Source: Ahaetulla prasina (Eukaryota; Chordata; Lepidosauria; Squamata; Colubridae). Taken from it: DNA of 64,000 nt. Both the position numbers and the translations under genes were made by a program. Location: contig NC_080540.1 in assembly GCF_028640845.1 (NCBI RefSeq), positions 161,719,438-161,783,437 on the forward strand, given 5' to 3'. Every line of letters starts with the position of its first letter. Positions within the stretch are counted from its first letter, which is position 1. Below, piece by piece: positions 1-64,000 of the stretch. The notes under the pieces are model-generated. The model was given only the letters and a program-made list of their open reading frames with translations. It was not told the DNA's origin and did not search any database.

Positions 1-116
1 TGTCCTCTTCTAACATTTCCTGTTTTAATAAATAGTGATATAGTTTCCTTATGGCCTTCTCCCCCGTACCTAGTAAAATTTTATCCAGTTCTGTTAATTC
101 TGTTTTTATACCCCAC

Positions 117-257
117 TAAGCATCTGAATTTTGATCACATGACCATGGAGATGCTGCAATGGTGGTTAATGTGAAAAATGGTCATAAGTCACGTTTTTCA
201 GTGGCGTTGTAACATTGAACAGTCACTAAATGAACTGTTATAAGTCAAGGTCTACCT
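117..257 (+). repeat. Dispersed TIR element, right-hand part
   Basis: It matches the right half of the family whose ends read roughly TACAGGTAGTCC...GGACTACCTGTA. Diagnostic words are gcatctgaattttgatcacatgacc (in part), ttttcagtggcgttgtaac and aagtcaaggtctacctgta. The left half is missing. Confidence 0.7.
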
Positions 258-1057
258 GTATGTATTGCAGTGTGAATCTCAGTATACTTACTTGTCTATC
301 TGAAGCCATTTAATGGCAATGATTATTTCCACGGCTAGCACAGACCTTCACTCATACACCCAGAATGTAAACAAGGCTTATTTATTTGTGCCTCCATTTG
401 AAAATAAATGTGTTCATCCAGGAGCAAATGTCAACTTATTTTCTTAAACTATTAAAATACTGTTTTTAAAAGTAAATAGGCTAATATTTAAAGGATTATG
501 CCAAAGTGTATCTTTGTACAGATTATATGTCTAGGTGCTTTTATTTTTTTTTCATTCTGTTTTTATCCTTGTGCTTTTTAAATATATATAGTATGTTATT
601 ATAAAGGGAAAATTTAATAAGTGTTGCTATGGAACAATATGCACTTTTTTAAAACAGGTTTAGAGACATTCTAAGCTTTTCCTGAGAAATAAATACATGT
701 TTTTATTTGGGGGGGGGAACCCCCCCAAGAAATGTTATTAAATCAGACTATCCTATCCGATTATATTATCTAGACAGCAGGTATAAAGTTTCCTCCCACT
801 ATATTTTGCAATTACTTCTGGATGTGACATACAAGAAGAGAGAAAATACCAGCAAAACGCCAGGCATGCCAGGCAGATTTCATTATTTTAGGGCTCTTGC
901 ACATGCTCATAACTTGGATTTACACACTGCAAATCTTCCAATCTGATTTCCTCCAGTGATCACATAAGACGTTGGCTTTAAACTCTTTGCCTCAGTGATA
1001 AAACAGCCACTTTGATTCATAATGATATACTAACAGCAGAGTATATTGTAAACTTAC
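258..1057. other. ATF7 intron 2 start; no gene or repeat recognised
   Basis: AT-rich sequence. The only oddity is a G9-AA-C7 palindrome-like run at about 709-726. Confidence 0.5.
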
Positions 1058-1105
1058 CTGTCCACAGCCGGGGGCACTGCACACAAACGGCCTGTCGTCT
1101 CCCAT
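1058..1105 (-). CDS. ATF7: ATF7 first coding exon, 16 codons (partial gene)
   Basis: ATF7 is a bZIP transcription factor of the ATF2/ATF7/CREB5 family that binds CRE sites in the nucleus. The minus strand reads MGDDRPFVCSAPGCGQ and then a GTAAGTT donor, in phase 0. This is the start of the N-terminal C2H2 zinc finger, with both Cys of the pair (C-x4-C) in this exon. The two His and the transactivation and bZIP domains must lie in exons left of position 1. MGDDRPFVC is the ATF7-type start, while ATF2 has MSDDKPFLC. The next exon (normally RFTNEDHL...) was looked for in 1-1057 and not found. Adjacency to ATP5MC2 in the same orientation supports ATF7 over ATF2 or CREB5. Confidence 0.88.
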
Positions 1106-1122
1106 ATTTTTCTACAGTTGAG
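1106..1122 (-). other. ATF7: ATF7 5' UTR part of the first coding exon
   Basis: These 17 untranslated bases lie between the acceptor at 1123 and the ATG. They include an in-frame TAG three codons upstream of the ATG, so translation cannot start earlier in this exon. Confidence 0.75.
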
Positions 1123-1177
1123 CTGCAAAGGGGGAAAAAAGGGGGATGGAGGAAGGAGAAAAAAAAAATTAAGTTAG
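1123..1177 (-). promoter_or_regulatory. Splice acceptor of ATF7 intron 1: branch-like site, long pyrimidine tract, CAG
   Basis: Read on the minus strand, GCTAACTTAA (a branch-point-like CTAAC at 1177-1173) is followed by about 45 nearly pure pyrimidines and then TTTGCAG at 1123. This is an unusually strong acceptor, consistent with the end of a very long intron. Confidence 0.7.
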
Positions 1178-1409
1178 CTAAAGATGAAATTTGAGCCAAA
1201 ATGCTATTGTGTAGCAGCAGTTTTTAGGCGTATTGATATCAATGACATGTTTGAACATGGCGCAAGGTTGTGGGGACAAGGAAAGACAACGAGAATTCTG
1301 GGGGGAATAGACAGATATTGAGCAGCAAAGTCTGCCTGTCAGTCTGCCTGCCTCCCAGTTTGGGCCAGAAGTACATCTAGGAAAATGTGCAACAAGCAGT
1401 GGGACGTAA

Positions 1410-1410
<1 letters not shown>

Positions 1411-1443
<33 letters not shown>
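1411..1443. repeat. (AC)n microsatellite
   Basis: About 16 perfect AC units. Confidence 0.95.
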
Positions 1444-1445
<2 letters not shown>

Positions 1446-1474
1446 CTGCACTAAAACAACTGTTATTTAGAGTC

Positions 1475-1720
1475 ACTGAATCATAGAGTTGGAAGGGGCC
1501 AAGGAGGTCCCTGATTCCAATCCCCTGCTCAGTATTGTATAGAAATTCTAATTTAAAGCATTCCAGACAGATGACTGCCCAGTTTCCTGAGTTCATCCAG
1601 TCACAGGCCGGCCAGCATCTCTCTGAGAAATTGTCTCTCTGTTCCAGTGTTTTTACCGTTGGGAAGTTTTTTCTTAACATTTTAGCTATCACCAATAGTG
1701 AAGTAGCAGAAAAGCTCAGA
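1475..1720 (-). repeat. CR1-type LINE 3' fragment
   Basis: The plus strand begins gaatcatagagttggaaggg, the reverse complement of the classical amniote CR1 3' tail (ccttccaactctatgattc). It continues with the reverse complement of the CR1 3' region and is degraded. Nothing was recognised from 1720 to 2305. Confidence 0.7.
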
Positions 1721-2305
1721 TCCTTGAAAAACATCTGGACCACAGATACTATCTACATCCTGTCATTTCAAGCAATCTACACATTCCCTCCTCCTTCCAG
1801 AGTGGGAACATGTTGTTTAGGAATCACAGAAAGATTCAGTATTTCAAGAAACAGACATATTGTAAAACTTAGCAAAATCTCAGTTCTGCTTTATACTACT
1901 CTCAGGTTGCTTTTGTAGGCCTTAATCTTCAATTCTGGCCACAGAATGAAGATAGCTGCATTATGAAATACCATGCATTATTTATTATCCTTCTGAAGGT
2001 AGCCAATTTTTTTTTTTGTATTCACCTCAACACAGATAAGCAAACATATTTATAAAGTGATTGTGCAATGTACAACAATCTATCTCCAAGCTATCGAGAT
2101 ATAAATTCAATTCTTCTCAATGCGGAACCTATATTTTTAATATGAGAGAACTACAAATCTGTAATTAGTCACAAGGTTGTAGAAATGAAGCTTCATTTTC
2201 TCAAGGCAATAATCTAGCTCCCTGATGGTAAAATTGCAAGTACGATGACAAAAATGACTGTAAAAGAATTTAAAACATCAGTCCTGTTACACAACAGGTG
2301 AAACT

Positions 2306-2310
2306 ATTCT
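2306..2310. repeat. Target-site duplication ATTCT, left (partner 9496-9500)
   Basis: It is identical to the five bases that follow the other LTR; 5 bp is the usual size for gypsy integrases. Confidence 0.85.
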
Positions 2311-2500
2311 TGTTAAGTTCGGGAAGTAACGAGGCTGGAGACCAGGGTAGTGACAACAGCTCTTTAATATAGGGTGAACCCAGCAACAGGCTGGGGGAAA
2401 AACCTCTCCTTTTATACAGTTCTGCTGGAGGCTTCGTCCAATCAGCAACGTGCTGATTTCCCGCTCAAATATTTAAAGGCACAACTGTTAATACATAACA
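2311..2500 (-). repeat. 3' LTR (element orientation) of the chimeric element
   Basis: 190 bp, identical by eye to 9306-9495. On the minus strand it starts TGTTATGTATTAACAG and ends CCGAACTTAACA, with the TG...CA ends of LTRs. It contains a TATTTAAA-like box and a GATTGG (CCAAT) word. Confidence 0.9.
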
Positions 2501-2515
2501 CTCCTCCCCTCCCAG
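2501..2515 (-). other. Polypurine tract next to the 3' LTR
   Basis: The minus strand reads TGGGAGGGGAGGAG immediately before the LTR. Such a tract primes second-strand DNA synthesis in LTR elements, and its position fixes the element orientation. Confidence 0.85.
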
Positions 2516-2551
2516 AAAACACTTGGTCTTATTTACATATTTATTTACATG

Positions 2552-3098
2552 TTATTTTTCGACGTAGTCACGCAAATAACCTGGGCGTCTCCTAGTTCTT
2601 TCTGACCTGCGCGGTTCAGTTCTGGGTGGTGTTTTGAGCTGGTCGGAGGGGCTGTTTTCTCCTCCCAGCTCTTTCTCTGGGCCATCGGGCTCTGGATTAT
2701 TGGCCGACTCTTTTCTTGGCCATCCGGCCTTGGATTAATTTTGGAATTTTCCTGCTGCTTCCTCGGGGACCTGATGGCGTCGCTGGAACTCTGGGACCTC
2801 AGCTAAGTCTTGCGCCTCCCGGGTCATTGTCAGCTGTGGATTCAAAGTGGTATTGGTCATTACCTGTCTCTGTTGGTTTGGTTTGGTCAGTTATTCGTTT
2901 CCTTAACTGGCTTGAGCCTGGACAATGCCTCCTTAGCGCTCCGGACGGAACGCTCTGCAAGGCCATTCGACGCAGGGTGGAAAGGTGCAGAGAGGGCATG
3001 TCGGATGCCTTCCTCTGCCAGGTACTCTTCAACTGGGCTGCCGTGAATTGGGGCCCATTGTCGGACACCAGAGTGTCCGGCAACCCGTGAGTTGCGAA
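2552..3098 (-). pseudogene. Gypsy pol C-terminal part: integrase core end and tail, frameshifted
   Basis: The minus strand shows LPDTLVSDNGPQFTAAQ, the second Asp block of the DDE integrase core. After a one-base shift it shows the following region with the SNGLAER Glu block. A premature stop falls near 2890. The pol end reads RRPGYLRDYVEK and a TAA at 2554-2552. The zinc-binding N-terminal part and the first Asp of the integrase are absent, because the chimera switches to DIRS sequence just right of 3098. Confidence 0.85.
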
Positions 3099-4412
3099 TA
3101 GGTGGCGATTCAGCCCTATTTATTCCTTCCAGCTGCTGGTATAGGGGTTGAGGCTCCCATTGTAGGTGAGTTTCCCTCCCCAGCGAGAAAGGCGATTCAG
3201 CCCGATCGCTGGGGACAGCATAAGAAGCTGCTGGAAGAACGGGAGGCTGTTAGGCCTCAATTACGCCTCCCGTGGCTGGCAACCGCGGCTGCCGATTTAA
3301 AACACAGCCGCGTGGCGGCTTTAATTAATATTAAGTTTGGGCGCCCCGGTGCTCCGATCGCCTCGGCCTACCCATAAAGGGTCTAGGCCGCCAGCCTGCC
3401 CTGCCTGAGCTCTGGGCGTCTTTAATCAGGCCATTGATGGGCCTATTTTCCAGTCACCGATCTTCGTGGGCGCCCCGGCTTCATTCGATCGCTTGGTGAC
3501 TCAGCAGGGCCTCTGCATCGATCTTGACTGGCTCTCCGGCCACTCACTGAGGCCTTCAGTCTGTGAGTATGATTACCCTTGTAGCCACCTCCGGTTTTAC
3601 TAGCCACGTGGCAAAATACCTAGTAGGCCCTAGAGAATGGAAAAATTTCCCCACTGAATTTTTATTTAAATGGTAATTTAATTATAATTTGTCCTAGGTC
3701 ATTTCTGTAATAGGCCTTGGCTTGGGCCTCTAATGGCTCATAGGCCTCGCATCCAGGCCTTGTCCACGTGGGGTTTGGGGGCTAACTATCGGTTAGGCCT
3801 TTCAAGATGGCCGTTCCTCCAGTCCGGCCTAGTAAAGGAAGCAACATCAGACCAGTCCAAGCCCAGGGCCTAGTGCTTGAGCTCTCATGCACCCACAAGG
3901 TCAGAGACACTTCAATCCTCCATTTCTAAGCCCCAAAAGGCTATTTCTAAGACTTCTGACAAGAAGGCCCTACAACGCCAGAAGGCTATGGATAGGGCCA
4001 TTGCTAGGGCAGTGAGGGAATCTGCTGATACTATACAGGAACAGCAATCCACCTCCTTACCAGTTCAGCCTCCTGTGCAGTCTCCTGGGGCTCCATTAAC
4101 TTTATCTCCTGATATATCTGTAGACTCATCCCAACCTCTGCCCAATTCTGATTTATTCTGTCCTATTTCTGTATCTGAAATGGAGGTTGTACCTGCAGCC
4201 CCGCCAGTACTTGAGTCAGCAGAGGTTCCTTCTAGTGCCACTATTCCAATGGGGCCTGTGAGTCACCAGGCAGTTGCCCCAGTGGCTAATGACCCTGCAG
4301 TTATGGCAGAAATGATTGCAGCTGCTGTTCAGAGGGGTATTACTGCTTCCAGGCAGACAAGAACCCATTCATGGGTTTCAGAATATGTAGCATCCCAAAC
4401 TAGTCACGATTT
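3099..4412 (+). pseudogene. DIRS-type segment I: 5' region and N-terminal part of the first ORF
   Basis: About 750 bases of GC-rich leader, with the word ggcgattcagccc present at 3106 and again at 3191, precede an open frame from 3877. This frame encodes a Ser/Pro/Gln-rich protein with a basic stretch (KKALQRQKAMDRAIARAVRE). The frame leads to VASQTSHDF, where the sequence crosses into gypsy DNA at 4402-4412. No clear ATG opens the frame: a TAG at 3871 is followed by TTGAGC, so the start is lost or lies elsewhere. Continuity with segments II and III, and the RT in segment III, identify it as the gag-like ORF of a DIRS element. The exact left border is uncertain. Confidence 0.7.
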
Positions 4413-4852
4413 CAAAATTCCGCCCAAAGACATACTCATGGAATTTTTGACCCCTGATACAATGGCTAATGCTTCTTTGTCTAATTGGCTGTAGTTCCTC
4501 TCTGGGAGGACATCGTTCTAGAGTAGAACGCTATAGGGGCTTCTGTGCCGTTTGGAAGTCTATGGCTGAGTACAGCCCCACCCCATAAGGGGACGCATCG
4601 CAAACCAGCACTAGGGGTAGTGAGTCGTGATATTGGATGAGCAGGCTATCACTTGAGAGCAGGTTCTTTACTGCTTCAAAAGCCCTATTTTCTGACTTTC
4701 CCCAAGACCAAACAGTATTTTTCCTAAGAGCCTATGCAGCGGTTCCAACGGTTGCTTTGTTCTTTAAAAGACCGCGTAAAATTAATCAATCCCAGGAATG
4801 CCTGCAGCTCTGCTTTGTTTTTGGGCGCTGGAGCCTTCCTAATTGCCTTAAC
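4402..4852 (-). pseudogene. Gypsy segment B1: end of RT and first half of RNase H
   Basis: The minus strand shows KAPAPKNKAELQAFLGLINF (RT thumb/connection) and LVLVCDASPYGVG (RNase H start with its Asp). The SSQ and NYSQLDKEALA blocks follow after small shifts, then a stretch ending GRNFEIVT-like at 4402-4412. Stops and single-base shifts are present. Confidence 0.85.
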
Positions 4853-5277
4853 TTAACAGGAATTATTACACGATCACCCCATAACAGGCACCCCTTGAGC
4901 CGAGAGCTCATCACGTTTCTTAACAAATTCTTTGAACCGTTAGCCCGGCGCAGCGGCCACCCTCTCTGTACCCAACCGAGTACAGTCCTTAACACAATGT
5001 CGGTATGATGCCGAGCCACTTCCTTTGATGTGACTGGGCCAGAGTCCAACGAGTCAATAAGGAGGATGGGTGTCCCGGAGTGGGGTCTTGATCGCCCTGG
5101 CAGTGGGCATCGGCTCAATCGTCTGCATGCCCCACTTCTTTTCCTGGTCGATGCTGCAGCTTGTATGAGTAAGCGGCTAAAATATAGTCCATCGAGTCAA
5201 GCGTGGCGAAAGTGCCACAGGCGTTGGCCGGTCGCCAGCCAGTAATCCCAGTAACGGTCTGTGGTCAGTCACGATTT
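4846..5277 (-). pseudogene. Gypsy segment B2: second half of RNase H and tether to integrase
   Basis: The minus strand begins IVTDHRPLLG (RNase H) at 5277 and continues through RLTRWTIFLAAY and HRPGKEVGHAD. The tether follows (GTPILLIDSLDSGPVTSKEV, GCLLWGDRVIIPVKLR). In an intact element this block follows B1. Here it precedes B1 on the minus strand, joined to it at 4846-4852 over the shared word ccttaac. Confidence 0.85.
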
Positions 5278-5808
5278 GGTGCAGGACTACTCCACACCTC
5301 AAGCTGAAGATTTCCAGGCTCATTCTCCATCTCGGGCCTCACTGGGGGATGAAGGGGACCTTAGGGATGAGAACCTCTCTGAGGATGAGGATTTGGTTCC
5401 AGACCAACCCTCCTTTGTGGGTCTCTTCAACCCACAATTATTTGATCTTTGCTACACAAGGCCAAGGTCACTACCCGGCTGGGAGTGGCCCGACCGGCAA
5501 TTCCCACCTCAGAGACCACTGATCCACCCATGGACTTGTTTTCAGTTCCGGTGGTCGAGTCAGAAGAGGTGCCTGCCCCCAAGCTCTTTGTGGAAGTAGT
5601 CGATAGGCAATGGAACACTCCTATAACTGGTCCTAATCCTAATGCCTTGGACCGTCGCTTGTATAATTTGGAACCTAACTTCCTTAAATTACTGCAAATC
5701 CCCACAGTTGATGCCCCAGTAGTTGCATTAGCAGGGCCATCTGTGGTCACAGGTCCTCCAGAGGAAACCCTTCGCCCGGAAGACAAGCGGGCCGAACAAA
5801 CCCTGATT
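5267..5808 (+). pseudogene. DIRS-type segment II: middle of the gag-like ORF
   Basis: The plus strand reads SHDLVQDYSTPQAEDFQ at the left border, then an acidic stretch (LSEDEDLVPDQPS), LLHKAKVTTRLG, and NALDRRLYNLEPNFLKLLQI. It ends at EDKRAEQTLI, where it crosses to gypsy. It continues segment I exactly if the gypsy block is removed at the shared word agtcacgattt. One frame change lies near 5445. Confidence 0.75.
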
Positions 5809-5997
5809 TATGAGCTTGTCCAGCTCCTTATCAATTTTGGTTTTAGGGCAAAGGACTCTCCTCGCCTTAAGCCTAATGGGGGCTACCTGGGGTCTAAGTT
5901 GAAGGAAATAGGGGTCCCCTTGTACTTGCCCAGGCAGTCCTTGAAGACATCTTGAACTCGTTAAAGAGAATGTCTTTCAAATTGCAGTCACTTCTGT
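5798..5997 (-). pseudogene. Gypsy segment C1: N-terminal edge of RT
   Basis: The minus strand carries the block between protease and RT fingers: DILFNEFK followed, after a shift, by RLKARRV and KIDKELDKLINQG. It starts at the shared word aaaccctgatt (5798-5808) and is contiguous with the protease copy to its right. Confidence 0.8.
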
Positions 5998-6257
5998 AGA
6001 TGCCAGTCACTCCCATGCCCAGGGCACGAAACCAGTCTAGTCCCAACAGACTGGGCAGAGTTCCTTCGGCGATCGTGATGGGCAGGGTCTTCTTGTGAGG
6101 GCCGACTCGACTCGGACGGAGGTGGTCCCTCGAACAGGGATGCGATTCCCTGGTAGTCGTGGACTCGTAGTCGCTTGTGCTTGCAGGTGGCGCTTGACGG
6201 ACGGCAGCGACTTCGCCAAAGTGTCCCAGGACATGATGGTGATCGCTGATCCCGTGT
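5998..6257 (-). pseudogene. Gypsy protease segment, copy 1 (260-bp repeat)
   Basis: The minus strand reads TGSAITIMSWDTLAKSLP, lacking the catalytic Asp codon because the junction cuts it off. It continues to LPSLLGLDWFRALG near the other end. It matches 8025-8284 base for base by eye. At 6257/6258 it is fused to RT-middle sequence (KAY before TGSA) over only about three shared bases. Confidence 0.85.
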
Positions 6258-6388
6258 ACGCTTTTCTGTAAGGCTTTGTTAAGCGTCGCCTTGTAGTCAG
6301 CGCAAATTCTAATTGACCCGTCCGATTTGATGGGGTGACGATTGGCGTCTCCCACTTTGCGTGATCGACTGGCACCAAAACCCTGATT
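6258..6388 (-). pseudogene. Gypsy segment C2: middle of RT
   Basis: The minus strand shows PVDHAKWETPIVTP and SDGSIRICADYKATLNKAL, the first conserved RT blocks, with one shift between them. In an intact element this follows C1. Here it precedes the protease copy on the minus strand. It returns to DIRS sequence at aaaccctgatt (6378-6388), the same word at which segment C was entered. Confidence 0.85.
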
Positions 6389-8035
6389 AGAGTCATCAGG
6401 CGGCTGCCTGGGCCGTTAGGGCCTCTTCCTCGGCCTCTTTCTTTAATAGGCTGCCCTTTTATGGTTAAAACAGTTGGACGTTTACCAGTCACTGACTCGG
6501 TCACATCAGGACTTAAACAAGATTATAGCTGCCATCGAATACTCAGCCGATGCCACCCTGAATGCTTCTCGATTTGCTGCCAAATCGATTGGTTCCCAGT
6601 ATCCTCACGCCGCCTTCTCTGGCTTAGGCGTTGGCAAGCCGACGCCAAAACAAATGGAGGTTGGCCTCAGCCCCTTATTCGGGACCTCACTCTTTGGAGC
6701 AGCCTTGGATCCTTTACTTATAGAGACCAAGGACAAGCGCAAAATCCTTCCAAGCATGTCCCGTTCAGACTCCAGACCAACCCCATATTTTCGTCCCTTC
6801 AGAGCGGCTGATTCTAACTTTGGAAACTCCAGAACCCAAAGACCCTTCTCCCCAGACAGGGTAGACAGGATAGGCAGGATAGACAGGCAGGTCAAGGTCA
6901 GAGGGTTCCTTCAAGCGGCCCTTTCGGGAGGTCGCCCATTCAGGCTCACGTTGACTGCTTGCCCGTCCCTCCCATTGGGGCAGACTGGCGCCTTCGCCAG
7001 CCAATGGGAGGAGTCCACCTCGGACTCCTGGGTCAGGAGACAATCAGGTTCGGTCTATCCTGGAATTCCTCTCCACCCCCGGGCCATTTCGTCAGGTGCC
7101 CGTTATCTTGCAACCCGGCCGAACGGCTGCTCGTGGCATCGGCCATAAAACATCTTCTCTCAATTCAGGCCATCCAAGCGGTGCCACGAGATCAGCACGG
7201 TCAGGGTTTTACTCCCGACTGTTCATAGTTCCAAAGCCCTCAGGGGATGGAGAGCAATCCTCGACCTGAAGGCTCTGAACCGCCACATAGTCTACAGGCG
7301 GTTCAAGATGCAGTCACTCCAGTCCATCTTGGAGAGCATCAGGAGGGACTTCCTCACGTCAGTAGACCTGACGGAGGCATACTTACACGTCCTATCCTTC
7401 CGGCTCACAGGATTCCTCCGCTTCTGCCACGGGGTCTCCATTACCAATATTGTGCCCTTCCATTCGGGCTCTCCTCGGCCCCAGGGTCTTCTCAAAGCTA
7501 ATGGCCGCCTCTCAGCATCTCCGGCTATTCCAATCAGAATCCAGGCTTATCTGGACGATCTCCTTATTCAATCTCGATCAGAGACCTGGCGGCAGCGGTT
7601 GTCCACAACCATTCAGGTTCTAGAAGCCCACGGCTACTCGATCAACAAGGCCAAAAGTCACTTACATCCTACGAATCGAATCCAACACTTAGGGGCCATC
7701 ATAGACACGATGAGGGCCGGGTCTATCTGTCACAGGAGCGTCTCACCAATTTACAGAATCTAGTCAGGGGGTAACCAAGAGACGCCTTATTCCTTTAAAG
7801 ACCCTTTCCCAACTCTTGGGAAACTGGTCTCCTGCATCGGCATTGTACCTTGGGTCGTCTCCACTGCAGGACACTGCAGTGGATTTCTACTCCCTATCAA
7901 AAGGCACACAGCTCGTCACCAATACTTGTCCAACTTCACAACAAGTCAGACACTCTCTTTTGGTGGATCTCCCAGCCCTGTCAAAGGCAGAGAGTTCAGG
8001 AACCCCACGCCTAATCTTGACAACAGATGCCAGTC
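6378..8035 (+). pseudogene. DIRS-type segment III: end of gag-like ORF, RT and start of RNase H
   Basis: The plus strand continues the gag-like ORF (HQAAAWAVRASSSASFFNR, then after a shift DLNKIIAAIEYSADATLNAS) and a basic linker. The reverse transcriptase follows, with FLTSVDLTEAYLHV (motif A region), FLRFCHG, CALPFGLSSAP and the catalytic YLDDLLIQS at about 7548. RNase H begins with LILTTDAS at the right border. DIRS-type RTs use this YLDD and ALPFGLSSAP pattern. The rest of RNase H, the methylase-like domain, the tyrosine recombinase and the 3' repeats are absent. Several frameshifts are present. Confidence 0.82.
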
Positions 8036-8284
8036 ACTCCCATGCCCAGGGCACGAAACCAGTCTAGTCCCAACAGACTGGGCAGAGTTCCTTCGGCGAT
8101 CGTGATGGGCAGGGTCTTCTTGTGAGGGCCGACTCGACTCGGACGGAGGTGGTCCCTCGAACAGGGATGCGATTCCCTGGTAGTCGTGGACTCGTAGTCG
8201 CTTGTGCTTGCAGGTGGCGCTTGACGGACGGCAGCGACTTCGCCAAAGTGTCCCAGGACATGATGGTGATCGCTGATCCCGTGT
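8025..8284 (-). pseudogene. Gypsy protease segment, copy 2, with catalytic DTGSA
   Basis: The minus strand reads VDTGSAITIMSW, the retropepsin active-site block, here complete because the sequence continues into gag at 8285. It joins DIRS segment III at its left end over the word agatgccagt. Confidence 0.88.
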
Positions 8285-9208
8285 CTACTTCAAGCCTGCA
8301 CCGTACTCCCTCGATCTTGGGCTTTGTGAAAATCTTCTTTCCACTTTGGTTGAGGCGCGCCTATAATGACAGTCGTTTGGTTAGACTTCGCCTTTCTTTT
8401 TGAACCAATCGCGGGCCGCCTTTCCGGTTCCGCTTTGATTGGCCGATTTGAATTTTCGGCGGAAGGTTGGGCCGCCTGCAAACCTGAGCTAAGTGTCCTT
8501 TCTTCCCACACCGCCGCATGTTGCGTCTTTAAACCTGCAGCGTTGGCGCTGATGCTGCCCTCCGCAGCTTCCGCACTCGCCACGGTCCTCAGTGTCGCTT
8601 TCTCGGTCCGGCAGACCCTTCTCATCCACGCCTCACCTTCGGATTCGGACTGAATCTCCTCCTGGTGTACTGGCGCTGGCTTTGCGCCGCCTTGGATTGA
8701 AGAGGCTTTGCAGAGTCTCTGCTGCTTTAGTAGACATTTCGTGTGCTCTGGCCTCGCCCAGAGCGGTGGCTAGTGTCAGGTTGCTCCTGGCTAGCAGTCG
8801 CCGCCGAGGCGGATGTCCTTGACCTCGGATGAGTTGCTCGAGTAGCACTTCGCCTAAGTCTCGGTATCCGCAGTCCTTGACGCCTTCTTAAAGCGCCATG
8901 TAGTCACCGGCGGACTCGCCTCCATCTGTCTACGTTCTCAATTCAAACCGCTGCACGATTTGGACGGCGCCGGTGCGAAATGGTTCTTCAGCAAAGTCTG
9001 CAGAGTCGGCCACGATACCGATTGTATCGGCGTTGGCTCTGCCAGGGCTTCCGCAATCTCGATTACCTCCGCCCGCAATGGCTTAGGAAGTAAGCCCGCT
9101 GGTTATCAGGGATCCTGTAGTTCGTTGGCTTTAGAAAGCTCAAACGGGTCATATATGTTCCCATTTCTCCTTGCCCGGGTTGTACGGTGCGGGTGGCGTG
9201 TTTGCCAT
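8285..9208 (-). pseudogene. Gypsy gag, frameshifted, with two zinc knuckles
   Basis: The ATG at 9208 on the minus strand opens MANTPPAPYNPGKEKWEH, an ordinary gypsy gag start, and a stop follows soon after a shift. The nucleocapsid end at 8575-8478 shows CGSCGGQHQRQRC and, after a one-base shift, CGKKGHLAQVC: two CCHC-type knuckles. The protein would coat the RNA and form particles, but this copy is broken. Confidence 0.82.
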
Positions 9209-9287
9209 TTCCGCGTTTCTGCCCTGAGTTTGCTGGGTTCGGGACTAGCGTGCTTCAGCTCGGTTCTGGTTCTCCTTAGCCTCGAGA

Positions 9288-9305
9288 TCCCACCTTCGTC
9301 GCCAA
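9288..9305 (-). other. Primer-binding-site region after the 5' LTR
   Basis: The minus strand reads TTGGCGACGAAGGTGGG directly after the LTR, where a tRNA 3' end should pair. The tRNA was not assigned. Confidence 0.55.
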
Positions 9306-9495
9306 TGTTAAGTTCGGGAAGTAACGAGGCTGGAGACCAGGGTAGTGACAACAGCTCTTTAATATAGGGTGAACCCAGCAACAGGCTGGGGGAAAAACCT
9401 CTCCTTTTATACAGTTCTGCTGGAGGCTTCGTCCAATCAGCAACGTGCTGATTTCCCGCTCAAATATTTAAAGGCACAACTGTTAATACATAACA
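9306..9495 (-). repeat. 5' LTR (element orientation) of the chimeric element
   Basis: 190 bp, no difference from 2311-2500 seen on reading line by line. It is followed by the ATTCT duplication at 9496-9500. Confidence 0.9.
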
Positions 9496-9654
9496 ATTCT
9501 TATTAACAAAAAGTGCAAACAAAAGAAGCCTCCACTATGCAAATTTTATAAATGATCACTTCTTCGTCCCACCCAGCTTTTTAATAGTGAAACTTTTACT
9601 GAAACGATTACAGTATAATAAAATTGCTATTATTTCTTCAGAGAAATTCCTATT

Positions 9655-10041
9655 GCATACAGTTCTTGATTTACAACCGATTTGAAGCAACCATTTGAAG
9701 TTACAATGGTACTGAAAAAAGTGACTTGCAACCAGTCCTTGCACTTAGGGGAACCATAGCATTCCCACGGCTAAAATGATCAAAATTCTGGCGCTTGACA
9801 ATTGGCATGGTCACGATTGTTGCAATATCCTAGGGTCGTGTGATCACTATATGTGATATTCCCAGCTGGCTGCCAAGAAACAAAATGGATTAACTTAACG
9901 ACTACATGATTCATTTAGCAACTGCGTGATTTGTTTAACAGCCATAGCAAAAAAAAAAGATTATAAAATTTGGCGCAACTCACTTGCCTAGTAACAAAAG
10001 TTCTGGTCTCAACTGTGGTTTTAAGTCGAGGACTTCCTGTA
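9655..10041 (-). repeat. Dispersed TIR element, nearly full length
   Basis: It runs from acagttcttgatttacaacc to ttaagtcgaggacttcctgt. The inverted ends and the full internal order of family words (gttacaatggtactgaaaaaagtgac, gatcaaaattctgg, gcgcaactcacttg) are present. Confidence 0.75.
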
Positions 10042-10200
10042 GTTAACAGAGAGTCAGTTTGGTATATACACCAGGCTAGAAAACCTGAGTTCTAATCCTA
10101 CCTTAAGTCCAAAGCCAGCAGCGTGACCTTGGGAAGTCACTTTCTCTCAGCCCTAGGAAGGAGACAGTGGCACACCACTGAAACCACTTCTGAAAATCGC
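10042..10200 (+). repeat. Old tRNA-type SINE fragment
   Basis: It shows the head-like pattern ggtatatacaccaggctagaa ... gagttctaatccta and then the tail words gtgaccttgggaagtcactttctctcag. It is of the same type as 36275-36520. Confidence 0.5.
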
Positions 10201-10202
10201 TT

Positions 10203-10382
10203 AACATAATTGGATTCGCTTAATAACTGCATAGGTCACATAACAGTTACAGCGATTCATTTAACAATTCATTAATTTATCATTTAACAACTGTGACAAA
10301 AAAGTTGTAAAACAACAACCACCTTGCTTAGCAACAAAAATTCTCATCCCAACTGTGGTCATAAATTGAAGACTATCTATAC
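10203..10382 (-). repeat. Dispersed TIR element, half copy
   Basis: Family words include gattcgcttaataactgc, caacaaccaccttgcttagcaac, and the end aactgtggtcataaattgaagactatctat. Confidence 0.65.
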
Positions 10383-10389
10383 CCCTGAT

Positions 10390-11325
10390 AGAATAGAATA
10401 TTTTAGAATATTTTAATTTGTATACCGCCCTTCTCCTGAAGGACTCAGGGCAGTGAACAGGCAGATAAAATACAAACATACACAATAGTAAAAACAACCC
10501 TTAAAAAACTGATTCAAATTTGCCCAAATATTAAAATAACATACACCCCCATAAAATTACAAAAGTTTAAGTTTTAAAAACCCATCAAAAGTCAATTAAA
10601 ATTTAAAGATAAAAAATCAAGCTAGTCCAGCCATATGAAATAAATAGGTTTTAAGTTCGCGGCGAAAGGTCCTAAGGTCTGGTAGTTGTCGAAGTCCAAG
10701 GGGAAGTTCGTTCCACAGGGTCGGAGCCCCCACAGAGAAGGCCCTCCCCCTGGGGGCCGCCAGTCAACACTGTTTGGCTGACAGCACCCTGAGGAGTCCC
10801 TCTCTGTGGGAGCGCACCGGGCGATGGGAGATCGAGGCCGGCAGTAGACGGTCCCATAAATAACCCGGTCCTAAGCCATGGAGCGCTTTAAAGGTGGTAA
10901 CCAATACCTTGAAGCACACCCGGAAAACAACAACTAGCCAGTGCAGTCTGCGCAGGATAGGTGTTACGTGGGAGCTCCGAACCGCTCCCTCAATAACCCG
11001 CGCAGCCGCATTCTGGACTAGCTGTGAAGTCTCCGGGTGCTCTTCAAGGGGAGCCCCATGTAGAGAGCATTGCAGTAGTCCAGGCGAGAGGTAACGAGAG
11101 CATGAGTGACCGTGCATAAGGCATCCCGGTCCAGGAAGGGCCGCAACTGGCGGATCAGGCGAACCTGATAAAAAGTTCTCCTGGAGACGGTCGCCAAATG
11201 ATCTTCAAAGGACAACCGATCATCCAGGAGCACGCCCAAGTTGCGTACCTTCTCCATCGGGGCCAATGACTCACCCCCAACAGACAGCCGCATTTGCAGC
11301 TGACTGTACCGAGATGCTGGCACAC
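10390..11325 (-). repeat. L2-type LINE, 3' part with RT C-terminus
   Basis: Minus-strand frames show RLDYCNALYMGLPLKS, QNAAARVIEGA, LRRLHWLVV and VFRVCFKVLVTTFKALHG, the C-terminal blocks of L2/CR1-type reverse transcriptases. A 3' end on the plus strand reads ataccgcccttctcctgaaggactcagggc. It is 5'-truncated and frameshifted. Confidence 0.8.
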
Positions 11326-11666
11326 AGAGCCCTCTCTGCGGGCATGCAAACCATCGCCCCAGCTCGGCTCCCACTGGCCAGCTGGTTTTTGGGTCTCTGC
11401 CACACATGCGTGGGGGGCGGGGCGCATGTGGGAGATGTGCGTGCATGTGCAGGGGTCACACGCATGGGGTCAAAAATGGATGTGCGGGGATGGGGCGCAT
11501 GCAGGGGTCATGGCACATATTGGGGGTGTGCACACATGTGCGGGGGTGGGGTGTACATGGTGGTCATGTGTGCATGTGCGGGGGCGCATGTGCACATTGC
11601 ATTATGTATGTGTGTGTGCACGTGCACGCTTTTGGCACTCTGTGCTGAAAAGGTTAGCCATCACTG
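11326..11666 (+). repeat. GC-rich hAT-like MITE copy with CATG/TGTGCG minisatellite-like core
   Basis: It has a degenerate core of gcatgtgcgggggtgggg-like units. The right end ctgaaaaggttagccatcactg has the form of a terminal inverted repeat ending CACTG. The left end appears cut where it meets the L2 fragment. Confidence 0.45.
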
Positions 11667-13221
11667 ACCTATATTGTAACTGTTTATGAAGTTTCCATAT
11701 ATTTTCCTAAATTAAGGGGTTAGTTTGTTGGAAACGGTTGATTGCTGAATCCGAATCCTGTAAATACTGTTTCTAAACATCTTCCCCTGTTGCACAGGCT
11801 AGTATCTTCAACAAGTGCATTTTTAAATGCACCTGAGTAATGCACATTATTTTTTTTATCTGAGAGTAAATATACAACTGTATCTGCCTGCAAACTTATT
11901 TTTTGTAATGTTCATGCTGACTGCATCAGGTGATTATTCCTCCAAACAAAGATCTGAGAAAAAGAACACATGGATGGAATCATCTGTATTACTGTAATGG
12001 TATTACTTTTTAAGCAATCCGTGATATTCAATGCACATTGCAAAGTAGGGTTAATTGCAGATTTGAGATTTTTTAAAAAACAAATCATTGCTCAGACTAC
12101 TAAAGATGAGAAATGGATCACAATGCATAACTGAAATTTTTACCACTGGCAAATAATCTGGAATTTGTCTTTACATACTTTAATATGTAGGCTATATTTA
12201 TAACTTTAAAATGTCTTCTTGTGAAATTTGAAGAATTATATTTCACTACTATTTTATACTATTTCAATACACTTTGATTATGTGCCATCAAGTCAGTGCT
12301 TTAGTAACCACATACACAGACCCTTTCCAGGAAGATTTAATATACTTACTGGTCATTTATTATAGATTTACACTTTTGGTTTTACATGCATTGCATTTTT
12401 AATTATGTCTGATTTCTATTCACTTACTGGAATGGACCAATAATCTGCAGCCTCAAAGAGTGATCTATTCTGACGAAAATTTTCCAAACCTCTAACAAAC
12501 ACAAAACACACATTTTGTTATTTAGCCTCAAAATTAATTTCATACATAAAAAATTAAAATCCGCTATTTATTCCCTAGTATATTGGGAAAATAGTTTCAA
12601 CTCCTAGTCCTTTTCATCATGGAACTCAAACACACGTTCTTTACACTGAACGAAACTTCAACAGATTTGCACCAAGAATTCTCAAAATATGAAATTGCAT
12701 CTTCTAAAACAGCTTTCCATTATGTGTTCTGACAAATTTTCTAACACACTGGCTATCACACTGAAAATGCTAGGCTAGAAAGATATATATGATAGTTGTA
12801 GAGTCTTATTTTTTTTCCTGTCAAGTGCTTTGCTTAATCCAGGATTTAAAGTTAGGACAATATTTATTGGGATGTTTATCCTATCCAATTTCTTGCTTTC
12901 TCACATGTTCAGCAAGTTGCATGCATACATTAGTGAAAACAAAAAGTTATATTATTACTGTTATTTTAAATTGTTCAGGACTGCAACTTTTCAATATAAA
13001 GGAGGAATTAAAATTACAGGTTTTCTGATATGAGGCCATGCTAAAGTTGTTATTAAAATAAATAGCTAAAAATTAAAACTGAAGGATTTGCAAACCCCCA
13101 CCTCTTTTAAAAAATGGTGAATGCTTGGTTTCACTTGGTTTTTGAAGTCTTCAGGGCTCTTCACTATTTCCAGATCAAATGGGAAAGCATATGCCCAATT
13201 TAAAGAGGGACAAATCAGGGA
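11667..13221. other. AT-rich intron, nothing recognised
   Basis: No coding pattern, RNA gene or known repeat was identified by reading both strands. Confidence 0.4.
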
Positions 13222-13676
13222 GACTTATGACCACAACTAAGCTCAAAATTTATGTTGCTAAGTGAAACATTTGTTAAATGAGTTTGCCCCATTTTGTGAC
13301 TTTTCTTTGTTGTTAAGTGAATCATTGCAGTTGTTAAGTGAATCTGACTTCCCCATTGAGTTTGCTTATCAGGTCACAAAATAGAATAGAATAGAATAGA
13401 ATTTTATTGGCCAAGTGTGATTGGATACACAAGGAATTTGTCTTGGTGCATATGCTCTCAGGGTACATAAAAGAAAAGATACGTTGACCACGTGACCTCA
13501 AGACACTGCAACTGTCATAAATATGAGCCAGTTGCCAAGCATCTGAATTTTGAACACGTGACCAGGGGATTCTGCTAGAGTCGTAAGGGTGAAAAACAGT
13601 CATAAGTTATTTTTTTCAGTGCCGTTGTAACTTTGAATGGTCACTAAACGAACTGTTGTAAATTGAGGACTACCTA
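13222..13676 (+). repeat. Dispersed TIR element split by a LINE tail with (ATAGA)n
   Basis: The left part runs from ttatgaccacaactaagctc to aggtcacaaa and the right part from ttgaccacgtgacc to ttgaggactacctata. The interruption at about 13380-13484 is a minus-strand LINE 3' tail (atagaatagaatagaattttattggccaagtgtg in part). The LINE therefore inserted later. Confidence 0.75.
13380..13484 (-). repeat. Snake CR1/L3-type LINE 3' tail with pentanucleotide run
   Basis: It contains tattggccaagtgtgattgg and cacaaggaatttgtcttggt and is preceded by (ATAGA)n, which is the 3' end in minus orientation. Equivalent copies lie at 38258-38468, 39583-39700 and twice at 42.2-42.8 kb. Confidence 0.75.
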
Positions 13677-15134
13677 TACTTCTGAACCAGGATTTGTATA
13701 AGAATAGCCTCCAGGTCATATTCTTACAATGCTACATTTCAAATTGCAACCTTTGAAATAGTAAGCTAAATAATAGGAAGGATACCATCCAGATGCATGA
13801 ACACAAAGTGCACAAAATATCAGAATTGGATTATTATCTCAGCCTGCTATTTCAAAAGTCTCCGGGAAAACCCCCTCAGCTTTAACTGCCCTCCTAATAT
13901 GCCAATAAGATTTCCGAGAAATTCTGCAAAGATGTCCACTTTACAAAAAGCTCCATTTCTGTGCACAGCAGCAAAGGTTCAGTTTGTGTATGTTTGTGCC
14001 GTAAGGTATCTGCAAAGGGCAGCAGCTGGTGCAATGCTTTAAATAGAGCTCCTAAATCCACTCTCTCCACAGTTACCATATAGCACAACAGTTAGACCTA
14101 AAGCAAGATATATTCCCTTCTGATACAAAAGTCACACCTAGGCTGCATGGTGCAAAATATTTTTAAAAAATCCCTCCTTATATTGTGATTTTAAGTGCTT
14201 TTTATTTTAGACTTTCTCCGAAAGACCCAAATTGCAAATATAGCCCATACTTCACAATCATTTTTTCTGAGAGATCAATCCCATGGAGAAGGAGATGCTG
14301 ACAAGTCGCCACTAACCCAGTTGAAGTTAAAAGGGAAGTAACATTCAAATCTGGATTTTCCCAACCAGAGTCTAACACTGTAGTGCTATAGCACACTGTT
14401 GTGAATATTAGGAGAAGTCTACCCCACCAGTTTCACAAACAGGAAACTGCACATTATTTCATCATGTGGGAGTATTATATCTCTATACTGAGGAAGTACA
14501 AAACTAAGCAGAAAAGACTGTTAGCTTGTTCGGACGAGGTAAGACATATATTAAGGTAGCTCCTTGGAATATTTACGGAGATCACAAATTGCACCTTGAC
14601 AGTAACATACTAGAATATAAATTTGATTCAGAAACTTTATTTGACTATTAAAAGTTCTTTAAAAGCTGCAAAATTATCCTGAAGCTCAATAAAAACTGAA
14701 GGCAAAAATAAGATGAATTTTGCAATAGTAATGTATCTACTATATCTTCAGTAATTGTATTTTATTTTTCATCCAATGATGAAATGATTTTAGAATCTCC
14801 TTCCCTTCTACATTCTTTTTGCTCTCATATACTTTTATGATAACAGCAATACCATTTGTACAATGCAGGTATTGTGCTACACTGCCCTTTCCTTTCATAT
14901 GCTGCAATTTTAGTTGAGTTTTCTTATAACTGTTTGAGTCTCCTTTCAAGTGCATCAGGGAGTCAAAACCTCTAATGTTAGCATGATTCTTTAAAGCAAG
15001 GGCCAAGAAAATCAAATTCCTTTTACTTCTTTATACAAACAACAGTGGGCTTCTACGGTGAAGCTAAAGTGAAAAGACTTGTATCACATGCACCAATAGC
15101 ATTTTCACCAACATTGTATTTAAATATGAAGCAG
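13677..15134. other. Intron, nothing recognised
   Basis: Short open frames are present but none resembles a known family or has splice-site support. Confidence 0.4.
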
Positions 15135-15151
15135 GGGAGCTAACATATTTA
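15135..15151. repeat. L1 target-site duplication, left (partner 17617-17633)
   Basis: 17 identical bases flank the L1, the mark of target-primed reverse transcription. Confidence 0.85.
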
Positions 15152-17616
15152 TTTATTTATTTATTTTTAATTCAAAAAGTTTTACAAATTTTTTTCCCCC
15201 TTTCCCCCCCTCCTCTCCCCTCCCTTCACAACCCCCCTCCCCCCCCCGACTTCCCGGAACGGGCACAAGGTATAGTTAAAATAAAACAAACATATGCTAA
15301 AAATTTTCATCCCAACTTAATTATACCCTACAATCATCAATTCCTAACTTCCCCAAAACAATCAAAATAATACATCATAATCATTCAAAAACAGTCTGAT
15401 AACTCTTAGTCTGATATCTCGTTGAATATAGTCAATCCATTTTTTCCATTCCTTTAAGTATCTTTCTTGCGTATTGTCTTTCAAAAAGGCTGATATCTTC
15501 GCCATCTCAGCCAAATTGGCAACTTTCAATATCCATTCTTCTATTGTTGGTACTTCTTTTTTCTTCCAATATTGTCCTATTAGTAATCTTGCTGCAGTTA
15601 TTAGATTTAAAATCAATTTAGTCTCAATTACTGTACAATCCGTAATAATTCCCAACAAGAAAAATTACGGCAGGAACTTTATCTTCTTTTTCAAAACATT
15701 TTGTAAAATCCACCAAATTTTTATCCAAAAGGCCTTTATGTCCTTACAAGTCCACCAAATGTGAAAATATGTAGCGTCATCACAATTACATCTCCAACAT
15801 TTTGCTTGCATTTCTGGATACATACACGATAATTTTTTAGGATCTAGATGCCATCTATAAAACATTTTATAAAATTTCCCTCAGATTCTGTGCCTGTGAA
15901 TTTAACATTTCTAACCCAAATTTTTCCCAAGTTTCCAATAATATTGGCTCCTGAAAATTTTGTGCCCACTTTATCATACAGTCCTTTACCAAGTCCCTTT
16001 CAGAATCTATTTCAAGTAACACATTATACAATCTCTTTATATGCTCCTGAGACTGATTTCTAATTTGCTTTACCAAATTTCCCTCGTTCTGCTCTATACC
16101 AATTTTCTGATCTGCCTTCCAGCTAGCACGTAGTTGCTCATTTTGAAACCAAGTATAATTTCCCATCCTCTCTTACTACATGCACAGATTTTAGCTGCAA
16201 ATTACCTCTTTCAGTATACAAAAGATCTTTATATGTAATCATTTCCTGATTCTGTTCTATGTTTATATTTTCTACTGTATGTCTAGGACTTGCCCATATA
16301 GGAACCTTATAATTTAGTTTATAAGAGTATTTTTCCAAACACATGAAGGGCATTTCTTAGCACATGATTTTTAAAGGCCTTATCCACTTTTTGTCATAAA
16401 TTAAATATGCATGCCATCCATATAGCAAATCATAACCTTCTATATTCAAAATTCTGTCCTCTGTTAAATTAAACCAATCACTTATTGCAGAGAGCAGCTG
16501 CTTCATAATATAATTTAAAATTAGGCATTTTAAACCTCCCTTTCCGAGAATCTTGAATTATTTTCATTTTAACCCTAGCTTTTTACCTTCCCATATAAAT
16601 TTGTTAATTCCTTCTGCCATTCCTCAAGATTCTTATCTTTCTTAATTATTGGTATCATCTGAAAGAGGAATAAAAATCTAGGTAAAACATTCATTTTAAT
16701 AGCAGCAATTCTCCCCAGCAAAGATAATTGCAATTTTTCCAAACAATCAACTCCTTCTGAACTTTTGCCATAAAACCTCATAGTTATTCTTATACAATTT
16801 CACATTTGATGTAATATAAACCCTAAGTACTTAACCTTCTTTACAATTTCAAATCCTGTTACTTCCTCTAGTTTTCTTTCTGTTGTCTGGCCATATTTTT
16901 ATTATCACTTTTGTCTTTTCTGATTTACCTTAAACCCTGAAACATTCCCATATTGATCAATTATTTCCAACAAAGATTTACTAGAATTTATAGGGTTTGT
17001 TAAAGTAATCACCAAATCATCTGCAAAAGCTCTTAACTTATATTCATACTGTCTAACTCTAATTCCTCTATCTCCTTTACTTCTCGTATTTTATCCAATA
17101 ATGGTTCTAGAGTTAAAATAAACAATAATGGTGATAAAGGACATCCCTGTCTTGTTCCTTTCGCAATCTTAAAAGGTTCTGTTAAGCTACCATTGATTAT
17201 AATCTGTGCTGTTTGCTCTCCATAAATTGCCTAATTATTCTTAAAAACCATCTCCAAATTGCATCTTTTCTATTAATTTAAATAAAAAATCCCAATGCAA
17301 TCGATCAAAAGCTTTCTCTGCATCGAGAAAAATAAATGCTGCTGGAATAAAATTTTTCTTTTCTAAGTACTCCAATAAATTAACAATCTGCCTAACATTA
17401 TTCCTCATCTGTCTCCCTTTTATAAATCCAGATTGATCATTATGAATTCTTCGCTGCAGAATCAACATTAATCTATTAGCTATTATTTTAACAAAAATCT
17501 TATAATCATTATTTAAAAGTGAGATTGGCCTATAGTTCCCAGGTTTAGAACAATCCTGTTCCTCTTTTGGTATCAATGAAATAAAAGAGGTTCTCCATGA
17601 GGGGGGAATTCCCCCT
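15152..17616 (-). mobile_element. L1-type LINE, 5'-truncated, with 17-bp target duplication
   Basis: Minus-strand frames show the L1 reverse transcriptase: GNYRPISLLNNDYKIFVKII, NDQSGFIKGRQ, FLDAEKAFDRLHW and the active-site FADDLVIT near 17010-17030. The L1 C-terminal Cys-rich region follows (KCWRCNCDDATYFHIWWTC near 15800). The 3' end is an (AAAT)n tail at 15152-15170. The word gggagctaacatattta flanks it at 15135-15151 and 17617-17633. Multiple stops and shifts show it is inactive. Confidence 0.88.
15187..15250 (-). other. G-rich polypurine tract of the L1 3' UTR
   Basis: On the minus strand there are runs of 9, 6, 3, 4, 7 and 5 G within about 60 bases. Four or more such runs can form a G-quadruplex, as reported for L1 3' UTRs of other vertebrates. 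Confidence 0.6.
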
Positions 17617-17771
17617 GGGAGCTAACATATTTAGAGTCCACCAGCTGAAAGTAGTTTGAATGGCTCCATAGTTTAAGCTTCGTTTTAAAGACAAGATATA
17701 GAACCATCCTTCTGTTTTTTTGGTCATGCTGTAATTTTCAGCTCCAAAATAAAGCAAAGAACAGTGTATTG

Positions 17772-17885
17772 CAGAGGTCTTCAAATCTGGCAGCTTTAAG
17801 ACTTGTGGACTTCAACTCCCAGAATTCTCCAGCCAGCATAGTTGAAGTCCACAAGTCTTAAAACTGCCAAGTCTGAAGACATCTG
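17772..17885. mobile_element. Palindromic hAT-like miniature element, 8-bp TSD
   Basis: It starts cagaggtcttcaaatctgg and ends with its reverse complement form (agtctgaagacatctg). The arms are joined at a centre near cagccagcat. The flanks are gtgtattg on both sides (17764-17771 and 17886-17893). Confidence 0.82.
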
Positions 17886-18189
17886 GTGTATTGAATGTAC
17901 TGTGGTGCTTTTTCAACAGTAGAGATAGGGTAGTAGACTACAGACTTGCTGTAGAGCAAAGCTAGAAGATCCTGAAAATAATTCCATGTTACCCCTTTTA
18001 GGCAGTTCACACAAGAAGCACAACTATGAACACCAATTCTATCTTTATTATAAAGCTATATTAACAAAATCTTGCAGGACTGAATTTTTTTCTCCTCTTC
18101 TTTCCTTTTGCTTTCTGGAAAACTAGGGAGTTTCCCCTTCTTGAAACATTTCTCATGTGTCTTGCCTTTCCTTCTGTAGAATGAGATTA

Positions 18190-18300
18190 TTATTATTAGT
18201 ATTTATTAAATTTATTTGCCGCTTATCTTGCCACAAGGCAACTCTGGGAGGCTTACAAAGTAAGAAAAATAATAAATATATATAATATATATATAAAATC
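18190..18300. repeat. L2/CR1-type LINE tail fragment
   Basis: The words ttatttgccgcttatcttgcc ... aactctgggaggcttacaaag are of the 'graphic cells' tail type common in squamates, next to a short (TA)n run. Confidence 0.5.
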
Positions 18301-18661
18301 ATAAGTTATGGTAAAAAGACAGGGAGGGAGGGAACAAGGTGTGCAGGGGGTAAGAAATCTTTTACATAACAGTTGCTTACTTTGTGGCTCTTCCTCCTGT
18401 CTCTCAAGGTCATTCTCACATACCATTACCCTCCGATCTCTCGCAGTTTCAAAATGGAAAGCCAGAAGGAAAGCACAAAAACAGGATACTTAAGAATGGA
18501 AGTGAAATGTTTTTATAAAGGAGGAAGAGAAGTTCACATGGTAACCTTACAGATATCTCCCAAGAAGGCTTTATTTATGTTATTGCTTGCAACGAATAAA
18601 TTATTCTTGGTGAATTACAAAATCATCCAATATGCTAAAGCATCAATGGTATAATATAGAC

Positions 18662-19433
18662 CAGGGTTCACCAACTTTTCGGACCTCAGGGACCACTAAA
18701 TATATAATTTAAAATCCTGTGGACCACTAATATGATCTGCCTAATGACCGGCTGGGTGGGCGTGACTAGGTGGTCATGTGACTGGGTGCCATGGCCAATT
18801 CAATGTCACTTGCGTCGAGGGGCACCTCACCAGCCTCTACTTGCCCCTCCCCTCCCAGCCACTCCTCGCCTCCCTGCCCAGGCTCCTTAGGGCCCCAACA
18901 GGAAGCAGTTGCTGGAGCTAAGCAGCCACCAAGAGGAAGAGTTGCCAAAACAGCTGGCTCAGTTCAAATTGGATCTGGCCAAGAAGGAGGCTCAGCAGAA
19001 CCACGTCACTGAGGACTATGAGCATAGGCTTTCCAAGCAGAGGGAAGACCTGCAGGAGTTCAAGGCCAGGTACTGGTGCCTGGAGGCTGGTCAGCCAGTT
19101 CCAGGCCATGATGCAGTTCCACTGGAACACAGCCCTCCAGCTCCTTGCCACCAGCGGCACTTCCCTCCAGCCTTCACCCAAAGCCCTGCACCAGGAGGTC
19201 GAAGCAGACCCCAAGTCGGAATTTCTGCCCCCCTCCAACCCACACAAGAAGACCCCGAAGGGGGAGACTCTCTGCAGCAACACAAACATTCATTGCACAT
19301 TTCCGGCCCAGGGGCTGTAGTTTGAGGACCCTGATTTAGTGCAAAATAAAAAATGTAAATAATTTTTCTGCAGACCACCAAAATTTTCTCACGGACCACC
19401 AGTGGTCCACGAACCACTAGTTGGTGACCACTG
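18662..19433 (+). mobile_element. hAT-like non-autonomous element carrying captured coiled-coil coding sequence, copy 1
   Basis: Terminal repeats cagggttcaccaact and agttggtgaccactg are flanked by a perfect 8-bp duplication atatagac (18654-18661 and 19434-19441). The outer parts are element sequence (gaccactaaatatata ... ggaccaccagtggtcc). The inside, about 18895-19300, reads as a Lys/Glu/Gln-rich coiled coil (LLELSSHQEEELPKQLAQFK, NHVTEDYEHRLSKQREDLQE), then VSQFQAMMQ and a Pro/Ser-rich tail. The frame is shifted by a deletion near 19090. No transposase is present, so it would depend on one in trans. Confidence 0.82.
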
Positions 19434-19466
19434 ATATAGACAAGATGGGTGGCACACAATTCTAAC

Positions 19467-19547
<81 letters not shown>
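19467..19547. repeat. (GATA)n microsatellite
   Basis: About 20 nearly perfect units. Confidence 0.95.
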
Positions 19548-19548
<1 letters not shown>

Positions 19549-19679
19549 ATAAGGAATAAAGTTATATACAAAATAAATGGTAGAATAATAAAAAAATGAA
19601 ACTCTAAAATATGTAGATGATTCAAACACTCTTATAAATGCTTCTATCCTGAACAGTTTATAAATTGTTAATAAATTGG

Positions 19680-20870
19680 GAGTTGATGAATAGGGAGAAA
19701 ATGACATGAGAGAAGCTGTTCCTATGAACCACCATTCCCTCCTCTGCGTGAAAATGATGAAGTGGAAAGTTTGGCAGTGAATGGATCAAGTAAATGTACT
19801 CTAGGGACATCTGTGTTGGACAGGCTGCTTGAAGAAAATGATCCTTGAAATACCTTGCAGCCAAGCCATGTAGGAGATTAAAGGTCCAAACCAGCACTTT
19901 GAAATGCATTTGGAAGCCAGTAAGCATCCAACGCAAGACTTGAACACAAGTATAGTGTGTTTATACTGGGCTAGCACCTTCTGGTCTAGTTGAAGCTTCC
20001 AGGTGATTTACAAAGGCAGCCCCATGTAGACCACATTGCACTGATCCCAAGCAAGTGGCGATGAGAGCATGAATCATCACTGTTGCGAAGTCCTAACATT
20101 TGCAATAAGGCTACAACTAGTACACTAGTTAAAGCAGAGCAAAGGCCTCTGGGCTATGGCTTCCATCTATCCATCTAGAAGTAGCTGTTGAAATCAGGAC
20201 TACCCTGCACTATGATCCTGTTTCTTCAAACCTCCCAGCCACCAGAAAATGGATCAAGATGCTGAGAGCATGCCTCATCTGGTGTGGGAGAACAATGTAC
20301 AGATCAGTATCATTAACATATTGTATCCTAAACCAACAGATGATCTCCTGCAGCTTCATGTAGTTATTAAAAACCTGGGGAGAGAAAACTAATTTCTGCA
20401 ACATTTCAGAGAACCTGCCTTAATTCTCTCCTGTCCGTTGACTAGAACTCTCTAGGAACACAACAGAACTTTAAAACAGTTCTCTGCATGTAGTCCAGAA
20501 GGATACCATGTTGGATAATATCAAAAGCTGCTGAGATGCCCAAAAGTACAAGAAGGGAAATCAAGGTCATCATTCTATAGGAACAACCAATCATGTCTTA
20601 GTTCCATGCCCAGCCCTACATTCTGGTTGAAAAGAGTCAAAACAATCTGATTCCTTTAGGGTGCTCCCTAGCTGAATATTGACTGTAGTCTCAATAGCCT
20701 TCTCCAGAAGAGCAGTTTAAAGCCTGGACAATACTTATCAAATACAGATATATCTGAGGACAGCTTCTGAAAGAGAGGGTCCATCACAGCCTCTTTTAAG
20801 ACTACTAGTATCAGTCTCCTGCAATCAGGCACTATTTCAAGAACACAAGTGACCAGAGGCAACCAAAAGA
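19680..20870 (-). repeat. Old L2-type LINE, degraded
   Basis: Minus-strand pieces such as GFQMHFKVLVWTFNLLHGLAA and plus-strand words like aggcagccccatgtagacc, also seen in the L2 at 10.4-11.3 kb, support it. Borders are approximate. Confidence 0.5.
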
Positions 20871-21065
20871 ACACTCATTTATTTCATTTTGTGAAAGATC
20901 ACAGGCCAGGAGCAGTCCTAGATCATGTAGTCACTGACACTCCCTAGTTATCACAATGGACTCAAGATTTTTGTAAATCTGAGAATTTATAAGCAAATTG
21001 CTGTTCCAACTGTTCCTAATGGCTAGGTGGGAGATCTACCACTTCATCTCTTTTGGCATACTGCA

Positions 21066-21351
21066 CTTTTATTTATTTATTTATTTATTTATTTATTGTT
21101 TATATTTATATACCGCCCTATCTCCCAAAGGACTCAGGGCGGTTTACAGGCATTTAAAAAACAAAAAATACAATAAATACAATTCTAAAAACAATTAAAA
21201 AACTTATTCAAAAGCCTTAATTAAAAATATAAAAATTAAAACCCAAGATAAAACCCACAAACTAAAATCTAACTCAGTCCTGCGCAATTAAATAGATATG
21301 TTTTAAGCTCGCGGCGGAAGCTTAAAACATATCTATTTAATTGCGCAGGAC
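21066..21351 (-). repeat. L2-type LINE 3' fragment ending in a perfect hairpin
   Basis: Plus strand: (ATTT)n, then tataccgccctatctcccaa, ggactcagggcggtttacag. The inner end is an inverted repeat with 31-bp arms at 21277-21307 and 21321-21351 and a 13-base loop. Confidence 0.75.
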
Positions 21352-24300
21352 TCTCTCTGTCATCTTTATCTCTGTCATCTTTCTAGGAAGTTAGCAACTG
21401 GTACCATGTCAGCAGTCAAGAGGTGACTTATTCAAGGACTTGAATGGGGCATGGAATAGGGCTTAGATAATTAGCTGAAAGTTCCATAACAGATAATAAA
21501 AGACAGTGATTGGTCTTAGTAGTGAGGCCCATCTTAGAAACCTTTCTTTTTTTCTTCTTTAGAAATATTCCAGTGATAAGATTGAAGAACGGGCCGATAG
21601 AGGATTGTCTATGGAGAATGGTAAGTTGTAGCTCCTTGTCAAAGCTCATTCCAAAGAGAATGAATGAAAAACCCTTGCAATTTGATTCAGTTGGGAAGCC
21701 TCAAAATGGGAGTTCCTGGTCTCTCTCCCGGCCCCCCATGGGAGGTGGGTGAATATTGGTGTGGATCTGTTCTGTAGGGACTCTGGCCAGATTTAGGACT
21801 TCCCTATGAATGTCTGGGGAGTAGAAGACCGCGCCAGACTTCAGTGAGGAGAAAAAAATCATTAAACTAATTTTTAAACTTGAAAGATTAAGTTTAAAAT
21901 TCCAGTAAACCAAATGTTTGGCGACTATGTCACATTTCAAATTTTAAAAAAATTTGAAAAAAAAATGTTCCTGAGCTGGAATGGGGCCCTGGGCTAATTA
22001 CGTGTCCTAGAGAACATCACGCTCGTAAGCAATTTGTTTACATATTCAGGAGATGATGCAGAGGCTGAAGCAAAGAAGAAACACATACCTTTCATAAGGC
22101 TTTCATTAGGCTCTTTTCCTTTTCTCTCTGATGAAGTAATTTTGGAAATTATAGCTGAAATAATTGACACAGGTTTTTTCCATACTTGATTGCATTCCAA
22201 AGATGGCTTATACACATCCAAAAATCAGCCACACTACCCAAACATAAGAAAGAGCTCACTTTCACATCTCTTCTGAGAGGGAGAGGATAAAAGCAACATA
22301 AAAAATTTTGATAGCAAAAATTATTTCCAAAACTAGACCACTAAGTCATAGGAAGAATGGATAAGAATATGTTCTGAGATTTGAAGAACACATAAAAAGG
22401 AAACTACAGTAGCATCCCCATCCCATAGGACTCAAATAAAAACTGAACACCTTTAAAGGCTCAACACGTCTTAATCTATATTTGTCATCTATTTGAGAAG
22501 AAACATGATCCACTGTCTATTTATATTGAGAATTGTCCTTGCTTGTTTTCACAACTGTCTGTGCACATGTCTGTCATCAATTGGTTAACAAAGATCACAC
22601 ATCATCCATTAAAAATTCAATCAAAAGGATGCTTCCCACAAATATATTTTATGCATTGATTGTGGATGTTTGTTAATTCACAGTATTTATATACTGTGTG
22701 TGTGTAACAGTATGTATAATATAAAATAAAATACTGTAATTTGCCTCTATTTTACATTCAGAAACTGATCCACCTTAACTAGGGCACTATCAATATTGGA
22801 AAGAGATAGGCTGACCAATGAGCAAAATCAATGAGAAGAAAAATCTGAGAATCTGACACTTCAACCATTCGTACTGATTTGCCTTTTCAGCTTGCCGCCA
22901 TTTTAGGAAGACAAACTCCAAGAAAGTTCAGCACGCTGCACTTCAAAAATACTTTCAGAAAGAAACCAAATGTAAGATTAAATATGGTTTTCAACCCAAT
23001 GTTGCATCTTACAGTACGTAAAATAGTTTCTTTAAATTCCAATTAAAACAAATGTGAAAATAAAGACAATTTTGAGGTGCAAAGAACGAAATGAACTTCA
23101 ACTGCTGCCTCAAAATGGGCCCATATATGACCCACAGATCCCTCATGAAGCCAATCTTTTGAAGAATAGCTTTTCAACTAGCCAAGAGCAACTGGTGTGC
23201 AGAGCAGAATATCCCACTCACTATGAGACATTAAGATGCACTCCAAATGGTTGCCAATTGTCAGGAATCCCAAAACTTCAAGCTCGTATATTTCCATCCA
23301 TTAGATCCTGTGTTTCTTAATATAGATTTGAATAACAGTTAAAGGGAGAATGTTATAAATGCCTCTTTCAAGTATCTTCCCCTGCCTCACGCATGAGACT
23401 GCTAACTACTTTGTATGCCTGAAATAAACAAAGATCTGCATCTGAAAAGCAGTTTCATTTCTCATGCTTAGTAACAAAAATCACTCTTGACTAGCACCTG
23501 TATAATTAGCTTTCCCAGTGTTTAAACTGGGAGGCACCTTGTGTTAACAACAGATTTAAGGAAGTGCTCTTTGCCACCATGGACGCTTGAAAACTACTTT
23601 TGATGAGGAAGAGGATTTACAGTAGTCCGAAACATTCCCACAAGCAATCTTTCTCTCTAGTGTTCTCACGCTTCTGGCCCACCCAATAAAATACAACTCT
23701 AAGTCAACTTTAATATATCTTTGAGATCTTTTTTGTTATCTGAGAATCATGTTCCATGTAAAGGCGTATTTTATAATTCCTTCATTACTTTAGGTCTATT
23801 GCTTGACATCAACCATCACAGATATTCTCTATTACAACCATCATGTTTATTTATCTAGGGATAAATGTGTGCATATGACAAAAATTAACAAGCATGTATA
23901 TTTCAACCAGTCCAAAAAAGGACAAGGAAAAACAAATATGTTAACTGAATCAATAACCACTTATTAAAACTAATCGTCTGTAAAGGTGTCCCATTTAAAA
24001 TTTTTGTTCTTCCATTTCTTTTTCTTTCATATTGTGCTTTTATGGTGTAAGCTTGAAGAGAAGGATTTTCTTACCTCTATTCTTTGTAAGGGATGTTGGG
24101 AGTTTGGGAGGCTAAAACTCTAGCATCAGCAAACTACAGAGCCATGATACAAATAAGTCAGCTCAATATATGAGTTGTGAATTTTACCCAAACTTCAAGG
24201 CACACCAAACTGGTTACATAAAAGTACACAAAGTAAAATGCCAAGATGACCACTCAATTTACTAAAATTGAGTTATATGTCAATGGGCACTTTCTTACTA

Positions 24301-24689
24301 TGTCACATGCTAAGGGATATGCTTCTGTAAGAAAAAAAAATCGAAAAGTCAACATCCTGAAAACCGTACAGTTCCCAACAAACCCAATAAAGCAGTGGTT
24401 GCAATAAGTCATTAAAAAGAACCCTTCGTTCTTTGCTTCCAAGAACATTGTATGTAGACACAACTCATCTTGCCGAAGCAGCAAAATCTTCCTAGCCAAA
24501 AAAGTGAAAGGAAGGAAATCTGTGCTTTGAAACTGTTCCAAAAGCACATCACTCCTTGACATTGTTTCAGAGGAAACACATTGCTCCCATGATCAGTGAA
24601 CTTTCTGATGCATGCTGGATAACATATTGACCCAAAGTAGCTAAACTGAGACGAATCAAGCGTGAATCCTCACGCTTTCCAGTACTAGG
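21352..24689. other. Intron, no gene or clear repeat recognised
   Basis: A short (TG)n lies near 22695-22705. Open frames up to 88 codons, for example 23054-23320 plus, have no recognisable domain. Confidence 0.4.
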
Positions 24690-25083
24690 CAAGGCGGTTG
24701 TTAAATTAGTTGTGCCTGGTTTTATGACTCTTTTTTTTTTGGCCACAGCTGTAAGTGAATCGTGGCAGTTGCTAAATGAATCATGTAGTCATTAAGGTAA
24801 TTCAGCTTTCCCTTGCTTTGCTTATTGGACGCCGGCTGGGAAAGTCAGAAACGGTGATCACATGATCCCAGGATGCTGCAACTATTATAAATATAAGCCA
24901 GTTGTCAAACACCAGAATTTTAATCACGTGGCTATGAGAGGTGCTATGAGAGTTGTAAATGTGAGGACTGAGCACTATGAGAGTTGTAAATGTGAGTACT
25001 GGTTGTAGGTCAGTGCTTTTTTTCAGTGCTATTATGCTAACAGTTGCTAAACGAATAGCTGAAAGTCCAGGACTACCTGTACT
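24690..25083 (+). repeat. Dispersed TIR element, left end eroded
   Basis: Family words include ggccacagctgtaagtgaatc, tataaatataagccagttgtc and the end aaagtccaggactacctgta. An internal word (gctatgagagttgtaaatgtgag) is repeated in tandem. Confidence 0.7.
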
Positions 25084-25156
25084 AATGCCAACATGCAAAA
25101 AACAACATGGAAAATACATAGCAGACTATAAGTGCACAGAAAAAAACATGAGCAGC

Positions 25157-26290
25157 TACACTAGAGAATACCAGAGTTGGAAGAGACCTTGGAGGTCTTC
25201 TAGTCCAACCTCCTACTCAAGCAGGAGACCCTATAACCATTCAAGACAAATGACTTTCCAATCCCTTCTTAAAAACTTCCAGTGTTGGAGGACCCAAAAC
25301 TTCTGGAGTCAAACTGTTCCACTGATTGTTTTCACCGACAGGAAATTTCTCTGTAGTTATAGGCTGGATCTCTCCTTGATAAGTTTCCATTTGTTACTTG
25401 TTTTACCCTCACAGGTTTTGGAGGATAGGTTGACCCCCACCTCTCTATGACATTCCCTCAAATATTGAAAGACTGCTATCATCTCCCCTAGTCCTTCTGT
25501 TTGTTAGACTAGTTGTTCCCAGTTCCCCCAACCAGTGGTAGGTTTCAAAAATTTTCACTACCAGTTCAGTGGGTGTGGCTAGGTGGGGGGCATGTGACTG
25601 AGTGGGCGTGGCCAACTTGACATCACTCATGCCCACACCCACTCATTCACATGACCCCTCCCACCTAGTCACGCCCAGAGGAAAAGGTAGGAAAATTTTT
25701 GGAATTTCCACCCATTTACCCCCACCTTCCCTTTGCCAGTTGCCCCCGTTTCCCCTCCTTTAGCAGCCCTGGCCCTAGCCCCGCTTCCTCCCCCCCCCAC
25801 CGCCTCTTTGTTTGGGCTGCTTACCTTCTGCAGCTGGTCCAATGTCCGGAAGGCAAGCTGACCAGAGTTTTCGGCGGCCCCCAGCCAGCCGCTGCTGCTG
25901 GAAAGCGGCTGGCAAAGACACCTCCAAAAAAGTATCGGAGGTTGCGGCAAAAATTGCTGCCATGCTGTTGCCATGTTCTTCACACATGTGCATCCCATTG
26001 GACTTGCAAGGCAAGAACATGGCGGCGACGAACATGGCGGGCAAGGCAAGCGAGCAGTGACCGGGGGACCGGTTCAGGGGTGTGGCCATCGCTACTGGTT
26101 TGGTGACCATGGCCAAATTTCAGCCAACAGTTCGTTTGAGTTGGTGCGAACCGGCTGAATACCACCTCTGCTCCCAACAGTTCATCATAGTTTAGTCTCC
26201 AGCCCCCTAACCATCTTTTGTGGCTCTTTCTCTGAATTCTTTCTAGAGTCTCAACATCTTTTTTATATTGTGGTGATAAAACTGGATGCA
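25157..26290 (-). repeat. CR1-type LINE fragment split by a hAT-like element
   Basis: The plus strand shows agagttggaagagaccttgg, aggtcttctagtccaacctc and further CR1 reverse-complement words up to 25532. It resumes at 26171 (ttcatcatagtttagtctcc) after the inserted element. Confidence 0.7.
25533..26170. mobile_element. hAT-like non-autonomous element (CAGTGGT family), near-perfect 8-bp TSD
   Basis: Ends cagtggtaggtttca and gctgaataccacctctg are inverted repeats. The flanks cccccaac and ctcccaac differ by one base. The core is GC-rich with aggtgggaggggtcatgtga-type words on either strand. No transposase frame was seen. Confidence 0.8.
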
Positions 26291-29200
26291 GAAGCCCACA
26301 GAAAGCCCCCTATTTCTTTGCTCTGATCCTAAATATCACTACTGGCAGTTAATATATCAGAACAGCATGGATAATTAAAGCACAAACGGCTGTAATTAGA
26401 ATGGAGAACTAGAGAAGCACTCATTCTCTTGTGCTTTTGTCTCTTTCCTATAACTTCCCAAGAGTTATTCAAGGAATTTCCAGAAGAATAAATTTGGAAA
26501 AAAGAGGAAAGGGATGAGAAATCCCTGCTACTAAATCGTTCTAAAGGTTGAGCAGAATTTGAATTTGAGATCAAAAACATTCTTATCATTTCTAAAATAT
26601 CTTGCAAACATTCCAAAAATATTGCTTTATCGGTATAAGGGTTCTTTCTTATTTTTTAGCAGATCGGCAGACTGTTAGCACAGATCTGCCAATTTAAGCT
26701 GTAACATTCCCAAGCAGAATAATTTAACAAGAAACCAGTGTCTATTTCTTTAAAAACCTGCATCTCAGGTTATCAGGGTCACTTTATACAATGCAGTAAC
26801 ATTTTCTAGAAATATTTTAATATTCTTCATTAAAATGCAGCAAGACTAAAAAAGCAGGTTGGTATCGGAAGGATTACAGTAAGGATAAGAAAATAATTAT
26901 AAAAGTTTAAAAGCAAAAAAAATGTTTTGTAAAGAAAAATTTGCATAAACTCTATATACTTAGATATTTGTATGCACGTTGCCCAATATACTTTTTGCAA
27001 TCTATTTTCTCCAGTATATTTCTACCTATTCCTGCCTCAAACCCTGTTGTGTTGTCTCATTGTGGCAGGGATGCTCAAATGATGGGAAAGGTGGAAAGAA
27101 AGAGAAGAGGGGCACCAGCAGCAAGTCGGATGGTCTCAGTGGTGATGGACTATCATGGAGAAAATCTTTCTATGTGATAACCAGCAGTTGAAAGTGATTG
27201 ATGGCTTAATGGATAACCCATCCATCGATTATTTCTGTAAATGAACTAATAATTATGTCACTAATAAGCACTAATAATGTTCTCATACATATGCTTTTTA
27301 TCAAGGCACTTGCAACACATCGTCTTAGCCCATTTTCAGGTTGGGCAGAATATGTGTTTATTCTGCTGTAAAAGTATAAATAAAAATGTAACTTCTCAAT
27401 GGCTGTATCAAGATGCAATACGCATATATATGTAAACACACACACACACATTTTATTCTGCCTTTTTTACAAATAACTCAAGGTGGCAAACACATCTAAC
27501 ATACTTTAATATTTCCACTCACAACAACTGTGTGCGGTGAGTTGGCCTGAAAGAGAGATTTCTGTGCTTCTGTATATGAATGTTTATGTAAAAATAAAAA
27601 TTTGGTCTCACTGAAGCAACAAGGAAGAATATTTGATGTTTGTTTGGTTTTTATTGCCACCCATCTAAACTAAGGACTATGGGTGGGATATATCATAAAA
27701 AAGAGTTAAAAACAATTAAAACAACCTAGGCTAACTCAAATTAAATTACACTAGATTCCCAAAGTTGCTAGACTATTATATTACATATTAGAATAGTAAT
27801 ATGTATATTACGATTATATATTGTATAAGTGTGCTACACTATTATATAGTGATCTGTTCTGCACAAAAACCTAAGTCATAAACCATGGTTTACAAATAAC
27901 AACGGCTGTTTATCAAGCCAAAACCATATAATTCTTATTATGGTTTATTATGTAAAGCCAATGTGAATACGAACCCAAATCATGGCTTGCACTAATAAAA
28001 CCATACAAACCATTACTAAAAATGAGATATTTTTCTTTTGGTGAAAAGACATATTCTTCCAATGACAATTTAATGGTGAAGCCCACAGTAGGAAGAAGTC
28101 ATATGGAGCCCCTTAAACATAGTTACATTATGTTAATTAAAAGATTAAAAACAAATTTCAGACTACCAGTGAATGACAATATTGTAAATAATCTTTCTTG
28201 TACCATTTTTTTTTAGCCAATATGCTTTTTACAAAGAACTACTGCTTTGCAACAAAATAAAATGTTCCAAGTGAGGAAAAAAACTGGACGTTTCCAGCAT
28301 ATATTCTGTCATAAGGTGCAACAGACTGTTTAATAATGAAGATTTTAGTTGCTGTGTCCTGTTTTAATTATTGTATTGCCACAATAGAATAGTTCTGTTT
28401 CAATGAACTGAATTCCTGGATGATTGGAGAAAATTCTACTACAAAAGATATATAAATATATCACTACTACTTATACTTTTAATTGCTCAATATTACTAAA
28501 AGTAATATAAAATTCTTAGGAAGAAACAAAATGAACTAATTTGCCTTTACTATAACTACATGTTGGAATCTGGGGCATCGTATTGGTCTAGTGTCTGACT
28601 GGGTCTGGAACACATTAGTAAGCCAAACTTCTAAAATATGCTTCATTAAAACGTTAGACATACTACTCTTTATCTTAGGCTACTCCAGGCTACCAAGGCA
28701 TGACAAATGTTAACAAGAGATGCCCCCAATCTAAGCTATACCTTGAAAAATAAAATTACTGATAGTTGAAATTAGTGTCAGGTAAAACCTTTCAAAATTT
28801 CAGTGTTCTGATGTATAAGATTTCAGCAACTGCACAAACATTTCAAAGAGCTCATGGAAGATTGCCAACATTGTGTGACATTTCTACAGGTTTGATAGAG
28901 AATGACAATTTTAAAATACCGCAGAAGGATAGCTGCAAGATATTGAAGAAAGAGTAAGAAAAATATCAATGGAGTCCCAAGGAAAAATTATATGGCAAGT
29001 TACTGGAAGACATAAAGACCTTAATTAAGGAGGCACTGTTGATGGATAGTTTCCGTATACAGGAGGTTAAAAAAAAAACTTGCTCTAAGAAGGATTAAAA
29101 GGAGCAGAACACTTGAATTCATCTTTGTCATTAAAAAAGACCTGCAGTTGTAAATCATGCCTGTTTTCAGTTCTGAGTGGTTTCTCAACTAGAGCACTTT
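26291..29200. other. Intron, mostly unrecognised
   Basis: It includes a short (CA)n at 27436-27452 and an L2-like tail at about 27640-27740 (tttattgccacccatctaaac). No gene was supported. Confidence 0.4.
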
Positions 29201-29202
29201 AG

Positions 29203-29586
29203 CTAGCCCTTGATTTACAATAGTTCATTTAGTGACCGTTCGAAGTTACAACAGCACTGAAAAAAGTGACATGACCATTTTTCACACTTATGACCGTTGC
29301 AGCATTCCCATGGTCACACGATCAAAATTCGGATGCTTGGCAACTGACTCACATTTGTGATGGTTGCAATGTCCCAGGGTCATGTAATCACCTTTTGCAA
29401 TCTTCTGACAAAGTCAATGGAGAAACCAGATTCATTTAACAACTGTGTTATTAATTTACCAACTACAGTGATTCACTTAACAAACATGGCAAAAAAGTCA
29501 TAAAATAGAGTAAAATTCACTTAACAAATTTCTCACTTAGCAACATAAATTTTGGGCTCAATTGTGGTCGTAAATCTACCTGTAGA
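29203..29586 (-). repeat. Dispersed TIR element, nearly full length
   Basis: It runs from cccttgatttacaatag to gtggtcgtaaatctacctgta, with the internal family words in order. Confidence 0.75.
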
Positions 29587-30721
29587 TGAAGATAATCTGA
29601 CCACACTGATCCATAGTTTGTTTGGATTATCACACTGATTTCTATATCCTCTTGAAGATAGTTTGAGGTCACCTACCTTGTTACAGAATGCTAATATTTA
29701 TTTAGCTTTGTGCTCAGTAAACAAACTTTGCTAAGGCTTGTGCAAATCATCTGAGGAGCAAAATGACCCATTGGATCTATTCCTCATGCTCCAACCATTC
29801 AAAGTGCCAGAATGGCTGTTATGAAATCTTTCAAGGTCCTCCGGGCATGCTTGTATAAAGCTTTGCCACCAATCCTGGCAGAAGTACACTCTGGGCATTC
29901 ACACTCGACCCAAAGGCTGCAGGAAAGCTTCAAAAGAGCCACTTTGATTCTTTAAAAAGTTGGATTCTTTGCAGTTTTCAGGAACAGATCAAAAGAGGAG
30001 CATCAGCTGCAGAAGTTAAATGAACTTGCAGAGGCCTATAATACAGCACAATTTTAAATTTTCTGCCTTATTTTTGTTTTATTATTCAGTGACTGCATAG
30101 ACAGCAATATGTACCTCCAGTAAAAAGAATGCCCTTTTTGTTCAAAGTGAATGCACAAATATTCCTATCTAAACTGACATCGGCTGCAATGCACTGCAAG
30201 AGTACAACATAATAGCTAGAGATGATGGGTCTTGTGGTCTACCATGTTTGATGAAAGCTAAGTTTAAAAGGTTAGCTCAGAATATGCCCATAGTTTTCTA
30301 ACTGGCATTTGAATAGAGACTGTATTCAATATGATTTCCCAAGGGAGCCCTTGAGATTTCAGGAAATGTTGGCTTCCTGGGATTTAGCAAAACTGCAGCA
30401 TTTGCTATTTTCAGACTGTCCCCCAATTTCCTTACAGTTTAAATAAATGTTTCCTCACAATCGTTCGTGTCTAAAAAGGCAATTTGAAAAACAAGGTTAG
30501 AGTACTGCAATCAAGTGAGATTTATTGTTAGATTGCTCTAACTAAATCTCTACTTGTTCACCAAACACTGCATTTTGAGGTAGGCTTTCTTATAGTGGTA
30601 TAAGCCCATTAAAATATAAAAGCAAGAATCTGATGCTGTCAGAAAACAAATTTATCCTTTTTATATATGGCTAATTAGAGGGGGAGGGAGAACAAATTTA
30701 CTATAATCTTTTAATATCTTT

Positions 30722-31077
30722 ATAGGGACCCGGTGGCTCAATGGCTAAGACACTGAGCTTGTCGATTGAAAGGTTGGCAGTTTAGCGGTTCGAATCCCTA
30801 GTGCCGCATAATGGGGTGAGCTCCCATTATTTGTCCCAACTTCTGCCAACCTAGCAGTTCGAAAGCACGTAAAAAATGCAAGTAGAAAAATAGGGACCAC
30901 CTTTGGTGGGAAGGTAACAGTGCTCTGTGCGCCTTTGGTGTTTAGTCATGTGGGCCAAATGACCACGGAGACGACTTTGGACAACGCTGGCTCTTTGGCT
31001 TTGAAATGGAGATGAGCACCGCCCCCTAGAGTTGGGAATGACTAGCACGTATGTGCGAGGGGAACCTTTACCTTTAG
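30722..31077 (+). mobile_element. tRNA-derived SINE with Bov-B-like tail (Sauria-type), 12-bp TSD
   Basis: The head ggtggctcaatggctaagac (A-box-like) and ggttcgaatccctag (B box) are pol III promoter elements. The body is ctagcagttcgaaagcacgt ... gagatgagcaccgcccccta. The tail gaacctttaccttta resembles a Bov-B 3' end, whose enzyme would mobilise it. The duplication tttaatatcttt is at 30710-30721 and 31078-31089. Confidence 0.88.
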
Positions 31078-31756
31078 TTTAATATCTTTGCTATAAACAA
31101 CATTCTAACTGATTATGCTAATCTTCTGAGCTATTTAGTCAGTAGAGTATTCCAATACTTATTTAAATATTTATGAATGTGTTTTCCACTTCACAGTTAA
31201 TCTCAAAAAGAGCTGCCAATTGGCAGGAGGAAAAAGAGAGAAAGCACCCAATACAAAAGAAAACAAATAGGTGGACTATCTCAAGTGCCAAGAGAATATA
31301 ATTTATTATAAACACACAAAGTTTTTTATGTTTAATTCCTTTGAGGCATGCTCTTATTACATGGAAAATAGCTTATTGTTGAACTTAATCCAAAGTATCT
31401 GAAACTTTTAAAGTCCCTACTTATCTTTTTGGACTTTATTTCTAACCCTACACCCATGATGTGCAAGTGTACACAAATCCTCTCACAATGCCATGCAACC
31501 TACAGTTGCATCAAAAACATGCTTCAAGCAAAATGATACTGAAAATTATATACATATTCATCCTTCCCTTATTCCCAGTAAAATCTGAGGAGACTGGAAA
31601 CAATCAGTTCCTTCACCTTCAGCCAGTCATTGCTTGCAGCATTTTTGACAATGCTACTCTTTTAGATTACAGGATACAAGAGGATTCCCTAGCCACCATT
31701 CACTGAGAAATATTTCTTAGCCAATTTTACTGCCCAACTCAAACATAATAGGATAA

Positions 31757-32134
31757 TATAGATAGTCCTTGACTTATAAGCACAATTGAACCCCAAATAT
31801 CTGTTGTTAAGTGAGACAGTTGTTAAGTGAGTTTTGCCCCATTTTACAACCTTTCTTGCCACAGTTGTTAGATGAATCACTGCAGATGTTTAGCTACTAA
31901 CATGGCTGTTAAGTGAATTGGGCTTCCCAATTGACTTTGCTTGTCAGAAGTTCGCAAAAGATGATTATATGATCCCGCGATATTCCAACCGTCAGTTGCC
32001 AAGCACCTGAATTTTGATCACATGGCCATGGGAACAGTCGTAAGTGCGAAAAATAGTCGTAAGTCGCTTTTTTCAGTGCCACTGTAACTTTGAACGGTCA
32101 TTAAAGGAACTCTTGTAAGTTGAGGACTATCTGT
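31757..32134 (+). repeat. Dispersed TIR element, full length
   Basis: It runs from gatagtccttgacttataag to cttgtaagttgaggactatctgt. It is one of the most complete copies and is useful as the family model. Confidence 0.78.
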
Positions 32135-32247
32135 TCTTTTTTACTCTCATTTTAAAAAGGCATTTGAAAATCCCAATATATGACATTGGCACTCACATGT
32201 TTTTCAAAATCATAAATAGATCCTGATTACATTATTTCTTGTAGTAC

Positions 32248-32625
32248 AGATAATCCTTAATTTGTGATTGTTCAAAGTTTTGACAGATCTTCCTAGGGGG
32301 TGGAGGAACTTAAACCTGGATTCAAAGGTCCAACAGCCACACATGTACACACACCCATGTGATCCTGTTATGTGCACTTGGTGCACTCAGCAACCAGCTC
32401 GCATATACCAGTATATGGCTATTTGCAACATCCCAGTCATGTGACTGCATTTTATAAAAGCAACACCATTGGTTTTCTTAACAACTGTGGTATTCATTTA
32501 ATGACCACAGCAAAAAAGATCTATAAAATCAGGTTGGTCATGTGACTGATCCACTTTACAGCTGTCACAAGTTATGATCATAATGGGCAGGGTCCATTAC
32601 AATCGTAACTCAGGGACTACGTGTA
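32248..32625. repeat. Diverged member of the dispersed TIR family
   Basis: The ends agataatccttaatttgtg and cgtaactcagggactacgtgta, with similar internal words, are preserved. The centre differs. Confidence 0.5.
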
Positions 32626-32629
32626 GATT

Positions 32630-34473
32630 CTTATTACTTATTGCGTAAATAAAAAGTAAAAAGACTTGGAAAAAAAGCTTAAAATATTATTATTCCAGAA
32701 ACTCTTAAGGTGATCCTATGGATAACAAAACATACTCTGTAAAGCAGACAAGAAAGTCTCTGATCCTTTCCTATGTAGAAACAAATAAAGCTAAATACAA
32801 ACCTTCCTAGAACCATCACAAATATATTAATTCACTAAGCAAACCTAATACTTCGTTTTAATTTATGTATAAAATTATTTCAACTAACTTAACAAAACAG
32901 TGTCAGAAATAAATGCAATAGTTTATCTTAGCTAAAACATATTATCTCAATCGTGCCCTTAATTTATTAGAATTTTCTATGCAATTTCCAATTCTTTAAG
33001 TCATGAAGATAATGGATTGGAGTAGAAAGGCAGCAAAAAAAGACTTGTCTACAGATTTGATTGCTTAAAGCTTTATCAACATTTAGCATATAACTGAAGT
33101 CTGAAGCTTTTAAATTAATTCAAATTGGAAGGTTAAACTTCAAATCTAGCTGAAACTGTACTTTACAGACACAGTTCATGAATAAATCTGAGTAATCTGG
33201 GCTTTCAAATGGGAATATAGCGATTTTATTTAAAACACTACCAGTATTATAAGCCAAAATAATTGTAAATACATGGAGGAAACACATCATTGTTCCCTTG
33301 TTAAGGCTTAATAAAGTATAAATAAGCCCTATTAGCATGTCTTTCTTAGAACAAGTTTCAAATATCTAATTAAATCAGTTATTGGCTAATGCCACACTAC
33401 CTTTCCATAACTATTGAAAAGAATCAAAATCATACCTATATATTGTTATTTTGATTATTATTTTAGCATTGAAACACTTGTCATTTTGATTTATAATTTT
33501 ATTTACTTTAGGATTTTTTTTTTCAAAAGTATAACAGGGAAGAAATTCTTCCAACCTGTAAATACGGGGAGTAACATTTGTATTATTGAAACAGAAGCAC
33601 TACTGAAAGTTAGATGGTTGTACAAAAAATTCATGTTGGTTATTGGTTCAACAGTGAAAGCCTTAGTTATGGGGCCCCATAATCCATGATAACTACATGA
33701 AAGACTTAAGCATTAGCCTGATGCTAATAATATATGCTAATTCATATATTCATGAAAAAAAAAAAGCTCCTGCATTCCCAAACCTGTTCATAACAACTAC
33801 TATGACCAGGACCACAAATTAACTCACAGTGCAATCCTAGATTTCCTGATGAATCTATACTATCTATAAAAGATTTGGCAATAGTGTAAGTCTCTTAATC
33901 CCCACACTGTAACAACTGAACATGCTTGCAAAATCTTAAATTATATCTATAATAAACTATCAGCATAGAGCAATTATACTGTTTGTTGTAAAGTAATAAA
34001 ACAAAATGTAGTTATGATCTCAGCAATTATACGACCAGTATACTTGGAATAAGTAACAGCATTCCTCTGACACTATTTTGGGATGCCCCGTTCAAGGGTC
34101 CAAAAATTCAACATCTTGTAAAATGATGAGGAAGTTTTCCTTTATCTGGTCATCTTGTAAATACTTGCTCAATGGAAATGCATTTCCACAGAAGCATAAT
34201 ATGCTTAAGGCATATGCAAATATGAGTGGGAATTTAATGTACTTTAGAGACAGAGCCTGCTGAATAAGAAGGAAAGAGTCACAAAGATATATTTTCATGT
34301 ATACAAAATTAATATGGATATACAAAATCAGTTCTGTGAAACAGATTGCATATTACAAACATATGGAAAAGATTACTTCATATCAAACTTGCCTGTTCAT
34401 GCATAGATATATGCATGATTTTTTTTGTCATGATGCAATTTTTGACAGCCTTCTTCTGAAATCTTGTTTAATT
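32630..34473. other. AT-rich intron, nothing recognised
   Basis: No feature supported. Confidence 0.4.
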
Positions 34474-36301
34474 TACCAGTCCAGCCTATAAGGGAGCTGA
34501 GACCAAAATTGGCGACTTGGTTGAGTACATAGATAGGGTAATATTGGAACTGGGGATTTTTGCAGCTCATATACTTGACCTTTATTCTAAACCAACTCTA
34601 GCCAAATATAATTATTAAGCTCCAAAAAGCTACTAGCTACTCATCTACTTTCAATCAGAAAAAAAAATTCTGTTACTCCATTTCCAGGTTATTTTTCCTT
34701 CACAGCCAGTATGGAAGGTAAGAATCCCCTTCCTTTTCTGCTAGTACAATAGCTAAGTTGGCCGGCAAAGAAAGGACAAAGGTCTCAGTTCCTCTTTAAT
34801 AACCTGCTCACTTGTCTGGAGGAAGGGCTTTCCTGCAAACAATTCCTAATTCCCATTGGCAGCCAGGTGGTTAAATATACGGCAATTCCACATGACAAGC
34901 CCAGACTTTGTGGCATTCAAACAAAAGTATGTTTTTTTAAAAAAAAAAGACTATTGTTGACATCACTTACAATAAAGGCTAGTAGAAAAGTCTTGCATGT
35001 TCAGTGAACAAATGTATTTGGGTAATAACTGTATATGTATTGAAAATAAATCTTGGATCATAATGGAAGCCTACAACATTTTATTCCTATCTGATAAATA
35101 TATTTTTTCTGCTTACTAGGCTACGGATAACTATGTAGACTATAAGTAGCCAATGCTACTTATCTTATTTTATTCATCCAGGTGAGGATTACATAACTTG
35201 GTGTAGGAGCACTGCATAATGAAAGAAATATTTGATAGGTAGAACAAATAGATACGGATCAAGATACAGTTACCAAAAATTTAAATCCTACAGTTTCTGA
35301 TTTCCCCCCCAGTTGATGTAAGACACTTTTTCCTACCTTAACACTTTCTGAAGTGTTTCTAAAGCCAGTAAGGTCTAGTGGTTAAGGTACCAGTCCAGCC
35401 TATAAGGGAGCTGAGACCAAAATTGGCGACTTGGTTGAGTACATAGATAGGGTAATATTGGAACTGGGGATTTTTGCAGCTCATATACTTGACCTTTATT
35501 CTAAACCAACTCTAGCCAAATATAATTATTAAGCTCCAAAAAGCTACTAGCTACTCATCTACTTTCAATCAGAAAAAAAAATTCTGTTACTCCATTTCCA
35601 GGTTATTTTTCCTTCACAGCCAGTATGGAAGGTAAGAATCCCCTTCCTTTTCTGCTAGTACAATAGCTAAGTTGGCCGGCAAAGAAAGGACAAAGGTCTC
35701 AGTTCCTCTTTAATAACCTGCTCACTTGTCTGGAGGAAGGGCTTTCCTGCAAACAATTCCTAATTCCCATTGGCAGCCAGGTGGTTAAATATACGGCAAT
35801 TCCACATGACAAGCCCAGACTTTGTGGCATTCAAACAAAAGTATGTTTTTTTAAAAAAAAAAGACTATTGTTGACATCACTTACAATAAAGGCTAGTAGA
35901 AAAGTCTTGCATGTTCAGTGAACAAATGTATTTGGGTAATAACTGTATATGTATTGAAAATAAATCTTGGATCATAATGGAAGCCTACAACATTTTATTC
36001 CTATCTGATAAATATATTTTTTCTGCTTACTAGGCTACGGATAACTATGTAGACTATAAGTAGCCAATGCTACTTATCTTATTTTATTCATCCAGGTGAG
36101 GATTACATAACTTGGTGTAGGAGCACTGCATAATGAAAGAAATATTTGATAGGTAGAACAAATAGATACGGATCAAGATACAGTTACCAAAAATTTAAAT
36201 CCTACAGTTTCTGATTTCCCCCCCAGTTGATGTAAGACACTTTTTCCTACCTTAACACTTTCTGAAGTGTTTCTAAAGCCAGTAAGGTCTAGTGGTTAAG
36301 G
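34474..36301. repeat. Exact tandem duplication, 2 x 914 bp
   Basis: 34474-35387 is repeated at 35388-36301 with no base or length difference seen, including in the A and T homopolymers. Both copies begin with taccag, and the same word follows the second copy at 36302-36307, so the break used about six shared bases. The right break falls inside the head of a SINE. The content is otherwise unrecognised intron. Confidence 0.88.
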
Positions 36302-36525
36302 TACCAGGATAGAAACCGGGAGACTGTGAGTTTAAGTCCCATCTTAGCCATGAAAGCCAACTGTGTGACCTTGAGCTACTCCCTCTCTCTCAGTCCAACT
36401 CACCTCACAGGGTTGTTGTTGTGGGAAAAATAGGAGGAGGAAGGTATGTTGGATATGTTCATCGCCTTGAGTTAATTGTAAAAATAATAAAGGCAGGATA
36501 CACATAAATAAATAAAAAAATGTTT
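36275..36525 (+). repeat. tRNA-derived SINE with LINE-like tail
   Basis: The head tctagtggttaaggtaccag and gagtttaagtcccat fit A and B boxes. The tail runs gtgaccttgagctactccctctctc, caacctcacctcacagggttg-type words, then aataaaggcaggatac and (AAAT)n. Its first ~27 bases are shared with the tandem duplication. Confidence 0.7.
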
Positions 36526-37337
36526 TATTAAAAAACTATCAGCAAATACACCTATTAGGAGTTCTGGAAATTGGAAAGCTAGGTCCTAAGAAGGTAGTTA
36601 GGTTAGGGAAGATAATGATGAGTCACACTAAAAAATAACTTTAAAGGTCTGGAAGAAGGCAAAGAAAACTACTCCTACAATGCAAGAAAGCAACACGGAT
36701 ATGTCCATATTGTCACCAGAAGTTGACGTTTACTATAGTAAACCTTTAATTTACTGAATTTCATTTTAGCAGACTAATGGAATAAAACAAGTTGATCATT
36801 TTATACATGCCATTAAATATTTGGATTAATGGACAATTTTTCCATTATTTCCATTATTTTGTTGTATTAAGGGTTCAGAACTGTGGTGAAATACAAAACT
36901 TTACAAAAGTACACTTTCAAGACCTCACACACAACCAACACATATACAATGCTTGATTCACAAATAAAACTTACTGAAAACTTGCTAGGAAAGCAGTATA
37001 TTAATTTCTACCCAAAGACAGTTCAATATATTTATCAGCCTCATTATACCCAATGCTCTCAAACAGTTCTGTTATATCATAATGCTATTCTATGAAGTTC
37101 TTAGCAAAAGAAGCGGCTAAGTATAGAGGAAACATCTTGAATCAAATCTTTTTTTTCTTCCACAATTTTCATGAATTTTGAGTAATTTCACTTTGATTTA
37201 GCAAGATTCAATGCTGCAATGTGAGAAAACTTTGACATGACATCAATATACTAAATCAACATATGCTAATATCAGGGCCAACTATCAAGGAAAAAAATAA
37301 TACTTACAATCTATAGCCAATAGGGCATCACAAATGT

Positions 37338-37704
37338 CAGGGTTCTAAGAAATAACCCCAAAACAATTAAAACTCTGAGGCCTAGAGTTTTCTCAAAGCA
37401 AAAGTTTATTTGGGATATAATATCGGCATAGCTGGTGAAAACCCGACTCTGCAGGACCCAAGGTTTCCCCACCCAAATCAAAGCCCAAAGTTCTTGCCCT
37501 CCAGGTCACATGTCCATCACATGGTCCAATCAAGTCATAGTCCCAACTCCAGCTGGCTTTGGTCCATGCCCTTCCAACATCTGCTAGAGTGTCCTTGGCT
37601 CCCATGAGAAAGAATGTTATTTTGGCTACACATCCCCCCAACTATCTCTACCTCCCCCCTTACATTCCCACAGCTCCCACCCCACCCCCCACCTCGCTGT
37701 CACA
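37338..37704 (-). repeat. Possible solo LTR of an endogenous retroelement
   Basis: The segment is bounded by tgtcagggtt and gctgtcaca (TG...CA form). It has AATAAA on the minus strand at about 37407 and a C-rich, T-poor right part. No target duplication was found, so this is tentative. Nothing was recognised in 36526-37337 and 37705-38107. Confidence 0.3.
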
Positions 37705-38107
37705 GCCCTGAAGATGATCCCAAAATGGCTTCAGGGCTAACAGCAGAATTCTTAGCTTTTAGTCCTCTATAGTCAAGGACATGGCCTTGCATCTGAATAG
37801 AATTTAGTATCTGATTTCCTTTTCCAATTGTAGAATTGAGAAATCCCAATATCTGAAAATTCTGCAAGGAGTAAGATATTATGAGAGGAATTAATCATAC
37901 TAATCCTTCCTGCTGTTTTCTATCGCCTCTTCATTCCCCTGTCATAGTGTCCTTTTCTCCCATAGTTCGCAAATATAAGTTTAATAATATTCCAACAAAG
38001 CCCATCTCTGTTACTTGAAGCGAAGTATTTATTTTCATTACAAGAATATAACACGTGATCAAGCATCTGATGAAACACTCTACTATACAATTTAAGATTT
38101 TTGTACC

Positions 38108-38257
38108 ACTATAGCAATAGCACTTAGACTTATATACCGCTTCACAGTGCTTTATATCCCTCTCTAAGCAGTTTACAGAGTCAGCATATTGCCCCCAACA
38201 ATCTGGGTCCTCATTTTACTAACCTCGGAAGGATGAAAGGCTGAGTAAAATTGATTA
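38108..38257 (-). repeat. SINE/LINE tail fragment
   Basis: The words atagcaatagcacttagac, aagcagtttacagagtcagc and cccccaacaatctgggtcct are the reverse complement of the body of the SINE at 43529-43748. Confidence 0.65.
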
Positions 38258-38468
38258 AAATTGCTTCATGTAACTTCAGTCAGCAAAAGAACTTGTCGCG
38301 ATATTAATACACTTAGAGCATATGCACCAAGACAAATTCCTTGTGTGTCCAATCACACTTGGCCAATAAAAAATTCTATTCTATTCTATTCTATTCTATT
38401 CTATTCTATTCTATTCTATTCTATTCTATTCTATTCTATTCTATTCTATTCTATTCTATTCTATTCTA
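38258..38468 (+). repeat. Snake LINE 3' tail followed by (TTCTA)n
   Basis: gagcatatgcaccaagacaa and ccaatcacacttggccaata run directly into about 19 units of TTCTA (38373-38468). This is the plus-orientation form of the tail seen at 13.4 kb. Confidence 0.82.
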
Positions 38469-38996
38469 TATAAATATTACACTTCTCAATTTTGACCATT
38501 TTTATTCTTTATTAACAATTTGCTTTCCCATGTGGAGGATCAGTTTAACATAATCACCAACAGAGGAAGTTACAAGGCAAAAAGTAATGTTAATTCAATG
38601 GCTATAAGTCAGTATGTAAATCCATAATTTTTTCAAATGTTAGTTGACAATGAAAGGTGACAATGCAGCTATAGGGAAACCACAATTCTTCATTTTCTTA
38701 ATAGCTATTCAGACTAGATTAGAAAATCTTCCTACAGTGCTGTTTTCACTATGATTCTGTGTGAAGCATCTGGAGCTCTTAAAATAAGCCGCACACATAT
38801 ATCATGTATTATTCTAAACAAAACAAGCTGCAATTACTGCCACCTGAAATGAAAGCACTTTCAAACAAGGTAGTGGGGCAATGTGCATATTTTGGATTTT
38901 TTTCCCCACAAAGTATCTTTTGTATCATTGTGGATACTGTAAGTTGTTGTTAAACCAGTTATGCATATTAAAAATGTATTTGCAAAGATTGTAGAG

Positions 38997-39368
38997 GTAG
39001 GCATTGACTTACAATCCTTTATTTAGCTACTGTTCAGTTATAACAGCCCTGAAAAAAGTGACTTGCATTTACGACCCCACAGCATCTCCATGGTCATGTG
39101 ATCAAAATTCAGGTGCTTGACAACTGGCATGTATTTACAATGTTTGCACTGCCCCAGGGCAGCCTTCCCAGCTGGCTTCCAACAAGCAAAGTCAAGAGTG
39201 GAAGCCAGATTCACCTAACGTCCTCATGATTCACATAACTGAAGTGATTTGCTTAACGACCATAGCAAAAAAGATTATGAAACCTGGCACAACCCACTTA
39301 ATAACCACCTTGCTTAACAATGGAAATTCTGGTCCCATTTGTGGTCATAAGTCAAGGATTATCTGTAT
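38997..39368 (-). repeat. Dispersed TIR element, nearly full length
   Basis: It runs from gcattgacttacaatcc to ggtcataagtcaaggattatctgta, with the internal family words in order. Confidence 0.75.
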
Positions 39369-39582
39369 AGTATTTTTTAGCTCCAGCCCAGTCTGTCACT
39401 GCCCCAGTTAGATTCAGATAAACAAACCAATCAAGTGAAGTCAATGCTTTAGGACAATGTTGATGATGTGAATGCTATGCTATGAAAAGTTTTTGACACA
39501 GCCATTCAGGAAGAAAAATCTACTTTCAACATTCCTTAAAAGAAAATAATGTCTGCACTCAACTCAAGGGGTTGACAAAGAT

Positions 39583-39705
39583 GGAATAGAATAGAATTTT
39601 TTATTGGCCAAGTGTGATTGGACACACAAGGAATTTGTCTTGGTGCATATGCTCTCAGTGTACATAAAAGAAAAGATACTTTAATCAAGATACAACACTT
39701 ACAAC
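39583..39705 (-). repeat. Snake LINE 3' tail, minus orientation
   Basis: A short (GAATA)n is followed by tattggccaagtgtgattgg and tctcagtgtacataaaagaa. Confidence 0.75.
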
Positions 39706-41057
39706 ACAATGATGCAACAAAGATGGAATTAATGTTCCCAAATGGACACTATCCTTTCCATTATGATTCTAGCTGGTGTCACTGGATTGCTGCCAAAGGT
39801 CACAGAACTTTGTGATCCCAATGATCTCACTCTCAGTTAACTAACTGACATTGCAAAGCAGCAACCATCAACACTCTATGCTGTCACAACCACAGGTTTA
39901 TCTATTCCATTAGACTGCCTTACTGGCACATATCACAACACCAGCATCGCTTCCTCCTCCCCATTCAAAGTTGGCGGGTGAGTGTTATTTTTAAAAAGTA
40001 GAGATCAACACTTTCTTGCTAGCCCTAACCCTTTCTGTAAGAAAAAATCAGGAGCAGCAGCTCAAAAGACACCTGTCATGGTAGACTGAGCTACTCAGCT
40101 GCTGTACAATCCAAAGAGAAGATTTTAGTTTACAGCAGTTTTCCGCAACAATTCTTGTTCAGGTGAGCAAACATTTGCTATCTCCTAGTCATTTATCCTA
40201 TGTCCTTAAACAACTGACGAGCATCACTCTGCTAGCAATACAGAATGTGAGGCCTTTCTCTTATGGGGAAATCTCATTTGATGAGACTGAAGAAGGATTA
40301 TTGATACAGATGGTTATTAGGAGGCGAACTAGTACCAGCATAGTAGCACCACTTTTAGGGTGGGGGGGCACCTCCTACAGCAGTAAAAGCAACAGTTCTC
40401 CCTTTCAGCCTGTTGAAAACAGGCAAAACGGCAGTCCTTCCAGCAGAAGCCATCTCTGTACACTTTTCCCATTCCTAACCCATTTTGTATGGCATTATGG
40501 ATACCCCATTCCTTCTCAAAAGGGTTGGACATTCAAATGGAAATGGATATTTCATGGACAATCAGGCAAAAAATCAAAGCAAAGAGCAGCAATCCCTATT
40601 CACTTATTGATTCCCTCTGGGCACTCCGGCAACTTCTCCATCAACTACACTGCCCAGGAAAGCATACAGAAGCTGGGAGACTTGCTACCCCTATTTCTAC
40701 TTCATAGGTGTGTCCAAAGGAACTTGCAGCTGCAGTTTTCTGCATAATCTTCTTGGGCATCAAATATGGAAATTTTTCCAGACTGATCTATTCACTGACT
40801 CTGCAGCATCTTTTAAGCCTTGAACAAGTCACCCTTGTTGTTTTAGTATACTGTACAACAATCTCCCAATATGTTTGGAGAGAGGTGGGGGGAGCTATTG
40901 GGATGTATATCTTCTATTAAGTCTTTGCAGGAACTGCAATCGTCTCTGATCAGTAAGGCCACCCAGCTCGCCTTCCTTCAGGATGATGCTGTTTTTGCCT
41001 CTCATAAACCTCAGCCCCTGGACTGTCCGCCTTTTTCATTCTCAGCCATTTCACCCA
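39706..41057. other. Region between repeats and the CpG island; no gene supported
   Basis: The longest open frame of the window (194 codons, 40163-40747 plus) lies here but has no recognisable domain or splice context. Confidence 0.4.
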
Positions 41058-41168
41058 CATGTACGTGTGTGTATGTATATATGTGTGTATATATAGGTGT
41101 ATTATGTGTGTGTGTAATGTTATTTCTCACACACACACGCATACACATACATGTACACACACACACCC
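41058..41168. repeat. (TG)n/(CA)n compound microsatellite
   Basis: Interrupted TG/TA units are followed by CA units, so the two halves are inverted relative to each other. Confidence 0.85.
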
Positions 41169-41575
41169 TATCCATACCCGTGTGCGAGAAGCACACCCGT
41201 GGGCCACCCACCCAGGCTGGTCCCAACTCTTCCCCTTCTCGCGCGCCCATCATCCCTCCGACTCCTGGGCGCGCGCTCCCCTCCTCCTGGCCACCGCCCG
41301 GGCCCCTTCTCAGAGCTTCCTCACAGCCCCCGAAGTCCCGCCCACATCCAGGGAAGGAGGCGGGCTCCGGCTCCAGCTTCACGCTCTGATTAGCCGAGTC
41401 GCCCACCACTCCTCCCGACCGCTGCGCTAATTGACGCGGCAGAGCTGCCAATCACCGCCAGGCGGAACCCCATCTCGCAAGTCTTGGAGGAGTTAGGTTT
41501 TTTTTTTTCTTGAGGTGAAGAGGAGGTGGAGGTTAGAGATCGGGGAGAAGCTGAGAAGCAACGGAAGACACTCAC

Positions 41576-41700
41576 CTCGGGAGGGGAGAAAGGAGGGAAA
41601 GTGACCGAGCTCCCTCTCCCCTTTTAAGTCCCCGTGCCCCTCCGCCTGGCGCCGACACTAACGGGACTCTTCCCCACTCTCCAGCGACAGCCCCCAAGTC
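41576..41700 (-). other. ATF7: Candidate ATF7 non-coding exon 1 (donor end well placed, 5' end uncertain)
   Basis: On the minus strand the CpG island contains CTCCCGAG followed by GTGAGTG, a near-consensus donor with the intron starting at 41575. The upstream sequence is purine/GC-rich without an obvious ORF, as for a 5' UTR. The transcription start is not determined; 41700 is a rough limit. This is inferred from the splice donor and gene order, not from transcript data. Confidence 0.45.
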
Positions 41701-42000
41701 TCGCTGTGGTGGATTGCGGTGCCCCCCCCCGGCGCCGCTTTCTGAGCACCCGAGTTCCTCGCGAGATTTGATAAGGAGGCGGGGTCACCGGATCGCAAAA
41801 CGAATGAAGGAGGGGGTGGGCGGGATTAGGAAAAACAGAAGGTGGTGCTGAGGGAAGGGCGAGGACGGGGACAGCAGCGTCGTCGTCTGAGGGGAACAAG
41901 TTGCTGGAGTTGGGTGCCGCTTCCCGCCGCTCAACTCCCGGGATGGGGGCGGGGGAGAGGGAGGGGGAGCGCGCGGGTGCCTGTGCGCGCGAGGCACGCC

Positions 42001-42056
42001 AGTAGAATTCGAGCTGCTGGCTGGGAAAGTTGCCTCCTATGGCCAACTAAAAGACG
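42001..42056 (+). other. Candidate divergent transcript first exon end (plus-strand donor)
   Basis: On the plus strand, AAAAGACG is followed by GTAAGTCAG (intron start 42057), a strong donor at the edge of the CpG island opposite to ATF7. CpG-island promoters often give divergent non-coding RNAs. No downstream exon or ORF was recognised. Confidence 0.3.
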
Positions 42057-42184
42057 GTAAGTCAGGGAAGGTTGGTTTAGTCGTTTTTCCATCCAGAACA
42101 TGGTGTTTGGTCCACTTACGGCCTTGGACCATTCTTCTGTGTGTTCCGTCATTTTCATTCTCAGCCATTTCACCCACATGTATG

Positions 42185-42765
42185 AATAGAATAGAGAAGA
42201 GAAAATAGAATCGGAATAGAAAAGAAAATAGAATAGGAATAGAAAAGAAAATAGAATAGGAATAGAAAAGAAAATAGAATAGAATAGGAATAGAAAAGAA
42301 AATAGAATAGGAATAGAAAAGAAAATAGAATAGGAATAGAAAAAGAATAGAATAGAATAGAATAGAATAGAATTCTTTTATTGGCCAAGTGTGATTGGAC
42401 ACACAAGGAATTTCTTCGGTGCATATGCTCTCAGTGTACATAAAGAAAAAATAAAATATATTCATCAAGAATCATACATGTGTATGTGTGTGAATAGAAT
42501 AGAGAATAGAGAATAGAATAGGAATAGAATAGAAAATAGAATAGGAATAGAAAAGAAAATAGAAAAGGAATAGAAAAGAAAAGAAAATAGAATAGGAATA
42601 GAATAAGAATAGAATAGAATAGAAAAAGAATAGAATAGAATATAGGAATAGAATAGAATTCTTTTATTGGCCAAGTGTGATTGGACACACAAGGAATTTC
42701 TTCGGTGCATATGCTCTCAGTGTACATAAAGAAAAAATAAAATATATTCATCAAGAATCATACAT
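42185..42765 (-). repeat. Two tandem units of pentanucleotide array plus snake LINE tail
   Basis: Unit one (about 42185-42476) and unit two (about 42490-42765) each consist of an irregular GAATA/GAAAA array. The minus-strand LINE tail follows (tattggccaagtgtgattgg, tcagtgtacataaagaaaaa). The two tails are nearly identical, suggesting duplication of one insertion. Confidence 0.8.
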
Positions 42766-42797
42766 GTATGTGTGCATGATATACTGTGCAATATGTG

Positions 42798-42840
42798 TGT
42801 GTGTACACACACCACACACACACATATACACACACACAAA
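42798..42840. repeat. (TG)n then (AC)n microsatellite
   Basis: gtgtgtgtgtacacacaccacacacac-type sequence. Confidence 0.85.
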
Positions 42841-43089
42841 GATGGAGGACACAGAAGAATGATTGAAGGCCATAAGTGTGGACCAAACACTGACCATGTT
42901 CCCAATGCATTTAATCAATATGTCTTCTATAGCCTTATTTCCAGGTAAGTGGTTACTGTCTATATCATTTGCAGAGTTACAGCTGCAGGATTGGAGGAAT
43001 TGCCATAATTTAAGACAATCAAGAGTCCTTTGCTCTTGACCATGCTGTATTTAATGTTCTTATTTATTAACACCCCACAGCAGATTCTT

Positions 43090-43200
43090 GTATCTGATCA
43101 ACTGTGGCCAATCTGGAAAAGGCCAAGTAGAGTCAGAATTAATACTTGGATGGGAGGCCATCAGGAGAAGGAGTTTGCAGAAGAAGGCAGTAATCCATTT
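43090..43200 (+). repeat. 5S-rRNA-like SINE fragment
   Basis: It contains gatcaactgtggccaatctg-type sequence and acttggatgggaggcc. The last is very close to box C of the 5S internal promoter (acttggatgggagacc). The spacing to the box-A-like word gccaagtagagtc matches 5S RNA. The rest is degenerate, so it is a derived repeat rather than a 5S gene. Confidence 0.6.
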
Positions 43201-43437
43201 ATGTAGTGTCGTCAAGAAAACTGGGTGGGTATGAACCAGAGGTTGAGTTTGATGGAAGGAAGCTTTTATCTTTACATTTTATTTATGAATATTCTTCACG
43301 ATTCGGCTTTAACTTGGATTTAAGAACTAACATTTTGCTGATAAAAGCATGTTAATTTACAACTATCAAGATGAGACAGGTTCTTTAAACAATCCAATTA
43401 TCACAGAGACTGCAGAATTATATCCCACAGATATTAA

Positions 43438-43775
43438 TTATAGAATAACAGTTGGAAGGGAACGTGGAGGTCTTCTACTCCAACCCCCTGCTCTATACCA
43501 TTTCAGACAAATGGTTGTCCAATCTCTTCTTAAAGCCCAGGTGGCACAGTGGTTAGAGTGCAGTACTGCAGGCTGCTCTAGCTGACTGCTAGCTGCAGTT
43601 CAAATCCCACCAGGCTCAAGGTTGACTCAGCCTTCCATCTTTCCATGGTGGATAGAGGACCCAGATTGTTGGGGGCAATAGGGATACTCTGTAAACCACT
43701 TAGAGAGGGCGGTAAAAGCACTATATAAGTTTAAGTGCTATTGCTATTAAAAACTTCCAGTGCTGGAGCATTATG
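43438..43775 (-). repeat. CR1-type LINE fragment split by a SINE
   Basis: agaataacagttggaaggg, aggtcttctactccaacccc up to 43528, resuming with aaaacttccagtgctggag at 43749. Confidence 0.68.
43529..43748 (+). mobile_element. tRNA-derived SINE inserted in CR1
   Basis: The head gtggcacagtggttagagtg and gcagttcaaatcccac fit A and B boxes. The body is gttgactcagccttccatc and the tail aagcactatataagtttaag, tgctattgctatt. Confidence 0.78.
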
Positions 43776-44100
43776 ATCAACTGTAAATCAGCTACTATGG
43801 TCAATAGTGAGGGATAATTCAAACAGTAATACCTGGTCAGGCATAAGTTACCAAACTCTGAATTAGAGTGTTTTTGGTTATCATATTAAACTCTATAATT
43901 CCTTTCATTTTCTTAAGTGTTTTGTGTGAAGTGATATTTGCGAATTATGAAATATGGCTTGATGTGTGAACCCAGTTATGGCTTCAATAAACTAAACTAA
44001 AGTAAACAATGAATTAAACAGTATTTGAATCTAAACCTCATCTAAAAAGATTGAGGAATCAGATTCAGTTGTCTACCCAACTATCTGATAGACCCTAGGA

Positions 44101-44447
44101 CAGGGGTGTCAAACTTGATTTCATTGAGGGCCGTATCAAGGTTGTGTTTGACCTCAGCGAGCCAAGATGGGCGTGGCCAGCTCAACGTCACTCATGTCTG
44201 TGGCGGCCTGAGTGCTCGGCCAATGAAAATGGGCTCCCGAGCTTCGTTTTTGGCTGTGACAACCTCCTGCAACCTCTGCCAGCGAAAATGGGCACAGGAA
44301 GGCTGCACACGGCCCTCCTGAGCTCTGTTTTCGCTGGCAGAGGCACCACGGGCCAGTCCTTTGCTGTTTCCAGGGCAGCTCTGCAGGCCAGATCTAAGCA
44401 CCCCACGGGTTGGATCTGGGCCACATGCCTTGAGTTTGACATCCCTG
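44101..44447. mobile_element. hAT-like non-autonomous element (CAGGGGTGTCAAACT family), perfect 8-bp TSD
   Basis: Ends caggggtgtcaaacttgat and cttgagtttgacatccctg; ccctagga on both sides (44093-44100 and 44448-44455). No transposase. Confidence 0.85.
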
Positions 44448-45516
44448 CCCTAGGACAATTACTGGCTGAGTTTATACTGAGAAAGCCTATATTGACCAAT
44501 TCCAACCTTTGAACTTAAGTTTATGGTTCAAAGTGCTATGAAAACTTGGATACTTAAGAATGAATTAAGCATGGCTAAACTTATTCAATCCCAGCTTTTG
44601 TCTTTCAGCTTATTTATAGGTTATTATAAGGATAAAACAAGGAAGAACCATTGCACTGTTTTGAGCTCACTGGAGAAAGAGCCAACATAAATGCAAGTAA
44701 TAAATCCACTAAAAAAAAACTTCTCTTCTTGAGATTGGCTGTCTTTGTGCACTTTTTTCCATGCTCCAGTCAACTGAAGATTACTTGTTTTGCATTAAAA
44801 TGATTGATGTTGTGTATACTGGCTTGCTTCTTCATTCTTGTGTAGTCTTTTATGTCCTCTGGTTTAACGAATAAAGTCATATTTAAGTTAAAGATATTAT
44901 ACTTAATCAGCTACATGGATTGATTCAAGTAATGTCTATTTTTATGCCTATCTATAATTTATTGCAAATTCCTAAAGATTCATTATTGCAAGGTGGAGGA
45001 AAGGGAACAATCAAGCAAAAATTGGGTTGTTACTATAGTGCAGTCTTCCCTAACCCAACCTGATCTCTGTATGTTAAGACATCTGTAGGAATCTATCTGA
45101 GAAAATTGTTCTACTATATACTCATTCTCGTGTCTGAAAGTTTTGTATGCTTCCATTTTCCAAACTGTCCTGTTTTTTATAACCTTCAACTAGCAAAGAA
45201 TGTGTACAAAATCTGGGACCCATTATTCCTACGTAATTGAAATTTCAAGGAACTTCACACCAATTGCATTTGTAAAGTTGTGGCTTCTACAACATGGTTA
45301 ACCATGGTCCTGCGATCCTGATTTCCAGTGCACCCTATCAGTTTCCCACAAGAAATGTCAATGGGAAAGCCAGCAGGAATTCATAGGTCATTCCTGCTCT
45401 CACTGCTTTTTTGCCTGTCCATAGTCATTCTGTTTCTCTGTTTACGTAAGGAAATATCTCTGAAAAGGTGACTCAATGAAATAGATGGGTTGTCTAGTTT
45501 TACTTAATATTCACCT

Positions 45517-45767
45517 CAGAGATGGTATTCAGCAAGTTCTGACCAGTTCTGGAGAAGCAGTAGTGGAAATTTTGAGTAGTTCAGAGAATTAATAAGTACC
45601 ACCACAGACTGGTCCCACCCCCATCTATTCTCTGCCTCCCGAGTCCCAGCTGATAAGGAGGAAATGGGGATTTTGTAGTAACCTCCTACCACGGCCACCA
45701 AGCCATGCCACGGCCACCAAGCCATGACCAGAGAACTGGTGGTAAAAAAATTTGAATCCCACCACTG
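45517..45767. mobile_element. hAT-like non-autonomous element (same family as 25533-26170, inverted), perfect 8-bp TSD
   Basis: Ends cagagatggtattcagc and tttgaatcccaccactg; attcacct on both sides (45509-45516 and 45768-45775). Confidence 0.85.
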
Positions 45768-45775
45768 ATTCACCT

Positions 45776-48447
45776 TATTTCAAATGTTTTGTTTATTTAA
45801 TGCTGTTTTCACTTTAACATACAGCAAGTTATGTAAATCTGTTACAAAATGGCTGGGTTGACACAACTTTGTAGTTGGTTTGAGCTACAAACCAACCACA
45901 ATTTAGTTTAAACCAGAATGTTGCATGACTACACCAACTTCGGTTGGATTTACTCCCTGGGAATTACTTTTTTAGGATTTCTTCCTTAGACTGATCCAAA
46001 CCCTAAGTACGCACATTGTGCCAAAGTATAATTTGCTTAACCATTGTTTGTTGAATAAACCGTAGTTGGATGGGTTCACGCCACACACAAATTGATCAAA
46101 CTGTTCTGTAAGCTAATTGGATGTACAGTATAAATATAGCATTCACACATGGATTAAAAAAACCTAAAACTAGAGTTGGAAGCAACCATTTAAACCATTG
46201 AGGTCAACACTGAACAACTCCTAAAGTTTCTCAACACCATCAGTTCATAAGTTATTTATCAAGCGTGAAAATAAGAGGTGCCCATACATATTTTTACTTG
46301 CTATAGATCACATCTTTTAATGTATATAGCCAGCATCACTGCAGCAACAGTAAACAAATCTATAATGTAATTCAATTTGAAACAAATGCAGTGGAATCTT
46401 GCCTCTCTTCAACTCTGTTACCTCTTTTATTATTGATCTAATGCACAGGAGAACAACCTGTGACTCTTGAAGCACTCTTCGGATAGTCCCAAAACCAGGC
46501 TGATTTCCCGTAACAACGAGCAGGGAAGTCTTTAAAAGACAAACATAAATCCTAAAATAATCTTAACACTGAAGTTTTGTTCACTTAATATACTGTGAAA
46601 AATCAAGGCAAGAGATGAACCTACATTGGTTTGGTTGCATGCTATCTTCTATTATTCATGTGCGGTAAAGATGGTGGCTTCATCTGTATGATTAGTAGAA
46701 ATTGCATAAGGATCTTTCTGATACTCAAGTCTTCAGTAAAGACAGAGATGCCTCAACACCTCCCATCTTGTGAGAATCCTAATGCCCGTTGACTCCACCA
46801 AACAATTATTCTATCAGTGAATGAAGAGAACACCAACCCAGGCCATGGAAGTGGAGCAATCTGTTGAAAACCAGAACCACACTGGTTCTCTCTTGGGATA
46901 ATCCTGGCTTTCAAAGGATTATTCTACTTATATCCAACATTGGTAGTCTTTGACATATTATTAAACACATCACATGTTGCTCCAATTACCAGCTGGGACT
47001 ATATGCCTACCTTGCAGCCAGAAAGGCAGACCACTCCTCCTGCAACATAGGTAGATATTTCCTGATTTAAAACCAACAAAGTCAAAGCTGTTCTTGAATG
47101 TTTCAGTGTCATGGGGATTGGGGGAGGCGGAATACCAGGAGAGACTGAATCTAGCATTCTTTTAAAAAGGGCATCGTAATTATCTTGTTAATACTATGCC
47201 AGTGAAATGTCAAAACTGACAAAAGACTAAGCAAGTGATACTACAATAAGTGAACAACATAGCATTTGCTGCCATTGTTATTACTTAAATGTAGAAGCCA
47301 TGAAGGTGTTTAAGCTGTAATCTTGTCTCTGCAGGCTGTTAAATCTCTCGACCTGGACAACTCGAGGGGAGCTAGCTGACAAAGCATGTGGTCTAGGAAA
47401 TATCCCAGGCATTCCCACCAAAATAAGCATGTCCCCTTTGAAATGTGAGGAATCGATGCTGTCTGTGTGCAGTAGCAGTCCACAAAAAGTATACTGTTTA
47501 ACAAAAGGGTCAGATGGCAACTGGAGATGATGAAAACAGCCTTCCTTTCTTTCCCCAACCAATCTTGAGACCTCGGGACTAGTTTCCAGAATCCCTGTGC
47601 TGGTTAGGAATTCCTATATGCCTGAGAGAGGACGGGGAAGTTTGAATTGGCTGGAGTGAAGGGATAAAATGCTTATATTAGGCATGGGGGAATATGTGGT
47701 CATCCAGATGTTGAACTATTGATTATAATAGTTATTCATCACTCCAAGAGAGATGAGCATCTTTTCACCAAGGGCAAAAGGAAAAGAGGCAAACAAGCAA
47801 AAACTTTTTTTAATTCTACTGTCCCCTTGTTTTGGAAATACTCTTATTCCACAGCACACAATGTTTTGAAATTGTTCTTTGGTATAGGGTCCCAAGTGTA
47901 CACACTCAATCCAGAGGTCAGCCTAGCTTTAGAACACGGGGTGAGATAAGGCTGCCAGACTTCTTTTTCCAGGTGCTGCTCCTAAATAAACCCTTCTCAA
48001 AATTACAAGGATGATTAAACATCCCCAACACAAATGAGGAGTAAGGCAAGGACTTTTTTAGAGCATCCGTTAAGCTGCATCTAACTTGATGGTATATATT
48101 TTACTACCAAAGCAATTGACAATCCTTGAAATGGCTTCCTACCTATGAGTCTTTAGTATAACTCCTACAGGGGGTTCGTACTGCCGCACAAAGCGTAAAT
48201 GTTTACACAATAGGCTTAAGCATGGAGTTTATTTGAAGGGTTTAGTTTTTTTTCCTTTGCTAGCTGCAGAAACCCCAGCATGGATGCATGCCCACATTCT
48301 TTTCACTGGCTGGAGTTTGAGAGCACACCGATTCCTAGTTTTTGCCAAGTAAGAAGGGAATCATTATTTCTGCTAAATGGATGAATGAATGACAAACTCA
48401 CATCAAGGAGTTAGCGGCACACATTCTTTCCCTCAACATTGTTAAGT
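45776..48447. other. Intergenic (ATF7 promoter to ATP5MC2), nothing recognised
   Basis: No gene, RNA or clear repeat was recognised. Confidence 0.4.
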
Positions 48448-48545
48448 ACAGGTACTCCTCAACTGACGACCACAATTGAGCCCAACATTTCTGTTGCTAA
48501 GCGAAACATTTGTTAAGTGAGTTTGCCCCATTTTACAACCGTTCT
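48448..48545 (+). repeat. Dispersed TIR element, left end only
   Basis: tacaggtactcctcaactgacgaccac to ttgccccattttacaacc in order, then abrupt loss of homology. Confidence 0.72.
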
Positions 48546-51500
48546 TTCTGGGAATAAGAAGTTGAGCAGATCCATTACTCTTAGCATTTTTGGAATATCT
48601 CTGGTCCTAGATTAAATTGTCCATTAACTATTCTACTTTACCTCCTACATAGACTAAGGACACCTCTCAGACATGATGTTTCTTCAGTTCAGATACTTGT
48701 TAGCGTTCCCTTCATTGTTTAACTATTACTGTTCACTCACCCCACCGCACCGCCCCATGGCCAGGTTGGCATCGGCAGCAAGTTTCCAAAACACAGCCAT
48801 AACTGTAATATGCAGCTCAGCCAGTTCCTTAGCAACCCCAGTCTAGATTGCCAGGACCAGCTGTGGGTTGACAAGCAGCAGCAACCCTAGTCAATATAGT
48901 CAGGCTCCCAAGAACTCCCAAAATAGTTGCGGGCCATTTGTTCACCCTGCACAATCGTAGGCAAAAAACATTTTAGTCAAGAGAAACGGATAGGGCATAT
49001 GGGGCCGTCCTCCTGAAAAACGTATTGAGGAAGCTGATAAAAAACTAGTCCTCTTTTTTTCCCTTTTCACCCCCCTCTGAAAGCATTTTAGCCTCTTTAG
49101 ATCAACCCTTCTTTTTTAAAAAAAAAAACCTGGTAATTGATTATATGCCTTTTTATTTTTAAGAATAGGATTCTAAATTATGAAATTATGTTGAACATGA
49201 TTAATTTCTTTTCTTATATACCGTAACATGAACATGGCAAGCAAAAGGGAGAGGAAATCCCACGGCAGAGAAATAATAAAACCGAAAGCTCTTCCTAATT
49301 CTAGGACACAGAAAAACAAGGAAGAAGCAGATGAAGAGTTCAATGCTGTAGCCAAAAGATTGCAATTCCGGATTTTTCCACTTGGCCCATGGGATAGCCT
49401 TCTATGAGCCACAAGGCAGATCTGTTCCATTTCATGCCCCTATGATACTGTCTTGGGAGCACTTTTTTTTTTTTTCTGTGTACTTAACCTTAAAAGAGTT
49501 AATTACCAAATGATGGATAGAAGACGACATGTGATTTTTTTTTCCTCTCCCAAATTTGATTTTTTTAATCCTCCCCAACTCTTTTAATAGCTAACAGACC
49601 TGCTAACAGATCTGTCTCTGAATGGAACCTTCACAGCCCAGATTTTTAAAAAACAAATACAAGCATTACAATAAAGGGCCATAAGTGTCATAACTTTCTT
49701 CTAAGATTCTTGAAGCATCAAGGCAATTTTTTTACCTCAGTAAGCTCTATTACAATGATGAAAAGCTACACTGCAGACTTCTGGAATCCTCATAAATATT
49801 GCTAATACAGTGGCCGGTGATAGGCGTCCCACGCCCCAACTTCTTCCTCACTTTTGTGAAAGTTCCTCAAGATCTGGTTATTCCATGGGAACCAGAGACT
49901 TGTTTAGGTGGCTTCGTTATTGAGGTTGGATGTACTCGCTCTCTCTGTGCTTGGGTTTTGTATATTTTAGTGCTAATTAATCTCTATTTTTTTATTTTTA
50001 AATGCCTGTTTTTAAATATGTATTGTGTTTTTATCAATTATTGTATGTCATTTTTGTGAGATGGGTGGCTAGTAAATTTGATTAAATAAATAAGCCAAAA
50101 CTCCAATAAGAAGGTCAGAATCCTGCACTGTGCTTTCCAAGATACCCAGAAGACTTGTAACAGTAGTAAATAATCTGATGCCTTCCAGATATGTTGGAAT
50201 TCAGCTTCTATTAATCCTACTCAGCACACCCTATAGGAGATTGTTGAAGTAATCTAAAACATCTGGATATTAAAGGAGCCGAGAATACCTTTTTCCATAT
50301 AAGAGTATTAGAAACAGAACAAATATTTGTAGATTTAATTAGATGATAACTGTAAAATGATCACATGATCAGGATGCAAGCAGGTTTCCTTGCCTACAAC
50401 CGGACCCAAAGGGTGGAATTCACAACTGACTTATACCTAGTTTCCATATCCACGATTTATTAAAGGAGCTCCATCTCTTACATAACATGAAGCAAATTGT
50501 ACAGATGTGAGAAAACAGCTCTAAATGGAAATGTTTTAAGATTGAAATAGCTGCTCAGACCCTTTGGAAGATAAAGTGGGAATAATTATTTCAAGCTTGA
50601 GATAGGATACTTCAAAAAAGTTTCCAAACGCTAATTAAAAATGAAATGATATAGTTTAGCATGATTGTGAATTCAGTCTACGTATAAAATCCATTAAAAG
50701 TCCATGGGGAGAAGAGAAGTCTGCAATATCCTAGGGTACCTGAGAGGCTGGCGTTACACCTGTGTTCTATTGGTAGGCTTCCTTCTCCAAAGGCATATGG
50801 TTAGCTCTTGAAGAAAAGAGGATGCTAAATTGGATCAACCTTAGTCTAATTAAGCAGGGTTCTTCCAAGCAGCAACATTCATATTCACTAAATATCACAC
50901 CCATCTGCACTAACTCTTAAAGGAAAAAGAGACACTTCAAAGGCTGCTGGTTCTTGGCCATGTTTTAATTTACTGGAACCAAGAAAACCAAATTCTACAA
51001 GTTTGTCAAAAGTTAGAGTGAGCTATTCCCAGATGCTTATCTCCCCAACCAACCAACCAACCAACACTGATTACCTAAACTGAGGAGGCATTCTTGAGCT
51101 GAAGCTAGTGCTACTCCAAAATTAGCCACTGATGATGTTTCTAATGGGTGTTAAGACTTTTTAATATTTGCTTTTTAACTTTTCTTATGGCTAAAATAGG
51201 CGGAACAAACATGTAAAATGCTTATTTTGCTTTTTAAAACAACAAAGATAGTGGGGAGTCTCATTGTTATTTGCTGGTTGTTAATACATTCTAGCAGCAA
51301 AATAGGAGGCTCAGGAACTGTATCTTGCATAGAAGCTGTATATCGTGCTCCAAGCTAAAGTCATGCCGGCAGAAGCACTAATAAGTATTGCTACAGACCT
51401 ATGACACTAAGAACAAGCTTCATTAAATTAATTAAGATTTCATAAAAAGTAATGGCATCGAGCTACTGATTAGGTATTTCACACTTACTGCAAATTACTG

Positions 51501-51728
51501 AACTAAAAAAACAAACTTACAGCCATTACTGAATTTTCAATGATCTATTGGAGGCACTGAACACATTCTGTTATGCTGTGCAAATGGCTGACATCATCAG
51601 TTGGAATTCATGTGTCCCTCCCCCCCCACATAACACTAACCCCATGGGGAAAATATTTGGAACCAGGTATCTATTACAAAACCAAATATGCACACTAAAA
51701 AAAAGCAGGAAATGTATACCAATCTGTA
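48546..51728. other. Intergenic sequence left of the ATP5MC2 polyA site
   Basis: It contains an unassigned 59-codon open frame at 49228-49407 (plus) and otherwise nothing recognised. Confidence 0.4.
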
Positions 51729-51734
51729 TTTATT
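51729..51734 (-). terminator. ATP5MC2 polyadenylation signal AATAAA
   Basis: On the minus strand AATAAA lies about 140 bases after the stop codon. A T-rich and GT-containing stretch (CTGCTTTTTTTTAGTGTG) begins about 20 bases further on, as expected for a cleavage site near 51710. The implied 3' UTR is about 165 nt, which is short like that of other subunit c genes. Confidence 0.7.
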
Positions 51735-51874
51735 CACTTGCCCCCAGTGAACAGGGAGGATTTGGTTAACAGGTGAACTTCCCTTCTCTCCCACAAAACA
51801 CTCAGCTCAGCGTACACATTAGACTAAACACAGGGGGAGAAAGGAAGAGTATGTAGTAGTGCATGTTGGTTTTG

Positions 51875-58850
<6,976 letters not shown>

Positions 58851-58974
58851 ATTCAGAGTTGTGGGGAACAGCCACATTCAACAACTGGAAAACAAAGGGA
58901 ATGCTAATATATTAGGACAAAATATTCACGGCTTCCATTATCTTTCACAAGTAGGAACCTACCGTTAGTCCTCA

Positions 58975-59110
58975 CTTAGCAAATACAACTGGGACCGGCA
59001 ACTCCATTGCTAAGAGTTGTTATTGCTAAGCAGAAAATCATGTGACAGTGATAGGCTTATGAACGCACTTTCCCTTCAGTCATTAAGCAAAACAATCTGT
59101 GACCACAATT
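58975..59110. repeat. Short unassigned repeat-like segment
   Basis: The start cgttagtcctcacttagc resembles the TIR family at a distance; the rest does not. Confidence 0.3.
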
Positions 59111-59237
59111 TTATTTCCAATTTTTATTTCTAGCAAGACTTCCAGATTCTGTAACAGCTTGTTCCCTATGCCATCCGTCTGGTAAACTCACAAGATTCAT
59201 TTTTCTCGCCATGTACATATATACGTACGAACTAGAC

Positions 59238-60089
59238 CAGGGGTCACCAACCTTACAGATCTCAGGGACCACTAAATTTATAATTTTAAATCCCGTGGAC
59301 CACTAATATGATCTGCCTAATGACCGGCTGGGTGGGCATGGCAAGGTGGTCATGTGACTGGGTAGGCATGGCCAACTCAATGTCACTCACGTTGAGGGGC
59401 ACCTTGCCAGCCTCTACTCGCTACTCCTTGCCTTCCCGCCCACCTGGACTCTTTAGGGCCCCAATGGGAAGCAGTTGCTGGAGCTAAGTAGCCACCATGA
59501 GAAAGAGTTGGCAAAACAGCTGGCTCAATTCAAATTGGATTGAGCGAGAAGGAGGCTCAGCAAGCATAGGCTTTCCAAATAGAGGGAAGATCTGCAGGAG
59601 TGCAAGGACAGGTACCGGCGCCTGGCGGCTCAGTGGGCTGAGATGGTCAGCCAGTTCCACCCCATGATGCTGTCCCATTGGAACAAGGTCCTCCGACTCT
59701 TTGCCACCAGTGATGTTTCCCTCCAGCCTTCGTCCAAAGCCCCACACCAGGAGGCTGAAGCAGACCCCAAGTCGGAATTTCTGCCCCCCTCTGACCCACA
59801 CAAAAAGATCCCAAAGAGGGGGACTCTCTGCAGCAACACAAATGTTCATTGCATGTATCGTTTTTAATTTTTATAACTGTTGTTTTATCTGGCTGTAAAC
59901 TGCCCTGAGTCCTTTGGGAGAAGGGCGGTATAGAAATTGGAATAAATAAATAAATAAATCTGTCCCAGGGGCCGTAGTTTGAGGACCCCTGATTTAGGGC
60001 AATGTAAAAAAATGCAAATAATTTTTCTGGGGACCACCAAAATTTTCTCAGGGACCACCAGTGGTCCACGGACATGGTGGTGACCGCTG
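59238..60089 (+). mobile_element. hAT-like non-autonomous element carrying captured coiled-coil coding sequence, copy 2
   Basis: Ends caggggtcaccaacc and ggtggtgaccgctg; flanks aactagac on both sides (59230-59237 and 60090-60097). It has the same captured region as 18662-19433: KQLAQFK-like coiled coil, YRRLAAQWAEMVSQF, and the SEFLPPSDPHKK tail. Deletions differ: this copy lost about 40 bases near 59553 but kept the AEMVSQF part missing in copy 1. An extra ~100 bp at 59858-59958 is a later LINE-type tail insertion. Confidence 0.82.
59858..59958 (+). repeat. LINE tail inserted inside the hAT-like element
   Basis: ctgtaaactgccctgagtcc, gagaagggcggtatagaaat and (AATA)n; absent from the other element copy. 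Confidence 0.72.
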
Positions 60090-60097
60090 AACTAGAC

Positions 60098-60275
60098 TGT
60101 GTTGTTTCTCTTTGTCATATAATATATGAGGGTATATGCATAATTTTGTATTTATTTGTTCTGTCATGGTTATGAAGTATATCTTGGAGGTGGTCACCCT
60201 TTGAGAGTTGTATGCAATGAAATTTCATTTTAATGTATGCCAATTAGTGTGCATTCAAAGTGACAATAAATATTC
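60098..60275 (+). repeat. Snake LINE 3' tail with short TTCTA run
   Basis: gtgttgtttctctttgtcat, ggtggtcaccctttgagag, aagtgacaataaatattcta. The hAT-like element inserted into this LINE just upstream. Confidence 0.72.
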
Positions 60276-61765
60276 TATTCTATTTTAATATGGTCATAAC
60301 TTTGAATTGTTGATAAACAAAGCAGGTGATACACAAAGACTATCTGTACTATATTTGGAAGATCTATCAGGAATGATTTATGCAGAACATCAATAATAAA
60401 TTAAAAGACTTTATAATGGAAAAAGATCAAAAAACAATACACAATATGTTCTCTGCCAGATAAAGGGAACTGATAAGCACAATTTGGGCTTCCTAAATTT
60501 TAGATACTGGCTGGTCAAATATTACAGTATATTTTTTTTTCAGAAAGAGTTTATTTAAAGTTTCTTTTGGTATGTTGAGATTAAATTTTGAATTTTACAG
60601 TATACCAAATTCTCAAGGATTCGAGAGAGTGAATTTTATGATACAGATAAAATTCCTAAAATTACACTACTCGAATAATTAGTTGCCTATTCTAGATATT
60701 AAAACATTTGCCAATGTGAGGTGGACCTAAAGTCACCTCCAGAAGATATTCAGATGTAATGCTCTGAGACTGCAGAGGTAGAGGGAGACTGTAAATGAAG
60801 GAACGATTTTTAAAATGTCAGCTAACTTTATAGTTAATAAAAACTGGCACTTGATTTACAACCGATCAGTATGACATTCTAAACCTTGATTGTTTAATAG
60901 TAGCAAGTATAAGATTTCCATCTCACCTTGCTTTTATGAAGCAAGCTTGGGAAAGTGGAATTTATGTATATGTGGAAGGACTATATGTTTCACTCATTTG
61001 TCATACACCAAAAACATCCCTGGATCAGAATCAGATTCTAGTTGATTAGTGACCAGGTTGAATTTGAAAAGTGAAAAAGATCCTATAAGCCTGGAATGCA
61101 TTATCCCATTTATGCCAAACACGCATGTCAGCAACTGGGTTCTGTGAGTTCGACTGTAGATACAACAGACATAGGCAAGGTATGATATTTACATCACCAG
61201 AAGTGGCTTCTGCATTCAGATGTCTCATAACGCATAAGACTGAATTACGTGTTGTCCCCACATTGCTCCAAGCAAGAGCACATAACAACTACTACAAGGA
61301 AAATATTTCACAGATGCACATTTGGCATTCATGATGTACCTGTGAGAATTATTCAGGGCATGGTGATCTCAAATCAATATAGTTTATATGGGCTATATGA
61401 AACAAGTGCTTCCCTTCCCCCTAAAATATTTCTTTTTATGCACAGTTTTTTTATAAACTGCCCAACAAGCTTGCTATTTATACACTGCAGAAAACCAGAA
61501 CTAGAAATTAGCTGTGGACTGTGTTTCAAGTTATTCTCAAGGCAGCAGCCGTGAGATTCAGAGAAGAAAAAGGATGCGTTCTATAAAACACTCAAACTGC
61601 ATGGCAGCAACTGGACTACAGATCCAGAATCCTCTGCCACATCTATGAGATATAAACTGTGGAGGAAGAAATGCCAACCAGCCTCGATCTGCTCCTGTTG
61701 TAACTAATAGCTTCAGCTGCAGAAATCTGGTAAAGTTTTTCATTATTTGGGAATGAACAATATAT
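60276..61765. other. ATP5MC2 intron 1, nothing recognised
   Basis: No exon or CpG island seen, so the ATP5MC2 promoter is not here. Confidence 0.4.
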
Positions 61766-61766
61766 A

Positions 61767-62119
61767 AAGGTAAAGGTAAAGTTCCCCTCACACATACTAG
61801 TCGTTCCCAACTCTAGAGGGCAGTGCTCATCTCTGTTTCAAAGCAGAAGAGCCAGCACTTTCTGAAGACGTCTCCGTGGTCATGTGCCCAGTATGACTCA
61901 ACGCCAAAAGTGCACGGAACGCTGTTACCTTCCCACCAAAGGTGCTCCCTATTTTTTCTACTTGCATTTTTTACATGCTTTTGAACTGCTAGGTTGGCAG
62001 AAGCTGGGACAAGGAACGGGAGCTCACTCCGTTACGCGGCACTAAGGTTTCAAACCGCTGAACTGCCGACCTTTCAGTCGACAAGCTCCGCATCTTAGCC
62101 ACTGAGCCACCGTGTCCCT
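61767..62119 (-). mobile_element. tRNA-derived SINE with Bov-B-like tail, minus orientation
   Basis: aaaggtaaaggtaaagttcc at the left (tail) through gaactgctaggttggcagaa to tagccactgagccaccgtgt (head). Confidence 0.87.
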
Positions 62120-62869
62120 AATGTATAGAGGGACAGAAAAAATCAAGATTGTTCATTTTTATAGGAAAAGTAGCTTACACTACACTGTATCATCAGTCAC
62201 TAATACATACATTTATTGGAATAGCAATGATAACTTCCATAATTGAGTAATTTTTTATTCAGTTTACAATCAAATACTAGCTGCCCTCCTGTGGATAAGC
62301 CTACTTTATAGCTAAGTATCTTAGCGTGATTCAGAATAGAGTAACTGTTTTGATCACATACATAACCCACAGTGATTCCTGCGGGGTTTATTATAAGGAA
62401 TTGACAAAGAAAAATGCTTCATTACTTTCATTATGCAGAGAACAAGCTGCTGTTAAAAGCAACGAAAAAGTCAGCAGAAAAGGGGAAATGATATATAAAA
62501 AATAAAAATACTTATTAGAAGCAAGTATCTTTAAAAGACAAGCAAAACTCATATGCGCTAATTCAGAAAAATTGAAGAAGCTAATAGTTCTCCCATAATT
62601 TCTTAACCAACTTTCAATAAAGTTCAAAGCCTATCATATCGTGAATATTTCAATACAACACTTACCAGGGGACTTAAAGGTGAAATAGATTATCTTACTT
62701 GAAGAATCTTTCAGAAAATATTACTAACAGCACGCAAAAAATCTTGTTGTTGTCAAGGTTTTTATAACCCAGTGGATCTTTTTCAAATGCAAATAGGAAA
62801 AGGGACCCCATTTCTTGATTTATCTGCTAGAGCAAGGATTGAGCAAAAATTAAACTGAATCATCTAAAC

Positions 62870-63060
62870 CAGGGGTGTCCAAACTTGGTCCCTTTAAGAC
62901 TTTTGGACTCCAACTCCCAGAGTCCCTCAGCCAGCAAAGCTGGCTGAGGAACTCTGGGAGTTGAAGTCCAAAAGTCTTAAAGGGACCAAGGGGTGCTGGC
63001 TGAGGAACTCTGGGAGTTGAAGTCCAAAAGTCTTAAAGGGACCAAGTTTGGACACCCCTG
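62870..63060. mobile_element. Palindromic hAT-like miniature element with duplicated right arm, perfect 8-bp TSD
   Basis: Ends caggggtgtccaaacttgg and accaagtttggacacccctg; flanks atctaaac on both sides (62862-62869 and 63061-63068). The arm gctggctgaggaactctggg ... aagggaccaag is present twice (about 62938-62990 and 62995-63046). Confidence 0.87.
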
Positions 63061-63068
63061 ATCTAAAC

Positions 63069-63356
63069 GATCTCTGGATGATGATACATTATTTTGTTAT
63101 TAAAACTTTACTACCAGTAAATCTGGTAGAAAGAAGCAACTTAGAACTAAGGAGAAATTTCCTGACAGTTAGAACAATTAATAAGTGGAACAACTTGCCT
63201 GCAGAAGTTGTGAATGCTCCAACATTGGAAATTTTTAAGAAAATGTTGGATAACCATTTGTCTGAAATGGTGTAGGGTTTCCTGCCTGGGCAGGGATTGG
63301 ACTAGAAGGCCTCCAAGGTCCCTTCCAACTCTGATGTTATGTTATGTTATGTTAAC
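63069..63356 (+). repeat. CR1-type LINE 3' end with RT C-terminus and (ATGTT)n tail
   Basis: The plus frame reads RRNFLTVRTINKWNNLPAEV, NAPTLEIFKKMLDNHLSEMV, the C-terminus of CR1-type ORF2. The 3' UTR ggattggactagaaggcctc, caaggtcccttccaactctg follows, then (ATGTT)n. Confidence 0.82.
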
Positions 63357-64000
63357 ATATTGTTTAATAGTAACAACAAAGATACTTCTACCTGTGTTAA
63401 ATTATGCTGCTGAAATAAGGAAAGAGGAACAGATTTGTTTGCAAATAGGCTGTGATGTCTATGGAACTGAAGAAGCTTCTTCTTGAATGAAAAGTGAAAC
63501 ATTTTTGAAGAAAAAATGAAGAAAGTTTTGGAAAAGCACTTTTGAGACAAACAGGCTATCAATCCTAATCAGTTGTGGTGGTGTAAGTGGTTTGGGTACA
63601 ACAGGTTCTTATTCATCTTGAATCTCAGTTTATGGGGAAACTTTGTGTTAGCCACTTTATTTCAGCCCCACCTATCTCACTAGGTTTTTGTTGTGGGAAA
63701 AATGGCAGAAGAGAGTATTAAGTGTGTTGTCTTGATCTCCTAAATGGAAAGTGGGATTTATCTATATCTAATCTATATCAATATAACTATAAATATAATC
63801 CTGGGTTTTGAATCTGGTAATTCAATGCATCCTTTTTATTCTATTTCAGCAACTTTCCTGCCAATTGCCAGAAAAAAAGTAAGTCTTATCAACCTGAACT
63901 TAACTGAACTCCTATGCTAAAGGGGTGAAAAAAGGAGAAAAGCAGATATTAAAGAAATAATAGAGGCTGTGGAGTAAACCAAAAGGTTATTGGTGAATAC
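63357..64000. other. ATP5MC2 intron 1, window end
   Basis: A fragment near 63640-63760 (ccacctatctcactaggttt, gttgtgggaaaaatggcag) resembles the tail of the SINE at 36.4 kb. Nothing else was recognised. Confidence 0.4.

Follow-up and report, generated by a model that had tools for sequence, protein, structure and literature searches.

The 64,000-nt window of Ahaetulla prasina DNA analysed here (the whole stretch, to which all coordinates refer) contains a single insertion at 2306-9500, delimited by comparison of its LTRs and target duplication (Table 1). Identical LTRs and a perfect 5-bp duplication enclosing one integrated unit had been proposed in an earlier note on this DNA, and both observations agree with that reading. 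Paired matching LTRs and a short target duplication are those of a single Ty3/gypsy insertion event, and six of the seven ordinary gypsy family copies that were checked likewise possess identical LTRs and a 5-bp duplication. The interior, however, departs from the gag-PR-RT-RH-IN order of Ty3/gypsy elements: blocks are permuted, parts are lost and 260 nt are doubled. The integrase part gave weak transposase matches in NCBIfam, where nothing else was hit, and a PDB search returned no match.

Table 1. Features of the mosaic insertion and its flanks in window coordinates
Feature	Position	Strand	Remarks
Target duplication ATTCT	left 2306-2310, right 9496-9500	.	two copies match
3' LTR (gypsy reading direction)	2311-2500	-	190/190 identical to 9306-9495
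Purine tract adjoining 3' LTR	2501-2513	-	candidate PPT, assigned by position
Gypsy pol end and integrase part	2514-3107	-	protein and DNA comparison
DIRS piece D1, 5' region and gag start	3104-4412	+	joined to gypsy on GGCG (3104-3107)
x2 word AGTCACGATTT	left 4402-4412, right 5267-5277	.	
Gypsy block 2 part a, RT connection to RNase H	4402-4854	-	
Gypsy block 2 part b, RNase H to integrase start	4846-5277	-	permuted
DIRS piece D2, gag	5267-5808	+	
x1 word AAACCCTGATT	left 5798-5808, right 6378-6388	.	
Gypsy block 1 part a, protease to RT start	5798-6257	-	includes 5998-6257 repeat
Gypsy block 1 part b, RT	6258-6388	-	permuted
DIRS piece D3, RT to RNase H start	6378-8035	+	
Word AGATGCCAGTC common to DIRS and gypsy at their join	8025-8035	.	
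Gypsy protease, gag, leader	8025-9305	-	holds second 260-nt copy (8025-8284)
Tract TTGGCGACGAAGG adjoining 5' LTR	in 8025-9305	-	candidate PBS, assigned by position
5' LTR (gypsy reading direction)	9306-9495	-	190/190 identical to 2311-2500

Along the plus strand the pieces follow one another as gypsy (2501-3107), DIRS (3104-4412), gypsy (4402-5277, inner block 2), DIRS (5267-5808), gypsy (5798-6388, inner block 1), DIRS (6378-8035) and gypsy (8025-9305), adjacent pieces overlapping by their shared words. Among the nine joins, six are changes between gypsy and DIRS and three are gypsy/gypsy joins, the latter located at 2905-2909 (CTG), between the two parts of block 2 on CCTTAACTT (4846-4854), and between those of block 1, which share about 2 nt at 6257/6258. 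The gypsy parent sequence absent from the mosaic amounts to 308-322 nt (lost at the 2905-2909 join), about 328 nt and about 426 nt. Both inner gypsy blocks are circularly permuted, and at each of them DIRS is left and re-entered at one word. A gypsy stretch of 260 nt occurs twice without any difference (5998-6257 and 8025-8284), while none of 406 copy pairs is identical over the same stretch in the gypsy family, and both copies therefore come from one source. The earlier note had placed all gypsy pieces on one strand and all DIRS pieces on the other, with at least six alternations between them. Protein matches and DNA alignment to same-genome copies agree in putting gypsy on the minus and DIRS on the plus strand, and six element changes were mapped to parent copies; the alternation is real, though it is better described as a single DIRS stretch with two permuted gypsy blocks inside.

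The same-genome parents that the earlier note had suggested searching for were both found, each forming a large family, and served as reference for mapping every junction. The gypsy comparison set comprised 29 places (L003-L031), eight of which were refetched at greater length (L032-L039), and the DIRS set another 29 (L041-L069) plus L070, which adjoins L041. Parent copies are contiguous at the points where the mosaic is interrupted; DIRS runs through the positions of both gypsy blocks in 28 of 29 places, the remaining one (L049) lacking that region. Apart from the two blocks, the DIRS part of the mosaic is one uninterrupted stretch with DIRS-type gag and RT, and the compared pieces share 96-100% DNA identity with 28 DIRS places. 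Compared with these places it is cut at both ends, as had been claimed, with homology stopping where RNase H begins, at 8035; DIRS termini were not found in the element, and none of the ORFs scanned matched a tyrosine recombinase. Other sequence collections held no useful relatives, a single 44% match (L001) being left out.

The words shared at the six gypsy/DIRS joins measure 4, 11, 11, 11, 11 and 11 nt, and when one gypsy copy was compared with one DIRS copy, the longest shared word was also 11 nt. Random gypsy/DIRS joins reached a microhomology of at least 11 nt in only 11 of 2,000,000 draws. The mosaic is thus joined at short words shared by both templates, five of the six being 11 nt long, although the x1 word depends on the copy: it is complete in one of 29 gypsy copies, whereas 27 share 8 nt and one shares less. 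Overlaps are short at 3104 (4 nt) and 6257 (about 2 nt). The opposite orientation yields 11-nt words just as often (5 against 4), and the word at 8025 also occurs at 5998 in block 1 without a switch to DIRS, so that switching at such words is not a strict rule; block 1 contains further shared 11-nt words.

Four DNA queries that jointly cross all nine joins were used to search for further copies, the best 40 candidates of each being scored. Among these, only this locus matched over the full length, and the remaining 39 candidates per query each matched one element only, as expected for a hybrid made in the cycle in which it was inserted. A genome search with the LTR gave zero matches, which is uninformative since very common words were skipped.

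Template switching in reverse transcription, followed by gypsy-type integration, fits these observations best, and we give it a probability of about 0.6. A gypsy RNA would have been reverse-transcribed in a particle that also contained DIRS nucleic acid, and the growing strand would have switched template mostly at the longest words common to both (11 nt), progressing in steady order through gypsy and DIRS and twice leaving DIRS for an excursion into gypsy. Each excursion would have included one slip back on gypsy, which would explain the permuted blocks, before the return to DIRS at the exit word. The finished 7.2-kb DNA with its gypsy LTRs would then have been inserted by gypsy-type integration, producing the 5-bp duplication. 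The shared-word joins suggest that a copying enzyme hopped between the two elements while DNA was being made. This enzyme was presumably a reverse transcriptase, all joins probably belong to one event, and DIRS might have taken the form of antisense RNA or cDNA, or of sense RNA during second-strand synthesis; DIRS-1 of Dictyostelium is transcribed in both sense and antisense, according to the excerpted part of PMC5633606.

LTR identity and target duplication are unable to tell switching in reverse transcription from switching at the DNA level, and none of the observed features, joins included, is specific to reverse transcriptase. The copy-dependent x1 word, the short overlaps at 3104 and 6257, the loose use of 11-nt words and the deletions in piece D3 also weigh against the preferred reading. 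The strongest competitor, which we regard as unlikely, is an origin from DNA, in which gypsy circles of 865 and 580 bp joined DIRS DNA at 11-bp words or replication-based repair switched templates, either in a genomic or extrachromosomal copy that later moved via its LTRs or in place after an ordinary gypsy insertion. A permuted block flanked on both sides by one word has the shape left by one circle crossover, and replication-type switching also takes place at short words (1-36 bp, median 2 bp, in the excerpted part of PMC8277862). On the other hand, an 11-bp word is short for a crossover, the scheme requires two circles plus two outer joins, the LTRs are identical, and no second copy that could serve as source appeared among the best 40 candidates of the four queries. 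The template switching advocated in the earlier note stands as the best mechanism, given the parents, the 11-nt joins and the single match, with reverse transcription as its probable setting.

More tentatively, the inner blocks could record one round of copying on circular gypsy templates (RNA or cDNA, about 865 and 580 nt), with DIRS entered and left at one 11-nt word. Gypsy particles would in that case contain circular templates as well as DIRS nucleic acid, and retroelements of the integrase type and of the tyrosine-recombinase type could swap sequence during a single cycle. In a bolder variant, the DIRS recombinase itself may have joined circles at 11-bp words. A back-splice origin was dropped: the AG before the 6257 join (in reading direction) is present in many gypsy copies, and the donor side is unclear.

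An assembly or read artefact is improbable. Piece D3 does carry an unusual load of deletions, many of them small, but the other seven of the eight pieces examined resemble ordinary copies. This realignment used 27 to 29 relatives per piece (23, 28, 28 and 29 had passed an earlier filter), chosen by likeness to 7000-8300 (DIRS) and 5600-6600 (gypsy), a choice that biases the result. An earlier count of mosaic-only changes from BLAST gaps, which had single missing bases at eight places in 8025-9305 and at one place in each of four further pieces, varied with the placement of gaps, and realignment did not confirm it as such. Assembly joins need overlaps far longer than the 11 nt seen here, the LTRs and target duplication match, and the window is free of N. 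Still less probable is an established hybrid family moving in trans, of which this would be one copy: LTRs, PBS-like tract and PPT-like tract are all in place, but among the scored candidates the junction-crossing queries match fully only here. Simple nesting of gypsy fragments into DIRS, or of DIRS into gypsy, can be rejected, as the earlier note had argued: DIRS is continuous outside the two blocks and the 11-nt direct repeats at their edges resemble target duplications, but DIRS is cut at both ends, the blocks are permuted, and the repeats are shared words that ordinary copies of DIRS, and in the case of x2 and 8025 also of gypsy, already carry.

The locus is a young insertion, mapped throughout, in which one DNA combines two classes of retroelement that differ in their integration machinery. 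Its shared words, steady template progress and permuted blocks lead to a testable rule, namely that switching occurs at the longest shared word. Should the preferred reading of template switching in reverse transcription hold, DIRS and gypsy nucleic acids would share one copying complex, providing a route to hybrid retroelements.

Chimeras of this kind were, according to the earlier note, not known to be described. No precedent for the gypsy-DIRS pairing with permuted blocks was found in the literature searched, yet the novelty is narrower than claimed, as template-switch mosaics in general are already known, and both template-switched composite LTR insertions (PMC1950507) and the uptake of foreign RNA by LTR elements (PMC5408686) have been published. 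The following comparisons draw on excerpts of the papers cited. In circRNA-derived pseudogenes (Dong et al. 2016 via PMC5408686) a circular template was likewise deduced from sequence, and LTR sequence is reported to flank mouse cases; in contrast to these, splice signals are not established for the A. prasina mosaic. New insertions or lineages of Onsen (PMC5668417) and Athila (PMC2410132) also combine several copies, but they join related elements, whereas the elements joined here are unrelated. LTR elements capture foreign RNA at short shared words (Tan et al. 2016 via PMC5408686), and LTR-mediated mRNA retroposition resembles our case in switching at such words, multiple switches being theoretically possible (PMC5408686); here, however, what was taken in belongs to a different class of retroelement, lies antisense to the LTR element and was entered three times. 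Closest are the composite LTR insertions of Sabot & Schulman (2007, PMC1950507), which share one insertion, matching outer LTRs, a 5-bp duplication and two templates with the mosaic. While these fuse two related elements with a shared LTR, two classes alternate in opposite orientation in A. prasina, with permuted blocks.

The mosaic of Ty3/gypsy and DIRS pieces forms a single insertion of 7.2 kb (window 2306-9500), and its identical gypsy LTRs and flanking duplication bear out the proposal of the earlier note that it integrated as one unit. All gypsy pieces are in minus orientation and all DIRS pieces in plus orientation, as that note had read them, and the alternations, put at six or more, proved to be six gypsy/DIRS joins, accompanied by three gypsy/gypsy joins. 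Protease, RT and the end of pol in the gypsy part match Ahaetulla prasina proteins; in profile comparison one gypsy RNase H piece passes the PF17919 cut-off, while PF17917 and rve_3 matches stay below theirs. The DIRS RT matches PF00078 just under the cut-off as well as a Thamnophis protein, and DIRS gag matches metagenome-derived proteins.

Terminal features and joins of the gypsy-DIRS mosaic (window coordinates)
Feature	Position	Strand	Sequence or basis
LTR pair	2311-2500 and 9306-9495	-	190 nt identical
Target duplication ATTCT	both outer sides of LTR pair		sequence
Putative PBS	directly after 5' LTR	-	TTGGCGACGAAGG; assigned by position only
Putative PPT	directly before 3' LTR	-	GGGAGGGGAGGAG; assigned by position only
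Gypsy/gypsy join	2905-2909		CTG in common
Gypsy/DIRS join	3104-3107		GGCG in common
DIRS/gypsy join	4402-4412		AGTCACGATTT
Gypsy/gypsy join	4846-4854		CCTTAACTT
Gypsy/DIRS join	5267-5277		AGTCACGATTT
DIRS/gypsy join	5798-5808		AAACCCTGATT
Gypsy/gypsy join	6257/6258		~2 nt in common
Gypsy/DIRS join	6378-6388		AAACCCTGATT
DIRS/gypsy join	8025-8035		AGATGCCAGTC

Both parent families were found in the same genome (1.77 Gb searched), as anticipated, and the joins could be mapped to their copies. For window 5600-6600, the best 40 of 2533 candidates were the mosaic locus and 39 others matching the gypsy part only; for 7000-8300, the best 40 of 2492 were the mosaic locus and 39 others, all DIRS, in each of which DIRS homology stops at 8035, gypsy homology starting at 8025. 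Ordinary gypsy elements measure 4.53-4.59 kb (eight longer places), and seven of the eight retain two complete LTRs, identical in four and differing in three (2 mismatches; 3 mismatches; 3 mismatches and 3 gaps), with a perfect 5-bp duplication in six of the seven. The two gypsy blocks inside DIRS are circularly permuted: the parts of block 1 (5798-6388) are adjacent in the reverse order, with 8- or 11-nt overlap, in 29/29 gypsy places, and those of block 2 (4402-5277), with 11-nt overlap, in 28/29, the exception (L030) having lost part of the region. The DIRS pieces (3104-4412, 5267-5808 and 6378-8035) are contiguous in 28 of 29 DIRS places, neighbours overlapping by 11 nt, so no DIRS sequence was lost at either gypsy block; the upstream part is absent from the remaining place, L049. 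DIRS is truncated at both ends, starting at 3104 (compared with one DIRS copy), and thus indeed lacks its own termini. A 13-mer, GGCGATTCAGCCC, occurs at 3104-3116 and 3191-3203, 87 nt apart; both copies belong to the ordinary DIRS 5' region, with a spacing of 92 nt in L070, a DIRS stretch adjoining another copy.

Gypsy sequence is missing from the mosaic at 2905-2909 (308-322 nt against the eight longer copies), between 3107 and block 2 (~328 nt) and between the two blocks (~426 nt). With query 2501-3300, none of the 39 other scored candidates in the best 40 bridged the first gap, its sides matching separately in 38 and on one side only in the remaining one. Doubled segments (repeated LTR-leader pieces; RNase H pieces twice) also occur in two other gypsy copies (L014 1-806 and G000:C6:102967130-102969488), so rearranged copies are not unique to the mosaic in this family. 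Another copy rearranged at a shared word, of DIRS, joins a 6761-6915-like to a 4220-4412-like stretch with 16 nt in common (L047 9-338).

At random gypsy/DIRS joins, microhomology of 11 nt or more arose in 11 of 2,000,000 draws. No word common to one gypsy and one DIRS copy exceeds 11 nt, and words of that length number four in the joined orientation and five in the opposite one; the joins thus use the longest words available, though not all of them. The word at block 2 is the sole one of at least 11 nt common to that block and 3.7 kb of one DIRS copy; at block 1 further words of at least 11 nt were available, and the 8025 word also occurs at 5998, where it was passed without a switch to DIRS. 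The 5798/6378 word is complete in one of 29 gypsy copies (L011), 27 having CCCTGATT in common and L022 less.

A 260-nt gypsy stretch is doubled in the mosaic. Its two copies are identical, while across these 260 bp no two of 29 gypsy copies agree completely (0 of 406 pairs) and none equals the mosaic; the doubled copies thus share a single source locus or molecule. Four queries (2501-3300, 4200-5500, 5600-6600 and 7000-8300) jointly cross all nine joins, and none gave a second full-length match among the best 40 candidates per search, where a close second copy should rank; at this sensitivity the mosaic appears to be single-copy. The 37 gypsy loci (29 places) contained no DIRS piece, and the 30 DIRS loci contained no gypsy piece.

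Elsewhere in the window, minus-strand ORFs at 10764-11455 look like the terminal part of a CR1/L2-like LINE reverse transcriptase, and two distant ones, at 19091-19561 and 59647-60114, have very similar ends, a dispersed repeat. Pentanucleotide arrays and a perfect 56-bp tandem duplication lie at 38373-38469, 42184-42774, 53194-53724 and 62939-63046; the arrays include a perfect run of 19.4 ATTCT units and one doubled 286-bp unit.

Read along the plus strand, the way first-strand synthesis runs on a gypsy RNA, the path moves steadily through both elements, working from the 3' end of gypsy and the 5' end of DIRS, except for two backward slips on gypsy of ~870 and ~580 nt. Both slips occur within excursions that exit DIRS at a given word and re-enter it at that same word; a circular gypsy template would allow this return without any choice of word. 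First-strand switching would require DIRS antisense RNA or cDNA as template and second-strand switching DIRS sense RNA; either may have taken place. For Dictyostelium DIRS-1, sense and antisense transcripts and circular cDNA are described (PMC5633606). Switching may instead have occurred at the DNA level. Counting against the proposed origin by template switching in reverse transcription is the mutation load of the last DIRS piece (6378-8035): it carries 16 rare substitutions, 15 deletion events (23 nt) and no insertions, against medians of 3 (maximum 22) and 1 (maximum 6) for substitutions and deletion events in 28 relatives, and thus more deletion events than any of them. The other seven mosaic pieces examined stay inside the range that their own relatives show. 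The last DIRS piece may come from another DIRS copy of greater age or have gone through an error-prone passage.

The earlier note had treated chimeras between integrase-type and tyrosine-recombinase-type retroelements as not known to have been described. This holds insofar as no gypsy-DIRS hybrid was found in a literature search of mostly open-access papers; the novelty does not extend to the process, as template-switched LTR composites (PMC1950507) and mRNA capture by switching at short shared words (PMC5408686) are already known.
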